DNA of 59,992 bases, from assembly GCF_000472665.1 (NCBI RefSeq), contig NZ_AXAC01000031.1:1-59992 (forward strand), read 5' to 3'. The stretch is from Acetobacterium malicum subsp. dehalogenans DSM 11527. Its GTDB lineage: Bacteria; Bacillota; Clostridia; Eubacteriales; Eubacteriaceae. Position numbers and translations under genes: made by a program. The notes below the pieces were generated by a model. The model was not told the DNA's origin and made no database searches. It worked only from the letters and a program-made list of their open reading frames with translations. Of this stretch, positions 1-59,992 are shown piece after piece (position 1 is the stretch's first letter; each line of letters opens with the position of its first letter).

Positions 1-1
1 G

Positions 2-169
2 AAGCTCTATAAAATTAATACCAAAAGTATGCCCATGGTTGAAGTCAAAACGATTGTTTACCGCTATATCCATTATTACAATCGACGACGAATTTACAGT
101 ACAAATAATGGCTATCCACCGCTGGTTTATCGGGGGCTTTTTATCGACAATCACCAGCTCGCTGCATAG
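2..169 (+). CDS. IS3-family transposase, C-terminal fragment (cut by window start)
   Basis: The frame is open from base 2 to a TAG at 167-169 and gives 55 residues. It includes the stretch YIHYYNRRRIYSTNNGYPP, which is typical of the extreme C-terminus of IS3-type (IS150-like) OrfB integrases after the DDE catalytic core, where a Tyr-Asn-x-x-Arg motif precedes the end of the protein. The catalytic residues lie outside the window. Nothing shows whether the full element is intact. It marks the left edge as insertion-sequence DNA. The family is assigned from the remembered motif, not from a search. Confidence 0.75.
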   Translation, partial: KLYKINTKSMPMVEVKTIVYRYIHYYNRRRIYSTNNGYPPLVYRGLFIDNHQLAA

Positions 170-499
170 CATTTGAAGTTTTGATGATTGTTACCGACGA
201 TGAGGGCTGGCTATTCTATAGGGGCTTGGAAAATTCCTTGCGCGTTTTGACTGAACTATTATTGACAATTCCAATTATACTACACCTAAAGGTCAGTTTC
301 AATAATAATATATTCCGATTTGCATATGACCCATGTGGCCAATGTGAACAATGGGTAAAAGAAGTAATTTTTTTGCCTTCCATTTGAAAAGGAATTCAGA
401 ACGTTTCAATCGTTTTGTTTTCTTTTTTTGCATTTGAAATAAATGGTGTTCCAAATCATATGAGACACTATTTATAAATAAATTTAGGAGGTTTGATAA
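170..499. other. Intergenic region between IS end and the ferredoxin gene
   Basis: This is AT-rich DNA that should contain the right end of the IS3-type element, but no clear terminal inverted repeat can be assigned without the left end. A possible promoter for the downstream operon is TTGAAA (434-439), 17 bases, then CATATG (457-462); the -10 is poor. A strong Shine-Dalgarno (AGGAGG, 486-491) precedes the ferredoxin start. The short open frame at 181-387 has no ribosome-binding site and is not considered a gene. Confidence 0.5.
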
Positions 500-949
500 A
501 TGGGTTTTCAAAAAGCGAAGGGTTATATCGGTATGACTGACCCATCAGTTGCAGCATGCCAGGATTGTAAGGTATGTGAATTATTTTGTGCAGCAACACA
601 TGATGGTGCCTGTGGTTCAGAATTAAACAGGCTTTGGGAATCAAGCGATATTTTTGCTGGGGAGTACATCACGTATTCATGTAAACAGTGTCTGGCGCCA
701 TCATGTATGGATGCCTGCAAGGTTGAAGCAATTTACATCGATGAGGCGACAGGTGCACGATGCATTGACGCTGAAAAGTGTATCGGCTGTAAAGCCTGTA
801 TTAAGGCATGTCCACTGGATCCCCCAAGAATTAATTTTGACAGCATCAATAAAAAAGCTAAGAAGTGTGATTTGTGTAAAGACCGGGAAGATGGACCAGT
901 TTGTATTCAAATGTGTCCTACAATGTGTTTACAACTCAAAAAATATTAG
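500..949 (+). CDS. Four-cluster 4Fe-4S ferredoxin-like electron-transfer subunit
   Basis: This 149-residue protein has nineteen cysteines. Sixteen fall into four sets that could each bind a [4Fe-4S] cluster: C20/23/26/30, C61/64/69/73, C94/97/100/104 and C123/126/135/139. This is the HycB/DmsB-like polyferredoxin type used as the small subunit of molybdopterin or tungstopterin enzymes. There is no signal peptide or membrane segment, so it is cytoplasmic. It sits 18 bases upstream of an AOR-family gene and has a strong AGGAGG site. In Aromatoleum aromaticum the AorABC aldehyde oxidoreductase pairs a similar four-cluster subunit (AorA) with the tungsten subunit; BamC plays a comparable role beside BamB. 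Which physiological partner applies here is inferred from position. Confidence 0.85.
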   Translation: MGFQKAKGYIGMTDPSVAACQDCKVCELFCAATHDGACGSELNRLWESSDIFAGEYITYSCKQCLAPSCMDACKVEAIYIDEATGARCIDAEKCIGCKACIKACPLDPPRINFDSINKKAKKCDLCKDREDGPVCIQMCPTMCLQLKKY

Positions 950-967
950 TGATAGGGAGATGAAGCT

Positions 968-2962
968 ATGAATGAACAATGCGGATGGGCAGGAAAAATA
1001 TTAAGAGTAAATCTAACGGACGGTACATTTTCAGATGTCGATACCATGCAGTATGTTCCGAAATTTGTCGGTGGTTTGGGGGTTGCACATAAGATTTGGT
1101 GGGATGAAATGCCGCCAGGGATTAAAGCATTCGACCCAGAAAACAAACTGATTTTTATGACGGGGCCGGTTACCGGAACAGCGTCACCTTCAAGCGGAAG
1201 AGCTGAATTTGTTTCCATATCCCCACACAGTTATCCAGAACAATACGCAAATACCGGTATCGGCGGTTCTTTACCCACCTATCTAAAGTGGTGCGGTTAT
1301 GATGGGATTATCATCGAAGGTAAATCACCGGTACCGGCCTATCTTTATATCTCAGCAGATGGGCCAGAATTAAGGTCAGCACAGGATATCTGGGGATTAG
1401 GGCTAGTTGATGCCCAGGAAATATTACATGACCGTCATGGGGAAAACTCGTCGTCTTATGGGATTGGACCAGCAGGTGAAAACCTGATTCGTTTTGCTAT
1501 CATCGGTTGCGGCATTCACAGTGCAACCGGCCAGGGTGGTCATGGTGCCGTCATGGGTTCAAAGAATCTCAAGGCCATCACGGTAACCAAGGGCAAACAT
1601 CAGGTGAAGGTCGCTGATCCGGAAGGTCTATTAAAAACAACCTTGAAATTTGGACCGATCAGAAAACCCATGCCTGTTTACGATATGGATTTGGCCGATG
1701 ATAAAACAAATCCTTTCTGGGATCGCTGGACGGGCCCGGATCGCAAACCTAATTTCTCAATCAACTGGATGGGGAATGTTCACAATAAACCCTTTAAATT
1801 TTTAAGTCATTCCTGTGGATTGGGATGCTATGCCTCCTGTGGTTTCTTTGAATTCAAAAATGTGCCTGCTGTAACCGAACCGAAACTGATACACGCTATG
1901 ACAGGATGCAACCACACCCGTTATGAGCAGTTTTTCGATCGAGAAAATGAAACAGTACCGGGCGAAAATTTCAGAAAAGGTCTGGAAATTCATGAACTGG
2001 CGCAACAATTGGGGTTTGGCCATTTTGATATCATTTATGGTTTTGTTCCCTGGTTGTATTATACAAAAGCTATGGGTCTTGACACCGAATCTAAGGTTGG
2101 AATGCCAACTGATGTTCGGTCAAATGTTTGGTGGATTAAACTTCTGAAAATGATTGCCTACCGGGAAGGTTTTGGCGATCTCATGGCTGAGGGAATCCGA
2201 CGAACGGTGGTGGAATTGGGTGAGGATGAATACGCTCATCCCATTTATGAAGGGCCTGAAGCAGCCAGAGAAGATGCCTGGTTTAAGGTCAGATTGCCAC
2301 TGGCGCCATTGGGTGCCTGGGGATACACATCAAGAAGTTTGGTTATGGAAATGCCATTCCCAATGGGCATGCCAGGTCTTTTAAACTGGCTAATTGAAAC
2401 CAGAGATCCTCATCACAGCAAGTGGCCGGATTGGGCGCATAAGCGCTTCGGTGAATGGATGGCAACAGAAAAAGATTATTATAATAGCACCTTCCCACTG
2501 GAATGGGCAAAACAAAGTACTATTCGGGGAACACTGTTAGATTCTTTGACTGCCTGCTTCCAATTCCCATTGCGTAAATATATGGGTATGGAATTTGACT
2601 ATGATGAAGTTGGGGATGGTTCTGATACAACTTCCATGGAATCAATCCTGTTTTCTCAGGTAACTGGATTTAAAGTTACTGAAGAAGAGTTTTTTGAGTC
2701 TGGTGAAAGAATTAATACCTTGTTCAGAGCCATTCAGATCCGAAACCATGAACGAACCGCTGATATGGAATTTAATGAGTTAATGCCCCGGCTTTATGAT
2801 GCCTATGATAAGGATAAATTTAAAATTACTACTCAAAATTGGTATGAATATTTAGGTTGGGACAGAGAAACCGGTTGGCCGACCCGGGAAACGTACGAAA
2901 AATATGGATTGAAAGATGTGGCTGATGAACTGGCGAAAATAGATAAATTGCCCCAAAAATAA
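968..2962 (+). CDS. Aldehyde ferredoxin oxidoreductase (AOR) family protein, W/Mo-bispyranopterin enzyme
   Basis: This 664-residue protein starts with the AOR N-terminal domain (GWAGKILRVNLTDG). It contains the pterin-loop signature GGHGAVMGSKNLKAI near residues 193-207. Cys283, Cys287, Cys291 and Cys530 are the likely ligands of the proximal [4Fe-4S] cluster. The first three are spaced C-x3-C-x3-C, whereas the archetype from Pyrococcus is C-x2-C-x3-C. Family members oxidise aldehydes to acids or reduce acids with low-potential ferredoxin; the BamB branch reduces benzoyl-CoA. The substrate here cannot be read from sequence. The preceding polyferredoxin, the following flavoprotein and fdhD suggest a multi-subunit complex plus a maturation factor. 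A GGGAGA ribosome-binding site lies just upstream. Length is slightly above the usual 600-620 residues. Confidence 0.85.
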   Translation: MNEQCGWAGKILRVNLTDGTFSDVDTMQYVPKFVGGLGVAHKIWWDEMPPGIKAFDPENKLIFMTGPVTGTASPSSGRAEFVSISPHSYPEQYANTGIGGSLPTYLKWCGYDGIIIEGKSPVPAYLYISADGPELRSAQDIWGLGLVDAQEILHDRHGENSSSYGIGPAGENLIRFAIIGCGIHSATGQGGHGAVMGSKNLKAITVTKGKHQVKVADPEGLLKTTLKFGPIRKPMPVYDMDLADDKTNPFWDRWTGPDRKPNFSINWMGNVHNKPFKFLSHSCGLGCYASCGFFEFKNVPAVTEPKLIHAMTGCNHTRYEQFFDRENETVPGENFRKGLEIHELAQQLGFGHFDIIYGFVPWLYYTKAMGLDTESKVGMPTDVRSNVWWIKLLKMIAYREGFGDLMAEGIRRTVVELGEDEYAHPIYEGPEAAREDAWFKVRLPLAPLGAWGYTSRSLVMEMPFPMGMPGLLNWLIETRDPHHSKWPDWAHKRFGEWMATEKDYYNSTFPLEWAKQSTIRGTLLDSLTACFQFPLRKYMGMEFDYDEVGDGSDTTSMESILFSQVTGFKVTEEEFFESGERINTLFRAIQIRNHERTADMEFNELMPRLYDAYDKDKFKITTQNWYEYLGWDRETGWPTRETYEKYGLKDVADELAKIDKLPQK

Positions 2963-3017
2963 AAATAGACGTTAATCAGATATTTTTAAATCGATATAGA
3001 TGAAAGAAGGAGAAAAC

Positions 3018-4442
3018 ATGGCAGAAAAATTCGAAAATATCGTTGTTGGTGCTGGCTTTGCAGGTCTGACCTGTGCCGGATATTTGGCTAAAAGCGGCCA
3101 AAGGACTCTGCTTTTAGAAAAAGGTTCGGTAATTGGTGGGAGGGCTGCGGCCCACCCTGCCAATGGATATAATGTTGTGATGCATCTGCCACTAATTATG
3201 ACATCCCTCAATGGTGGTGGTGGGTACGGATGGGCGAATGCAGCAAAAGATTTTGGTGCCGACATTAAACTGCACTTTAGCCGAGAACCGCGGCTTTATC
3301 TTAATGGTGTAGAGGATCCATATATGACAATTCCAAAATGCATCACAACCGAAGCTGCTGTTGACTGGATGGAGAGTTTTTTAAAAAAAGCCCGTCCGGA
3401 TCTCTGGTCTAACAGCTGTAAGTCTGAACTATATCCGATGGTTGATGAGATACTTCACAAGCCATTTAAAGAAATGTGTGAAGAATGGGATGAAGTATCA
3501 GTAAAAGACTGGGTTCAATCCCGGAGTATGGATAAGGGGATTGAATATGTGTTTACATCATTGATGGCCTGTTTCTGCTGGACTGCTGATGCGGAATTCA
3601 CCTGGAACTATGGTTCAGCAGCCAAAGGATTTGTGATGCTGCGCATATGGATTGGCAATCAGGGGGCTATGTCAGTCGCAATCCCTGATCTTCAGCATGG
3701 TATATGTGAGCCCATAGCGGAAGCCATTACCACGAATTTTGGTTGTGATATTAGAACAAACTCAGAAGTCATTAAAGTTATCATTGAAGATAATAGGGCG
3801 GTTGGAGTTGAAATAAAGGATGGAAATGGAACTATTAAACGAATCGAAGCTAACCGGGTGATTCTTGCCACAACCTGGCTGGATTACCTGAAATTGCTTG
3901 AAACAGTGCCGCCAACCTTGCTGGAAACTATGAAAGCTCCTCTTCAACAGAAAATGGGCGGAATCTTTTTAACGTATCAGTTGAATAATTCCATCAGTCT
4001 GGATGGAGCATTTACGCTGTTTATTAATCCAAAAACGGGTTCATCAATTCAGGGTGGCTGTGCTCAGAATATTGAGCAGCCATGGAACGTTCCGGAAGGA
4101 AAGCAACTTATCTGGGCATATTCGGTAAGAAGTGATGCCGATTTTAATCGATTGGGACTGGAAGGAATTGCGGCGGAAGTTACCCAAAATATGGAATTGC
4201 TTTATCCGGGATTTAATCGCGCATTGGAATCTACCAGCCCGGTGAAAGGCGCCAGTTATCCGTCTCATTATCGATTTAGTTCACTTCCTAAGATTCGCCA
4301 AAAATCGCCGGATGTGGACGGTCTATTCTTTGCCGGTGAATGCACCTGGCCGATGTATGGCCAGATTACTGATGGAACTGCCAGCACTGGAGCAAACGTC
4401 GCTAAATTAATTCTGGAGACGGATGAATTAGCAGGGGTATGA
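3018..4442 (+). CDS. FAD-dependent oxidoreductase, phytoene-desaturase/amine-oxidase fold
   Basis: This protein has 474 residues from the ATG at 3018, chosen because AAGGAG (3006-3011) is correctly spaced to it and not to the in-frame ATG at 3000. It has an N-terminal dinucleotide-binding motif (GAGFAG, residues 11-16) and the ERGS/GGRA-like segment that follows in the phytoene desaturase superfamily. The C-terminal FAD motif reads GLFFAGECTWP. No iron-sulfur or NAD-domain signature is obvious. In this position it is probably the flavin subunit or electron entry/exit module for the AOR-family enzyme, but the fold differs from what would be expected of a standard NADH-linked reductase. Substrate reduction by this protein itself, for example of an enoate, is also possible. 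Confidence 0.75.
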   Translation: MAEKFENIVVGAGFAGLTCAGYLAKSGQRTLLLEKGSVIGGRAAAHPANGYNVVMHLPLIMTSLNGGGGYGWANAAKDFGADIKLHFSREPRLYLNGVEDPYMTIPKCITTEAAVDWMESFLKKARPDLWSNSCKSELYPMVDEILHKPFKEMCEEWDEVSVKDWVQSRSMDKGIEYVFTSLMACFCWTADAEFTWNYGSAAKGFVMLRIWIGNQGAMSVAIPDLQHGICEPIAEAITTNFGCDIRTNSEVIKVIIEDNRAVGVEIKDGNGTIKRIEANRVILATTWLDYLKLLETVPPTLLETMKAPLQQKMGGIFLTYQLNNSISLDGAFTLFINPKTGSSIQGGCAQNIEQPWNVPEGKQLIWAYSVRSDADFNRLGLEGIAAEVTQNMELLYPGFNRALESTSPVKGASYPSHYRFSSLPKIRQKSPDVDGLFFAGECTWPMYGQITDGTASTGANVAKLILETDELAGV

Positions 4443-4518
4443 AATAAAACACGGCATGATTGATTTCGAGTGATGAAAAATAAATTCAAAATTAATGTAT
4501 TTTAATGAAGGGGATCAA

Positions 4519-5352
4519 ATGAATGAAAATATAGTCAGAATGCCCCCAGGAAATGCACCAGATATCCAATGCCATCATTATTTTGATGGCAAATGGGAAG
4601 ACCAGATGATTTATGTACCCCAGGAACTGCCATTGGCCATTTATATCAATGGCAGAGAACTGGTTACAATTCTATGCTCCCCTTCAAAGCTGAACTTTTT
4701 AGTCGTTGGATATTTATTTGCTGAGGGCGTCATCGAAAATATTGAGGATATTAATATTTTAAGAGTCTGTGAGGAGAGTTCAATTGCCGATATCAGATTG
4801 AAAAACAATGATTATAAATTGCCTGACAAACGAATTCTCACATCAGGGTGTGGCGGAGGGATGAGTTTGAATAACGGTCATTATCAAGAAAGGCTGGTTT
4901 CAACACTGAGTGTGGCACCTGAAAAACTTTTTATACTTGTCAAGCAAATGATAAAAAGCGGAAAAGCTTATTGTTTAAGTGGTGGCAGCCACACATCTGC
5001 ACTTTGTGATACCAACCACATCATTGCCTTGGGAGAAGATATCGGGCGTCACAATACCTTGGATAAAATCATCGGTGAATGTCTGATGAGGAATATTTCA
5101 ACTAAGGACAAAATCCTTATAACCAGTGGGAGAATCGCCTCTGAAATGTTAAGAAAAGCGGTCAAGATGGAAATACCTATGGTAGTGTCATTAACTTCCC
5201 CAACACAACAGGCGATAATATTGGCTAAGGAATTGGGGGTTACTCTAGTTGGTTATGTCCGGGGCAGCCATATGACTGTTTACGCCAATGAAAAACGACT
5301 GGGAATTATAGCAAAAAATGACGAGCATCTCGTATCTGAACAAATAGGCTAA
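4519..5352 (+). CDS. fdhD: FdhD-family sulfurtransferase (Mo/W cofactor sulfuration)
   Basis: This protein has 277 residues when started at the ATG at 4519, which is preceded by AAGGGG (4508-4513); an in-frame ATG at 4495 lacks a site. FdhD passes sulfur from a cysteine desulfurase to the bis-MGD cofactor of formate dehydrogenase. Recognisable motifs are LTSGCGGG (Cys111), GEDIGRHNTLDK and SGRIASEMLRKA. The usual CxxC pair is reduced here to a single Cys111, the second being replaced by Gly. Placement directly after an AOR-family cluster, with no formate dehydrogenase nearby, suggests a role in maturing that enzyme, although it could serve formate dehydrogenases elsewhere. Confidence 0.9.
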   Translation: MNENIVRMPPGNAPDIQCHHYFDGKWEDQMIYVPQELPLAIYINGRELVTILCSPSKLNFLVVGYLFAEGVIENIEDINILRVCEESSIADIRLKNNDYKLPDKRILTSGCGGGMSLNNGHYQERLVSTLSVAPEKLFILVKQMIKSGKAYCLSGGSHTSALCDTNHIIALGEDIGRHNTLDKIIGECLMRNISTKDKILITSGRIASEMLRKAVKMEIPMVVSLTSPTQQAIILAKELGVTLVGYVRGSHMTVYANEKRLGIIAKNDEHLVSEQIG

Positions 5353-5357
5353 AGAAT

Positions 5358-5394
5358 GACTTCCGGAATGCTTAAAATCCGGAAGTCTATTTAC
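5358..5394 (+). terminator. Hairpin terminator after fdhD
   Basis: A nine-base stem GACTTCCGG (5358-5366) pairs with CCGGAAGTC (5379-5387) around a 12-base loop and is followed by a T-rich but interrupted run. It lies five bases after the fdhD stop codon and likely ends the AOR-type operon. Confidence 0.65.
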
Positions 5395-5535
5395 ATTTAA
5401 AAACAGGAAAAATTATCAGAATAATAGTATAGTAGGTAGTGTAAAATAAGTGGATCAACGGGACATGAAGTGGTGTTTGGATTAAAAGTCTTTGAAATTA
5501 TTTAAAATACTTGATAAAATTTAGGAGTGAAATCA

Positions 5536-6708
5536 ATGTTAAATATTATATTGCTGGGGATGGTAAGCTTTTTTTCAGATATCAGCTCAGAAATGGTTTA
5601 TCCTTTAATTCCCTTGTATCTGACATCGGCGTTTGGGGCGACGCCAGTACTTGTCGGGATCATTGAAGGGATTGCAGAAAGTATTGCCAGCTTATTAAAG
5701 GTCTACAGCGGTTATATTTCAGATAAGTACAAGCGGAAAAAAATTCTGGCTTTTGGTGGGTATTCCACCGGAATCATTTATAAAATAGCGCTGTTGATTG
5801 CCACCTCCTGGACAGGGATCTTGTTTGCCAGAGTGATTGATCGGATTGGAAAAGGGATCAGGACAGCGCCCCGGGATGTTTTAGTCTGTGAAAGTGCGGA
5901 TACAAACAAGATGGGGAAGGCTTTTGGTATACACAAAGCTCTGGACATGGCCGGATCGGCACTAGGAATCTTAATCGCTTTTTTCCTCCTGTCACAGGCG
6001 GAAGGAAACCTTGACTATAAAACGCTGTTCACAATTTCTATCATTCCCGCAGCAATCGGGTTGGTGATCCTACTGTTTGTCAAAGAAAAAAAAGAACTAC
6101 GAGAAGTCAAAGAGCGAGAACCCTTCTGGAGAAATGTAAAAAATCTGGATGTAAACTTAAAACTTTACCTGGCTGTGACGTTTATTTTCACACTAGGCAA
6201 TTCGTCCAATGCATTTTTAATTCTCAGAGGAAAGAGTCTAGGCCTAACTGACGCAAATGTGATTTTGCTCTACTTCATTTATAATGTATCAGCAGCTTTA
6301 TTTTCCGTGCCTTTTGGTCATCTGTCGGACAAGTACGGCCGGAAAAAGATTCTTGTTTCTGGGTATATCACCTTTGCCTTGGTTTACGTCGGGTTTGCTT
6401 TTGTCTCAAATGCAGAGGTGCTGGTGATTTTGTTTATCATTTATGGTCTTTACACCGCCATGACAGCTGGCGTTGAACGGGCTTTAATCTCTGAAATTTC
6501 ACCAGTCAATCTAAAAGGGACGATGCTGGGACTTCAGGCCACTATTGTGGGGATTGCTCTGTTGCCAGCCAGTGTTATCGCCGGCCTGTTATGGAACATC
6601 TTTGGACCTCAGGCACCGTTTGTTTTTGGTGCCGGATTGTCTCTGTTTGCCGCCAGTATGCTGATTTTTCTGATGAACCGAAATTCAAAACAAGACGAGC
6701 AAATATAA
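5536..6708 (+). CDS. MFS transporter
   Basis: This protein has 390 residues from the ATG at 5536. The GTG at 5527 directly abuts the AGGAG site (5522-5526), so the ATG nine bases downstream is preferred. It has about twelve hydrophobic segments. Two MFS loop motifs are visible: DKYKRKKI after helix 2, and DKYGRKKI in the second half, showing the internal duplication. DRIGKGIRTAPRDVL is characteristic of a clostridial and archaeal MFS subgroup often annotated as drug or small-molecule exporters. Substrate is unknown. It stands alone between the fdhD terminator and a convergent GntR gene. Confidence 0.85.
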   Translation: MLNIILLGMVSFFSDISSEMVYPLIPLYLTSAFGATPVLVGIIEGIAESIASLLKVYSGYISDKYKRKKILAFGGYSTGIIYKIALLIATSWTGILFARVIDRIGKGIRTAPRDVLVCESADTNKMGKAFGIHKALDMAGSALGILIAFFLLSQAEGNLDYKTLFTISIIPAAIGLVILLFVKEKKELREVKEREPFWRNVKNLDVNLKLYLAVTFIFTLGNSSNAFLILRGKSLGLTDANVILLYFIYNVSAALFSVPFGHLSDKYGRKKILVSGYITFALVYVGFAFVSNAEVLVILFIIYGLYTAMTAGVERALISEISPVNLKGTMLGLQATIVGIALLPASVIAGLLWNIFGPQAPFVFGAGLSLFAASMLIFLMNRNSKQDEQI

Positions 6709-6732
6709 GCTAAACCGGCAAGAATGGGAAAA

Positions 6733-7407
6733 CTATGTAGAGAAATTAAGGTGGAGATAATGAGGGTTGAAATAGGTCTTAAATCGAGCTGCTTCGGTTA
6801 GCGTTTTGCGATGCGTAAATAGGATTTCAATAAAAAAAACAGCACTATGCGGTGCAATATCAATTTTTTCAGCAACTTTTTCTGGACAGAAGTCGGCAAC
6901 CAGAGTGATCTGTTTTTGAAGTTCCAACGGTTTATTGAAAAGTAATAAAATATCTAAATCTGATTTTGTCAGTAATTGATTTTTATTTAATCGAAAGTCA
7001 TTGGTATTTTCAAAAAAATACTGTTTGATGGCATAACATATATTTTTTTTATCAACATCAAAAGTTTTTTTGATGACTAAAGATTGCAGTTCGGATCCAA
7101 CAGGTGCGATCGAAAAGTCAAAATCATTGAGACCGGCAAACATATTGGAAAGAAGCTCATCCTCCCGGTAATGTAAGCTGAAATGATCAAGTGCCGGTCT
7201 GGTGATGTAATTTCCTTTGCGTGGGATTGTCATGATATAGCCCTCATGAGCAAGAATCATCATGCTTTTCTCAATGGTTGATTTACTGGCGTTGTAAATA
7301 TCCATTAGTTCGTTTTCAGAGGGTAATCGGCTGCCAGGTCTCAGTTCGCCCGAGATTATTTTATCTGAAATGTCTTTGATGATTTGTTTGTATAGTTTAG
7401 TATCCAT
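6733..7407 (-). CDS. GntR-family transcriptional regulator (second in corrinoid-protein operon)
   Basis: This 224-residue protein has an N-terminal winged helix-turn-helix of the GntR type (residues ~5-68, including SGELRPGSRLPSENELMD). A C-terminal effector domain follows that resembles a divergent UTRA fold. Its ATG lies two bases after the stop of the preceding GntR gene, with GAGGT inside that gene as ribosome-binding site, so the two are probably translated from one message. The ligand is unknown. It overlaps no other gene and is convergent with the MFS gene at 5536. Its presence as a second, non-identical GntR copy suggests paired control of the methyltransferase genes transcribed the other way. 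Confidence 0.8.
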   Translation of the reverse strand: MDTKLYKQIIKDISDKIISGELRPGSRLPSENELMDIYNASKSTIEKSMMILAHEGYIMTIPRKGNYITRPALDHFSLHYREDELLSNMFAGLNDFDFSIAPVGSELQSLVIKKTFDVDKKNICYAIKQYFFENTNDFRLNKNQLLTKSDLDILLLFNKPLELQKQITLVADFCPEKVAEKIDIAPHSAVFFIEILFTHRKTLTEAARFKTYFNPHYLHLNFST

Positions 7408-7409
7408 GC

Positions 7410-8096
7410 TTATTGACCTCGAATTTTGAAGGCATTCCCTTTAAAATAGCTCTTTCCATAGCGTATGATTTGACTGACCTCATTTCGGGCTGTCGCTTCG
7501 ATTTGAATAATCGGAAAGCCAATTTCAACTTCTAAGATTGAAGAAATGTGTTCATCAGAAGACAGGACAGCCAAGGTTACATGCTTTTTAATTTTTTCAC
7601 CATTATCAGCATTTTCGTCAATATTGATGTAATGAAACTCTTTTTCCAGTACCGGTTCTTTAGGATTATAATGAAGATAAGTTATATCATATCCGACGAC
7701 CTCACCATTATTGAAGATACGCTGTTTAACTTCAATGATCTTTTTTTGAGTGAAATTCTGCATGCGAATACGAAGATCATCGCTCATATCAACAATATCG
7801 ACAGACAGCAATTTATGTTCAAAATCCTGATCGTCATTTGCTTTGAAATTGATATCAAAATGAGTGAAGTCTGGTTTGCTGACAAAGTGACCTTTTCCCT
7901 GAACGCTGTAAATATAGGATTCATTGATCAGTACCGCCAGAGCCTTTCTCACCGTCATCCGACTGATTCCATAGCTTTGACTCATGTAATTCTCGGAAGG
8001 AAGGGGATCACCGGGACTTAAACTGCCATCCGCGATGTCTTTTTTGATCGCATTAACAATAATCTGATATTTTGAGAGGGGTGTTTTATTGGCCAT
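7410..8096 (-). CDS. GntR/HutC-family regulator with UTRA domain
   Basis: This protein has 228 residues from the ATG at 8096. It has a GntR DNA-binding domain (SLSPGDPLPSENYMSQ, then SRMTVRKAL) and a C-terminal UTRA ligand-binding domain ending near IRYGKSYFKGNAFKIRG. The frame extends upstream to a TTG, but the ATG overlaps the stop of the corrinoid-protein gene by eleven bases, which indicates translational coupling and explains the lack of a strong ribosome-binding site. HutC-type regulators are usually repressors relieved by a pathway metabolite. Co-translation with a corrinoid protein is unusual and suggests sensing of methyl or corrinoid status, which is an inference. Confidence 0.85.
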   Translation of the reverse strand: MANKTPLSKYQIIVNAIKKDIADGSLSPGDPLPSENYMSQSYGISRMTVRKALAVLINESYIYSVQGKGHFVSKPDFTHFDINFKANDDQDFEHKLLSVDIVDMSDDLRIRMQNFTQKKIIEVKQRIFNNGEVVGYDITYLHYNPKEPVLEKEFHYINIDENADNGEKIKKHVTLAVLSSDEHISSILEVEIGFPIIQIEATARNEVSQIIRYGKSYFKGNAFKIRGQ

Positions 8097-8739
8097 TTTT
8101 TTCGCGCATCCATTCGTTACATTTGGTGATCCCGGTTTCCGCAGATTTTGTTGCAAAATCAGCTCCGATATAGTTTAAAAGATCCTCAGAGAGGGAAAGT
8201 CCGCCGATGATGATTTTAAAATCATTTCTGATATAATTTTTCTTGAACAGATTAACTGTTTCCGTCATGGATTTAATGGCATTTGAAATGATACCACTCA
8301 TGGCTAAAATATCCGGCTTTGTTGCCAGCGCCTCTTCAAAGAATCTATGCGGTTTGACGTCAACCCCCAGATCAATTACCTCATAACCTTCAGTTAACGC
8401 CAGGTTGGTAAAAATGGACTTTCCAATATCGTGTATATCGTTTTCGACAGTACCAATTAGAATTCTGCCAGTTCGCTCAGTTGCTGTTAATGACGAACCC
8501 GTTTGTTCCAAATCATCAAAGAAATTTAAGACGCTTTTAAAAACACAGCCTGCCATAATCAGGTCCGCAATATAATAGTCAAGGCTTTCATAGAGAATCC
8601 CGATTTCATTCATCCCCAGGATAACATAACGGATAATTTCTTTACGTGTTAAACCATCTGCTACAGCCTGGGACACTAAATTTAAGACCAAATCCTCATC
8701 CAAATTACGGACTGCTTCAACAATTTCATCTTTTATCAC
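8086..8739 (-). CDS. Methyltransferase corrinoid protein (B12-binding), first gene of regulator operon
   Basis: This 217-residue protein has a helical cap domain (residues ~1-85) and a Rossmann-like cobalamin domain. The base-off/His-on motif is D101-I-H103-D-I-G106, with the later nucleotide-loop glycines in IIIGGLSLS. These proteins carry a methyl group between methyltransferase I and methyltransferase II. The start is supported by AAAGGGGAAC upstream. It is transcribed away from the methyltransferase operon and followed, with overlap, by two GntR genes and no methyltransferase. It could be a second carrier for the plus-strand enzymes or a sensor subunit for the regulators. It is clearly diverged from the corrinoid protein at 11715-12344. 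Confidence 0.9.
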   Translation of the reverse strand: MIKDEIVEAVRNLDEDLVLNLVSQAVADGLTRKEIIRYVILGMNEIGILYESLDYYIADLIMAGCVFKSVLNFFDDLEQTGSSLTATERTGRILIGTVENDIHDIGKSIFTNLALTEGYEVIDLGVDVKPHRFFEEALATKPDILAMSGIISNAIKSMTETVNLFKKNYIRNDFKIIIGGLSLSEDLLNYIGADFATKSAETGITKCNEWMREKNGQ

Positions 8740-8775
8740 AGAAGTTCCCCTTTATAATGATTTGCTTTGAACTAT

Positions 8776-8804
8776 ACTATATCAAGCATTCAATAAAAAA
8801 TCAA
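8776..8804 (-). promoter_or_regulatory. Promoter of the corrinoid protein-GntR-GntR operon
   Basis: On the minus strand TTGATT (8804-8799) and TATAGT (8781-8776) are separated by 17 bases. This is a good sigma-A type promoter, about 40 bases upstream of the corrinoid-protein start. Confidence 0.55.
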
Positions 8805-8848
8805 ATCCTGTGATGGATTTGTTAAAAAATAATATTTTACAAAAATAG

Positions 8849-8877
8849 TTGACAAATGTGCTAAATAGAATTAACAT
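8849..8877 (+). promoter_or_regulatory. Promoter of the URO-D methyltransferase operon
   Basis: A perfect TTGACA (8849-8854) is followed after 17 bases by TAACAT (8872-8877). It lies 58 bases upstream of the methyltransferase start and faces away from the minus-strand promoter at 8776-8804. The two promoters share an AT-rich region of about 45 bases. Confidence 0.6.
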
Positions 8878-8878
8878 A

Positions 8879-8886
8879 TACATGTA
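8879..8886. promoter_or_regulatory. Palindrome TACATGTA, possible GntR operator
   Basis: This perfect 8-base palindrome lies immediately after the -10 box of the methyltransferase promoter, at the expected transcription start. GntR/HutC regulators bind short palindromes of the TGTAnnnnACA style, so a repressor site here is plausible but unproven. Confidence 0.3.
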
Positions 8887-8934
8887 CAGGGTAGTCGCGA
8901 TACCAGATTTTATTTTATTAATTGGAGGTACAAA

Positions 8935-10071
8935 ATGAGTGATCAAAATATTTATGAAGATCGCATTAAATTATTCAAAGATACCATTGAATTAAAGAAA
9001 ACCGAAAGGGTTCCAAATCTGTCAAATTTCTTTACCTGGAAAATACTGGATTCACCTTACAAACTGAGTGAAGCGATGAATGATTACGATAAAATGGAAA
9101 GAATTGTATGTGATTTTCATGAACGGTATCACTTTGATGCTTATATGGATTTGGGCACACGAAATCCCATTCGTGTCACTGATGCACTAGGTGGAGGTGA
9201 TCACGAGGTCAACGACAAAACAGAATCAATTAATTATTATGATCATGTATTGATGAAATCAGATGAATATCAGGAATTATTAGATAATGAGGTGAAATTT
9301 TTATGGACAAAAGTATTTGCCAGAAAGTTTCCAGATACAACACCTGAAAAACTCATAAATGCTGTTCAGGAATTGATGGCTTATGGTCAATTCAATGATA
9401 AGATGACGAATAAATTTGTTCAGGAATATCATTGTCCATCTGTTTTTAACATGAATGCTGTGTTAATGCATCCATTTGAGTATTTACATAATAATTATCG
9501 AGGCATAAAAGAAGTATCAATTGATTTAAGAAAACGACGAACGGAATTGAAAGACGTCATTGAAAAAAAATTCGAAACCCAAATGCTGCCGGCTCTGGAT
9601 GCAGCTTTAGATCTGGATACAAGTGCCTATGTGTGTGATACTTACTTTCCAATGCTGGCTCATGCCATCCTTAGTCCTAAACAGTTTGAGGATATTTATT
9701 GGCCCCAATTAAAACAAATTATTGACAAGGTCGTGGAAAAAGATAAGACCATTTACATTTTTTGTGAAAGTACCATGCTCCGCTTTAAAGATTTTTTTCA
9801 GGATATTCCCAAAGGACATGTTATTCTTCATTTAGAACAAGATGACATCTTTGAAATTCATAAAGAACTGCCTAACATCTGTCTTGCTGGGGGAATGACA
9901 ACCGATTTGCTCGGTAATGGAACGCCCCGTCAATGTATTGATTATTCAAAAAAATTGATTGATGAGTTGGGTAACGGATTTATTTTTAGTCAGAACAAAA
10001 TGGTTTCATTCAGAAATGATTGTACCCGGGAAAATCTACTGGCGGTAAATGAATTTATTAGAAATTATTAA
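8935..10071 (+). CDS. URO-D-fold methyltransferase (candidate methyltransferase I)
   Basis: This 378-residue protein belongs to the uroporphyrinogen-decarboxylase superfamily, a TIM barrel that includes the cobalamin-dependent methyltransferases MtaA, MtbA and CmuA. Supporting segments are the late-barrel stretch HVILHLEQDD followed by the conserved-looking ICLAGGMTTDLLG. The MtaA zinc motif HxC is not visible; the equivalent strand reads IYIFCES, with Cys277-Glu278. Neighbouring genes for a corrinoid protein and a pterin-binding methyltransferase suggest it demethylates a growth substrate and loads the corrinoid protein. The substrate, such as a methoxylated aromatic or another methylated compound, cannot be told from sequence. 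A GGAGG site precedes the ATG. Confidence 0.8.
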   Translation: MSDQNIYEDRIKLFKDTIELKKTERVPNLSNFFTWKILDSPYKLSEAMNDYDKMERIVCDFHERYHFDAYMDLGTRNPIRVTDALGGGDHEVNDKTESINYYDHVLMKSDEYQELLDNEVKFLWTKVFARKFPDTTPEKLINAVQELMAYGQFNDKMTNKFVQEYHCPSVFNMNAVLMHPFEYLHNNYRGIKEVSIDLRKRRTELKDVIEKKFETQMLPALDAALDLDTSAYVCDTYFPMLAHAILSPKQFEDIYWPQLKQIIDKVVEKDKTIYIFCESTMLRFKDFFQDIPKGHVILHLEQDDIFEIHKELPNICLAGGMTTDLLGNGTPRQCIDYSKKLIDELGNGFIFSQNKMVSFRNDCTRENLLAVNEFIRNY

Positions 10072-10084
10072 GAAGGAGGTCAAA

Positions 10085-10237
10085 ATGATGTTAGAAGAAA
10101 AAGATTCAGCAATAGATAACCCGTTTTTAACTTATCCGGAGGGATGGAATCAGGCGGTTGAAAGTTTGGTGTTTCTGCCGGAAGAAATGCGGGAAGGCTT
10201 CTTGATTCAATTTATAACAACTGTTACCAGTATGTAA
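10085..10237 (+). CDS. 50-residue microprotein in methyltransferase operon, unknown function
   Basis: This small frame begins at ATG 10085 (a second ATG at 10088) behind a near-perfect AAGGAGGT (10073-10080). It lies 13 bases after the methyltransferase stop codon. The product is acidic in its N-terminal part, has no cysteine, and carries an aromatic stretch (FLTYPEGWN) and a hydrophobic C-terminal half without a clear membrane helix. I do not recognise the family. The strong ribosome-binding site and the position inside the operon support real expression. It may be a subunit or stabiliser of the URO-D methyltransferase; this is a guess from position only. Confidence 0.65.
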   Translation: MMLEEKDSAIDNPFLTYPEGWNQAVESLVFLPEEMREGFLIQFITTVTSM

Positions 10238-10272
10238 ACGATATTTAGATACGGAATGAGTAATTTAACAAT

Positions 10273-10298
10273 TAAGCTGTAGAACTCTCTGCAGCTTA
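10273..10298 (+). terminator. Hairpin between microprotein and MFS transporter
   Basis: TAAGCTGTAGA (10273-10283) and TCTGCAGCTTA (10288-10298) form an 11-base stem with one G-T pair and a four-base loop. The following T-run is weak, so this may be a partial terminator or an mRNA-processing or stabilising hairpin that lowers transporter expression relative to the upstream genes. Confidence 0.5.
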
Positions 10299-10327
10299 TC
10301 ATATTCTGATTGAAGAAGGTGTTATTG

Positions 10328-11566
10328 TTGAAAAAAAGTACTAATTCATCAATGAAACGATGGATGATCTGTGGTGGGTGTTTTTTAATTTGTTTTATGG
10401 GATATGGATTAGCCTATTCATCAATCAGTCTATATTCGGTGAGCATCTGCGAGGCGTTTGGTTTCAGTCGCGGGCAGTTTTCTGTTGTCATGAGTCTGCT
10501 AAGCTTATCCATGAGTATTGGGGCCTTTTCTTACGGTAAATTATCCCAAAAATTGAGTCTGAAGTTCTTAATGATATCCGGCGTAATTATGATTGCTGCA
10601 GGGGTACTGTTGATGAGCTTTTCAACGACTCTTCCGATGTTTTATTTTGCTGGTATTCTGATTGGTCTGGGGCTCTCTGTCGCTACGGTTATTCCGGCAA
10701 GTATCCTTATGCTGAACTGGTTTGGCGATAAAAGGGGTGGTGCGCTTGGAATTATTCTTGCATCAACCGGAATCGGAGCGATGGTTTTTAGCCCATTAGT
10801 CATTTATTTTATTGACTTAAAATCATTCGAATACACGCTGGCATTTTCAGGAATAATTCTGGCCGTTTTACTGGTGCCCGTTGTTGTTTTTGTAATTAAG
10901 GAAAAACCAGCTACTCAAAATAAAGAAGAAAGCCAAGCTGAAACAACTTATGAAGAACAGAGACAAGGTCAAAAAAGTGGTCTATCACTTAAAGAAGCCA
11001 GAAAAACATTCGCATTTTATTTTTGTACGATAACTGTTGCGATGTATTCGATTGTGTTTGTCGGGGTAACCTATTTTATTCCTTCTTATCTATTGGATAT
11101 TGGTTTAATGCCAATGGTGGTGGGTGTTATGATCTCACTATTGAGCGGAGCTAATGCCATCGGAAAAATAATAATGGGGAAAATAAATGATGTTTTTAAC
11201 GTCAGTATTTGCGTAACTTATGGGACCGTTTTATTTATCATTGCCATGGTGATTGCATTATTGATTCAATCACCAGTCATGGCAGGGGTTTTTGCCATTA
11301 TTTATGGATTGTCCGTGTCAACAGCCTCATTTCCGCTAACCATCATCGTTTCAGACTTTTTCGGGGAAAGGGCTTATGGGGAAATTCTGTCATTTATTCA
11401 AGGTATCGCTGGTCTTGTTGCAGCACTTGCCATTCCTATTGCAGGATTAATATATGATACAACGGGTAGTTATAATCTGATTTTTATGATATATATTGGA
11501 CTCAGTATCATACCATTTGCCACTTATTTTATGGCATTAAAGAAAAAGCCGGTAATTGAATTTTAA
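10328..11566 (+). CDS. MFS transporter, probable uptake carrier for the methylated substrate
   Basis: This protein has 412 residues from a TTG at 10328, chosen for its spacing to GAAGAAGGTG (10312-10321). An ATG at 10352 is an alternative. Twelve predicted membrane helices are interrupted by a charged central loop (residues ~190-220, rich in Glu, Gln and Lys). The pattern resembles oxalate/formate antiporter-like (OFA) and monocarboxylate MFS carriers. It lies between the methyltransferase I candidate and the second corrinoid protein, so import of the methyl donor or export of the demethylated product is likely. Substrate specificity cannot be inferred. Confidence 0.82.
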   Translation: MKKSTNSSMKRWMICGGCFLICFMGYGLAYSSISLYSVSICEAFGFSRGQFSVVMSLLSLSMSIGAFSYGKLSQKLSLKFLMISGVIMIAAGVLLMSFSTTLPMFYFAGILIGLGLSVATVIPASILMLNWFGDKRGGALGIILASTGIGAMVFSPLVIYFIDLKSFEYTLAFSGIILAVLLVPVVVFVIKEKPATQNKEESQAETTYEEQRQGQKSGLSLKEARKTFAFYFCTITVAMYSIVFVGVTYFIPSYLLDIGLMPMVVGVMISLLSGANAIGKIIMGKINDVFNVSICVTYGTVLFIIAMVIALLIQSPVMAGVFAIIYGLSVSTASFPLTIIVSDFFGERAYGEILSFIQGIAGLVAALAIPIAGLIYDTTGSYNLIFMIYIGLSIIPFATYFMALKKKPVIEF

Positions 11567-11714
11567 ATGAAAAATGGACGCGAGAATGCGCCTGATCTTT
11601 TTGAATAGAAGATGCGGTATAAAGAAAATTTAATTTTTGATGATGAGGATGCCGATTTAAAATACGGAAATTCTCATAAAAAAAGATGAACGACAAATTA
11701 AAGAGGAGAAAAAT

Positions 11715-12344
11715 ATGTTAGACTTAAAAATTTTAACACAAGCTTTGGGAGATCTTGAAGAAGATCAGGTTATGGAAATGTTGAAGGAATTTGCGGATAC
11801 AAGTCCTTCAGAAGCAGAAGCACTGGAAGCAGTAGCGGCTTGTCAGGCCGGGATGGCAATTGTCGGAGAGCTTTTTGAAAGTGGAGAATATTTTGTCGGT
11901 GATCTGATTTTTGCCGGAGAGCTATTAACTGAAGCCATCAATGTTTTGAAACCGGCTTTAGGTGGAGGTGCTTCAGTGGTAATTGGAACGATTCTCCTAG
12001 GCACGGTCCATGGCGACTTGCATGATATCGGCAAAAATATTTTCAAAAGCATGTCGGAGGCAGCGGGATTCGAAGTTGTTGATTTGGGGATTGACGTCGA
12101 AGTGGACACCTTTGTTAAAAAAGCTCAGGAGATCAAACCTCAGATTATCGGCATGAGCGGGGTTTTAACGCTAGCCATTGATTCCATGAAAGATACCGTG
12201 GAAGCACTGAAGGAAGCCGGTGTGGATGCTAAAATTATCATCGGCGGGAATCCGGTGACCAAAGAAGCCTGTGCGTTTGTCGGTGCGGATGCCTTCACCA
12301 CCAATGCTGCCGAAGGGGTTAAAATCTGTCAGGGACTTGTCTAA
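11715..12344 (+). CDS. Methyltransferase corrinoid protein (O-demethylase type)
   Basis: This 209-residue protein has the same architecture as the corrinoid protein at 8086-8739: a helical cap, then a cobalamin-binding Rossmann domain. The histidine motif is D101-L-H103-D-I-G106, at identical numbering. Length matches corrinoid proteins of O-demethylases in acetogens. An AGAGGAG site lies 7-8 bases before the ATG. Methyltransferase I would methylate Co(I) on this protein, and methyltransferase II, encoded 33 bases downstream, would pass the methyl group to tetrahydrofolate. No activating iron-sulfur ATPase (RamA/ODM-AE type) is in the window, so one elsewhere must reactivate Co(II). Confidence 0.92.
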   Translation: MLDLKILTQALGDLEEDQVMEMLKEFADTSPSEAEALEAVAACQAGMAIVGELFESGEYFVGDLIFAGELLTEAINVLKPALGGGASVVIGTILLGTVHGDLHDIGKNIFKSMSEAAGFEVVDLGIDVEVDTFVKKAQEIKPQIIGMSGVLTLAIDSMKDTVEALKEAGVDAKIIIGGNPVTKEACAFVGADAFTTNAAEGVKICQGLV

Positions 12345-12377
12345 ATTCAAGGAATTAAAACACTATAAGGAGCAATT

Positions 12378-13184
12378 ATGATAATTATTGGAGAGAAAAT
12401 TAACGGCACCATCCCATTAGTTAAGGAAGCAATTGAAAAACGAGACGCCGACTTTATTGCTGATCAGGCGGTCAAACAGACAGAAGCTGGCGCAAACTTT
12501 ATTGATGTATGCGCCAGCACCGCCCCGGAATATGAAATTGAAACCTTGAAATGGCTGATGGAAGTTGTTCAGGACGCCACCGATACCCCAGTGTGTATCG
12601 ACAGTCCCAACCCCCGGGTGATTGAGGCAGTTTTTAAATATGCCAACAAACCCGGGATGCTTAATTCCATTTCCGAAGAAGGCGACAAATGTGAAGTTTT
12701 GCTACCACTGTTGGAAGGGAACACCTGGGAAGTCGTGGGTTTGACCTGCGATGATCGGGGCATACCTAACGACGTTAAGACTAAGGTGGATATCACCAAA
12801 ATTTTAGTGGAAAAAGCAGCCCAATATAGCATCACCCCGGATCGGATTCACATCGATCCCTGTGTCATGGCTTTATCCACGGAAAACAATTCAATGCTGA
12901 ACTTTGCAGCCGAAATCAAAGCCATCAAAGAACTTTATCCCACCATCCATGTGACTGGAGCCATCAGCAATATTTCCTTTGGCTTACCGCTACGGCCGCT
13001 ATTGAACAAAACGGCCATGGCCTTTGCCATTGATGCCGGGATGGACTCCGCTGTCATGGATCCGCTTAATCGGGATCTAATGGGTACGATTTTTGCCACA
13101 TATGCATTAATGGGACAGGATAAACACTGCCGGAAATACAGCAAGGCGTTTCGGGCAGGAGAGATAGGGCAGGTCCATAAATAG
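12378..13184 (+). CDS. Methyl-corrinoid:tetrahydrofolate methyltransferase (methyltransferase II)
   Basis: This 268-residue protein has the pterin-binding TIM barrel of the AcsE/MetH/MtgA group. It starts IIIGEKINGT, has the Asn/Asp-rich pterin site (GANFIDVCAS, then CIDSPNP), and continues with HIDPCVMAL and a late GAISNISFGLP segment in which the conserved Asn fits methyl-THF binding. It acts in the cytoplasm, taking the methyl group from the methylated corrinoid protein to form methyl-THF for the Wood-Ljungdahl pathway. It follows the corrinoid gene closely with an AAGGAG site. This pairing is strong evidence that the locus is a complete methyl-transfer module. Confidence 0.9.
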   Translation: MIIIGEKINGTIPLVKEAIEKRDADFIADQAVKQTEAGANFIDVCASTAPEYEIETLKWLMEVVQDATDTPVCIDSPNPRVIEAVFKYANKPGMLNSISEEGDKCEVLLPLLEGNTWEVVGLTCDDRGIPNDVKTKVDITKILVEKAAQYSITPDRIHIDPCVMALSTENNSMLNFAAEIKAIKELYPTIHVTGAISNISFGLPLRPLLNKTAMAFAIDAGMDSAVMDPLNRDLMGTIFATYALMGQDKHCRKYSKAFRAGEIGQVHK

Positions 13185-13240
13185 ATAATAGAATCAAATA
13201 TTTTTAAAATGACATTTGAAAAGATGAGCCCTGCTACAGC

Positions 13241-13357
13241 ATGGCGATCTTTCGCGATGAAGGCTATAAGGAAAGAGATGTGGATGTGGAGATCCAGATT
13301 AATAAGATAATTGACAAAGAACCGGTCCAGGGGTTACCTGAATCGGTTCTTTGTTAG
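13241..13357 (+). pseudogene. Remnant of a GyrI-like / effector-binding-domain regulator
   Basis: A 38-residue frame reads MAIFRDEGYKERDVDVEIQ and then continues to TAG. The segment FxDEGYKExDVDVE is characteristic of the effector-binding (GyrI-like, AraC E-binding) domain of MerR and AraC-type regulators. There is no DNA-binding domain, no ribosome-binding site, and the preceding sequence is out of frame. It looks like a decayed fragment left between the methyltransferase operon and the FadR-type gene. Confidence 0.6.
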
Positions 13358-13364
13358 TTTTATT
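13316..13364 (+). terminator. Terminator downstream of the methyltransferase operon
   Basis: AAAGAACCG (13316-13324) pairs with CGGTTCTTT (13344-13352). A nested stem CAGG/CCTG lies inside, and a T-rich tail (GTTAGTTTTATTTT) follows. Being symmetrical, it can also serve the convergent FadR-type gene, whose stop lies at 13366. Confidence 0.7.
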
Positions 13365-13365
13365 T

Positions 13366-14100
13366 TCAGCAATGGGCTTCGTTCCGATCTTCATACCAGA
13401 AGCTGACACTTTCGGCTACAGCTGCTTCAATGGCGTCGTAGTCTTTGTTTTTAAGACAATTGTACAAATCCAGATGAAAGCGCTCAGCGTTGTTAAAGCG
13501 TTCATCGGTATCAATGGTATCCTCAATGGACAGGGCAAAAACTTCATAAATCCCGTTGACGATATTGGAGATATAGGGATTATCACAAATATTGGCAATC
13601 GCCACATGATATTGATAGTCCAGATAGGCGGCTCTTTCTTTGTCACCGGATTCATAAGCCACACGGATTTCTTTGATGCGGCTTTTTAAATTTACCAGAT
13701 CTTTGTCAGTAACCTTGGTCATGGCGGTACGCAGTACCGTTTCGTCCATCATCCGTCGAAATTCGACCATGGCATTATCGCTGCGGGACTGGAAAATAAT
13801 GCTGTAGATAATGGGGTTAAAGATGGTTGGCGCAATGTGGTCGCAGACGTAGGTGCCGTCCCCTCGTTTGATGGTAACAACACCTAAGGTTGCTAATATT
13901 TTCATGGCTTCCCGCAGGGAATTACGGCCTACCTTCAATTCTTCCATCAAAATAAATTCACTGGGCAGTTTTTCACCCACCTTAAATTGTCCGGCGGCAA
14001 TAGCCTTCACAATCTGGTCAATGATTTTATCAACGATGCTGCCGTTATCGATCGGGGTAAGAGCAGATGCTTTACTGTTATTCTTGAGAAAAGTTTTCAT
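13366..14100 (-). CDS. FadR-subfamily GntR regulator (FCD domain)
   Basis: This protein has 244 residues from the ATG at 14100, chosen because AAAGAGG lies just upstream; an upstream in-frame ATG at 14121 lacks one. A GntR winged helix (EKLPSEFILMEEL, then GRNSLREAMKIL) is followed by an all-helical FCD domain with metal/ligand-site histidines (YHVAIANICDNP, ERFHLDLYNC). FadR-type proteins sense small organic acids and repress catabolic or transport genes. It converges on the methyltransferase operon and may control it or the glycosyltransferase upstream; the target is unknown. Confidence 0.85.
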   Translation of the reverse strand: MKTFLKNNSKASALTPIDNGSIVDKIIDQIVKAIAAGQFKVGEKLPSEFILMEELKVGRNSLREAMKILATLGVVTIKRGDGTYVCDHIAPTIFNPIIYSIIFQSRSDNAMVEFRRMMDETVLRTAMTKVTDKDLVNLKSRIKEIRVAYESGDKERAAYLDYQYHVAIANICDNPYISNIVNGIYEVFALSIEDTIDTDERFNNAERFHLDLYNCLKNKDYDAIEAAVAESVSFWYEDRNEAHC

Positions 14101-14202
14101 CAAAACCTCTTTACTAATCATAGGATGTTTAAACGTTCTATGATATTATAACAGCTTGTTTGAAAAATATCAATCTTGCTTTGATAGTGTTGAGTATTTC
14201 AT

Positions 14203-15465
14203 TCAAGTCTTTGTTTGACAGTAATTTTCAATAAAAGCAAGAGCCGTTTCAGTTCCATTCTCTTGATCGATGATGGCCTTCAGGGCTTGGGCCTTTGATT
14301 GGATGGCCTCTTCTTCAAACGCAATGAGGCGTTGGATCAGAGCTTGTGTCGTGACCTGGGTTTCCTTAAGCGGTTTTAGTGCATACCCCTGTTGATAGAG
14401 GCGGTTGGCCCAGAAGGGTTGATCCACCGAAAAGGGGATAATCAGCTGCGGTTTACCGCTTTTGATGGCCGCCGCCATGGTTCCCACGCCGCCATGATGG
14501 ACGATCCCTTTGCCATGGTGAAACAACAATGAATGGGGCGCGGCGTCAATGGTCAGCAGATGCTCATTCTCATCAAAGTGAATGCCGCTGTTGCCAGATA
14601 AAAGGATGCCCCGCTGATGGGTGGCATGAAGGGCTTCCTGTAGATGGTTTTTAAATTGTTCTGGAGCTTTAAGGGGCATACTGCTAAACGAGATGATAAT
14701 CGGTGCTGGTCCCGAGTTTAAAAAGGCCGTTAATGTCGAATCGAGGTGCTCTGTTTGGGAATCAAGATAAAAAAAGCCAGGAGTCAGAACCCGACCCTCC
14801 CAGCTTGTGACTTCTGGAAATAAGGCCTTGCTGATCGGATAAATGATCGGGATGACTTGACCATTCAGGGAAAAGGTGTAGAGTCCGCTTTTACGTTTGG
14901 GCAGATGCAAGGTTTTTTGTCTGAAATCATTGACCTCTTTGATGCTTGATCGCTCGGCTTGGGCAATCACCGAGTAGGTCCAGAGATTCAATCGCTTTCC
15001 GAGATTTTTGGTTGGCGAGATGGCCAGGTTGGGAAATTCATCAATCGGAAAGGTAATTGGCACCGGGGGAATGCTGATACAGGGAATGTCGAGAACTTCG
15101 GCAATATCCGGAGCACCGAAAGCCTTGGGATGATAGAGGATCACATCAGATCCCTGGGCAGCATCATAGAACTGATCCAGGGTTTGTCGAAAGGCCGGAT
15201 TGACCACTTCATCCAGATACTTTTTGGTGCGAAATGGATGGTGCAGAGCATGTTTGAAAACCATTTGTCCTTCCTCGGTTTCCAGCATCGCCATCAGATC
15301 ACTGGCAGCTTCTTTAAATTCGATGCCGGCTGCTTCAATAAATGGCTTGAATGTTTTTCCGGTACAGATCACGGCCTGATGCCCTTTTTCCAACGCTTTT
15401 TGTGCCAGGGCGACAAAAGGTTGAACATCCCCACGGGTTCCCAAGGTTAAGATTGAAATTTTCAT
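14203..15465 (-). CDS. Glycosyltransferase, GT1/GT28-like (MGT or sterol-glucosyltransferase type)
   Basis: This 420-residue protein has a GT-B fold. The N-terminal domain starts ISILTLGTRGDVQPFVAL, the typical opening of UDP-sugar:sterol or macrolide glycosyltransferases. The C-terminal nucleotide-sugar site is GIVHHGGVGTMAAAI followed by PFSVDQPFWANR. It transfers a sugar from a nucleotide donor to a lipid or small molecule. The acceptor is unknown; glycolipid synthesis or detoxification by glycosylation are options. A GAGGAG site precedes the ATG. It stands alone upstream of the FadR-type gene with about 100 bases between them. Confidence 0.85.
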   Translation of the reverse strand: MKISILTLGTRGDVQPFVALAQKALEKGHQAVICTGKTFKPFIEAAGIEFKEAASDLMAMLETEEGQMVFKHALHHPFRTKKYLDEVVNPAFRQTLDQFYDAAQGSDVILYHPKAFGAPDIAEVLDIPCISIPPVPITFPIDEFPNLAISPTKNLGKRLNLWTYSVIAQAERSSIKEVNDFRQKTLHLPKRKSGLYTFSLNGQVIPIIYPISKALFPEVTSWEGRVLTPGFFYLDSQTEHLDSTLTAFLNSGPAPIIISFSSMPLKAPEQFKNHLQEALHATHQRGILLSGNSGIHFDENEHLLTIDAAPHSLLFHHGKGIVHHGGVGTMAAAIKSGKPQLIIPFSVDQPFWANRLYQQGYALKPLKETQVTTQALIQRLIAFEEEAIQSKAQALKAIIDQENGTETALAFIENYCQTKT

Positions 15466-15681
15466 TAATGACTCATCTCCTCTTTTCAGTTTGCAATTTA
15501 ATCCACTTAGTTATGATACTTTTTTTACCCTGATTTTTCAAGATTAATAAGGCGATCGGTAATAAATGAATTAAAGGACGAAAAAGAATATCAAATCTTC
15601 TTTATTTTATCTATATATGTTATAATAATCAATTGCATAGAAGTTACGTGAAACATCGATTAATAAGAACATGAGGTAAGA

Positions 15682-18177
15682 ATGAATAAAAAACCAGAAC
15701 TGTTGGCACCGGCCGGAACAATGGAAGCGGTCATTGCGGCCATCAACGGCGGGGCGGATGCAGTCTATTTTGGTGGCAAATCTTTTAATGCTCGTCGTAA
15801 TGCTGAAAATATGACAGATGAAGAAATAAAAGCGGCGGTCACCCTTTGTCATCAGCATGGGGTGAAAGTCTACGTCACCTTGAATATATTAATAAAAAAC
15901 TGTGAAATGAGCGAATTAGTCAGCACCCTTAATTTTCTGAAAACCCTTAATCTGGATGGTCTGATTGTTCAGGATATGGGATTAATCTATTTGATCCGCC
16001 ATTATTTTCCCGAATTCAAACTCCAGACCAGCACCCAGGCTTCTGTTTATGGCGTAGAAGGAGTGCTGTTTTTTCAGGAACTTGGTTTTTCCCGGGTGGT
16101 TCTGCCCCGGGAAATGCCATTAACCCAAGTAGCTGAAATCAAGAAAAAAACCCAGGTTGAATTAAAAATATTCACCCATGGAGCCTTGTGCTACGCCTAT
16201 TCTGGCCAGTGTCTGATGAGCAGTATGATTGGCGGCCGAAGCGGCAACCGGGGTCTCTGCGCACAACCCTGTCGCAAGAATTACCGGCTGTTTGATGAGA
16301 ACAGTCGACTGGTTCAGGAAGGCTATCTCCTCAGTCCCAAGGACTTAAATACGTTGGACGACCTGGAGACAATCATCGCTTCGGGTGTGGACTCCTTAAA
16401 AATTGAAGGCCGGATGAAAACACCGGAATACGTTTATGGGATCACCCGGGCTTATCGGGAAGGCATCGATGCTGCTGCCGGGGATAAGATTACCAAAACT
16501 GTTGATAATCAGGCCGTTATGCAGGTGTTTAACCGGGATTTCACCAGGGGTCATCTTTTTAACGAAGCGGATCTCCTCAATGCCCAGGTGGGCAAGAACC
16601 GGGGCGTTTTAATTGGCCAGGTTGTCAGCCTTACTAAAACCGCTAAAAACCAGAATCATAAAAGTGCCTATCAGCCTCTGGGGATTCGCCTCAATGAGGA
16701 TGCTCAGCTTCATGTCGGGGATGGCTTATCCTTTGGTGAGGACGGGAAAATGGGGACCAAGGTGGATGCGATTTTCACCCCGGCCGGCCGCCGGCTGGAA
16801 CAAGGCCTTGGTGGCGATACCGTGGCCATTCCCTGTCGCTATGGGGTTTCACCAGGAACACCACTTTATAAAAATCTTGATAAGAACTTAATGGATAGCC
16901 TTAAACAACTGGGTTCCCAATCCCTTGATCAACCAGGCACCGCAGTGAATTTTAATCTGCTCCTCAAGCTGGGCAAACCGGCCGAAATAACAACTTTCAC
17001 CCAGGGGTGTACGGTTACATATACTGCCGATTTTAGTCCCGAATTACCGCTGAAAAACCCCATTGATGAAGCGATGGTTCGGGAGCAGATTTCCCGAATC
17101 GGCGGCACCGGTTATGAACTGGGGACTATTTCCATGGCGTTGGATAATCAGGTGTTTCTCTCCCGTAGCCAGTTAAACACGCTACGCAAAGAAGTGTTAC
17201 TTAAACTGGCAGAGGCTCTGGCAGACGCTGAAAAAAATGCCGGAAGTACGCACGAGTTAAACCAGGCCATTACGATCGTGCCGCTGGAGAAAGAGCTAGC
17301 GGGTCAATCAGAACGATTTAAAAAACTGCAATTAGCAGACTCGAAAAAACAAGTTTCATTGGCATTTGAAAAAATGCCGGATCATCAGTTTTTAACACTT
17401 TTGGATGGGCTGGGTCTGGATCAGGTCGTGCTGCCATTGCTTGGGGAGGGGGTCGCGGAAAAGACCGTCCTCTTAAAAGATCTGGGAATCGCAGTGCTAC
17501 TGAAGACACCTAAAATAATGGATGACGAATTAACTAAAAAAGTGCGTCGCTTAGTGACCAAAGAGATGAATCAGGATGGCTTTTTAATTGGCAATTATGA
17601 AGCCCTGCATCTGCTAAATAAAACATCATCTTATTTAGAGGCTGATCAGTCGTTTAACCTGTTTAATACCCTGGCAACCCGAGCATTAAAAGAGTGGGGC
17701 GTCGGTGGCGGCGTGTTGTCGCCGGAACTTATGGAAACTGAGCTGAAAGAAATAAGCGAGCATTCTGAGATTGCCATGGTTTTACCAGTTTACGGTTCGC
17801 AGGAGCTGATGGTCAGCAAAAAATGTCTGTTTGGCTGTAAAAACTGTCTGGAAAAGAAAAAAGGAACAACTGGTTTGTGTCGCCAGGAAATGACCGGTAA
17901 GCTGGTGGATGAGCGCGGGTTTGCCTTCCCGGTTGAACGGGATGACCAGGGACTGATTCATGTCTATAATGGTGATACCTTATTTTTAAGGGAAGAAATC
18001 CTGGAATTAAAAGGCGTGGACACCTGGCGAATCCATCATCACGACGAAAGTATGGAAAAGTTGAGGATCATCATCGGCTATTACAGTCAGGGGATTTATG
18101 ACAAACATTGGGGTCTTCCCGAAGGACTTGGGACCGAGGGAACCACCCGGGGGAGTTTTAGACGAGGCGTAAAATAG
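15682..18177 (+). CDS. Peptidase U32 family protein (RNA hydroxylase type, with DUF3656)
   Basis: This 831-residue protein has an N-terminal U32 domain starting PELLAPAGTMEAV, with the GADAVYFGG segment. The cysteine cluster characteristic of the RNA-modifying U32 branch is CYAYSGQCLMSS, then GLCAQPCR, with further cysteines near the C-terminus (CLFGCKNC). A middle DUF3656-like domain matches the RlhA length class. U32 proteins RlhA and TrhP install 5-hydroxycytidine in 23S rRNA or 5-hydroxyuridine in tRNA; older annotation as collagenase is probably not the cellular role. It is followed by mutS2 after 17 bases, an order common in clostridia. Confidence 0.88.
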   Translation: MNKKPELLAPAGTMEAVIAAINGGADAVYFGGKSFNARRNAENMTDEEIKAAVTLCHQHGVKVYVTLNILIKNCEMSELVSTLNFLKTLNLDGLIVQDMGLIYLIRHYFPEFKLQTSTQASVYGVEGVLFFQELGFSRVVLPREMPLTQVAEIKKKTQVELKIFTHGALCYAYSGQCLMSSMIGGRSGNRGLCAQPCRKNYRLFDENSRLVQEGYLLSPKDLNTLDDLETIIASGVDSLKIEGRMKTPEYVYGITRAYREGIDAAAGDKITKTVDNQAVMQVFNRDFTRGHLFNEADLLNAQVGKNRGVLIGQVVSLTKTAKNQNHKSAYQPLGIRLNEDAQLHVGDGLSFGEDGKMGTKVDAIFTPAGRRLEQGLGGDTVAIPCRYGVSPGTPLYKNLDKNLMDSLKQLGSQSLDQPGTAVNFNLLLKLGKPAEITTFTQGCTVTYTADFSPELPLKNPIDEAMVREQISRIGGTGYELGTISMALDNQVFLSRSQLNTLRKEVLLKLAEALADAEKNAGSTHELNQAITIVPLEKELAGQSERFKKLQLADSKKQVSLAFEKMPDHQFLTLLDGLGLDQVVLPLLGEGVAEKTVLLKDLGIAVLLKTPKIMDDELTKKVRRLVTKEMNQDGFLIGNYEALHLLNKTSSYLEADQSFNLFNTLATRALKEWGVGGGVLSPELMETELKEISEHSEIAMVLPVYGSQELMVSKKCLFGCKNCLEKKKGTTGLCRQEMTGKLVDERGFAFPVERDDQGLIHVYNGDTLFLREEILELKGVDTWRIHHHDESMEKLRIIIGYYSQGIYDKHWGLPEGLGTEGTTRGSFRRGVK

Positions 18178-18194
18178 AGGAGTGAAATAAATAC

Positions 18195-20564
18195 ATGGAT
18201 CAAAGAAGTTTGAAGGTATTGGAATATCATAAAATATTGAAAAGTCTGGGTGAGCATTGTGTTACCCAGGGTGGGAAGGATCAGGCCAAAAATCTATTGC
18301 CACTGGAAAGTCTGACGGCAGTCAATCGGGGTCTTGATTTAACCAATGAAAGTCTGGGGATGATCCTCCGTAACGGCCGTCCGCCCCTGGCAGATGTTCC
18401 GAATACCAGTGATTACGTCAAGCGGGCTGCCATTGGCTCAATGCTGTCGATGAAAGAACTGTTGTCGATTGCCACCCTGCTACGGATCGCCCGGGATATG
18501 GATAACTATTACCATAGTGATACGCAGATGGATACGCTGGTATTATTAAAGGATCTGTTTACTGCGCTGGAAACCTGCGAAGAGCTGGAAAAAGAAATCA
18601 GCCGAAAAATACTGGGACCGGAAGAAATGGCCGACAACGCTTCCCGGGAACTGTCCCGGATTCGGCGGGAGATGCAGTTTAAATACAAACGGATCACTGA
18701 AAAACTAAGCCATATGATCAGCTCGACCGCCTATGAAAAAATACTCCAGGAAAAAATCGTGACGATCCGGAACAACCGCTATGTTATTCCCGTTAAACAG
18801 GAGTACCGCAGCCAGGTGCCCGGGATTGTGCTGGATAAGTCGGCCAGTGGTGCGACCCTGTTTATTGAACCGATGGCGGTGGTGGAACTGAACAACGATA
18901 TCAAAATTCTGGTCACTGAAGAAGAACAGGAGATCGTCAGGATTCTCAAAGATCTCACCGAGAAGGTGGCTAATCAGCGGGATGAAATTATCTGCAATTA
19001 TGATGTGCTGGTGGATCTGGATTTTCAATTTGGCAAAGGCAAGTATGGTTTGACCATCAATGGTGTCCGCACTAGTGTCACCGAAACCGGTGTGATTGAG
19101 CTGTTACGGGCCAAGCATCCGCTGATTCCCGAAGATCAGGTCGTCGCCTCGGATATTTATTTTGAAGCAGGCATTGACACCATGGTCATCACCGGTCCAA
19201 ATACCGGCGGGAAAACGGTCTCCTTAAAAACCATCGGCCTGTTGAACCTGATGGTGCAGTCTGGGCTGTTTGTCCCGGTTCGGGAAGGCAGTAAAACCCG
19301 GATTTTTGCCGATATCTTTGCGGATATCGGGGATGAACAAAGCATTGAGCAAAGCCTCAGTACCTTTTCTTCCCATATGACCAATATCGTTGAGATTATG
19401 AACAAAGCGGATCATAATTCACTGGTATTATTTGACGAACTGGGCGCCGGTACGGACCCTACCGAAGGGGCTGCTCTGGCCATTTCGATTCTTAATGCCC
19501 TGCATTTGCGCAAAGTAACCAGTGTATCCACCACCCATTACAGCGAGCTTAAGGAATACGCCCTGGTCACTCCGGGGGTGGTCAATGCCAGTGTCGAATT
19601 TGATGTCAAAACGCTGAGACCAACCTATCGCCTGTTAATTGGGGTGCCGGGGAAATCCAATGCCTTTGAAATCGCGATGCGATTGGGGCTTGGTGATGAG
19701 GTCATTGAAAATGCCCGGGAGCTGATCAAGAACGAAGCCATCCGCTTTGAAGAAACCCTGATAAAAATAGATGAAAAGCGTCGTCGCACCGAAGCCGAAC
19801 ATGATGCCATTATTCGCCTGAAGCAGGAAACCGAAGCCCTGAAACGGCAAATGGATCAGGAAAAGCAGAAGTTTGCCGAGGAGCAAAAAGCGCTGCTCCA
19901 AAAAGCTCAGGAAGAAGCCATGGAAATTGTCAAGAAAACCCGGGCCGAAACGGAGGAAATTTACCGCGAAATCCGGACTATTCAGGAAAACACCACCAAC
20001 GCGGTTAAAGATAATAAAGAATTGGAAGCGATTCGCAAGCGGATTAAAGAAAAAGAGAAGAATCTATATCAGTTTGGCAGCCGACCGAAAGACTATCAGG
20101 GGGCGGCTCTGGAAATGGACGACCTCAGCGTTGGGATGAAGGTTTACATTAACAGCCTGCGCCGGGAAGGTGAGGTCTTAAACCTGCTTCCCAATGAAAA
20201 TAAGGCTATGGTTCAGGCCGAGATGATCAAGCTGAAGGTTGACGTCAGTGACCTGAGCATCTCAACGGCGCTGGCCAAACCGGAGGAAAAAAAGGTAACC
20301 TACAAAAAAGTGGATCGCCACGTGATGGACACCAAACTCGATCTGCGCGGGAAAAATGGCGAAGAATCACTGTATCTGGTTGATAAGATGATCGGTGACG
20401 CCATGCTTTCAGGTAACAAGCAGATTGTAATTGTTCATGGCAAGGGCACCGGCAGGCTCCGGGAGATCATCCATGAATACTTAAAAGGAAACCCCTTAAT
20501 CGAAGATTTCCGGTTGGGAGCCATGAATGAAGGCGGCTCCGGGGTGACCATCGTGACGTTATAA
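18195..20564 (+). CDS. mutS2: MutS2 ATPase/endonuclease with Smr domain
   Basis: This 789-residue protein has the full MutS2 architecture: a clamp/lever region, a Walker A motif (GPNTGGKT, residues 334-341), a Walker B region (LVLFDELGAGTDP), a long coiled coil (~residues 510-630), and a C-terminal Smr nuclease domain (LDLRGKNGEE, then IVHGKGTGRLR). MutS2 acts at collided ribosomes or in suppression of recombination, not in mismatch repair. The start follows GAGGAGTGA. It is close behind the U32 gene and probably co-transcribed. Confidence 0.95.
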   Translation: MDQRSLKVLEYHKILKSLGEHCVTQGGKDQAKNLLPLESLTAVNRGLDLTNESLGMILRNGRPPLADVPNTSDYVKRAAIGSMLSMKELLSIATLLRIARDMDNYYHSDTQMDTLVLLKDLFTALETCEELEKEISRKILGPEEMADNASRELSRIRREMQFKYKRITEKLSHMISSTAYEKILQEKIVTIRNNRYVIPVKQEYRSQVPGIVLDKSASGATLFIEPMAVVELNNDIKILVTEEEQEIVRILKDLTEKVANQRDEIICNYDVLVDLDFQFGKGKYGLTINGVRTSVTETGVIELLRAKHPLIPEDQVVASDIYFEAGIDTMVITGPNTGGKTVSLKTIGLLNLMVQSGLFVPVREGSKTRIFADIFADIGDEQSIEQSLSTFSSHMTNIVEIMNKADHNSLVLFDELGAGTDPTEGAALAISILNALHLRKVTSVSTTHYSELKEYALVTPGVVNASVEFDVKTLRPTYRLLIGVPGKSNAFEIAMRLGLGDEVIENARELIKNEAIRFEETLIKIDEKRRRTEAEHDAIIRLKQETEALKRQMDQEKQKFAEEQKALLQKAQEEAMEIVKKTRAETEEIYREIRTIQENTTNAVKDNKELEAIRKRIKEKEKNLYQFGSRPKDYQGAALEMDDLSVGMKVYINSLRREGEVLNLLPNENKAMVQAEMIKLKVDVSDLSISTALAKPEEKKVTYKKVDRHVMDTKLDLRGKNGEESLYLVDKMIGDAMLSGNKQIVIVHGKGTGRLREIIHEYLKGNPLIEDFRLGAMNEGGSGVTIVTL

Positions 20565-20648
20565 AAAAGCGTCATCACTTCCGGGGAAGCAGGAATCACC
20601 GGATCGATGAGGCGATAGATAAGCAGACACGGAGATTAAAAAATAATC

Positions 20649-20677
20649 TTGTAAATTTACAGCACCCATAATACAAT
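20649..20677 (+). promoter_or_regulatory. Candidate promoter for dcd
   Basis: TTGTAA (20649-20654), a 17-base spacer and TACAAT (20672-20677) lie 50 bases before the dcd start. This would drive dcd, the cysteine desulfurase and thiI. Confidence 0.45.
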
Positions 20678-20727
20678 TAATGGGAAAATTTCACAAGTAC
20701 CTAGAATTTTGAAATTTTGGAGGAAAC

Positions 20728-21261
20728 ATGATTTTATCGGATAAAACCATTTATAAATATCTGGAAAGCGGTGAGCTGGTCATCGATCCACTGGAACAAG
20801 GCCAGGTTCAGCCAGCCTCGGTGGATATTCGCTTGGGAAGCAGTTTTTTAAAGCTGGATGAAAATAATTTTGAGATGATGACACTGACGGATGAAATTAA
20901 GTATATTTCGATGGAAGCGGATGAGATCATTATTCCATCCAACTCTTTTCTTTTGGCAACCACCATGGAATATATCAAGCTGCCCTGCAACCTGACCGCC
21001 TTTGTCGAAGGCCGTAGCTCCATTGGTCGGATGGGCCTATTTATCCAGAATGCCGGTTGGGTGGACCCGGGCTTTGAAGGGGAGATCACCCTGGAACTTT
21101 ACAATGCCAACCGTCTGCCGATCAAACTGGAAAAGGGTCGGCGGATCTGCCAGCTGGTCTTTGCTCAAATGGATGATATAGCCTTAAACCCCTATCAGGG
21201 GAAATACCAGGGACAGCGTTCGGCCGTTGGGAGTCGCGTTTTTCTGGATGAGGAATGCTGA
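20728..21261 (+). CDS. dcd: dCTP deaminase
   Basis: This 177-residue protein belongs to the Dcd/Dut trimeric family. Motifs are QPASVDIRLG, the catalytic region FVEGRSSIGRMGL, then GWVDPGFEGEITLEL and the C-terminal nucleotide-closing segment QGQRSAVGS. It deaminates dCTP to dUTP for thymidylate supply. Some family members also hydrolyse the triphosphate; the sequence alone does not settle this. A TGGAGGAAAC ribosome-binding site is present. It is the first gene before the cysteine desulfurase-thiI pair. Confidence 0.92.
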   Translation: MILSDKTIYKYLESGELVIDPLEQGQVQPASVDIRLGSSFLKLDENNFEMMTLTDEIKYISMEADEIIIPSNSFLLATTMEYIKLPCNLTAFVEGRSSIGRMGLFIQNAGWVDPGFEGEITLELYNANRLPIKLEKGRRICQLVFAQMDDIALNPYQGKYQGQRSAVGSRVFLDEEC

Positions 21262-21303
21262 TCCGAAGTGTTAAAGCGGCCCGATGAGAGAAGGAACAAA
21301 ATA

Positions 21304-22470
21304 ATGAAAGAAATTTACTTAGATAACGCAGCAACCACCAGGGTTCATCCCCAGGTTGCTGAAAAAATGATGGATGCTCTGGTGAACAACTACGGGAATC
21401 CTTCATCCCTCCACCGCCTGGGGATCCGGGCAGAACAAGCGATTAAAGAAGTCCGGGAATTAATCGCCAAAAATCTGAACTGTCAACCCCCGGAAATCTA
21501 TTTTACCTCCGGTGGAACCGAAGGTAATAATCTGATTATTCAGGGGGTGGTAGAAAATAAAAAACGTAACCGGATGCGGATTATCACCTCGGCGATTGAA
21601 CACCCCTCGGTGCTGGATGTGTTTACCTTCTATGAAAATCACCAGATTGAAGTAATTGTTTTAGGCGTGGATACCCAGGGGTATATTCATTTGGATGAAC
21701 TGGAAGCCGCCATGAACGAGGATACCATTCTGGTCAGCATTATGGGCGTGAATAACGAACTGGGAACGATTCAGGATCTGAAGGCGATTGGCAAAATCGT
21801 TAAGGCGGTTAACCCCAAATGTATTTTCCATGCTGATTTTGTTCAGGGCTTTATGAAAATTCCCGTGGATGTGCGGGTTTGCTTGCTTGATGCGCTGACT
21901 TTGTCCGGCCATAAGATTTTCGGACCAAAAGGCGTGGGTGCCGTCTATATTAAAAAAGGTACCGATATCAAACCGCTGCTGCGGGGTGGCGGCCAGGAAA
22001 ACAATATGCGTTCGGGGACGGAAAACGTCCCGGGGATTGTTGGTTTTGGTGAAGCCATCCGCTTACGGAAAGACTCGTTTAGCGACGAGTTTGAAGTGAT
22101 TCGCAGCTTGCGTACTGCCTTTATCAACGAATTAGAAGCAAAAATCGATGATATCAAAATAAATGGCGACCCCAACGGCAGCCCCTATGTGCTGAATGTT
22201 TCCTTTAATCGGGTGCGGGGTGAGGTGCTGCTACACAGCCTCGAAGCCAGGGGGATTTTTGTATCCACCGGGTCAGCCTGTTCATCCCATAAAAAAGAGA
22301 AACAGTATGTCCTTAAAGCGATTGGGCTGGCCGAGGAATATAAAGAAGGAACCATTCGCATCAGCTTTTCAAAAGACATCACCAAAGACGATGTCAATAC
22401 CTCAGTGGAAGCCATTGCCCAGGCCGTGAACAGCTTGCGACTTTTGGTTAAACCAAATAAAAATAGATGA
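21304..22470 (+). CDS. Cysteine desulfurase (NifS/IscS-like), thiI-associated
   Basis: This protein has 388 residues from the ATG at 21304, preceded by AAGGA; the frame also opens upstream at 21268 without a good site. It is a PLP enzyme with Lys204 in SGHKIFGPKG and the active-site loop cysteine Cys326 in STGSACSSH. It releases sulfur from cysteine as a persulfide. The stop overlaps the ThiI frame region, and this gene pair in Bacillota supplies sulfur for 4-thiouridine in tRNA, so that is the most likely partner. Confidence 0.93.
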   Translation: MKEIYLDNAATTRVHPQVAEKMMDALVNNYGNPSSLHRLGIRAEQAIKEVRELIAKNLNCQPPEIYFTSGGTEGNNLIIQGVVENKKRNRMRIITSAIEHPSVLDVFTFYENHQIEVIVLGVDTQGYIHLDELEAAMNEDTILVSIMGVNNELGTIQDLKAIGKIVKAVNPKCIFHADFVQGFMKIPVDVRVCLLDALTLSGHKIFGPKGVGAVYIKKGTDIKPLLRGGGQENNMRSGTENVPGIVGFGEAIRLRKDSFSDEFEVIRSLRTAFINELEAKIDDIKINGDPNGSPYVLNVSFNRVRGEVLLHSLEARGIFVSTGSACSSHKKEKQYVLKAIGLAEEYKEGTIRISFSKDITKDDVNTSVEAIAQAVNSLRLLVKPNKNR

Positions 22471-22487
22471 CAGGAGCAAAAAAATTA

Positions 22488-23648
22488 ATGGAACATGTTA
22501 TATTGGTTCGATACGGGGAAATTGCCCTGAAAGGGTTGAACCGTAATTTTTTTATCGAATTACTGGCAAAAAATATCCGGAATACCCTGCGCAGTGTACC
22601 GTCGGCAAAGGTTAAAAAAATACAGGGGCGCTTGATTGTTGACGTCAACGATGAAGATCTGAACCGGGCCATGGAGCGGGTTCAAAAAGTATTCGGTATT
22701 GTCTCCATCAGTCCGGCTATTGTCATTGACAGTGATATTGCTGTGATTGAAGAAAATGCCATTGAGCAGGTGCGGTCCGCTGAGGATATCAAAACCTTTA
22801 AGATCACTGCCAAGCGGGGCGATAAAACCTTCCCGATCAAATCGCCGGATCTATGCTGTCGGCTGGGTGAAGTGGTGCTCGATAACGTCCCGGGTGTCAC
22901 CGTGGATATCCACAACCCGGATCTGAATCTGTGGGTGGAAGTTCGCGAACAAACCTATATGTACCACGAATTTATTGCCTGTAATGGTGGGTTGCCGGTG
23001 GGCTGCAGCGGCAAAGGGGCCTTGCTCTTATCTGGTGGCATTGACAGTCCGGTGGCTGGTTATCTGATGGCCAAGCGGGGCGTCGAAGTTATTGGCGTCT
23101 ATTTCCACAGCTTCCCCTTCACCAGTGATCGGACCAAGGAAAAGGTCATCGATCTGGCCAAGATCATGAGTCAGTATTGCGGAAAAATCAAACTGTTTGT
23201 GGTGCCTTTTACCGAGATCCAGACGAAGATTGTCGAAATGTGTCCGGATCGGCAGACCACCATTATCATGCGTCGCTACATGATGCGGATTGCCGAGATG
23301 ATTGCCAACAACGAAGGGGCCAAGGCCATGATTACCGGGGAGAGCCTGGGTCAGGTGGCCAGCCAGACGATGGAAGGCCTGGCAGCTACCAATGCGGTAG
23401 CCGAAATGCCGGTGTTCAGGCCGCTGATCGGTTTTGATAAAACCGAAATTGTCAAGATCGCCGAAACCATCGGCACCTTTGAAACCTCAATCCTACCCTA
23501 TGAGGATTGCTGTACCATTTTCGTGCCCAAGCATCCAGAAACCAGACCAAAGGTTTCGGAGATGCTGCGATCCGAAGAAAAAATTGCGGAAATGATGGTC
23601 CAAATGATGGCCACCGCCGTGGCCGAATCTGAAGTGGTCACACTCTAG
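22488..23648 (+). CDS. thiI: tRNA 4-thiouridine synthase ThiI
   Basis: This protein has 386 residues from the ATG at 22488, spaced 11 bases from CAGGAG; an ATG at 22467 overlapping the previous stop has no site. Domains are an N-terminal ferredoxin-like domain (RYGEIALKGLNR), THUMP, and a PP-loop ATPase with LLLSGGIDSPVAGY around residue 182. The C-terminal rhodanese domain of the Escherichia coli enzyme is absent, as in most Bacillota, so sulfur is handed directly from the upstream desulfurase. It adenylates U8 of tRNA and inserts sulfur. Confidence 0.95.
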   Translation: MEHVILVRYGEIALKGLNRNFFIELLAKNIRNTLRSVPSAKVKKIQGRLIVDVNDEDLNRAMERVQKVFGIVSISPAIVIDSDIAVIEENAIEQVRSAEDIKTFKITAKRGDKTFPIKSPDLCCRLGEVVLDNVPGVTVDIHNPDLNLWVEVREQTYMYHEFIACNGGLPVGCSGKGALLLSGGIDSPVAGYLMAKRGVEVIGVYFHSFPFTSDRTKEKVIDLAKIMSQYCGKIKLFVVPFTEIQTKIVEMCPDRQTTIIMRRYMMRIAEMIANNEGAKAMITGESLGQVASQTMEGLAATNAVAEMPVFRPLIGFDKTEIVKIAETIGTFETSILPYEDCCTIFVPKHPETRPKVSEMLRSEEKIAEMMVQMMATAVAESEVVTL

Positions 23649-23715
23649 TTCATAATTTATGACTTTTTCAGATTAGCTTTTTATTTTGATAAAATTATGA
23701 ATAAACAACTGCAGC

Positions 23716-23911
23716 AGTACCGACAATTGTTATATCATGTTGTACGCATCGGAGCGGACACGGCAGAGCCTGTCCGATTCTGCGCGCAGGCAACGAGCCA
23801 ATCACAAGCTTGCTTGTAGTTGGCGACTGCCCGCGACCAATGCGAAAGGAGCAAAGCGGATTTCGCATGGCGCGGAGAACAACAGATTAACAATTGGTCG
23901 GTACGGTAGTT
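23716..23911 (+). repeat. Palindromic interspersed repeat with terminal inverted repeats, long copy
   Basis: This 196-base intergenic element has terminal inverted repeats: TACCGACAATTGTTA (23718-23732) against TAACAATTGGTCGGTA (23888-23903), matching except for one inserted base. Inside are strong hairpins, for example 23797-23824 (13-base arms with two mismatches and a TT loop) and 23840-23868 (ATGCGAAA/TTTCGCAT). A shorter copy in the opposite direction lies at 35001-35106; it is nearly identical at both ends and lacks about 90 internal bases. It carries no gene. It behaves like a MITE or REP-like mobile repeat. The rest of the 369-base gap (23649-24017) holds nothing else recognised. Confidence 0.85.
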
Positions 23912-24017
23912 TACAGAAAACCTGACCAGGCAATCATTTTGCCTGGTTTTTGTGTTATAATAAGGTATTCGATTAATCACTTTAGAAATCATTTAATTAA
24001 ATAAAAGGAAAAAAATA

Positions 24018-25832
24018 ATGGCAGATAATAATAAAAGTGGCATTCGCCAAAGCTATATAAAAGAACTGGATGACCTGGTTGGTTATGAAATGGAAAACCA
24101 GGTTCTTTTGGATGAAACTATATTAGAGATCATGAAACGATTGACCTTGGCAACGAAGCGGGAAGTGCTGATCTGTACCAACGATAAAAACCGGGTTCAG
24201 TGGGTGAATATCGGCGATGCCGCCACCGTCAACATCGGCAATGCGGAAATGCTGTATCACGTCAAGGCCCTGAATAAATACCGGGTGATCCATACCCATC
24301 CCGGCGGCAATCCGCGGTTATCTGACGAGGATTTTTCAGCGGCCAAAAAACAGAACTTGCAGTGTATTATTGCCATTGGCGTCGATGAAAAAATACCGAC
24401 CAGCTTTAGTATCGGGGTGCCAGTAGTTGAAGAAGCAACGATGGAATACGGTCAGGCACTGTTTAAAACCCTCAAGGAATTGAATAAGTTTCCGCTGGAG
24501 CATTACATTTTATTGGCAGACCGGTTTATTAAAGATGATCCCAACAATAAGTTTGATTCTGAAGACGAAGAAGAACGGGCCTTACTGATTGGTCTGGATC
24601 TGCCCGGGAATAAGGGCGTCGAGCTGGTTGACTCCATGGAAGAATTGCGGCAACTGGTAAAAACCGCCGGGGGAACGGTGCTGGAACAGGTTTGTCAGGC
24701 CAGAAGCCAGATTGACACCACCTTTTATGTGGGCAAGGGCAAGCTGCAGGAACTGATCAAGGTGATTCAGAATAACGACATCAATCTGATTGTCGCCAAT
24801 GACGAACTCAATTCCCGGCAGATTGCCAACATCGAAGCGGCCACCGGCACCAAAACGGTGGATCGAACCACCATTATTCTGGATATTTTTGCCCGGCACG
24901 CCAAAACCAAAGAAGGCAAGCTGCAGGTCGAATTGGCCCAGCAGAAATACCGGATGAGTCATTTGAAGGGGCTGGGGATTGTGATGTCCCGGACCGGCGG
25001 CGGCATCGGTACCCGGGGTCCCGGTGAAAAGAAACTGGAAACTGATCGGCGTCATATCCGCAAACAGTTAGAAGAACTGGAAGCCCGAATTGAACGGATC
25101 AATAAAAGCAATCAGCTCAACGCCGTGCAGCGGGAAAAAAACAAAGTTAAAACGGTCGGCTTAATTGGCTATACCAACTCCGGCAAAAGCACGCTGTTCA
25201 ACCGGCTTACCCAAAGTGAGGTGGTGACCAAAGATGGTCTCTTTATCACCCTGGATTCGACCCTGCGAAAGGTAGATCCAGAACATGGGGATTATCTAGT
25301 CTCGGATACGGTCGGTTTTATCGATAAGCTGCCCCATGATTTAATTAAGGCCTTCAAGACCACCCTGATGGAAGTGGAAACAGCGGATCTGCTGCTCCAT
25401 GTGGTGGATGTGTCCAACCATAATTACGAAGCTCAAATCACTGTGGTTAATCAGGTGCTGGCGGATATCGGAGCAGGTAACAAAAAAGTGATGATGATCT
25501 ATAATAAAATCGACAAGCTGACCCCGGAAGACCGGGATGCTTTGGTCCTTAAAAATCAGCAGGCCATCGATGAGCTGACACTGTATATTTCCGCTAAAGA
25601 AGGGCTGGGCGTTGATACTCTGTTTGAAACCGTTGATCGGGTACTGATCGGAGAAAAACGGCAAATCAAGCTGCTAATCCCCTATGATGATAATAAATCG
25701 CTGGCACTTTTGCATGAAATGAAGGTGGTTCAGGAAATTGATTACCAGGCCGAAGGTAATCTGGTGACCATTGAGATGACCGATGATTTTCCGATCCATC
25801 TTTTTGAGAAGTATCAGGTGACAGAGGTATAA
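24018..25832 (+). CDS. hflX: GTPase HflX with N-terminal JAMM/RadC-like domain
   Basis: This 604-residue protein is long compared with about 420 for typical HflX. The C-terminal part (~residues 190-604) is standard HflX: glycine-rich GTRGPGEKKLE, P-loop GYTNSGKST at residue 384, then DTVGFI and NKID. HflX binds and splits stalled ribosomes. The N-terminal ~170 residues contain V-I-H92-T-H94-P-G-G-N-P-R-L-S102-D-E-D105, which fits the JAMM metal-site pattern HxHx7SxxD, together with an upstream Glu in TKREVLICTND. The layout resembles RadC. A metal site is inferred from the motif. It is followed after 2 bases by yigZ. Confidence 0.93.
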   Translation: MADNNKSGIRQSYIKELDDLVGYEMENQVLLDETILEIMKRLTLATKREVLICTNDKNRVQWVNIGDAATVNIGNAEMLYHVKALNKYRVIHTHPGGNPRLSDEDFSAAKKQNLQCIIAIGVDEKIPTSFSIGVPVVEEATMEYGQALFKTLKELNKFPLEHYILLADRFIKDDPNNKFDSEDEEERALLIGLDLPGNKGVELVDSMEELRQLVKTAGGTVLEQVCQARSQIDTTFYVGKGKLQELIKVIQNNDINLIVANDELNSRQIANIEAATGTKTVDRTTIILDIFARHAKTKEGKLQVELAQQKYRMSHLKGLGIVMSRTGGGIGTRGPGEKKLETDRRHIRKQLEELEARIERINKSNQLNAVQREKNKVKTVGLIGYTNSGKSTLFNRLTQSEVVTKDGLFITLDSTLRKVDPEHGDYLVSDTVGFIDKLPHDLIKAFKTTLMEVETADLLLHVVDVSNHNYEAQITVVNQVLADIGAGNKKVMMIYNKIDKLTPEDRDALVLKNQQAIDELTLYISAKEGLGVDTLFETVDRVLIGEKRQIKLLIPYDDNKSLALLHEMKVVQEIDYQAEGNLVTIEMTDDFPIHLFEKYQVTEV

Positions 25833-25834
25833 GT

Positions 25835-26467
25835 GTGGTAGATTATAAAACGGTATTAATTCCGGATGAAACCGAGCTCGAAATCAAGAAGTCCCGCTTT
25901 ATCAATCTCGTTTTTCATATTGAAACCGAGGCAGAAGCAGAAACGATTCTGGCCGAAATTCGCAAAAAGCATTATAAAGCCACCCATGTCTGCTGGGCCT
26001 ATCTGCTCAATACCAACCCCCGGCGCCAAAAAGCCAGCGATGACGGTGAACCATCCGGTACCGCTGGTAAACCGATTCTTGAGGTCATCAATCATCGGGA
26101 GCTCAAGGACGTCCTGGTGGTGGTGATTCGCTATTTTGGCGGCATCAAGCTGGGTAGTGGTGGTCTGATCAGGGCCTATGGTGGCGGCGCCAGTGATGTT
26201 CTTAATCATTGTACCGTGATTAAGAAACAGTTTTCCGACCAATTGCAAGTAGTGGTCAGTTACGCCAGCTACGGGGGCCTGAGTAATGGTTTATTGGAAC
26301 GGGACGTGATTCCGGTGAATGAAGATTTTGGCGAAAATGTGACCCTTTCCTTTCAAATCCCGGTGGCCGAGACAAAAGAATTTTTAGCCTGGGTTGAAGA
26401 TAAAACCAATGGAACTGCTCAAATTATTCGTGGTGAACAGGCTTTTGTGGATGTTGTGGAGGCTTAA
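25835..26467 (+). CDS. YigZ/IMPACT family protein
   Basis: This 210-residue protein begins with GTG. The IMPACT (UPF0029) domain has the signature DDGEPSGTAGKPIL, followed by VVVIRYFGGIKLGSGGLIRAYG. A C-terminal DUF1949-like ferredoxin-fold domain is present. Eukaryotic IMPACT acts in translational stress signalling; bacterial YigZ is thought to bind nucleic acid, but its function is not settled. Adjacency to hflX, another ribosome-associated factor, supports a translation-related job. Confidence 0.9.
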   Translation: MVDYKTVLIPDETELEIKKSRFINLVFHIETEAEAETILAEIRKKHYKATHVCWAYLLNTNPRRQKASDDGEPSGTAGKPILEVINHRELKDVLVVVIRYFGGIKLGSGGLIRAYGGGASDVLNHCTVIKKQFSDQLQVVVSYASYGGLSNGLLERDVIPVNEDFGENVTLSFQIPVAETKEFLAWVEDKTNGTAQIIRGEQAFVDVVEA

Positions 26468-26802
26468 CAACACAACTGGTTCTAATATCGTTGTTGTTAT
26501 AAAGTGGAAGGTTTGGCAGTGGATTCATCGTTAGATAAATAACTAACGAGCGAAACCCTTTACAAAAGCTAAAAAGTTGGATATAATTGCCATAGTAAAA
26601 AATTAATGCTGAGTTTTAAATTAGCGTGGATACAATAATGTATTTTAATTTAAAACAGAGAATAAAAATATCGGAGGGTAGCTTTCGGTATTTTTTCTTT
26701 TTGGTAAAACTTCATCCGGGGAAAATTTCTGTGGCACTCTAAAGGTTTATTCGTTATAATAGCAAGGCTTGTACGAGCAATCAACCCAGGAAGGACCAAT
26801 TC
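26468..26802. other. Intergenic region between yigZ and vanZ
   Basis: There is no coding frame of note. A weak hairpin (AATATCG at 26667-26673 against CGGTATT at 26686-26692) followed by TTTTTTCTTTTT looks like the terminator of the hflX-yigZ operon. TATAAT (26755-26760) with TGGCAC 17 bases upstream is a possible promoter for vanZ. AGGAAGGA precedes the vanZ start. Confidence 0.5.
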
Positions 26803-27291
26803 ATGAATAAAAACAACCGCGTCGTATTTCTCTTTAAGCTGCTGTTACTGGCTTATTTGGGATTTCTATTTATAATGACCCTCTTACCAGATTCAAGTAA
26901 CATTACCTATGAGACCACTGTCAACCTGGTACCTTTTACCTCCATCGATAACTTCTTTTACGATATTATGGCCAATGGCTTTATTGACTGGGAATTTCTG
27001 GCGACCAAGCCAACAAATCCAACTGAAATTGTTTTATATACCTTTACCGATTCGTTTAAAAACCTGGCCGGTAACATTATTTTATTGATGCCGCTGGGTT
27101 TCTTATATCCCTTGTCCAGAAAAAACAAGGTCGGCTTTTTCCATGCGTTTGTGGTAATATTAGGGACCACCTGTGCCATCGAGCTGATTCAGTATTTATT
27201 TTTAGCCAGTCGCCGGGCCGATATTGATGATATCATCTTAAACCTGATTGGCGGCTTAATCGGCTATCTGATTTATAAATGGATCGAGTAA
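26803..27291 (+). CDS. VanZ family membrane protein
   Basis: This 162-residue protein has about four membrane helices. VanZ-family features are VNLVPFTSIDNF near the N-terminus, GNIILLMPLGFLYPL in the middle, and ELIQYLFLASRRADIDDI followed by a terminal helix. VanZ proteins confer low-level glycopeptide tolerance in some hosts, but most chromosomal members are of unknown function at the cell envelope. It is 17 bases upstream of radA. Confidence 0.88.
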   Translation: MNKNNRVVFLFKLLLLAYLGFLFIMTLLPDSSNITYETTVNLVPFTSIDNFFYDIMANGFIDWEFLATKPTNPTEIVLYTFTDSFKNLAGNIILLMPLGFLYPLSRKNKVGFFHAFVVILGTTCAIELIQYLFLASRRADIDDIILNLIGGLIGYLIYKWIE

Positions 27292-27308
27292 AAAATTAAG
27301 GGGGAAAC

Positions 27309-28670
27309 ATGGCAAAGAAAAAAAGTATTTTTGTCTGTCAGAACTGCGGTTATGATTCACCCAAATGGATGGGCAAATGTCCCGAGTGCGATCAGTGGAA
27401 TACCATGGTCGAGGAGCTTGATCTGGCCAAAATGGGGAGCAAGGAAAGTACCCGGGAACGGGGCATTTATTCCCGTCCCAAATCGCTGGCTGAGATTATC
27501 TATACCGGAGATACCCGGTATCCGACTCTCAACGAAGAGTTTGATCGGGTTCTGGGCGGCGGAATTGTCCCCGGGGGGATGATTTTACTGGGCGGTGATC
27601 CGGGCATCGGTAAGTCGACGCTATTGCTGCAGACCACCGAGGCGCTCGGTAATCAGGGCTATAAAATTCTCTATATTTCCGGGGAAGAGTCGGAACAGCA
27701 ATTAAAAATGCGGGGAGAACGGATGCATGTTAAATCCGAAAACATTTCCTTCTTATCAGAGATCAATATCCCCTATCTGCTGACGATTATTTTAGAGGAA
27801 CGGCCGGATATTGTGATCATCGATTCGATTCAGACCATGTACAGCCCGGATATCACCTCAGCCCCGGGAAGTGTCAGTCAGATCCGGGAAAATACCGGAG
27901 CCCTGATGCAATTGGCCAAAAAAGACAATATCTCGATGGTGCTGGTGGGCCATGTTACCAAAGACGGTGCTATTGCCGGACCCCGGGTGTTGGAACATAT
28001 GGTGGATACTGTGCTTTATTTTGAAGGTGAAAAATATCACGCCTATCGGGTGTTGCGGGGGGTCAAAAACCGTTTTGGCTCCACCAATGAAATCGGCATT
28101 TTTGAAATGACCGAAAATGGACTGGAATCGGTGGCCAATCCATCCGAAATGATGCTGGACAGCCGCCCCAAAAATACCTGCGGATCGGTGGTGGTGCCTT
28201 GTATCGAGGGTACTCGACCGCTACTGATTGAGCTTCAGGGTCTGGTTTCACCGACTGGTTTTGGAAATCCCCGGCGGATGGCCACGGGCATGGATTATAA
28301 CCGAATGGTATTACTGATGGCGATCATGGAAAAACGGCTGGGAATTCAGATGCAGTCGGTGGATGCTTACATTAACGTGGTGGGTGGTATCAAGGTCGAT
28401 GAGCCGGCTTTGGATCTTGGTGTGGTTGCCGTGCTTTATTCCAGCCTTCGGGATTTTCAGATCCCCGGCGATTTGATGATTCTGGGCGAGGTGGGATTAA
28501 CAGGTGAGGTGCGAAACATTCAGCACATTGAAAAACGACTGATCGAAGGAAAAAAACTGGGTTTCAAGCGCTGTATTATTCCTAAAGGCAACCAGAAAGG
28601 GTTGAAGGTTGCCGGAATGGCGGTTCTCCCGGTTGATAATATTCGCTCAGCCCTGGACATTTTGCTGTAA
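27309..28670 (+). CDS. radA: DNA repair protein RadA
   Basis: This 453-residue protein has an N-terminal zinc finger (CQNCGYDSPKWMGKCPEC), a RecA-like ATPase core with Walker A GGDPGIGKST, the RadA-specific KNRFG motif, and a C-terminal Lon-protease-like domain (ending KGNQKGLKVAG). It is a branch-migration helicase that helps process recombination intermediates. The start follows GGGGGAAAC. A noncoding RNA gene follows it rather than the disA gene found in many Bacillota. Confidence 0.95.
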   Translation: MAKKKSIFVCQNCGYDSPKWMGKCPECDQWNTMVEELDLAKMGSKESTRERGIYSRPKSLAEIIYTGDTRYPTLNEEFDRVLGGGIVPGGMILLGGDPGIGKSTLLLQTTEALGNQGYKILYISGEESEQQLKMRGERMHVKSENISFLSEINIPYLLTIILEERPDIVIIDSIQTMYSPDITSAPGSVSQIRENTGALMQLAKKDNISMVLVGHVTKDGAIAGPRVLEHMVDTVLYFEGEKYHAYRVLRGVKNRFGSTNEIGIFEMTENGLESVANPSEMMLDSRPKNTCGSVVVPCIEGTRPLLIELQGLVSPTGFGNPRRMATGMDYNRMVLLMAIMEKRLGIQMQSVDAYINVVGGIKVDEPALDLGVVAVLYSSLRDFQIPGDLMILGEVGLTGEVRNIQHIEKRLIEGKKLGFKRCIIPKGNQKGLKVAGMAVLPVDNIRSALDILL

Positions 28671-28730
28671 AGCACCCGGCGGGTTGAAACAAGTGAATTT
28701 GACTGCTAGTTACCAACAAAAATTTATCCT

Positions 28731-28758
28731 TTGATTTCCGGGGAAAACCGTGTATAAT
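28731..28758 (+). promoter_or_regulatory. Promoter of the 6S RNA gene
   Basis: TTGATT (28731-28736) and a perfect TATAAT (28753-28758) are 16 bases apart, placing the transcription start at about 28764-28766, exactly where the closing helix of the 6S RNA begins. Confidence 0.65.
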
Positions 28759-28763
28759 TAGAT

Positions 28764-28940
28764 TATCCCAAAGTGTTCGTTTTTACTTTATTTTTGAACC
28801 TACATCAATACTCAGGGAGTCTGATTGTTCGTTGCCAGATGTTAGGCCTCATTATATCAGTGGAAAACAGAAGTCAAAGACAAGACACCCACCTAGCTTT
28901 CGCTAGGGCGTCAAAAATGGAGTACGACACATTGGGATAG
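28764..28940 (+). ncRNA. ssrS: 6S RNA (RNA polymerase regulator)
   Basis: This stretch is about 177 nucleotides long with no frame. The 5' end (TATCCCAAAGTGTTCG) pairs with the 3' end (CGACACATTGGGATA) in a long terminal helix. The conserved-looking GTGTTCG and TTGAACCTACAT segments follow in the order seen in Bacillota 6S RNAs. A central region with a local hairpin, CCTAGC-TTTC-GCTAGG (28892-28907), completes the expected bubble-and-arms shape. 6S RNA mimics an open promoter and sequesters sigma-A RNA polymerase in stationary phase. The promoter lies immediately upstream and an intrinsic terminator immediately downstream. Identification rests on remembered features and pairing, not a covariance search. 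Confidence 0.8.
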
Positions 28941-28960
28941 CACCTAAGGGTGCTTTTTTT
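28939..28960 (+). terminator. Intrinsic terminator of the 6S RNA gene
   Basis: AGCACC (28939-28944) and GGTGCT (28949-28954) form a short GC-rich stem with a four-base loop, followed by seven Ts. Confidence 0.8.
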
Positions 28961-29024
28961 GTGGTTGTATGTTTTATGTTTTGGTATAATAGATAAAGTA
29001 TGTTTAAATTTTGAAGGAGGGCTT

Positions 29025-29627
29025 ATGTACGAATATATGATCGGGAGCTTGGAAGAGCAAGCCATGGATTATGTGGTCATTGATCTAAATCGCATGGGAT
29101 ACAAGGTAAAGGTATCCACCAACACATTGAATGAGTTGCCTAATCTGCATTCGGAGGTAAAGCTGCATCTTCATCAGGTTATTAAAGAAGACGAGGTTTC
29201 GCTTTATGGCTTTGCCACCACCGACGAACGGGAGATTTTCAGAACCATGATCGGGATTTCCGGGATTGGACCCAAAGCCGCGATGGGACTCTTGTCCCAA
29301 TTCAGTCGCAACGAACTGATTGGACATATTGTCAATGATGATCCCAAGAGCATCGCCAAAGCGCCGGGAATCGGGATTAAAACTGCCAGCCGGATTATTC
29401 TGGAGCTGAAGGACCGTTATAAGGATGTGTCGGTAGGCGACCTGAAGGTGGTTGAGTTGCGGGGAAAAGACGACAATGTCAGCCAGGCGGTTAATGGACT
29501 GGTGGGATTGGGCTACAGTATTTCGGAAGCATCCGAAATGGTATCCCGGGCATTTACCCCTGAGAGCAGTATTGAAGCTCTGATTACTGGAGCGCTCCGC
29601 TCTGCTAATCCATTGAAGGGACGATAG
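29025..29627 (+). CDS. ruvA: Holliday junction branch migration protein RuvA
   Basis: This protein has 200 residues from the ATG at 29025, directly after GAAGGAGG (29013-29020); the frame runs open further upstream across the promoter. It has an OB-fold domain I, helix-hairpin-helix motifs ([11 protein letters not shown] and [12 protein letters not shown]) and a C-terminal domain III that contacts RuvB. It binds four-way junctions as a tetramer. A TATAAT at 28985-28990 may be its own promoter. ruvB follows after 2 bases. Confidence 0.95.
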
Positions 29628-29629
29628 TC

Positions 29630-30694
29630 ATGAAGGAACGAATCATCACCACCGATTTTACGGAATTGGATGTTGAAATAGAAAAAAATTTAAGACCCCA
29701 GGGCCTGGATGAATACATTGGTCAGGAAAAAGTTAAAAAACAGATGGGCATCTTTATTAAAGCTGCTCAGAAGCGTAGCGAAAGTCTGGATCATGTGCTC
29801 TTATACGGGCCGCCGGGATTGGGCAAAACAACGCTGGCCAACATCATTGCCCGGGAAATGGGGGTTGGGATCAAAACGACCTCCGGTCCGGCGATTGAAA
29901 AGGCCGGGGATCTGGCGGCCATTCTGACCAGTCTAAAAGAAGGGGATATTCTCTTTATTGATGAAATTCATCGCTTGCAACGCTCGGTTGAAGAGGTTTT
30001 ATATCCGGCCATGGAAGATTATGCTCTGGATATCATCATTGGCAAAGGTCCAGGGGCACGTTCAATCCGACTGGAGTTGCCGCCCTTTACCCTGATCGGC
30101 GCCACCACCCGGGTGGGGCTGCTGACCTCGCCGCTGCGGGACCGCTTCGGAGTGATTCAGCGCTTGGAGCTCTATAATCCGGTTGAGCTGGCTACGATTA
30201 TCCGCCGTTCATCCGGCATTATCGGCATCGAAATGGATGACGAAGGGGCGGTCGAACTGGCCATTCGCTCCCGAGGGACGCCGCGAATTGCCAACCGGTT
30301 GTTAAAGCGGGTTCGGGACTATTGTGAAATCGAAGGCCGGGGCGTCATCGATCTCAAGACGACCCGGGAGGCTCTGGATCTTTTTGAAGTGGATGCGGTG
30401 GGTCTGGATGAGATCGACCGCATCATGCTCAGAACCATCGTCGAAAAATTTGATGGTGGACCGGTGGGGATCGACACCCTGGCTGCCGCCATTGGCGAAG
30501 AGAAAAACACCATTGAAGAGGTTTATGAACCGTATCTGATTCAACTGGGGTTCCTTTCAAAAACGCCCCGGGGGCGGGTGATCACCAGTCGTGGTTACGC
30601 CCATCTGGGATTAGAGGTATTAATGAATGAGGCACTCAATCCTCAACAATTAAAAATAAACTTTTATGATAATGAGGATGATATCGATGAATAA
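29630..30694 (+). CDS. ruvB: Holliday junction helicase RuvB
   Basis: This 354-residue AAA+ motor has Walker A GPPGLGKT (starting at residue 60), Walker B DEIH, sensor region GATTRVGLL, and a C-terminal winged helix for DNA. It forms hexamers that pump DNA through the RuvA tetramer. The final eight bases overlap the queA start, tying recombination genes to the queuosine genes in one message. Confidence 0.96.
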
Positions 30695-31712
30695 AACTGA
30701 CTTTTATTTTGATCTTCCGGACGAATTGATCGCCCAATGTCCCCTGGAAAAAAGGGACAATTCACGGTTGATGGTGCTCAACCGCGAAAAAAATACGATT
30801 GAAGACCATAGCTTTTTTGAGATAACTAATTATTTCCGGCCCGGAGATTTGCTGGTGATGAATAACACCAAGGTTTTACCGGGACGGTTGTTCGGTGCCC
30901 GGGAAGATACCGGGGGCAAGGTGGAAATTCTGTTGCTGCGGCATCTGGCTCAAAAAGACTGGGAAATCATGGTCAAACCGGGAAAACGAGCTCGGGTTGG
31001 TGCCCGGATTGTTTTCAGTCCGGAGCTTAAGGGCGAAATCACCGGAACCACTCAGGGTGGTCTGCGGATTATCAGCTTTGAATACACGGGCGTTTTTGAG
31101 GAAATCATCGATGAGATCGGTCTGATGCCGGTGCCACCATATATCCATGAAACCCTGAAGGACAATAACCGCTATCAGACTGTTTATGCCAAGCGGGAAG
31201 GATCATCAGCAGCCCCCACGGCGGGGCTCCATTTCACCCCAGATCTGCTTCAAAAAATTGAAGCGATGGGGGTGGAAATTGCCGAGGTGACCCTCCATGT
31301 CGGGATCGGCACCTTTCGTCCGGTAAAATGCGATGTGATCGAAGAACATCATATGCATGAGGAGTATTATGAAGTGCCGGAAGAAACTGCTAAGGCTATT
31401 AAGCGAACCAGGGAAAGAGGCGGTCGGGTCATCGCCGTGGGCACCACCTCGGTGCGAACCCTGGAAAGCAATGCCAAGCTGCATGATGGCGTGGTAACCC
31501 CTTACACCGGAGTAACGGATATTTTTATTTATCCTGGTTATGAATGGGAGGTGGTCGATGCTTTGATCACAAATTTTCATCTGCCGGAATCGACCCTGCT
31601 GATGCTGGTATCGGCCTTCTATAACCGGGAAGCGGTTATGAAAGCTTACCAAACTGCCATCGACTGGAAATATCGTTTTTTCAGCTTTGGAGACGCCTTG
31701 TTTATTGAGTAA
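30687..31712 (+). CDS. queA: S-adenosylmethionine:tRNA ribosyltransferase-isomerase QueA
   Basis: This protein has 341 residues from the ATG at 30687, which overlaps the ruvB stop and follows GAGG; an upstream in-frame ATG at 30666 lies inside ruvB. It contains the N-terminal [22 protein letters not shown] and the C-terminal [10 protein letters not shown] and [15 protein letters not shown] segments of the family. It transfers the ribosyl of SAM to 7-aminomethyl-7-deazaguanine in tRNA, giving epoxyqueuosine. It works with tgt, the next gene. Confidence 0.95.
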
Positions 31713-31782
31713 AAAAGAGCAGTCATTTGCAAACAGCAAAGCAAGTTTTGTTTGAGGCATTTGAAGTTACAACTATATATAA

Positions 31783-32919
<1,137 letters not shown>

Positions 32920-32937
32920 TGATGAAGGAGAATGTGA

Positions 32938-33318
32938 ATGTTTGGAATTGATTTTACATTAATTCTCCCTTTGATTTTAGTACTTGTATTTTTCTATTTC
33001 TTTATTTTAAGACCACAGCAAAAACAACAAAAAGAAATTAAAGAAATGCGATCAAGTATGAAACCAGGGGATGAAATTGTTACAATTGGTGGGTTTTATG
33101 CGATCGTCTATGCGATTGGTGAAGAAAATGTGACCATCGAATTATTGCCAGATTACAATAAGGCGCTGATTACAAAATCAGCCATTGCTCGAATTGTCAG
33201 TGTTGGGGACGCTGTTGCAGCAACAGAAGAAGACAATTTTGAAGAACTGGAAGATTTGGACAACGAAGAAATCATCGTCGACGCCGAATTTGAAGAAATC
33301 GACGAAGAAAAAAAATAA
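32938..33318 (+). CDS. yajC: Preprotein translocase accessory subunit YajC
   Basis: This 126-residue protein has one N-terminal membrane helix (residues ~5-23, ending [14 protein letters not shown]), then a KOW-like cytoplasmic domain with [14 protein letters not shown]. An unusually acidic C-terminal tail follows (about 35 residues, mostly Glu and Asp). YajC associates with SecDF. The acidic tail is longer than in textbook YajC but such tails occur in clostridia. The SCIFF peptide gene comes next. Confidence 0.93.
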
Positions 33319-33412
33319 TAAAGAGCAGGTCAGCGGTTGGCTACCCGACAATTGTCAGGTCATCGTCGGCCATTGTTCTGATAAAAAATAATTTTTGAGG
33401 GGAGTGAACAAT

Positions 33413-33559
33413 TTGAAGCACATTAAAATCATTAAAGAGGGTAAACTCACTGACGTAAAAAACAGAGGGTGCGGGGAATGTCAAACTTCCTGTCAATCAG
33501 CCTGTAAAACATCTTGCACCGTCGGAAATCAAAAATGCAAACAAACGACTGAAAAATAA
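33413..33559 (+). CDS. scfA: SCIFF ranthipeptide precursor (six-cysteine peptide)
   Basis: This 48-residue peptide starts at TTG behind a strong GAGGGGAG (33397-33404) and is too short for many gene finders. The N-terminal half (KHIKIIKEGKLTDVKNRG) is the leader. The core carries six cysteines at 20, 23, 27, 31, 35 and 42, with Thr25 and Thr33 beside them. This is the 'six cysteines in forty-five' family found almost throughout clostridia. The radical SAM maturase encoded next installs thioether links. Ranthipeptides have been tied to population-level metabolic regulation in clostridia; the function here is inferred. Confidence 0.93.
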   Translation: MKHIKIIKEGKLTDVKNRGCGECQTSCQSACKTSCTVGNQKCKQTTEK

Positions 33560-33574
33560 TAATCAAGCCTGAAA

Positions 33575-33606
33575 GGGGCTGTCTCGTAAGAGATAGTCCC
33601 TTTTTT
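33575..33606 (+). terminator. Terminator/attenuator between scfA and scfB
   Basis: GGGGCTGTCTC (33575-33585) pairs, with two G-T pairs, to GAGATAGTCCC (33590-33600) around a GTAA loop and is followed by six Ts. It probably lets much more precursor message than maturase message be made. Confidence 0.8.
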
Positions 33607-33632
33607 GATGATACCATAAACTAGGAGAAAAA

Positions 33633-34982
33633 ATGATACATAAATATAAAAAGAACAATCTCAATATTGTGTTGGATGTGGATACCAGCACCGTGTTGAC
33701 CGTCGATGAGCTGACTTATGATCTATTGGATCACTATGAAGATAAGACCAGAACCGAAATGATTGCCAGCTATCAAGGGAAATATCCATTGGCGGAAATC
33801 AATGAATGTCTGGATGAATTGGACGGCGTTAAAGCCGCCGGGTTGTTATTTCGGGAGATGAACTATCAACGAGAAAACTATGCCAATGAAGATCTAATCA
33901 AGGCCCTGTGTCTTCATGTGGCCCATGACTGCAATCTGAAATGTTCCTATTGTTTTGCCGCCCAGGGCGACTTTGATGGGGAAAAGCTGCTGATGCCGCT
34001 GGAAATAGGAAAAAAAGCCATTGATTTTATCATCGCCCAGTCCAAAAACCGAAAAAACCTGGAAGTGGATTTCTTCGGCGGAGAACCACTGATGAACCTC
34101 GATGTGGTCAAACAATTGGTGGTGTATGGCAATGAAATGGCCGCCAAAAACGATAAGCAGTTCAAATTTACGATGACTACCAATGGGGTATTGCTCAATG
34201 CTGAAACCCGGGAATATCTTAATGAAACCATGGACAATATTGTCCTCAGTCTGGATGGCCGAAAAGACGTCAACGACCAGATGCGGCAAACTGTCAATGA
34301 TCAGGGCTCCTTTGATGTGATTATCGATAATATCAAAGCAATGGCAAAAATGCGGGGTGACAAGGATCATTATGTCCGGGGCACCTATACCCATCATAAT
34401 CTTGACTTTGCCAAGGATGTTCAGTTTTTGGCGGCAGAGGGTTTTAAGAGTATTTCGGTGGAACCGGTGGTGGCTGAGGCAACCCACGATTACGCCCTGA
34501 CCGAATCGGATCTGCCTGTCATTATGGAAGAATATGATGCGTTGGCCTTGTCTTACCTGAAACGCCATCAGGAAGGGCTTAATTATAACTTTTTTCATTT
34601 TAATGTCGATCTCGATCATGGTCCCTGTGTTTACAAACGCCTGTCTGGATGTGGGGCCGGTAAGGATTATGTGGCGGTGACACCGGAAGGGGACATTTAT
34701 CCCTGCCATCAGTTTGTCGGCAATGAAGCTTTTAAGATGGGGGACGTGAACAACGGCATCACCAACGGCGAAATCAAAAAAATCTTTGATGCCGGAAATC
34801 TGCTGGAAAAAGAAGACTGTCAAACCTGTTGGGCTAAATATTTCTGCGGCGGTGGTTGTCATGCCAACGCCTATAACTTTAACGGCACGATTATGAAACC
34901 CCATTTCGTCAGCTGTGAAATTGAGCGGCGGCGGGTCGAAAACGCCATTATGATTTCAATTATCGAGGGCGAACAGGAATAA
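33633..34982 (+). CDS. scfB: Radical SAM SCIFF peptide maturase
   Basis: This 449-residue protein has an N-terminal RiPP-recognition region (~residues 1-75), then the radical SAM cluster motif C100-N-L-K-C104-S-Y-C107. A C-terminal SPASM domain carries two auxiliary clusters (CGAGKDYVAVTPEGDIYPCHQF, abbreviated here to its Cys ends, then CQTCWAKYFCGGGCHANAY). It uses S-adenosylmethionine to join cysteine sulfurs to side-chain or backbone carbons of the SCIFF core. An AGGAG site precedes the ATG. It lies 73 bases after its substrate gene, separated by the hairpin at 33575-33606. Confidence 0.95.
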   Translation: MIHKYKKNNLNIVLDVDTSTVLTVDELTYDLLDHYEDKTRTEMIASYQGKYPLAEINECLDELDGVKAAGLLFREMNYQRENYANEDLIKALCLHVAHDCNLKCSYCFAAQGDFDGEKLLMPLEIGKKAIDFIIAQSKNRKNLEVDFFGGEPLMNLDVVKQLVVYGNEMAAKNDKQFKFTMTTNGVLLNAETREYLNETMDNIVLSLDGRKDVNDQMRQTVNDQGSFDVIIDNIKAMAKMRGDKDHYVRGTYTHHNLDFAKDVQFLAAEGFKSISVEPVVAEATHDYALTESDLPVIMEEYDALALSYLKRHQEGLNYNFFHFNVDLDHGPCVYKRLSGCGAGKDYVAVTPEGDIYPCHQFVGNEAFKMGDVNNGITNGEIKKIFDAGNLLEKEDCQTCWAKYFCGGGCHANAYNFNGTIMKPHFVSCEIERRRVENAIMISIIEGEQE

Positions 34983-35000
34983 GCTGTTGGGGTTGGCGTG

Positions 35001-35106
35001 AACTACCGTACCGACCAATTGTTAATCTGTTGTTCGCTGCGGAATCGGACAGGCTCTGCCGTGTCCGCTCCGATGCGTACAACATGATGTAACAATTGTC
35101 GGTACT
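35001..35106 (-). repeat. Palindromic interspersed repeat, short inverted copy
   Basis: This 106-base element reads, on the minus strand, almost identically to the two ends of the repeat at 23716-23911, including both terminal inverted repeats, but without about 90 bases of the centre. It lies 18 bases after the scfB stop. The remainder of the 327-base gap (35107-35309) shows only AT-rich sequence and the GGAGG site of rho. Confidence 0.85.
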
Positions 35107-35309
35107 AGGCCAGTTAGAAAAAATAGCAAATAGTAAAGTGTCACCTGGTTTTTTTGACAAGAATGGATATTTGTGGTAGATTAAGGTATCTGCATTAACC
35201 AAACCTTCAGATTATTCTGCGACTTGAAGCATAATATTCAATTAAATAAAATCAAAACATTCATTCTAAGATCAACTACAACACCATCTAAAACCCATGG
35301 AGGCACATA

Positions 35310-37076
35310 TTGGAAAAGAAATCACTGGAAGATTTAACGGTTGTTGAATTGCGTAAACAGGCAGAGCATCTGGGTATCGAAAAAACAAGCCGACTTAAAA
35401 AAATTGAACTCATCGAGGCCATCGAAGAAAAATTGGAATCCTCGGCAGATCAAGCTGATCTTCAAAATCATCAGCACGCGCATCATCACGAGATAAAGGA
35501 AAAAGAACGATTGACAGACGATAAAGAAATACCGGAAAAAACACCAACTGAAAAAAATATTCATGAAAAACAGCCGAGCCAGACCAATCAGCGGATCACT
35601 AATGGATCGAATGGAAATGGTGCCCGTTCACCCTATTATAAGATCAAAGATTCCATGGATAATGTCGTGGTGGTGGAAGGAAATCTGGAAATCCTGCCGG
35701 AAGGTTTTGGTTTTGTTAAAAACAAGGAAATGAAATCCAATGAGGAATTCGTTTATATTTCCGGTTCGCAAATACAGAAGTTCAAACTGGAAACTGGCGA
35801 TGTCCTTAGCGGCAAGGTCCGTCCGCCTAAAACTGGTGAAAAATATTCAGCGATGTTATTTCTGGAAAAGGTCAATGGCACCAAAACTGCGGACATTATC
35901 CAGAAGATCAATAGTATGCTCTACGTCGATGATAAAAAGGATCTGGACCGCTTTAAAAACTCCCAGGAAGGGATTTTGGATGTCAACCCGGATGGGTTTG
36001 GTTTTCTGAGAACCAATCATTATTTATCCGGTGACCACGACATTTACGTGGCGGCCAACCAGATCCGTCGCTTTAATCTCCGTACTGGCGATAAAATCCT
36101 GGGGAAAATTAAGATGTCCGGCGAAAATGAAAAATTTGACGCGTTGCTTTATGTGGAAAAAGTCAACGGTGACATCCCCGAAAAAATTGCCAATCGACCC
36201 CGATTTGAACGGTTGACACCAATTTTTCCAGAAGAACGGATCACCCTGGAAACAACCCAGGATGTTGTGTCAACCCGGATGATCGATCTGTTTTCACCGA
36301 TGGGTAAAGGTCAGCGGGGACTGATTGTAGCACCACCGAAAGCTGGGAAAACGATTCTGTTAAAGGAAATCGCCACCGGCATTACTACCAATCATCCGGA
36401 AATCGAACTGATTATCCTGCTGGTGGACGAGCGGCCGGAAGAAGTCACCGATATGAAGCGATCCATCGATGCGGATATTGTCTATTCAACCTTTGATCAG
36501 CCGCCCGAGAATCACATCAAGGTAGCTGAAATCGTGTTGGAACGGGGTAAGCGGCTAGTTGAACAGGGCAAAGATGTGGTTATCCTGGTTGATAGTTTAA
36601 CCCGGCTGACCCGGGGAAATAATCTGGTAGTTTCGCCTTCAGGCCGAACCCTGTCCGGGGGGCTTGATCCGGAAGCGTTATTCTTTCCAAAAAAATTCTT
36701 CGGTTCGGCCCGAAATGTGGAAGAAGGCGGCAGTTTGACCATTTTGGCCACAGCCCTGGTGGACACTGGCAGCCGCATGGATGATATTATCTTTGAAGAA
36801 TTCAAGGGTACCGGAAACATGGAGCTGCATTTGGAACGGGAATTAGCTGAGCGGCGGATCTACCCGGCCATCAATCTGAACCGTTCTGGCACCCGTCGGG
36901 AAGAAAAATTATTAACCGCCGAAGAGCTGAAAGTCAGTTTTGACATTCGTAAGCTTTACAAGGGAACCACGGTTTATGATCTCACCGATAAGATTATTTC
37001 GATTCTGGAACGCACCAAAGATAACAAAGCGTTTATGAAAAAATTTATTGATAAATATAACGCACAAAATATTTGA
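35310..37076 (+). CDS. rho: Transcription termination factor Rho with duplicated RNA-binding domain
   Basis: This 588-residue protein starts with TTG after GGAGG (Escherichia coli Rho has 419 residues). It has a Rho_N helical domain (residues ~1-45), a charged linker rich in His, Glu and Asn (~45-115), and then two cold-shock-type RNA-binding domains. The first is at ~118-190, with PEGFGFVK; the second at ~220-292, with PDGFGFLR. The ATPase core follows, with APPKAGKT from residue 341. A usual Rho has one such domain. It unwinds RNA at transcript ends using ATP. rpmE follows in the common rho-rpmE-prmC order. Confidence 0.95.
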   Translation: MEKKSLEDLTVVELRKQAEHLGIEKTSRLKKIELIEAIEEKLESSADQADLQNHQHAHHHEIKEKERLTDDKEIPEKTPTEKNIHEKQPSQTNQRITNGSNGNGARSPYYKIKDSMDNVVVVEGNLEILPEGFGFVKNKEMKSNEEFVYISGSQIQKFKLETGDVLSGKVRPPKTGEKYSAMLFLEKVNGTKTADIIQKINSMLYVDDKKDLDRFKNSQEGILDVNPDGFGFLRTNHYLSGDHDIYVAANQIRRFNLRTGDKILGKIKMSGENEKFDALLYVEKVNGDIPEKIANRPRFERLTPIFPEERITLETTQDVVSTRMIDLFSPMGKGQRGLIVAPPKAGKTILLKEIATGITTNHPEIELIILLVDERPEEVTDMKRSIDADIVYSTFDQPPENHIKVAEIVLERGKRLVEQGKDVVILVDSLTRLTRGNNLVVSPSGRTLSGGLDPEALFFPKKFFGSARNVEEGGSLTILATALVDTGSRMDDIIFEEFKGTGNMELHLERELAERRIYPAINLNRSGTRREEKLLTAEELKVSFDIRKLYKGTTVYDLTDKIISILERTKDNKAFMKKFIDKYNAQNI

Positions 37077-37101
37077 TCTTTTAAGAAAAGTTTGATATAA
37101 T
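37073..37101 (+). promoter_or_regulatory. Promoter of rpmE
   Basis: TTGATC (37073-37078, overlapping the rho stop codon), a 17-base spacer and TATAAT (37096-37101) lie 58 bases before the rpmE start. Confidence 0.6.
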
Positions 37102-37159
37102 ATCACGGTTGATAAAATAACAATTAGCAATTAAATAAATAAGAAACGAGGTGGATTCG

Positions 37160-37375
37160 ATGAAAGAAGGCATTCATCCAAATTACGGCAAATCAATAGT
37201 TAAATGTGCATGCGGAAATACATTTGAAACTGGTTCTATCAAACCAGAATTAAAAGTGGAAATCTGTTCAGTATGTCACCCATTTTTCACAGGGAAACAA
37301 AAACTTATTGATGCTGGTGGACGTGTTGATCGATTTAATAAAAAATACGGCATTAAAAACGAGTCAGCAGAATAA
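37160..37375 (+). CDS. rpmE: 50S ribosomal protein L31
   Basis: This protein has 71 residues from the ATG at 37160; the in-frame GTG at 37151 is part of the ribosome-binding region GAGGTGG. It starts [19 protein letters not shown] and has two zinc-ligand pairs (KCAC, then EICSVCHPF), so it is the zinc-containing form of L31. It sits at the central protuberance of the large subunit. It has its own promoter and a terminator, so its expression can be uncoupled from rho. Confidence 0.96.
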
Positions 37376-37407
37376 AAAAGAAGTCGGTTCTTGTAACCGG
37401 CTTTTTT
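37376..37407 (+). terminator. Intrinsic terminator after rpmE
   Basis: AAGTCGGTT (37381-37389) pairs with AACCGGCTT (37395-37403, one G-T pair) around a five-base loop, flanked by A- and T-runs. Confidence 0.85.
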
Positions 37408-37456
37408 CTTGTTCAGATGCGAAAATGGTTTTTAGTTTGAAGTTGAGGTAGGAAAA

Positions 37457-38341
37457 ATGACCATCAAAGAGATTTTAGATTTTGGACGGCTAACGCTTGC
37501 TCAGGCCGGAATCGAATATCCCGGTTTAGAAGCCGAGATTCTACTAAGTCGGATTTTGGATCAGGATCGGGTCTATTTCTATACCCATTCACAGGAAGTG
37601 GTGGACTTAGAACGAATAGAAACCTATCGTAGCGCTATCAAAAGACGCTGTCAACTAGAGCCAGTCGCCTACATTCTGGGAAAAAAAGAATTTATGGGGA
37701 TGGACTTTTTTGTTAATGACGATGTTCTAATTCCCCGACCAGATACCGAACCGATGGTGGAATATCTGCTTGAGTATTTGCAGGTCAACTACCCGGAAGG
37801 GGCTAAAGTTCTGGATCTGTGCACCGGGAGTGGGGCCATTGGCATTTCGATCAAGAAATACTTTAAGCCGGCCATCGTCAGTCTCAGCGATTTTTCGGAG
37901 GCGGCACTGGCGGTGGCAAAAATTAATGCCGCCCAACTGGTCAAGGGGGATCTTTCGCTTTATCAGGGCGATTTATTTGCCGCCATTCCCCAGGGCGAAA
38001 CCTTTGATGTGATTGTCTCCAATCCCCCGTATATCAGGCGGGCAGAGATGAGTGGGCTAGCCCGGGATATTATTGCGTATGAACCTCATCTGGCCCTGGA
38101 CGGCGGCGAGTCTGGCTTGGATTTTTATCGGCGAATCATTGCGGCAGCTCATCAATTTTTGGAAAAAGACGGTCTCCTGGCCCTGGAAATTGGCGACGAC
38201 CAGACAGACTCAGTCACTGACCTTTTAGCGAAAAACGGTTATCAAGAGATAAAAACGATTCGGGATCTGAGCGGACACGTTCGCTGTCTCACCGGTAAAT
38301 TATCTGATCTGAAACCCGGGGATAATAATAAATTGGGATGA
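37457..38341 (+). CDS. prmC: Peptide chain release factor N5-glutamine methyltransferase PrmC
   Basis: This 294-residue protein has an N-terminal helical domain that contacts release factors, then a Rossmann SAM domain with LDLCTGSGAIGISI and the catalytic NPPY motif. FFGG-like PVAYILGKKEF lies before it. It methylates the GGQ glutamine of RF1 and RF2. Normally prfA follows; here it does not, since efp is next. A weak AGGTAGG site precedes the ATG. Confidence 0.95.
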   Translation: MTIKEILDFGRLTLAQAGIEYPGLEAEILLSRILDQDRVYFYTHSQEVVDLERIETYRSAIKRRCQLEPVAYILGKKEFMGMDFFVNDDVLIPRPDTEPMVEYLLEYLQVNYPEGAKVLDLCTGSGAIGISIKKYFKPAIVSLSDFSEAALAVAKINAAQLVKGDLSLYQGDLFAAIPQGETFDVIVSNPPYIRRAEMSGLARDIIAYEPHLALDGGESGLDFYRRIIAAAHQFLEKDGLLALEIGDDQTDSVTDLLAKNGYQEIKTIRDLSGHVRCLTGKLSDLKPGDNNKLG

Positions 38342-38418
38342 CGGCGCTCCAGAATTGTGATAGAATAATAACATTGAATTGAAAAGAAAAAATTAACATA
38401 TGCATAGCGGAGGTAAAC

Positions 38419-38976
38419 ATGGTATCAGCAGGAGATTTTAAAAAAGGTGTAACCTTTGAAATGGATGGTCATACATTTACGATCATCGAATTTCAACACG
38501 TAAAACCAGGTAAAGGCGCAGCCTTTGTTCGAACCAAGATTCGAAATGTTATCACAGGAGCAGTGGTAGAAAAATCATTCAACCCGACGGAACGTTATCC
38601 GAAAGCACAGGTTGAAACCCGAGAAATGGAATACTTATATGAAGATGGTGGGCTGTACTACTTCATGGATCTGGAGTCCTACGAGCAGATTCCATTGAAT
38701 TTGAGCCAGGTGGAAGAAGCGCTAAAATATCTGAAAGAAAATGATATTGCCACCGTGAAATCCCTGAAAGGTGTGGCCTTTTCAGTAGCTGCTCCTAACT
38801 TTGTGGAATTGGAAGTTGTTAAGACAGATCCCGGCTTTAAGGGCGACACCGCAACCGGCGCAAATAAACCAGCAACTGTCGAAACTGGCGCAATTATCAC
38901 GGTACCGCTGTTTGTGGAACAAGGTGATAAGATTCGCATCGACACCCGTACGGGTGATTACATGGAAAGGGTATAA
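38419..38976 (+). CDS. efp: Translation elongation factor P
   Basis: This 185-residue, three-domain EF-P carries the modification loop ([12 protein letters not shown]) at residues ~29-40 and the C-terminal signature region ending [11 protein letters not shown]. It relieves ribosome stalling at polyproline stretches. A GGAGGT site precedes the ATG. It appears to head a long operon; the next gene begins one base after its stop codon. Confidence 0.96.
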
Positions 38977-38977
38977 A

Positions 38978-39412
38978 ATGAAATATATTAATGAAAAAGT
39001 CGCTTATACCAAAGGCCTGGTAGATGGTCTGGAACTAGATCAGGCTTCCAACGAAGGCAAGGTACTGGTTCAGGTATTGGATATTCTTGAAGACATCGTT
39101 GATGCCCTGGATGGCATTACTGAGGCTCAGGAAGAGCTGGAAGAATATGTGGAAATGGTTGATGATGATCTCTCTGATTTAGAGGAATTTATTTTAGACG
39201 AAGATTTTTCAGATGATGACGAATTTGATTTTGATGAAGAAGATTACTACGAGATCATTTGTCCCGAATGTGGAAATATCTATATCACCGAATTTGAGTC
39301 GTTTGAAAATAATACGGTGGCCTGCCCGGACTGTGGCGCCCCCTTTAAATTAAATGAAGAAGTTGCATCATGCTGCGGCGAAGATGGTTGTGACTGTCAC
39401 CAGGAAATCTAA
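38978..39412 (+). CDS. CD1247-type conserved clostridial protein with zinc ribbon
   Basis: This protein has 144 residues from the ATG at 38978; the frame runs open back into efp but overlapping use is unlikely. An N-terminal helical CD1247-like domain (MKYINEKVAYTKGLVDGLEL) is followed by an extremely acidic stretch (residues ~60-90) and a zinc ribbon (CPECGNIYI, then CPDCGAPF). It ends CCGEDGCDCHQE with a further cysteine cluster. The family is widespread in clostridia next to efp and asp23, and its role is unknown. Confidence 0.88.
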   Translation: MKYINEKVAYTKGLVDGLELDQASNEGKVLVQVLDILEDIVDALDGITEAQEELEEYVEMVDDDLSDLEEFILDEDFSDDDEFDFDEEDYYEIICPECGNIYITEFESFENNTVACPDCGAPFKLNEEVASCCGEDGCDCHQEI

Positions 39413-39431
39413 AGAACTCAGGTAATTTGAA

Positions 39432-39776
39432 ATGAAAATAGAAATGAAAAACAATCAGTCACCGAATATCAATGACGAAATGATCGCTTCAATTGTCAGC
39501 TTGGCGGCTACTGGCGTTAACGGTGTGGCGCGTATTTCATTGAGAATCACCGATGAAATCATGGATAAGCTCTATCTGGCATCAACAACAAAAGGTGTTA
39601 AGATTGCCAGAGATCCGGCCGGTTTGATGATTTGGGTCTATGTCATCACCGAACCCGGGGTTGATATTATCAAGGTTTCAAAAGCAATTCAGAAAAAAGT
39701 CAAGGTTGCGGTGGAGTCCATGGCCGGGTTCCAGGTAGCTGCGGTTAATGTCCGAATTGAAGGTTCAGGCAAATAA
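39432..39776 (+). CDS. Asp23/Gls24 family envelope stress response protein
   Basis: This 114-residue protein has the Asp23 fold with the pattern IVSLAATGVNGVARIS near the N-terminus and VDIIKVSKAIQKKVK then MAGFQVAAVNVRIEG at the end. The family is membrane-associated in staphylococci and occurs before nusB in many clostridia. Its molecular activity is not established. Confidence 0.92.
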   Translation: MKIEMKNNQSPNINDEMIASIVSLAATGVNGVARISLRITDEIMDKLYLASTTKGVKIARDPAGLMIWVYVITEPGVDIIKVSKAIQKKVKVAVESMAGFQVAAVNVRIEGSGK

Positions 39777-39796
39777 GGGGCGAAAGCCCCTTTTAT
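39775..39796 (+). terminator. Hairpin terminator after asp23 gene
   Basis: AAGGGGC (39775-39781), a GAAA tetraloop and GCCCCTT (39786-39792), then TTAT. The T-run is short, so read-through to nusB is likely. Confidence 0.65.
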
Positions 39797-39824
39797 AAAA
39801 TAATAGAATCTGAAGGAGTGGCGC

Positions 39825-40241
39825 ATGAGTCGAAAAAAAGAACGGGAATATGCGTTAAAAGGTGTATTTCAATTAGATTTTCATCCGGAGCCAGGAGATT
39901 TCACTGAAAGTATTGCATATTTTTTAGAGGATAATGAGCTGGATCTGACTTATGGAAAGACCCTGATCGAGACCACCGAAGCTCATCTTCCGGAAATAGA
40001 TGATATTCTTGATGACTATCTCAAAAGCACCTGGAAAATTGATCGTATTCCAAAGGTAGAAAAATCAATTCTGCGTTTGGCCATTTGTGAGCTGAAATAC
40101 ATGGATGAAAAAGTACCATTTGAAGTTGTCATTAATGAGGCAATTGAGCTTACGAAAAAATTCGGAGACGAGGATGGAAAAAATTACGTTAATGGTATTT
40201 TAAATAAAATAGTTAAGGACGAACTTAATGAGTGCCCTTAG
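39825..40241 (+). CDS. nusB: Transcription antitermination factor NusB
   Basis: This 138-residue all-helical protein has SRKKEREYALKGVFQ at the start and the family core (DRIPKVEKSILRLAICEL, then VINEAIELTKKFG). It binds boxA RNA with S10 in rRNA antitermination. A GGAGTGG site precedes the ATG. The last 14 bases overlap the next gene. Confidence 0.95.
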   Translation: MSRKKEREYALKGVFQLDFHPEPGDFTESIAYFLEDNELDLTYGKTLIETTEAHLPEIDDILDDYLKSTWKIDRIPKVEKSILRLAICELKYMDEKVPFEVVINEAIELTKKFGDEDGKNYVNGILNKIVKDELNECP

Positions 40242-41196
40242 TCTTGGAATTGATACCAGTAATTATACAACTTCGGTTGCCTTGGTAGACGAAAATGAAA
40301 ACATGATTTATAACAAGGGCATCCTATTGGAAGTGAAGTCAGGAGAAAGAGGACTTCGTCAATCGGATGCCCTTTTTCAGCATGTTCATCATTTGCCGCT
40401 GCTGCTTCAGGATCTGCCCCGGGGTCGGGAAATTGCGGTCATCTGCTATTCGGAACGGCCCCGGCCGTTGCCTGATTCCTATATGCCGGTCTTTCGTTCG
40501 GGGGAGTCGTTGGCTCGCTCTCTGGCCGGGGTATTGGGGGTCAAACGGTTGGCGGTAAGTCATCAGGAAAATCATCTGCGGGCAGCCATATATGGCAGCG
40601 GCACTCCGGAGTTGGCATCAACTTTTTGCGCGGTTCATTTTTCAGGTGGTACATCAGAAATTTTATTGGTCGACAAAAAAGCAGTTGGTTTTGATTGTGA
40701 AATCATCGCCCAAACCCGTGATCTCAATGCCGGACAGCTGATTGACCGAATTGGGGTATTGATGGGCTGTGCGTTTCCCGCGGGCAAAGCCCTGGAAGCA
40801 CTGGCAAACCAGGTTGAACCTGATTTATTAGACCGCAAATTGGTTATGTCAACCACCATGGCGGGTATGGATTTTCATTTTTCCGGCCAGGAAAACCAGG
40901 CCCGACGACTTCTGGAGGCTGGCGTGGAGCAGCAGGTAGTCGCCTATCTGGTGTTTAAAGCGATTGCCAAAACCTTGGCAAAAGCCATTACCGGACTGCG
41001 CAAAAAAGATTCTTTTCAGTCGGTGCTCTTTTCCGGTGGCGTGATGTCCAATTTGATTATCAAAAAAATTCTGGAACATGAACTGCAAGCGACCGGACTG
41101 GAGCTTTGTTTTTCACCGGGGGAATATTCCCGGGATAATGCCGCCGGAAATGCCCTGCTGGGAATGGATTATTATAAAAGCATGAGGTGTGAGTAG
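40228..41196 (+). CDS. Kae1/TsaD-like protein (TsaD paralogue, 'O-sialoglycoprotein endopeptidase')
   Basis: This 322-residue ASKHA-fold protein has GIDTSNYTTSVALV at the start, and the metal-site motif H112-Q-E-N-H116 corresponds to the HxExH of TsaD. SGGTSEILLV and SGGVMSNLI complete the nucleotide site. True TsaD makes the threonylcarbamoyl modification of tRNA together with TsaB and TsaE; those genes are not here, and this clostridial paralogue sits in the nusB-xseA block. Its substrate is unknown. It overlaps nusB by 14 bases and abuts xseA. Confidence 0.85.
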   Translation: MSALSLGIDTSNYTTSVALVDENENMIYNKGILLEVKSGERGLRQSDALFQHVHHLPLLLQDLPRGREIAVICYSERPRPLPDSYMPVFRSGESLARSLAGVLGVKRLAVSHQENHLRAAIYGSGTPELASTFCAVHFSGGTSEILLVDKKAVGFDCEIIAQTRDLNAGQLIDRIGVLMGCAFPAGKALEALANQVEPDLLDRKLVMSTTMAGMDFHFSGQENQARRLLEAGVEQQVVAYLVFKAIAKTLAKAITGLRKKDSFQSVLFSGGVMSNLIIKKILEHELQATGLELCFSPGEYSRDNAAGNALLGMDYYKSMRCE

Positions 41197-42407
41197 TGAC
41201 AAATGCAAAAATACTCAGTGTATCGGAGCTTAACCAATATCTTAAAACCCTATTGGAATCCAATAGTCTGCTGCGAAATCTGGTGATCCAGGGAGAACTA
41301 TCCAATGTCAAACGGGCGGCATCAGGTCATCTGTATTTTTCCCTGAAAGATGCCGGCAGTAAAATTGATTGCGTGATGTTTAAAAATGCCGCCATTGGAC
41401 TTAAATTCCTGCCCAAGGAAGGTCAGAAGGTGACGCTGCGGGGGAGCTTAGGTGTTTATCTGCCCAGTGGCCAATATCAGATTACGGTCCGGTCCATGGA
41501 ACCCCAGGGCCTGGGGGATCTGTTTCAGGCCTATCTGGTATTAAAGGCAGAGCTGGAAGCCAGCGGCTATTTTGACCAGGAGCATAAAAAAAAGCTGCCG
41601 GAAATCATCAGTCGGGTGGGTCTGGTTACTTCTCCATCTGGAGCAGCAGTCAAAGATATGATTTCAATTATCAAACGCCGGAATCCCCTGATGGATATTG
41701 TCATTTATCCCAGTCTGGTTCAGGGTGATGAAGCGGCCGGGAATATCATCAAAGGGATTCGGGCCTTTAATGCCGCCCAGTCAGTGGATGTGATTATTAT
41801 CGGCCGGGGCGGCGGTTCCATTGAAGACTTGTGGGCTTTTAACGATGAGCAACTGGCTAAAGCCATTTTTGAATCGGAATTGCCGATCGTTTCAGCCGTG
41901 GGCCATGAAATTGACTATACCATTGCCGATTTTGTGGCTGATTTACGGGCACCCACTCCTTCTGGCGCGGCCGAACTGGTAGCCGAAGAAACCCTGAGTA
42001 TGGTTCGGGCTCTGGTTACTCAGAAAAACCGTCTGATTGAGATTATGGAAGTAAAAATCGATAAGAACCGCGAAATTTTAACGCGGATGAAAAAAGAAAT
42101 CCTGCGGTTTCGACCCAAAGAACGAATCGAAGAAATGCGGCTGCACCTCGATGTCATTAATGACCGGATGATCCGGGCACTGAATAACCGGATTAAAAAT
42201 GAGCGACAGCAATTGATCAATGTTAAAACCCGGATCGAAGCCATGAGCCCTGTGAATGTGCTAAAAAAAGGCTATGTTCGCGTGACGGATAACAATGGTT
42301 CACCAATTGTTGCGGTGACCGGTTTAACAGTCGATCAGCTGGTGACCCTCCATTTTGCGGATGGCGAAGCTGAGGCAAACATTCAATCCACGAAGGAGAA
42401 TAAATAA
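41196..42407 (+). CDS. xseA: Exodeoxyribonuclease VII large subunit
   Basis: This 403-residue protein begins with GTG overlapping the previous stop by one base. It has an N-terminal OB-fold (VIQGELSNVKRAASGHLYFSLKD, in part), a catalytic domain (GLVTSPSGAAVKDM, then IGRGGGSIEDLWAFND and HEIDYTIADFVADLRAPTP) and a long C-terminal coiled coil that binds XseB. It degrades single-stranded DNA from both ends. Confidence 0.96.
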   Translation: MTNAKILSVSELNQYLKTLLESNSLLRNLVIQGELSNVKRAASGHLYFSLKDAGSKIDCVMFKNAAIGLKFLPKEGQKVTLRGSLGVYLPSGQYQITVRSMEPQGLGDLFQAYLVLKAELEASGYFDQEHKKKLPEIISRVGLVTSPSGAAVKDMISIIKRRNPLMDIVIYPSLVQGDEAAGNIIKGIRAFNAAQSVDVIIIGRGGGSIEDLWAFNDEQLAKAIFESELPIVSAVGHEIDYTIADFVADLRAPTPSGAAELVAEETLSMVRALVTQKNRLIEIMEVKIDKNREILTRMKKEILRFRPKERIEEMRLHLDVINDRMIRALNNRIKNERQQLINVKTRIEAMSPVNVLKKGYVRVTDNNGSPIVAVTGLTVDQLVTLHFADGEAEANIQSTKENK

Positions 42408-42625
42408 TGGCAGTAAAAAAACTGAAAACTAAAATGAGTCGCCTGGAGACCATTGCCGAACTATTAGAAGAAGATAATCAGGAAATCGAGGCATCGATGA
42501 AATTGTTTGAAGAGGGGATGAAACTGATCAACGAGTGCAGTGCCGATTTGGACACCCTGGAAGGAAAAATAACGATCATGATTGATGGCGAAGAAAAGGA
42601 ATTCGAGGGGAGTGTGGAAGTGTGA
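42407..42625 (+). CDS. xseB: Exodeoxyribonuclease VII small subunit
   Basis: This 72-residue helical hairpin protein has its ATG overlapping the xseA stop by one base. It contains RLETIAELLEEDNQ, then EASMKLFEEGMKLI, typical for XseB. Several copies coat the XseA coiled coil. Overlap implies coupled translation for stoichiometry. Confidence 0.94.
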   Translation: MAVKKLKTKMSRLETIAELLEEDNQEIEASMKLFEEGMKLINECSADLDTLEGKITIMIDGEEKEFEGSVEV

Positions 42626-43518
42626 GCAATTTCAAAACGCAGCTCAATGATCGAGTGGCTGAAATGAATAAGGAACTGGAAAGAGTTTTTCAGCAAAATT
42701 TGGATACCCCGGAAGTGATTATCGAAGCCATGGAATACAGCCTTTTTGCCGGCGGCAAACGGCTTCGGCCGATTCTAATGATGGAAACCTGCCGGGCTCT
42801 GGAAGGGGATATAGAGGTAATCAAACCCCTGGCCATGGGGATTGAGATGATCCACACCTATTCATTGATCCATGATGATTTACCGGCGATGGATAATGAC
42901 GATCTGCGCCGGGGGAAGCCCACCAACCACAAGGTGTATGGTGATGCGATGGCGATTCTGGCTGGGGACGGACTCCTTAATTATGCGGTTGAAACGATGC
43001 TTCAGGGAACTCAGAGACTTACTGGGGAGACATTGTTAAACTATCTTTCTGCCATGAAATGCATCATGGGGGCATCCGGTATTCGGGGCATGATCGGTGG
43101 CCAGGTGGCGGATATGCTCAGTGAAGACAAGGTGATCGGTCTCGATGAAATGGACTATATCCATTTACACAAAACGGCCGCCCTGCTGGAAGCCTGTGTC
43201 TTGAGCGGCTGCATCATCGCCGGAGCGGAACCGGCCACCCAGGGACGGCTGATCAGCTATAGTCACCGGATTGGCCTGGCATTTCAGATTGTTGACGACA
43301 TCTTGGATATTGAAGGCAACGAAGTGGATCTGGGCAAGCCGATCGGCAGTGACGAAAAAAACCATAAATCGACCTTTGTGTCGCTCTATGGTCTGGCAGC
43401 GTCAAAACTGCGGGTCGATGAACTCGAAATGGAAGCCATCGAAATGCTTAAACCGATTGGCGAGCGAACCGCCTTTCTCCAGGAATTGGCCAGCTATATC
43501 TGCCGTCGCCGGAAATAA
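42622..43518 (+). CDS. ispA: Polyprenyl synthase (farnesyl/geranyl diphosphate synthase)
   Basis: This 298-residue protein begins with GTG overlapping the xseB stop by four bases. Both aspartate-rich motifs are present: DDLPAMDND (first, DDxxxxD form) and the second, DDILD, in VDDILDIEG. GGKRLRP is the substrate-binding loop. It condenses IPP with DMAPP to make C15 prenyl diphosphate. In many clostridia dxs would follow; here the next gene is tlyA. Confidence 0.94.
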   Translation: MSNFKTQLNDRVAEMNKELERVFQQNLDTPEVIIEAMEYSLFAGGKRLRPILMMETCRALEGDIEVIKPLAMGIEMIHTYSLIHDDLPAMDNDDLRRGKPTNHKVYGDAMAILAGDGLLNYAVETMLQGTQRLTGETLLNYLSAMKCIMGASGIRGMIGGQVADMLSEDKVIGLDEMDYIHLHKTAALLEACVLSGCIIAGAEPATQGRLISYSHRIGLAFQIVDDILDIEGNEVDLGKPIGSDEKNHKSTFVSLYGLAASKLRVDELEMEAIEMLKPIGERTAFLQELASYICRRRK

Positions 43519-43580
43519 AACTGCGGTTTACTATTGGAAAAAATAAAAAAATGAAAATGGACCCATGAAAAGAGGAAAAA

Positions 43581-44408
43581 TTGAAAGAACGTTTAGATAA
43601 ATTATTAGTAAGCCTGAATTATTTTGATACCCGGGAGCGCGCTAAAAAAGCCATTATGGCCGGGTTGGTTCAGGTTAATGACCAGGTCAAGGACAAGGCA
43701 GGCGATCTGGTCGACACTGAGGCGACGATTCTGGTTAAAGGCAGTGATATGCCCTATGTCAGTCGCGGGGGATTAAAACTGGAAAAGGGACTGGCTGTTT
43801 TTGAGATGCCAGTGGCGGGCAAAACCTTTATTGATATCGGATCATCCACGGGCGGCTTTACCGATTGTCTGTTGCAGAACGGCGCTGAAAAAGTGTATGC
43901 AGTGGATGTCGGCTATGGACAACTGGACTGGAAGCTACGAAACGATCCGCGGGTTGTTTCCATGGAGCGGACTAATTTTCGGTATCTGACAGCAGAAAAT
44001 ATTACCGAGATGGTTGACGGCACCGTTATGGATGTCTCGTTCATTTCGATCACCAAACTGATCCCAGCCATCAAATTGCTGATGAAACCCGGAGCTCGGG
44101 GAATCTGGCTGATTAAGCCGCAATTTGAAGCGGGGCGGGAAAGAATCGGTAAAAACGGCGTTATCCGGGATAAAAAAGTGCATGAGTCGATTTTGTTTGA
44201 GGTCATGACTGCCATCGAAAATCAGGGCTTTTTATTAAAAGGTCTGGATTTTTCTCCGATACAGGGGCCCAAGGGTAATATTGAGTTTTTAGTTTTTGTT
44301 GAAAATACTGAGCCGGAGATTGAGGAAAACTGGGCAGCATTAATTCATCAGGTGGTAACCATTGCCCATGAAAGTTGCAAAAAAAAGAAAGAACCTCAAG
44401 ACGAATAG
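43581..44408 (+). CDS. tlyA: TlyA family rRNA methyltransferase
   Basis: This 275-residue protein starts with TTG after AGAGGAAA. It has an N-terminal S4 RNA-binding domain (ERLDKLLVSLNYF) and an FtsJ-like SAM domain (FIDIGSSTGGFTD, then VYAVDVGYGQLDW). It methylates 2'-hydroxyls of cytidines in 16S and/or 23S rRNA; some relatives are called haemolysins. nadK follows after 13 bases. Confidence 0.94.
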   Translation: MKERLDKLLVSLNYFDTRERAKKAIMAGLVQVNDQVKDKAGDLVDTEATILVKGSDMPYVSRGGLKLEKGLAVFEMPVAGKTFIDIGSSTGGFTDCLLQNGAEKVYAVDVGYGQLDWKLRNDPRVVSMERTNFRYLTAENITEMVDGTVMDVSFISITKLIPAIKLLMKPGARGIWLIKPQFEAGRERIGKNGVIRDKKVHESILFEVMTAIENQGFLLKGLDFSPIQGPKGNIEFLVFVENTEPEIEENWAALIHQVVTIAHESCKKKKEPQDE

Positions 44409-44421
44409 GAAGTGAGTAAGA

Positions 44422-45294
44422 TTGGAAGCTGAATTTAAAAACTTTAAGGAAATCGGTATTTATCTCAATATGGATAAACCGGACAGCCCTGCGCTTGCAG
44501 AAAAATGCATCAACTATTTAATCCGTCACGGGTTTAAAATAGCCCTGCTGGAAGGCCAGATTAAATATCCCCACGAATGCGTTGTTTATTATCCTAAAAA
44601 CCTGTTCTATCGAAAACCGGATTGTATTCTGGTGCTGGGGGGGGATGGCACACTTTTGTTTGTTGCCCGAAAGGTTTGTTTTTATTCCATTCCAATTTTT
44701 GGAATCAATCTTGGCAAGCTGGGTTTTTTAACCGAAGGCGAAGCCGGCAATTATCAAGATACATTGAAAAATTTAAGCTCTGGCGATTACTATATCGAAG
44801 AACGGATGATGTTAAGTTGCAGTATTAAAAAAGAGAATGAAAGTGCCTGTTTTTATATGGCCTTGAACGATGTCCTGGTCAAAAGCCGAGGCTTTCGGAT
44901 GATGGATATAGAGGCCAAAGCCAACGGTTCGACAATTGATAAATTTCGAGCTGATGGGTTGATTATCGCCACCCCCACCGGTTCCACCGGCTATTCACTG
45001 GCTGCCGGGGGGCCGGTGGTGGCACCCCGGGCCAACGTCATGATCCTTAATCCCATCTGTCCTCATCGACTCCATGACCGGTCCTATATTTTGCCTGAGG
45101 ATGAGGTGATCAAGCTGGAATTTGGTGATCGTGAAAAAGATATTATGGTCACCTTTGATGGTCAGACCACGGTTACGATTACGCCCCAAGATGCAGTTAA
45201 GGTCAAAAAAGCCACCTATTGCACCCGGTTGATCCGGCTCAACCAGATGAGTAGCTATGACCGGCTGCGAATCAAGCTTTCCAGCGAATATTAG
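44422..45294 (+). CDS. nadK: NAD kinase
   Basis: This 290-residue protein starts with TTG behind GGAAGTGAG. It contains GGDGTLL (residues ~73-79), the GINLGKLGFLTE segment, and the nucleotide site PTGSTGYSLAAGGP. It phosphorylates NAD to NADP using ATP or polyphosphate. Gene order tlyA-nadK-argR-recN is conserved in Bacillota. Confidence 0.95.
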   Translation: MEAEFKNFKEIGIYLNMDKPDSPALAEKCINYLIRHGFKIALLEGQIKYPHECVVYYPKNLFYRKPDCILVLGGDGTLLFVARKVCFYSIPIFGINLGKLGFLTEGEAGNYQDTLKNLSSGDYYIEERMMLSCSIKKENESACFYMALNDVLVKSRGFRMMDIEAKANGSTIDKFRADGLIIATPTGSTGYSLAAGGPVVAPRANVMILNPICPHRLHDRSYILPEDEVIKLEFGDREKDIMVTFDGQTTVTITPQDAVKVKKATYCTRLIRLNQMSSYDRLRIKLSSEY

Positions 45295-45378
45295 AAAAAC
45301 ATCGGCCAGGACAAAAAACAATAAAGATGACAGCATGGCAGTGGGCTTAACTTAGCTTTGGAGGAGGAAGAAAAAGAC

Positions 45379-45828
45379 ATGAAAGTATCAAGACAATTAA
45401 AAATAATTGAAATCATCGAAAATAATCTCATCGAAACCCAGGAAGAGCTGGCCCAGGCCCTAAAAGACGCCGGTTTTCCGGTGACCCAGGCTACCATCTC
45501 CCGGGATATCAAAGAGTTAAAACTGATCAAGGTGAGCAGTCACGATGGTATTCAGCACTATGCCCCCCTTAAGGATATCGGCACGATTTATAACGAACGC
45601 GTTACTGCTGTCTTCAAGGAATCGGTTTTAACCATCGATTATGTTGAAAATAACATTGTCCTGAGAACCCTGCCAGCCATGGCCCAGGCGGCGGCTCTGG
45701 CCATCGACTCGATGGACTGGTGTGAAATTGTCGGAACCATTGCCGGGGATGATACCATCTTCGTGCTCGTCCGCAACCGGGACATGGTGGGTGAAATTGT
45801 GGGAAAATTCAAAAAGTTGATGAAATAG
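45379..45828 (+). CDS. argR: Arginine repressor ArgR
   Basis: This protein has 149 residues from the ATG at 45379, spaced correctly from GGAGGAGG (an upstream TTG at 45358 is part of that region). It has an N-terminal winged helix with QATISRDIKEL as recognition helix, and a C-terminal oligomerisation/arginine domain with GTIAGDDTIFVLVR. Hexamers bind ARG boxes with arginine as co-repressor. Candidate target sites are at 57035-57052 and 57105-57136, between argG and argC. Confidence 0.96.
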   Translation: MKVSRQLKIIEIIENNLIETQEELAQALKDAGFPVTQATISRDIKELKLIKVSSHDGIQHYAPLKDIGTIYNERVTAVFKESVLTIDYVENNIVLRTLPAMAQAAALAIDSMDWCEIVGTIAGDDTIFVLVRNRDMVGEIVGKFKKLMK

Positions 45829-45838
45829 GGAGGGCTCT

Positions 45839-47578
45839 ATGCTGAGAAATCTCGTTGTGAACGATTATGCATTGATTGACCATCTGGCGGTTGATTTCGA
45901 TCCGGGACTCAATGTGATCACCGGGGAAACCGGAGCCGGAAAATCCATTGTCATTGACGCATTAACTCTGGTTCTGGGGAATCGGGGCAACAAAACAAAC
46001 ATCCGTCAGGGAAAAAATAAGATGACGGTACAGGGGCTTTTTGATATTAGCGAACAACCAGGACTGCTTCAAAAATGCGAAGAGTTCGGTATCCCGATGG
46101 AAGATGGCCAGCTAATTCTGATCCGCGAAATGGATGATCGGGGCCGCAATATCTGTCGGGCGAATGGTTTAATTATCACCGTCGCACAGCTGAAAACGAT
46201 CGGGGATGAGCTTATCGATATCCATGGCCAGCATGAACACCAATCGTTATTCAAACGGGAGAATCATCGTCAATTACTGGATGCTTTCGGCGGTGAAAAA
46301 AGCCAGAAATATCGGGAACAGACAGCCGCTTATGCCGGTGAGATCAAACGGATTGAGGATTTGATTGCTGAGCTGGAAACCAATGAAAGGGAACTGGAAC
46401 GGGAAAAAGAAACCCTGCAGTTTGAAATCAACGAAATTGAAGCCGCGACCCTGGTTGTTGGTGAGGATGAAGAACTGGAAGGGGAAAAGCGGATTCTGGA
46501 AAATCGGGAGCGTCTTTTTTCACATACCAGTCGGGCTTATGAATTACTCAGAGGGGAAAACACCGATCAGAATCCGATTCTTGATGCCCTGAGTCTGTTG
46601 GCAGAAAGCATTGCCGAAATTACCAGAATTGACAGCAGTTTTGAAGATAAACTGGAAACGGTCAATGGTATTTTAAGTGAAACGGAAAACCTTTCGTTTG
46701 AGATCCGCTCCTATCTGGAAGATATGGAGTACAATCTGGGTGATCTGGACGAAATCGAAACCCGGCTCAGTGTCATTGCCCGGCTTAAACGGAAATATGG
46801 TCATAATATTAACGAAATTCTCGCTTATGCTGCGGAAATCAGCATCCGCTTAAAAAGTTTGTTGAACCGAGATGAAAGTCTGCAAGCATATTATCAGGAA
46901 TTAAGCGGTATTCAAGATAAGTATTATAAGATCAGCAACAGTCTTTATCAATTGCGTTTAAAGACTGCCGGGGCATTAAAGACTGCTCTTGAAAAAGAAC
47001 TGGGAGAGCTGGCCATGGAAAAGGTACAGGTCGAAATATCGGTGGCCCATGATCCAAATCGGGTTAGCAGCCACGGCCAGGATATTGTCGAATTTTTAAT
47101 TTCGGTTAATCCTGGCCAGGACCCAAAACCGCTTGGCAAGGTTGCTTCCGGTGGCGAGATATCCCGGATAATGTTGAGTCTGAAAAGCATCTTTGGCGGT
47201 CTCGATGCCATAGAAACGATGGTGTTCGATGAAATCGATACAGGGATTAGTGGTAGAACCGCTCAGGTGGTGGCCGAAAAGATCCAGGCCCTTAGCGTTA
47301 CCCCGCCCAGAGGTCGGCAGATTATCTGTATTACCCATCTGCCTCAGATTGCGGCGATGTCAGACCAGCATTTTATGGTGGAAAAACATACTCAAAATGA
47401 TGGTGTGGAGGTGAGTTTTGTACCCCTGGATGAAAAGGGTAAAAAAGAGGAACTTTCCCGGATGCTGGGTGGTGCGGAAGTGACCCAAAAAACCTGGGAC
47501 CATGCCCAGGAAATGCTGGAGTTAAGCCAAAAGATAAAAAAATCAAAAAAAAGTAAAGAAGACAAAATATTATCTTAA
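45839..47578 (+). CDS. recN: DNA repair protein RecN
   Basis: This 579-residue SMC-like protein has Walker A G29-E-T-G-A-G-K-S36, paired coiled coils (~residues 150-360), the ABC signature ASGGEISRIML and Walker B MVFDEIDTGISG. It helps hold broken DNA ends during recombination. A GGGAGGG site precedes the ATG. A short AT-rich gap with a possible promoter separates it from pduL. Confidence 0.95.
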   Translation: MLRNLVVNDYALIDHLAVDFDPGLNVITGETGAGKSIVIDALTLVLGNRGNKTNIRQGKNKMTVQGLFDISEQPGLLQKCEEFGIPMEDGQLILIREMDDRGRNICRANGLIITVAQLKTIGDELIDIHGQHEHQSLFKRENHRQLLDAFGGEKSQKYREQTAAYAGEIKRIEDLIAELETNERELEREKETLQFEINEIEAATLVVGEDEELEGEKRILENRERLFSHTSRAYELLRGENTDQNPILDALSLLAESIAEITRIDSSFEDKLETVNGILSETENLSFEIRSYLEDMEYNLGDLDEIETRLSVIARLKRKYGHNINEILAYAAEISIRLKSLLNRDESLQAYYQELSGIQDKYYKISNSLYQLRLKTAGALKTALEKELGELAMEKVQVEISVAHDPNRVSSHGQDIVEFLISVNPGQDPKPLGKVASGGEISRIMLSLKSIFGGLDAIETMVFDEIDTGISGRTAQVVAEKIQALSVTPPRGRQIICITHLPQIAAMSDQHFMVEKHTQNDGVEVSFVPLDEKGKKEELSRMLGGAEVTQKTWDHAQEMLELSQKIKKSKKSKEDKILS

Positions 47579-47642
47579 CATTTCATTGGTTATTAGATAG
47601 AATAAAGATTGTTAAAAATATATTTATTTAAGGAGATATAAA

Positions 47643-48212
47643 TTGGAAAGAAAAGTACCCATCGGGTTATCTAACAAACACATTCACGTATCCCAGGCAG
47701 ATTTAGAGGCGTTATTTGGTAAAGGCTACCAGTTAACACCGATGAAAGATTTATCACAACCAGGACAATACGCCGCAGAAGAAAAAGTTGACGTGGTTGG
47801 ACCTAAAGGAACCTTAAAAGGAATTCGGATTCTGGGACCAGTTCGACCAGAAACTCAATTGGAAGTTTCAATCGGAGATGGTTTCTGTTTAGGAATCCAG
47901 GCACCACTTCGTAATTCAGGAGACATCGCTGAAACACCAGGTGTTAAATTAATCGGACCGGCTGGAGAAGTTGAAATTTCCAAAGGTGCCATTGTTGCCG
48001 CCCGACATATTCATATGAGTACGGAAGAAGGAGCAGCTTACGGATTAAAGGACAAGGATGTTGTCTGCGTTAAACTGGATGGCCCCCGTGGTCTGACATT
48101 TGACAACGTACTGGTCCGGGTTCATCCAGATTTCAAATTGGATATGCACCTTGATGTTGAAGAAGGAAACGCTGCCGGAGCTAAAAACGGTCAAATCGCA
48201 ACGATCATTTAG
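47643..48212 (+). CDS. pduL: Phosphate propanoyltransferase PduL-type (phosphotransacylase)
   Basis: This 189-residue protein starts with TTG after AAGGAGAT. Two beta-barrel halves carry the zinc-binding histidines: NKHIHVS near the start and AARHIHMS in the middle. PduL interconverts acyl-CoA and acyl phosphate, and in several acetogens this family supplies acetyl phosphate for acetate and ATP formation. No acetate kinase, shell protein or propanediol gene is nearby, so a housekeeping phosphotransacetylase role is more likely than a microcompartment one. Codon use is richer in A-ending codons (GGA, CCA, TTA) than neighbours, as in highly expressed genes. Confidence 0.9.
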   Translation: MERKVPIGLSNKHIHVSQADLEALFGKGYQLTPMKDLSQPGQYAAEEKVDVVGPKGTLKGIRILGPVRPETQLEVSIGDGFCLGIQAPLRNSGDIAETPGVKLIGPAGEVEISKGAIVAARHIHMSTEEGAAYGLKDKDVVCVKLDGPRGLTFDNVLVRVHPDFKLDMHLDVEEGNAAGAKNGQIATII

Positions 48213-48214
48213 TT

Positions 48215-49000
48215 ATGATAGCGCCAGACCCGATAGCATTTACCGCATTTGGCCTTGAAGTCAGGTGGTATGGGGTTTTAATCGCCTCGGCATTACTGAT
48301 TGGGCTGTTCATAGCGATAAAACGGGCACCTAAATACGGGATTGACCCGGAGATCATTATGGATTTCTTTTTGTATATGACCCCAGCGGTGATCATTGGA
48401 GCCCGGCTTTATTACGTCATCTTCAGTTTTGACTATTATATGGCTCATCCGGACGAAATCATCGCGACCTGGCATGGCGGACTGGCTATCCACGGTGGTA
48501 TTATTGCTGGCGTGATTGTAGCGTTGATTATGTGCCGGGTCAAGAAGATCAGCTTTTTCGCTTTAGCGGATGTATTAATTCCGGCGCTGCCCTTAGGCCA
48601 GGCCATTGGGCGCTGGGGGAATTTTTTCAACCAGGAAGCCTATGGCTCCCAAACTAATTTGCCCTGGGCGATCACTGTGAACGATGCTGCGCTGGGAATC
48701 ATCAAGGTACACCCGACCTTTCTTTATGAATCAGTTTGGAATGTGCTGATTTTTGGTTTTCTCTTTTTTTATGAAGATAAAATTAAAAAGGTCGACGGCG
48801 AATTGCTCTTTGTTTACCTGGGTCTGTATTCGGTCGGACGCTTTTTCATTGAAGGGCTGCGAACCGACAGTTTGATGTTTATGGGATTGCGTACAGCTCA
48901 ACTGATCAGTCTGGTATTGGTGGTGGTAGGTATTGGTGGCCTCTGGTACCTACGCAAAAACGAAGACCGATTTGCGAATTCACTGGTTAAGAAAAAATAA
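48215..49000 (+). CDS. lgt: Prolipoprotein diacylglyceryl transferase
   Basis: This 261-residue membrane enzyme has about seven helices. It has the Lgt signatures HGGLAIHGGIIAG and GRWGNFFNQEAYG, and a late GRFFIEGLRTDSL. It transfers diacylglycerol from phosphatidylglycerol to the lipobox cysteine of exported lipoproteins. Its ATG is two bases after the pduL stop. A strong terminator follows. Confidence 0.95.
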   Translation: MIAPDPIAFTAFGLEVRWYGVLIASALLIGLFIAIKRAPKYGIDPEIIMDFFLYMTPAVIIGARLYYVIFSFDYYMAHPDEIIATWHGGLAIHGGIIAGVIVALIMCRVKKISFFALADVLIPALPLGQAIGRWGNFFNQEAYGSQTNLPWAITVNDAALGIIKVHPTFLYESVWNVLIFGFLFFYEDKIKKVDGELLFVYLGLYSVGRFFIEGLRTDSLMFMGLRTAQLISLVLVVVGIGGLWYLRKNEDRFANSLVKKK

Positions 49001-49030
49001 CAAGAAAATAAAAAATACAGCATCGATCAA

Positions 49031-49068
49031 AAAGACTGTCAGTGGAAAAACTGACAGTCTTTTTTTTG
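49031..49068. terminator. Bidirectional terminator between lgt and comM
   Basis: A perfect 13-base stem AAAGACTGTCAGT (49031-49043) / ACTGACAGTCTTT (49050-49062) with a six-base loop is flanked by A and T runs and serves both convergent genes. Confidence 0.92.
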
Positions 49069-49102
49069 TGGCGGGGTAAAAATTCGGTTGAGCTAAAAGT
49101 CT

Positions 49103-50635
49103 TTACGATAATCGGGTCATACCCCGGTACTGAATTGCTTCAGATAAGTGGCTGATCTCGATGGTTTCCGATCCGTCTAAATCGGCAATGGTCCGGGCCA
49201 ACTTTAAAATTCGGTGATAGCCCCGGGCACTCAGTTTCATCTTGGTATAGACCTTTTCCATCAGGATTTCTTCAGCGGGACCAAGATGACAGAAGGTTTC
49301 CATCAGCTTGGGTGTCAGCTGGGCATTATAAAAGATATCGAGATCCTGATAGCGTTGATTCTGGCGTTCGCGGGCAGCATCGACCCGTCTTTTTATGGCG
49401 AGTGAGGTTTCACTTTCACCCTTGGGTTTGGTCTGAAGTTCATCGTAGCTGGTGCTGGGGATCTCCACAAAAATATCGAGACGATCCATCAGTGGACCGG
49501 AGATTTTACCCTGATAGTTTTTAATTTGCTGGGGGGTACAAATGCATTCATGAGCAGGGTCAGTGAGATAACCGCAGGGACAGGGGTTCATTGAGGTGAT
49601 CAGGGTAAAGCTGGCCGGAAAGGTCAGAGAAGCATTGATCCGGGAAATAGTAACCTCCTGATCTTCGATGGGCTGACGCAAAACTTCCAGGGCTGATTTT
49701 TGAAACTCGGGCAGTTCGTCAAGAAACAGCACTCCCAGGTGGGCCAGTGAAACCTCCCCGGGTTTGGGAATCCGGCCGCCCCCCACCAGTGAAACCTTGG
49801 AAATGGTATGATGAGGAGAGCGGAAGGGCCGTTTGCTAATGATAGAATGGTTTTTCAATAATCCTGAAATGCTATGGATTTTCGTGATTTCCAGGGCTTC
49901 GTCAAGGGTGAGATCCGGCAGGATCGAAGGAAAACCCTTGGCCAGCATCGTCTTGCCGGAGCCGGGTGGACCGCTCATTAAAACGTTGTGAGCGCCAGCA
50001 GCGGCGATTTCCAAACCGCGTTTGGCTAAATCCTGACCACGGATATCGGAAAAATCAATGCTGTGACAGCTATTTTCCGTAGTCAGGAGAGCAGTAAGAT
50101 CGACCGTAAAAGGTTCAATGATCAGCTCATTCTTTAAAAAAGAGACGGCTTCGTGAAAATCCGTTAATGGATAGACGTTCACATCTTGGACTACCGCCGC
50201 CTCATGGCGGTTGACAAAGGGAACTAGAACATTCGAAATTCCCGCTTCTTTGGCAGCCAGCACCATTGGCAAGACCCCATTGACACTTCTTATTTCGCCG
50301 CTGAGGGATAATTCTCCGATGACCAGATAATTTTCGGGATGATCCCAGGTCAGCTGATCTGAAGCGCTGAGAATACCCAGAGCAATGGCCAGATCGAAAG
50401 CCGGACCTTCTTTTTTCAAATCTGCGGGAGCAAGATTAATGGTGATTCGTTCCATCGGATATTTGAAGCCATTATTTTTAACTGCCGAAAAAACCCGATC
50501 CTTGGATTCCTTGATACCGGTATCCGGTAGGCCGACCAGAGAATAGGAGGGTAATCCCCGGGAAATATCGATTTCGACAGTGACAATTACGCCATTTACA
50601 CCTAGCAGTCCGCTACTTTTTATCTGTGATAACAT
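49103..50635 (-). CDS. ComM/YifB-like AAA+ ATPase (Mg-chelatase-like)
   Basis: This 510-residue protein has an N-terminal Lon-protease-like fold (VEIDISRGLPSYSLVGLP), a AAA+ core with Walker A SGPPGSGKT and Walker B LGVLFLDELPEF, and the C-terminal Mg-chelatase subdomain. ComM promotes branch migration during natural transformation in some bacteria. GGAGGT precedes the ATG. It stands alone in opposite orientation to its neighbours. Confidence 0.93.
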   Translation of the reverse strand: MLSQIKSSGLLGVNGVIVTVEIDISRGLPSYSLVGLPDTGIKESKDRVFSAVKNNGFKYPMERITINLAPADLKKEGPAFDLAIALGILSASDQLTWDHPENYLVIGELSLSGEIRSVNGVLPMVLAAKEAGISNVLVPFVNRHEAAVVQDVNVYPLTDFHEAVSFLKNELIIEPFTVDLTALLTTENSCHSIDFSDIRGQDLAKRGLEIAAAGAHNVLMSGPPGSGKTMLAKGFPSILPDLTLDEALEITKIHSISGLLKNHSIISKRPFRSPHHTISKVSLVGGGRIPKPGEVSLAHLGVLFLDELPEFQKSALEVLRQPIEDQEVTISRINASLTFPASFTLITSMNPCPCGYLTDPAHECICTPQQIKNYQGKISGPLMDRLDIFVEIPSTSYDELQTKPKGESETSLAIKRRVDAARERQNQRYQDLDIFYNAQLTPKLMETFCHLGPAEEILMEKVYTKMKLSARGYHRILKLARTIADLDGSETIEISHLSEAIQYRGMTRLS

Positions 50636-50758
50636 ATAAAGTTTACCTCCACCGTATTATGGTTATTATACAGGATATAAAAGCAAAAATATAGAGAAAA
50701 AATTTAGTGAATATGGTATCATCAAAGAATAAGCTGAAAGATAGAAAAGGAGGTATCG

Positions 50759-51607
50759 ATGGATAAAACAACAAAGGGAACCTTATATGTGCTCATCGCC
50801 ATGGTATTGTTTAGCACCGGCGGGTTTTTTATCAAGCTCATCAATGCCAATGCCTATACCATCGTTTTTGGTCGGGCATTCATCGCCGGGCTTATTTTTT
50901 TGCCGCTGATTCAATGGAAAAAACTGCGCGTTTCAAAAAACTATTTGGTTCTGGCAATCGGGTATTGCTATCTGTGCATCATGTTTGTGCTCACGACCAA
51001 AATAACAACCGCAGCCAATGCCATCATCCTGCAATGCACAGCGCCATTATGGCTTTATTTATATTATGTGATTCGTGGAAAAAAAATAACTGGCCGAGAA
51101 TTGATTCCACGGTTATTTATTCTCGTTGGGATCATTGTCATTTTCAGCGCTTCAGCGGGAGGAAATCTTTGGGGTGATTTATTGGCGTTGACCAATGGTA
51201 TTGCTTATGCGATGGTGCAGCATTTTATGGATAAAGAATATCCGGTTTCAGATAATTCAATCATCGGTCTGAATAATATCATCCTTTGCCTGGTGATACT
51301 GGTATTGTTTCCAACCCAGATTGATTTTTCGGGATTATCTATGGCTGGGTGGTTGGGTTTAATTTTTCTCGGAGTTTTTCAAATTGGGGTGTCCTATCTG
51401 GTCTTCTTTAAGGGAGTACGGATGATTTCAGCATTGAAAGCATCGATGGTATCCCTTCTGGAACCGCTTCTAAATCCGGTCTTCGTTTTTTTCTTTGTGG
51501 GTGAGATACCTGCAGTCAATTCATTGATTGGTTTTGGCATTATACTATTTGGCATCGCCTTGACGATGATCCCGATGAAAGATATTGCCCAGATTGAAGA
51601 ATGCTAA
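50759..51607 (+). CDS. EamA-family (DMT) transporter
   Basis: This 282-residue protein has ten predicted membrane helices in two EamA repeats. The second repeat contains ALKASMVSLLEPLLNPVFVF, a hallmark of the family (the SLLEP segment). It probably exports or imports amino acids or other small metabolites; the substrate is unknown. AAAGGAGGT gives a strong start. A symmetrical terminator follows. Confidence 0.9.
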   Translation: MDKTTKGTLYVLIAMVLFSTGGFFIKLINANAYTIVFGRAFIAGLIFLPLIQWKKLRVSKNYLVLAIGYCYLCIMFVLTTKITTAANAIILQCTAPLWLYLYYVIRGKKITGRELIPRLFILVGIIVIFSASAGGNLWGDLLALTNGIAYAMVQHFMDKEYPVSDNSIIGLNNIILCLVILVLFPTQIDFSGLSMAGWLGLIFLGVFQIGVSYLVFFKGVRMISALKASMVSLLEPLLNPVFVFFFVGEIPAVNSLIGFGIILFGIALTMIPMKDIAQIEEC

Positions 51608-51644
51608 AGATGCGAGAGAAATAGATCAGAACGTCCCAAAATGC

Positions 51645-51684
51645 AAGAGCCGTACATCTTTTATGGATGTACGGCTCTTTTTGT
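51645..51684. terminator. Bidirectional terminator between DMT and MFS genes
   Basis: AAGAGCCGTACATC (51645-51658) and GATGTACGGCTCTT (51666-51679) form a perfect 14-base stem, with a T-run on the plus side and an A-rich flank on the other. Confidence 0.9.
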
Positions 51685-51696
51685 TAATGCTTGTTT

Positions 51697-52875
51697 CTAT
51701 TCCGGTTGCGGAGCACTTTGTTGTTTTGGCTTTATAAACAGCAACGCGATGCCAATAACTGCGAAGGCAATCATCGATACATAAAAAGGGAATTTAATGG
51801 TGACAGTCATATCAACACCCATGATTCCAGCTAAAAAGGCAAAGAAGTAGGCTGAACAAAATCCGCCGACATTCATCGATGCCATAACGATTCCGGATGC
51901 AGTTGGCATCTGGCTGGGATGAACGGCGGCACCTAAATTCATAAAGATACTTGGCATGATAAAACTAAAGCCAATGCCGGCAATGGTGGTGCCAATATAC
52001 ATAAAGGCGATGGAGTTTCCCAGACCAATACTGACCATGGCAACAGCGAGAAGGACAACGCCAACAGGCATGGTATTACTTTTGAAAATACCGAAAACTT
52101 TAGCAAAGATCAAACCGCCCAGCATTCCGCCGATGGTGAACATGGTTAAGACAAGGGCTGCATCACCGGCAGTACCCATACCGCTCACTGCGATAATTGT
52201 AGACATGTTGACCAGCATCGGGTAGATCAGGATCATCATAAAGAAAATCAAACCGGCAAAGGCAAACACGGCCCCGGGTAATTTTGGCTTGGCTTCACCA
52301 GCGGCTTGAGCTGGCACTTTGGCTGGTTCCGGCAGGAACAGAATAATAATTAAAGTTAAGATACCTAATCCGTGAATTAAAAAAGCATATTCCCAGGAAA
52401 TTGTTGCGGCAAACCCGCCAAGCAACTGGAAAAGAATACCGCCAATGTTAGCAACAACGTTACTTAAACCCATCATCTGGGCCCGGGCTTCACCATCAAA
52501 GAAGGCGATAATTAGTGCCGCACCCAGTGGGGTGACAATTCCAAGACCAATTCCAAAGATGGCCCGGACAGCTAAGATGGCCGTAAAGCTGGAAGTAGTC
52601 ATAAAATAAGGGGCCATACCACCGCCGATAAAGAGGACCATACCGACGATTAACAGTGTTTTGTATTTAACGGCACCTCCGGCAAGTCGGCCGGAAATAA
52701 GGGTAGCTGGCACAGACATCAGTACAGCCAGGGTGGATACAAGTAACAAGGTTGTGAATGGGACGTCTGGGAATGCCGCGGCGATGTTGGCGATTGCCGG
52801 AGTAATAGTTCCGACACCCATTTGGACAAAGAATACAGACAGAACAGCAATTTTTAAGAAAGTACTATTTTTCAT
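51697..52875 (-). CDS. MFS transporter
   Basis: This 392-residue protein has twelve membrane helices. The first helix segment (FLKIAVLSVFFVQMGVGTI) is followed by the MFS_1 pattern SGRLAGG after helix 2. An AGAGGTGAAC site precedes the ATG. The TetR gene upstream on the same strand, beyond a 680-base AT-rich stretch and a terminator, may regulate it. Substrate unknown; an efflux role would fit TetR control. Confidence 0.88.
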   Translation of the reverse strand: MKNSTFLKIAVLSVFFVQMGVGTITPAIANIAAAFPDVPFTTLLLVSTLAVLMSVPATLISGRLAGGAVKYKTLLIVGMVLFIGGGMAPYFMTTSSFTAILAVRAIFGIGLGIVTPLGAALIIAFFDGEARAQMMGLSNVVANIGGILFQLLGGFAATISWEYAFLIHGLGILTLIIILFLPEPAKVPAQAAGEAKPKLPGAVFAFAGLIFFMMILIYPMLVNMSTIIAVSGMGTAGDAALVLTMFTIGGMLGGLIFAKVFGIFKSNTMPVGVVLLAVAMVSIGLGNSIAFMYIGTTIAGIGFSFIMPSIFMNLGAAVHPSQMPTASGIVMASMNVGGFCSAYFFAFLAGIMGVDMTVTIKFPFYVSMIAFAVIGIALLFIKPKQQSAPQPE

Positions 52876-53555
52876 AAGTTCACCTCTTCTTCAAGATATC
52901 TCCCGGGAATTAAACAGGGAGACTTTAGTTTTTTACACAGCCCTGGATTTTTAGAATAGGTTGTGTTGGATGCATTGGCATCGGTAACAATCGTACTGAT
53001 TTTGAAAACTTGTTTAGTAAATAAATGCGATAGCTTTGTTAAGCGTTTACTGTTCAGTACAAACAGATGGAAATGACATCATCAGTGAAATGAGTATCGT
53101 TTTGTAGTTACCCTCCTTCTTTTTAAATTATTGTGAAACTCACCCCTTGATGCACTATTTACAATCACTGAATGATAAATAGCATGATAATAGATTATTA
53201 AAACTCAGTGATTAATAAATTGTTCAAGTTCAATATTAGTTATATTTAATTATATTTTGATAATAGCACGTTAACCCTAGTTTGTCCAGCATAAATATAT
53301 ATAAATAATAAATTACGAAAATAATGGTAAAAATATGGATTAATAAACGTTTAAAACAAAAATAATAATATATTTACAGTGACTTTAGCTAAGAAAAGGA
53401 TCTGAAGTAGCCGCGTTTTTGACTATAAAATTAGTTGCAATTAAATTGAAATGGATGAAGTGATGAAAATGAGGATAAATTCGAGACAAAAAAACAGCGT
53501 CGTATTAAAACGACGCTGTTATGATCGGAACAGGACAACAAACGAATGGATAGAC
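52876..53555. other. 680-base AT-rich intergenic region between MFS and TetR genes
   Basis: There is no supported gene here. On the minus strand an orphan Shine-Dalgarno, AAGGAGGG (near 53115-53108), is not followed by a start codon at useful distance, which suggests a lost or non-canonical small gene. The 53160-53450 part is over 70% A+T. The terminator of the TetR gene is at 53487-53520. The frame at 53451-53669 is discounted because it crosses that terminator and the TetR 3' end. Confidence 0.6.
53487..53520 (-). terminator. Terminator of the TetR gene
   Basis: On the minus strand AACAGCGTCGT and ACGACGCTGTT form a perfect 11-base stem with a six-base loop, followed by seven Ts. It lies 36 bases beyond the TetR stop codon. 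Confidence 0.9.
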
Positions 53556-54218
53556 TTAGATGATAATGAAATTTTTTTCGATTCGTACGGTAAACTTTTT
53601 TTCAATTTCGTGGGATTCGTTAATTACATGATCATTAAGCTTTGCATCAAGTCCCATATTATTCAGTAACAGGTGGATGCTGGAATTAATAAAATCCTGG
53701 GATGAGCAGTCAATGAGCCCGGCATCGTAAGCAAGATTAATGCCTTGGGTAGCACCGGCACTGGCATAAGAAATAAAGGCGATTTCAAAGTCGCTATAAT
53801 GAAGATCACAGCTTTCGGCCAGTTTGCGGTAAAAATCCGTAACCACACTCTGCTCTTTATAGAGAACATTTTCGCCCAGCAAATCATAATAAAAACGGCT
53901 GAAATTTTTATTGAAGCGCATATTATTGTTTAATACCCGCCATTCGATGGCGGTTTGGAGTAAAAGGGTCGTTTCAATCCCCAACTTATCCAGATTTTCG
54001 GTGACCTTCGCTTTGACAGCAGACATGATTTCGTTGTATACTTCAATTCCCAGGCCGCCTTTTGAGCCGTAATAATAGTTGATCAGACCAACATTCGCTC
54101 CGGATTCCTTGGCGATTTTCAGGCAAGTTGTACTAGTATAGCCATTTTCATAAAATAAGGCTTTGGAAGCTTCATAAATCTTTTCCTTTGTTTCTTTACC
54201 AACCTTGTATTTTCCCAT
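53556..54218 (-). CDS. TetR-family transcriptional regulator
   Basis: This 220-residue protein has an N-terminal TetR helix-turn-helix (ETKEKIYEASKALFYENG, then GANVGLINYYYGSKGGL). The C-terminal ligand-binding helices have no recognised subfamily. A likely target is the MFS gene at 51697-52875 or its own promoter; a 13-base tandem repeat lies about 100 bases upstream (54322-54347). The ribosome-binding site is weak (AGAGAG). Confidence 0.88.
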   Translation of the reverse strand: MGKYKVGKETKEKIYEASKALFYENGYTSTTCLKIAKESGANVGLINYYYGSKGGLGIEVYNEIMSAVKAKVTENLDKLGIETTLLLQTAIEWRVLNNNMRFNKNFSRFYYDLLGENVLYKEQSVVTDFYRKLAESCDLHYSDFEIAFISYASAGATQGINLAYDAGLIDCSSQDFINSSIHLLLNNMGLDAKLNDHVINESHEIEKKFTVRIEKNFIII

Positions 54219-54321
54219 ATCATACTCTCTATTTCGTTATTTTAGTTTAGTTTAATAGCAAATTTATTTATTCTAAATAATACCATAGTTCTTTGTGAAA
54301 AACAAGACAAAGTAAGTGGAA

Positions 54322-54347
54322 AAATAACGTGAACAAATAACGTGAAC
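54322..54347. repeat. Two perfect tandem copies of a 13-base unit upstream of TetR gene
   Basis: AAATAACGTGAAC occurs twice head-to-tail (54322-54334 and 54335-54347), followed by AAA. It lies between the argH stop and the TetR start. It may be a simple slippage duplication or a binding site. Confidence 0.85.
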
Positions 54348-54382
54348 AAATTGGTAGGGCATGGCAAAGCAGACTTAGTATT

Positions 54383-55762
54383 CTAGTTTTGGGCAAGCCA
54401 TTGATGATTAAGGGCAATCGCTTTACGAACCTGTTCTTCAGCCGGTCCGCCAATAATATTTCGCTGATTGACACAGACATTCAAATCAATGGCGGCAAAG
54501 ATCGATTCATCAAAAACGGACGAGACACGTTTATATTCGTCCAGAGTTAGTTCATCCAGGCTTTTTTGCTGTTCTAAAGCAAAAAATACCAGCTTGCCGA
54601 TGATTTCATGGGCGTCACGAAAAGCAACCCCATGTTTAACCAGCCAATCGGCGGCATCAGTGGCATTGGAAAACCCGCCGGCAGCCGCCTTTTTCATGGT
54701 GTCTTTATTGACGGTCAGAGTTTTGATCATTTTGGCAAAGGTGATCAGACAGATTTTAATGGTATCGTAGGTATCAAATACCGGTTCCTTGTCTTCCTGC
54801 ATATCCTTATTATAAGCCAGCGGAATCCCCTTCATGGTGGTGAGCAGACCCATCAGATTGCCATACACCCGGCCGGTTTTACCTCTGACCAGTTCAGCAA
54901 TATCGGGATTCTTTTTCTGGGGCATAATGCTGCTGCCAGTACTGAAGGCGTCATCCAGGGTGATAAAATTAAATTCACTACTGCACCAGAGGATGATCTC
55001 TTCTGAAAAACGGCTGAGATGCATCATGAGAACAGAGGCAGCCTCCAGAAAATCAAGACAGAAATCCCGGTCAGAAACCCCATCCAGACTATTCAGTGAA
55101 ACATAGCTAAAGTCCAGCTCGGCTGCCACTGCTTCCCGATCAAGCGGATAGGTGGTGGTGGCTAAAGCCCCTGAACCCAGCGGTAAGGTGTCGGCCATGG
55201 CTTTTACCTGGGTCATTCGGATCATGTCGCGCTTAAACATTTCAACATAGGCCATCAGATGATGGCTGAAGGTAATCGGTTGGGCCCGCTGCAGGTGGGT
55301 ATAGCCCGGCATGATGGTATTGGTATGATCTTCGGCCAGATCCAGCAGGGTGAGGATCAGATTCTGGATCAGTGACTTGCTGTCATCGGCAATCTCTTTG
55401 ACATAGAGGCGCATGTCGGTGGCAACCTGATCGTTGCGGCTGCGGCCGGTATGGAGTTTTTTGCCGACATCTCCAATCCGTTCGGTCAGAATGGCTTCGA
55501 CGTTCATATGAATGTCTTCCATGGACACGGAAAATTCGATGTTTCCGGATTCGATGTCGAGAAGAATCGCTTCCAGGGCTTCGATAATCTGTTCAGACTC
55601 TTTGGAATCAATAATATTCTGTTTCCCCAGCATTCGGGCATGAGCAATACTTCCGGTGATATCCTGTTTATAAAGGCGTTGATCAAAGGATATGGACGAG
55701 TTAAAATCATCAGTTAAAAGGTCGGTTTTTTTAGAAAACCGACCTCCCCACATTTTTTTCAT
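54383..55762 (-). CDS. argH: Argininosuccinate lyase
   Basis: This 459-residue protein of the fumarase/aspartase superfamily has the signature loop TGSSIMPQKKNPD with the catalytic serine, an N-terminal MWGGRFSKKTD, and GRSRNDQVATD with substrate contacts. It cleaves argininosuccinate to arginine and fumarate. It is six bases after argG in the same operon. Confidence 0.97.
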   Translation of the reverse strand: MKKMWGGRFSKKTDLLTDDFNSSISFDQRLYKQDITGSIAHARMLGKQNIIDSKESEQIIEALEAILLDIESGNIEFSVSMEDIHMNVEAILTERIGDVGKKLHTGRSRNDQVATDMRLYVKEIADDSKSLIQNLILTLLDLAEDHTNTIMPGYTHLQRAQPITFSHHLMAYVEMFKRDMIRMTQVKAMADTLPLGSGALATTTYPLDREAVAAELDFSYVSLNSLDGVSDRDFCLDFLEAASVLMMHLSRFSEEIILWCSSEFNFITLDDAFSTGSSIMPQKKNPDIAELVRGKTGRVYGNLMGLLTTMKGIPLAYNKDMQEDKEPVFDTYDTIKICLITFAKMIKTLTVNKDTMKKAAAGGFSNATDAADWLVKHGVAFRDAHEIIGKLVFFALEQQKSLDELTLDEYKRVSSVFDESIFAAIDLNVCVNQRNIIGGPAEEQVRKAIALNHQWLAQN

Positions 55763-55768
55763 ACTATT

Positions 55769-56986
55769 TTATTCCCCTTTTTCTTCTCGGCTGAGTCGCA
55801 TCAAAGCGCGAACTTTAAGCGGTAAGCCAAATAAATGAATAAATCCTTCAGCGTCTTTATGATCATAGAGATCACCCGTGGTAAAGCTGGCAATTTCAGC
55901 ATTGTAAAGTGAATAAGGTGAGGTTACGCCAATCAGGATAATATTACCTTTATATAATTTCAGGCGGACATTACCAGTAACCGTTTTTTGGGTTTCATCC
56001 ACAAAAGCGGTTAGAGCTTCACGAAGGGGCGTGTACCATTCGCCATTGTAGGCTAACTCGGCAAACTTAACGGCCGCCTGTTGTTTAAAGCCGAAGGTTT
56101 GACGATCGAGACACATGTGTTCCAATTCTTCGTGGGCGTTATAGAGGATTGAACCGCCGGGCGTTTCATAAATCCCGCGAGACTTCATCCCAACCACCCG
56201 ATTTTCTATTAAATCCACAACGCCAATACTGTGACGACCGCCGATGATGTTGAGTTGTTCAAGCAGTTCCCGGCCAGTCATTTCAACACCATTTAATCGG
56301 ACCGGAATCCCTTCTTCAAAGTCAAGACTGACAACTTCAGCTTCGTCGGGGGCTTCCTCAAGGGGGGTTGTCATCTGTAGTAATTTTTTATATTGTGGTT
56401 CTAAAGATGGATCTTCCAACTCCAGACCTTCATGACTCATATGTAGGATGTTTTTATCGCGGCTGTAGCTGTTGCTGATCGACATCGGCACCTTGATATC
56501 ATGCATGACACAGTAGTCCATGGCATCTTCCCGGGATTTAATATCCCAAATTCGCCAGGGAGCAATGATTTTTAACTGTGGTGCTAAAGCGCCAATGGTC
56601 AATTCAAAACGGACCTGATCATTACCTTTGCCGGTAGCGCCGTGACAGATGGCTTCAGCGCCTTCCAGTTCTGCATATTTTACCAGTACCTTGGCAATTA
56701 AGGGACGCGCCAGGGAAGTGCCCAATAAATATTTTTTTTCATAAATAGCATCAGCCTTAAGGGCTGGCCAGACAAAGTCTTCAACAAACTCATCGGTTAC
56801 GTCTTCGATATATAACTTGCTGGCTCCGGAAGCAAGGGCTCGTTCTTCAAGGCCGTCCAGTTCGGTGCCCTGTCCTACATCCACACAGACAGCAATAACA
56901 TCGTAGTCGTAGGTATTTTTAAGCCATGGTATAATGGTTGTGGTATCCAATCCACCAGAATAGGCAAGAATTACTTTTTTCTTCAA
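55769..56986 (-). CDS. argG: Argininosuccinate synthase
   Basis: This 405-residue protein starts with TTG at 56986 behind AGGAGGA. It has the ATP pyrophosphatase loop AYSGGLDTT and the citrulline/aspartate region [14 protein letters not shown]. It condenses citrulline with aspartate. It is the first gene of argGH, and its promoter overlaps an ARG-box-like site. Confidence 0.97.
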
Positions 56987-57034
56987 TTTTATATCCTCCT
57001 GATAACAATCTCTTTTGTATAATAAACTTAATTA

Positions 57035-57052
57035 CATGAATGATTATACAAT
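57035..57052. promoter_or_regulatory. ARG-box-like operator overlapping argG promoter
   Basis: CATGAATGATTATACAAT closely resembles the Bacillus ArgR box (CATGAATAAAAATTCAAG, from memory). It covers the -10 box of the argG promoter, so ArgR bound there would block argGH transcription. Confidence 0.6.
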
Positions 57053-57071
57053 CATTTTAGATGAAATGCAA
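57043..57071 (-). promoter_or_regulatory. Promoter of argGH
   Basis: On the minus strand TTGCAT (57071-57066), 17 bases, TATAAT (57048-57043), about 57 bases before the argG start codon. Confidence 0.55.
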
Positions 57072-57104
57072 GTATAAAAAGAAAAAGTTTGCACTTTATT
57101 AATA

Positions 57105-57136
57105 ATTATACATAAAAACGCTTGATTATGCATAAT
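57105..57136. promoter_or_regulatory. Paired palindromic sites before argC, probable ArgR operator
   Basis: ATTATACATAA (57105-57115) and ATTATGCATAA (57125-57135) are 20 bases apart, start to start, i.e. two helical turns. The second is part of a perfect 12-base palindrome ATTATGCATAAT (57125-57136), which overlaps the -35 box of the argC promoter. The arrangement fits binding of an ArgR hexamer to tandem boxes. Confidence 0.55.
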
Positions 57137-57150
57137 GGGTCGAGTATAAT
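57122..57150 (+). promoter_or_regulatory. Promoter of argCJ
   Basis: TTGATT (57122-57127), a 17-base spacer and TATAAT (57145-57150). It leaves an unusually long leader of about 230 bases before argC, containing a hairpin CGATTCC/GGAATCG (57292-57310). Confidence 0.65.
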
Positions 57151-57385
57151 ACCTAAATAAGATATTAATAAATTTCATAAACTAACAGACAGACCTTATT
57201 TATTTTGGTAAAATATGTGTTTAGAGAACTTGTGTTGATGGATTATTAATGGGAATAAAAAGAATATTAAGATTGTAGATAAACCCCGTACCGATTCCTT
57301 ATGGGAATCGATTGTGCGCCTCGATTTGCCTAAACTCTTACTATTCTTAATAACAAAGGCATTAAGAAAGGAAAGGAAAATTAAA

Positions 57386-58426
57386 ATGATTAAAGCATCT
57401 GTTATCGGAGGAACTGGTTATGCCGGACAGGAACTGATCCGAATTTTAATGCGGCATCCGGAAGTGGAAGTAGTGACAATCGGAACCAGAAGCTTTTCCG
57501 GGCAAAAATTCAGTGATGTCTACGGAAATTTTGAAGCAGTTACCGATCTTGTTTGCGAAGCAACGGACATCAAGGTACTGGCAGAAAAGTCGGATGTGGT
57601 TTTTCTGGCCTTGCCTCATGGCATCGCATCCAAAACCGTTACGGCGGGTGTACTTGAGAAAACAAAGGTAATTGACCTGGGGGCGGATTTCCGCCTTAAA
57701 GATATTGATGTCTATGAAGATTGGTACAAAACCGAACATTTTAATCATCCATTGCTTAATGAAGCGGTTTATGGATTATGTGAATTGCATCGGGAGGAGA
57801 TAAAAAAAGCTCGGCTCATTTCGAATCCCGGCTGTTATACAACCTGCAGCATTTTAAGCCTGGCACCGCTGTTAAAAAACAATCTCATTGATACCAGCAG
57901 TATCATTGTCGATGCTAAATCCGGGGTAACCGGAGCCGGCCGGGGGACGATCACTGAGCTGATGTACTCTGAGTGCAATGAAACGATCAAGGCCTATAAA
58001 ATTGGGTCCCATCGCCATACCCCGGAAATTGAGCAGGAATTGCGGCTGTTAAACGGGCAGGACTTCAATATTCTGTTCACCCCCCATCTGGTTCCGATGA
58101 ACCGGGGAATTCTGGCCTTATCCTATGCCAAGCTAACAGCAGACCTGAGCCTGGAAGAGGTAAAGGTGATTTACAAAGACTTCTATCACGATGAGTATTT
58201 TGTTAGAATCCTGGAAAATCGGATGCCGGAAACCCGCTGGGTCAAAGGTACCAATTATTGCGACATCGGCCTGACCATCGATCCCCGGACCAATCACGTC
58301 ATTGTAGTGGGGGCCATCGACAACCTGATTAAAGGCGCCGCTGGCCAGGCAGTTCAGAATATGAATATCTGTTTTGGTCTGGCTGAAAAAACCGGCATCG
58401 ATTTTATTGCCGATTTCCCAATCTAA
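57386..58426 (+). CDS. argC: N-acetyl-gamma-glutamyl-phosphate reductase
   Basis: This protein has 346 residues from the ATG at 57386, which follows AAGGAAAGG and gives the standard N-terminus MIKASVIGGTGYAGQEL. The frame is open further upstream but without a start signal. Catalytic Cys150 is in SNPGCYTT and the later histidine is in GSHRHTPEIEQ. It reduces N-acetylglutamyl phosphate with NADPH in arginine synthesis. argJ follows after 42 bases. Confidence 0.96.
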   Translation: MIKASVIGGTGYAGQELIRILMRHPEVEVVTIGTRSFSGQKFSDVYGNFEAVTDLVCEATDIKVLAEKSDVVFLALPHGIASKTVTAGVLEKTKVIDLGADFRLKDIDVYEDWYKTEHFNHPLLNEAVYGLCELHREEIKKARLISNPGCYTTCSILSLAPLLKNNLIDTSSIIVDAKSGVTGAGRGTITELMYSECNETIKAYKIGSHRHTPEIEQELRLLNGQDFNILFTPHLVPMNRGILALSYAKLTADLSLEEVKVIYKDFYHDEYFVRILENRMPETRWVKGTNYCDIGLTIDPRTNHVIVVGAIDNLIKGAAGQAVQNMNICFGLAEKTGIDFIADFPI

Positions 58427-58468
58427 ACAAAAATTCGGATAAGTTATTATAATACGAGGAGTAAAGAC

Positions 58469-59692
58469 ATGAAAGTAATAAAGACAGGCGGAGTAACAAC
58501 CCCCACGGGTTTTAAAACCGGGGGGATCAATTGTGGCATCAAAAAGAGCGGGAAAAATGATCTGGCGATGATTGTTTCGGAAGTGCCAGGCGCAACCAGT
58601 ATTATGACAACAACGAATGTTGTCAAGGCGGCCCCGATTCTCTGGTGTAATAAAGTGATGAGTAATCCCTACAAGCAGGCGGTGGTGGTCAACAGTGGCA
58701 ACGCCAATGCCTGTACCGGACAAAAAGGGGAGGAAGCGGTGGTGGCTACAGCCAACAAGGCGGCTGCGGTTTTGGATTTGCAGCCAGAGGATGTGCTGAT
58801 CGCCTCAACCGGGGTGATCGGGGTGATCTTACCGGTGGAAAAAATTCTTTATGGGATTGAGACCCTGGGACCAAAATTGGGAAACAGCCAGGAAGACGGC
58901 GATATTGCCGCTAATACGATTCTCACCACCGATACGATAAAAAAGACCATCGCTGTTGAAGTGGAAATCGGCGGGAAGTCAGTGAAGATCGGCGGCATGG
59001 CCAAGGGCTCGGGGATGATTCATCCAAATATGGCCACGATGTTGTCCTTTGTGACGACTGACGTAAAGATTGCACCGGCCCTGCTTGATAAACTCCTAAA
59101 AGAAACCACGGTCGATACCTACAACATGATCTCCGTGGATGGCGACACCAGTACCAATGATATGGTCACAGTGATTGCCAACGGGATGGCTGGTAATCTG
59201 CCCTTGCAGGAAAATACCCCGGATTATGAGATCTTTAAAGAAGCCTTTATTTATGTTCATAAAACCCTGGCCAAAAAAATTATTCGCGATGGCGAAGGTG
59301 CTTCCAAGTTTGTCGAAGTGGAAGTCCATGGTACCAAAACAAAGGATGACGCCCGCAAGCTGGCAAAATCGGTGATCACTTCCAGTCTGGTCAAAACAGC
59401 GTTATTTGGGGAAGATGCCAACTGGGGACGCGTGCTCTGCGCCTTGGGTTATTCCGGGGCTGATTTTGATCCGTTAAAGGTTTCCCTGGTTTTTTCCAGT
59501 CAGGCCGGGATGATTACCCTTTTAAATGATGGCGCCCCGATCGCTTTTGACGAAGACGAAGCTAAAAAAGTGTTATCAGAAACAGATATTTATATTGCGG
59601 TTGAAATGGAAGAAGGCGACGAAAAAGCTGTGGCCTGGGGTTGTGATCTATCCTACGACTATGTTAAGATCAATGGCGATTATCGAAGTTAA
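58469..59692 (+). CDS. argJ: Bifunctional glutamate N-acetyltransferase / amino-acid acetyltransferase ArgJ
   Basis: This 407-residue proenzyme should self-cleave before the nucleophile Thr190 in GMIHPNMATML. The C-terminus ends in the family-typical YDYVKINGDYRS. It recycles the acetyl group from acetylornithine to glutamate. A CGAGGAG site precedes the ATG. The usual following genes argB, argD and argF are absent; instead an IS110-type element begins about 80 bases later. Confidence 0.96.
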   Translation: MKVIKTGGVTTPTGFKTGGINCGIKKSGKNDLAMIVSEVPGATSIMTTTNVVKAAPILWCNKVMSNPYKQAVVVNSGNANACTGQKGEEAVVATANKAAAVLDLQPEDVLIASTGVIGVILPVEKILYGIETLGPKLGNSQEDGDIAANTILTTDTIKKTIAVEVEIGGKSVKIGGMAKGSGMIHPNMATMLSFVTTDVKIAPALLDKLLKETTVDTYNMISVDGDTSTNDMVTVIANGMAGNLPLQENTPDYEIFKEAFIYVHKTLAKKIIRDGEGASKFVEVEVHGTKTKDDARKLAKSVITSSLVKTALFGEDANWGRVLCALGYSGADFDPLKVSLVFSSQAGMITLLNDGAPIAFDEDEAKKVLSETDIYIAVEMEEGDEKAVAWGCDLSYDYVKINGDYRS

Positions 59693-59769
59693 AAAAAGCC
59701 TGCAAATAAAAAGTCAATAGGAAATTGAAAGTTTTGTAAAAAGTTATATTCAAGATAATGAAGCACGAC

Positions 59770-59796
59770 AAAAAGACCAGCAACTATCGTTGGTCT
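59770..59796 (-). terminator. Hairpin downstream of IS110-type transposase
   Basis: On the minus strand AGAC-CAAC and GTTG-GTCT arms (plus-strand 59774-59796, with a three-base bulge) are followed by TTTTT. It lies 27 bases past the transposase stop codon and may end its transcript or belong to the element end. Confidence 0.5.
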
Positions 59797-59822
59797 GAAG
59801 ATAAGGATATTTGTGGTGAGTG

Positions 59823-59992
59823 TTATGAAAGAGATAGCAGGTATTCTTTTACTCGTCCATAGTAGATACGCAGAAACTTATTAGCGCCTGCGGTCATGTA
59901 AACATAGTAAGGCTTGCCTTGGGCACGTTTCTTATCGAGAAACTGATAAACAGCATCATCCTGTGGCTTGGTCTTGATAAGAGCATCCATGA
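59823..59992 (-). CDS. IS110-family transposase, C-terminal fragment (cut by window end)
   Basis: On the minus strand the frame enters at the window edge and ends at 59823 after 55 residues downstream of the last visible Met. Sequence such as KKRAQGKPYYVYMTAGANKF and YYGRVKEYL matches what I recall of the extreme C-terminus of IS110-type (Transposase_20) enzymes in clostridia. The catalytic DEDD part lies outside the window. Confidence 0.7.
   Translation of the reverse strand, partial: MDALIKTKPQDDAVYQFLDKKRAQGKPYYVYMTAGANKFLRIYYGRVKEYLLSLS

Follow-up and report, generated by a model that had tools for sequence, protein, structure and literature searches.

The only HflX encoded in the genome of Acetobacterium malicum subsp. 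dehalogenans DSM 11527 carries, ahead of its GTPase core, an extra N-terminal domain with a complete JAMM metalloprotease motif. The gene lies in the 59,992-nucleotide stretch of DNA that was analysed (contig NZ_AXAC01000031.1; hereafter the window), and its 604-aa reading frame starts at the ATG at 24018. We hypothesize that the domain works as a zinc peptidase or isopeptidase delivered by HflX to the ribosomes that HflX splits, where the domain would cut a protein on the 50S subunit; this is the best explanation available to us, and we put it at about even chances. The features are as follows, with the protein sets behind the counts defined below.

24018..25832 (+): hflX with N-terminal JAMM-like domain; ORF of 604 aa, TIGR03156 at 410 bits
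24045..24533 (+): predicted JAMM/RadC-like domain, residues 10-172; family alignment, AlphaFold pLDDT 85.7, fold matches, hhalign to RadC
24162..24164 (+): E49, predicted to act as general base on the zinc water; 59/59, in register with the RadC Glu
24291..24299 (+): H92-T-H94, two predicted zinc ligands; 59/59, 134/142 in the census
24321..24323 (+): S102, predicted stabiliser of the intermediate; 59/59, 79/79 named loci
24330..24332 (+): D105, third predicted zinc ligand; 59/59, 79/79 named loci
24534..24572 (+): linker, residues 173-185, of low model confidence; pLDDT below 50 at 180-187
24573..25829 (+): HflX core, with ND1, helical domain, G domain and C-terminal part; Pfam and PDB matches

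The remainder of the protein is an ordinary HflX. TIGR03156 matches residues 187-542 with 410.1 bits against a cut-off of 216.75, and PF13167 (GTP-bdg_N, residues 205-292), PF16360 and PF01926 all score above their Pfam cut-offs, so that the GTPase and HflX domains of the family are present in full. HflX structures in the PDB match only from residue 179 onward, and E. coli HflX (426 aa) thus begins where the JAMM-like domain ends. Because the HflX models start only at about residues 187-205, the first ~185 residues are an addition. Over the first ~172 of these, no Pfam or NCBIfam model scored above its cut-off.

The spacing of E49 (within TKREV), H92-T-H94-P (His codons at 24291-24293 and 24297-24299), S102 and D105 is exactly that of the JAMM motif EXnH[S/T]HX7SXXD, and these are the residues, under the same numbers, that the preliminary description had singled out. 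In the motif as given for AfJAMM (EXnHS/THX7SXXD), the His pair and the Asp sit on zinc, the Glu acts on water and the second Ser serves the reaction intermediate (PMC300881). When the first 199 residues were shuffled, the pattern E-x(20-80)-H[STN]HP-x6-S-x2-D appeared in none of 300,000 shuffles, and the shorter HxH-x7-S-x2-D in 55 of 300,000.

The motif is strongly conserved, and this conservation weighs more than the shuffles. Searched with the window domain, a class sample gave matches in 36 of its 118 genomes and a phylum sample in 35 of its 199 (our own genome in both), and the locus was returned for 59 proteins from the 70 matched genomes. E49, G66, H92, T93, H94, S102 and D105 are invariant in all 59, the window's own protein included. 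A more sensitive profile (A1) was made from 54 of these proteins, omitting five (L016, L023, L025, L031 and L035) and with the window standing in for L002. It matched 65 of 299 phylum-sample genomes, 54 of them with long matches in ORFs of 522-702 aa and 11 with short ones; the seven short matches that were fetched were all RadC-like proteins. In the class sample it matched 99 of 291 genomes, 90 at E 5e-30 or better, and we take the 54 and the 90 as the genomes that carry the domain. Every complete ORF seen joins it to HflX. All 54 phylum and 89 of the 90 class matches, one of them shared, make up a census of 142 carriers; a contig-end fragment (G537) was left out. The full five-residue set is present in 134 of the 142, near relatives among which are not independent, and the other eight each lack two to five of the residues and never just one. 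A separate set of named loci, the best 80 of 399 relatives, has S102 and D105 in 79 of 79 (L134, with a broken frame, left out); since the fetch patterns held HTHP and the Glu stretch, these loci are independent for S102 and D105 only. The five residues are therefore not lost in most long HflX proteins, and the conservation claimed for them survived the survey.

Where the site is damaged, it tends to be damaged thoroughly. Four of the eight exceptions are close relatives from one genus, in which both His are changed and E, S and D are kept; the other four retain one or none of the five residues, and one of these (G290) has a stop codon inside the match. When 14 long HflX ORFs without a profile match were fetched, 13 had no match to the domain, several of them apparently frames left open upstream of the true start, and L169 proved to be a ninth degenerate copy, outside the census of 142. 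HflX genes with a destroyed site (L141, L142, L145-L148, L149, L226 and L169) belong to several lineages. Because eight of the 142 keep the domain with its site destroyed, the domain can in some lineages persist after the site is gone. The sequence pattern fits a metal site that is under selection and is now and then lost whole. Eukaryotic MPN+ and MPN- proteins offer a parallel.

Profile comparisons indicate the family to which the domain should belong. Its scores fall below the cut-offs for Prok-JAB (17.6 bits vs 25, Pfam), RadC PF04002 (15.6 vs 22.1) and TIGR00608 (12.0 vs 133.85); because both RadC models are below cut-off, we file the domain as a relative of RadC and not as RadC itself. 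Among 79 members, Prok-JAB matches 19 at E ≤0.1 (best 0.00031) and RadC 12 (best 0.0016), both from Pfam, while six other Pfam families match one to five of the 79 (E 0.011-0.096), which counts against this reading. The family profile had 18 matches at E ≤1 among PDB sequences, the best being AMSH-LP (E 0.0025). Sixteen of the 18 are AMSH/STAMBP (STAM-binding protein)/Sst2 or Rpn11-like proteases; the other two, chloroplast ribosomal protein S19 (E 0.17 and 0.24), again count against the reading. Aligned with seven RadC proteins in hhalign, the domain family gave 95.8% and 96.5%, with E49, H92, H94, S102 and D105 each in register with a RadC residue, whereas 50 column-shuffled controls gave at most 2.2% and a reversed alignment 0.2%. 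This comparison is not independent of the census search, since the RadC rows (A5) were found with the A1 profile. Alignment A3 is without L101 and L134, and A4 also without L078 and L080. The genome itself has four RadC genes (L259-L262, on contigs 27, 24, 38 and 68), two of them short frames of 170 and 178 aa, and contains no Prok-JAB match above cut-off.

Predicted structures of two members point the same way. AlphaFold models reach a mean pLDDT of 85.7 and pTM of 0.79 for the window domain, where one model stands at 85.7 and the other four of five at only 76-78, and a pLDDT of 82.3 and pTM of 0.77 for the domain of Acetivibrio mesophilus. Foldseek placed RadC 2qlc first for the window domain (E 0.0059), whereas for the A. 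mesophilus domain PfJAMM1 5ld9 and Cap3 9ild shared the top place (E 0.0052); nothing fell under E 0.001 in either run, and GAF, CodY and other unrelated chains were interspersed. VIA-align put PfJAMM1 on top in both cases (window domain, Z 7.3, rmsd 3.5, 112 aligned; A. mesophilus domain, Z 7.7, rmsd 3.1, 108 aligned), although the tool warns that Z below 8 can reflect a common arrangement. All 50 entries listed per run appear to be JAMM/MPN-fold or RadC proteins, although the titles of some (2kks, 9is6, 9eae and the EMC entries) do not say so; VIA-align ran on chains preselected by Foldseek, and absence from these lists excludes no family. The scores are middling, and it is the uniform VIA-align lists together with the sequence evidence that carry the argument for the modelled fold.

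In the predicted secondary structure, E49 opens a strand (49-55), H92 and H94 lie in another (88-95), and S102 and D105 are at the start of a helix (103-111). The places of E49, H92/H94 and D105 are those of E22 on beta2, H67/H69 on beta4 and D80 on alpha2 in AfJAMM (PMC300881); judged by these places and by the fold matches, the five residues may meet in space in the modelled fold. The domain shares its motif, predicted fold and order of elements with AfJAMM, PfJAMM1, Rpn11 and AMSH. Unlike these JAMM/MPN+ proteases, it has only a putative activity and sits on a ribosome GTPase, with no ubiquitin-like substrate seen nearby. It lines up with RadC (PF04002, TIGR00608) at the Glu, at HxHP-x6-S-x2-D and at a conserved Gly (hhalign 96%), but RadC stands as a protein by itself, has a helical N-terminal part of its own and the motif HNHPSGxPxPS, and is not fused to HflX. 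Judged by fold and site pattern, the first ~172 residues almost certainly make up a domain of JAMM/MPN+ type that belongs to the RadC-like branch. The resemblance could in principle be superficial and hide another fold and role, as identities to the window domain of 22-33% for 52 of the 53 homologues in alignment A1 and the middling structure scores might suggest; sequence, profile and fold evidence jointly oppose this, and we consider it very unlikely. Both the RadC/JAMM-type domain proposed in the preliminary description and its fusion to HflX are thus borne out, with the PDB-profile matches, the RadC alignment and the modelled structures, which align best to JAMM, Rpn11 and RadC, in agreement; the occurrence of an HflX with an extra N-terminal JAMM-motif domain is confirmed. 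The preliminary interpretation is supported in part, since the cleaving or sensing on stressed ribosomes that it suggested is conjectural.

From the fusion, fold and conserved motif found by computation we infer metal binding, catalysis and action on the ribosome. H92, H94 and D105 would bind the zinc, and E49 would activate a water molecule. Because the JAMM site is complete, a zinc peptidase or isopeptidase is the simplest reading, and we consider it probable that the domain is catalytic. Action on the ribosome appears about equally likely. According to a 2025 review (PMC12493154), HflX docks on the large subunit, extends toward the peptidyl-transferase centre and separates the 70S ribosome into its subunits, and the 604-aa protein presumably does so too, as a member of the family. 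The same source describes an N-terminal extension of mycobacterial HflX that contacts uL16 and H38 of the 23S rRNA and stretches as far as the H69-H71 junction; because of these contacts, the N-terminal end of HflX should face the intersubunit side of the 50S. A folded domain at the same end would, by analogy, hang over the exposed 50S intersubunit face.

We propose the following sequence of events. The short and probably flexible linker would tie the domain to a complete HflX, whose core would bring it to stalled or idle ribosomes and then split them. The tethered domain would hydrolyse a bond, peptide or isopeptide, within some protein that is accessible on the 50S intersubunit face; our guess is a nascent chain, a ribosomal protein or a bound factor. 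The broader claim, that there is a class of HflX with a built-in JAMM protease that both splits the stalled ribosome and cuts a protein on the freed 50S, seems to us somewhat less likely than not to hold. The lack of an agreed activity for RadC, the nearest relative by sequence (PMC11981726), counts against our preferred explanation. So do the eight carriers whose site is lost, the absence of a ubiquitin-like substrate or shared neighbour at the clustered loci, the sub-threshold Pfam scores, and the middling fold matches with unrelated chains among them.

Two other functions have to be weighed. The domain might bind metal without cutting, sensing zinc or redox state or docking on rRNA, and so regulate or help HflX. 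The mycobacterial extension assists splitting without catalysis (PMC12493154), and some lineages keep the domain without its site. The loop that precedes the HTH strand is poorly ordered and, in many carriers, basic (n=134; net charge from -2 to +6, median +2; window, +1); it would suit RNA nearby and so fits this idea as well. Nevertheless, the equivalents of E49 and S102 in AfJAMM are catalytic and not ligands (PMC300881), and here they are as conserved as the ligands. We regard a purely non-cutting role as possible but doubtful. A RadC-type domain acting on rRNA, tRNA or DNA instead of protein would agree with RadC being the nearest relative by profile comparison and with the RadC-like domains found on DinG helicases; yet no nuclease fold occurs among the matches, and the DinG review likewise gives metalloproteases, not nucleases, as the relatives of that domain (PMC11981726). 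Such a role is improbable.

The fused form appears to be the regular HflX of the bacteria that have it. HflX is present in 228 of the 299 phylum-sample genomes, including all 54 carriers. Only two genomes of that sample have two HflX copies, and since neither is a carrier, the carriers there have the fused form as their one HflX. About a quarter of the HflX-bearing genomes of the phylum sample (54 of 228) carry the fusion, mostly with the site intact. Its distribution is patchy on a FastTree phylogeny of 196 HflX cores (134 intact, 9 decayed and 53 lacking the domain; of the named loci, only those with numbers divisible by 6). Presence and absence need 14 changes on this tree, of which strongly supported branches force four to five, counted without regard to direction. 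L141, L142, L149 and L169 lie near domain-less HflX, where decay of the site may have preceded loss of the domain.

Outside this phylum, Fusobacterium animalis has a 600-aa HflX with the motif intact. A search of plasmids with the domain returned two records, both from Fusobacterium, one with a length of 2.1 Mb. The whole protein matched 95 plasmid records, two of which cover at least 80% of it, and among the 40 matches listed all but one (Fusobacterium) begin at residue 150 or later; plasmid records are thin evidence on other phyla. A phage search gave no match to the domain at E 1e-5.

Prp is a cysteine protease that trims bL27 in Bacillota. As Prp and our domain would both be ribosome-linked proteases of the same phylum, one might stand in for the other, but Prp occurs in 44 of the 54 carriers, our own genome included, against 230 of 299 genomes overall, so the two are not complementary. 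We reject the replacement of Prp, which has next to no chance of being correct.

JAMM domains, HflX and RadC-like DinG are all known already; the JAMM-HflX fusion is new within the open full text. We found no description of a JAMM, JAB or RadC domain on HflX in the open PMC full text searched. In the portions available, PMC1779556 has no occurrence of HflX, PMC10502375 has only 'jammed', and PMC12493154 has no occurrence of 'jab', though this last mentions N-terminal HflX extensions in several Clostridium spp. without naming a domain. The mycobacterial extension is likewise an extra N-terminal part, but it measures 39-58 residues, and the JAMM motif is not mentioned in the part of that review at hand (PMC12493154). 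RadC-like DinG has a RadC/JAMM-like domain N-terminal to a P-loop NTPase, as here (PMC11981726); unlike HflX it is a DNA helicase and not a ribosome factor. The solved HflX-ribosome structures that matched do so from residue 179 of the 604-aa protein or later and are therefore without the JAMM-like domain. If about a quarter of HflX-bearing genomes have a mostly intact protease-type site on HflX, part of ribosome rescue in bacteria may include a proteolytic step not looked for before; if our explanation is right, a bacterial counterpart of deubiquitinase-type proteases would exist inside ribosome quality control. Such a protease-GTPase would be the only HflX of many Clostridia-type bacteria and would occur in Fusobacterium as well. 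The RadC-like JAMM domains, a group without agreed function, would gain a testable location, the ribosome.

Genes around hflX differ between genomes. When the neighbours of the 80 named loci and the window were clustered, the most widely shared families, besides HflX and ORFs overlapping it, occurred in only 21, 19 and 19 of 81 loci. Spurious ORFs account for many of the clusters, and because contig ends shorten several loci these counts are lower bounds. A dedicated partner gene is rejected on these counts, and neither a co-encoded ubiquitin-like substrate nor a conserved neighbour was seen among the 81 clustered loci. The only family named was the one present in the window, UPF0029/YigZ, which follows hflX on its downstream side at 19 of the 81 loci, window included. 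In the window this IMPACT-type gene (25835-26467, +) begins 3 bases past the hflX stop codon, and a functional link between the two is possible.

Two further elements of the window deserve mention. Directly upstream of hflX lies a dispersed repeat of about 200 bases (23715-23925, +) with 43 matches in its own genome, 38 of which (itself included) are at least 185 bases long at 77-100% identity. Folded as RNA, it takes a multi-armed shape (-93.7 kcal/mol, z -7.0), with no Rfam match at the gathering score. In a genome of the same genus (G090) there are 60 matches, the best of which span just the two ends, and the genomes of five other relatives have none; the element looks like a MITE-like or REP-like family. 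A 6S RNA (28762-28942, +; 66.2 bits vs a gathering score of 46.4) lies between radA and ruvA-like genes.
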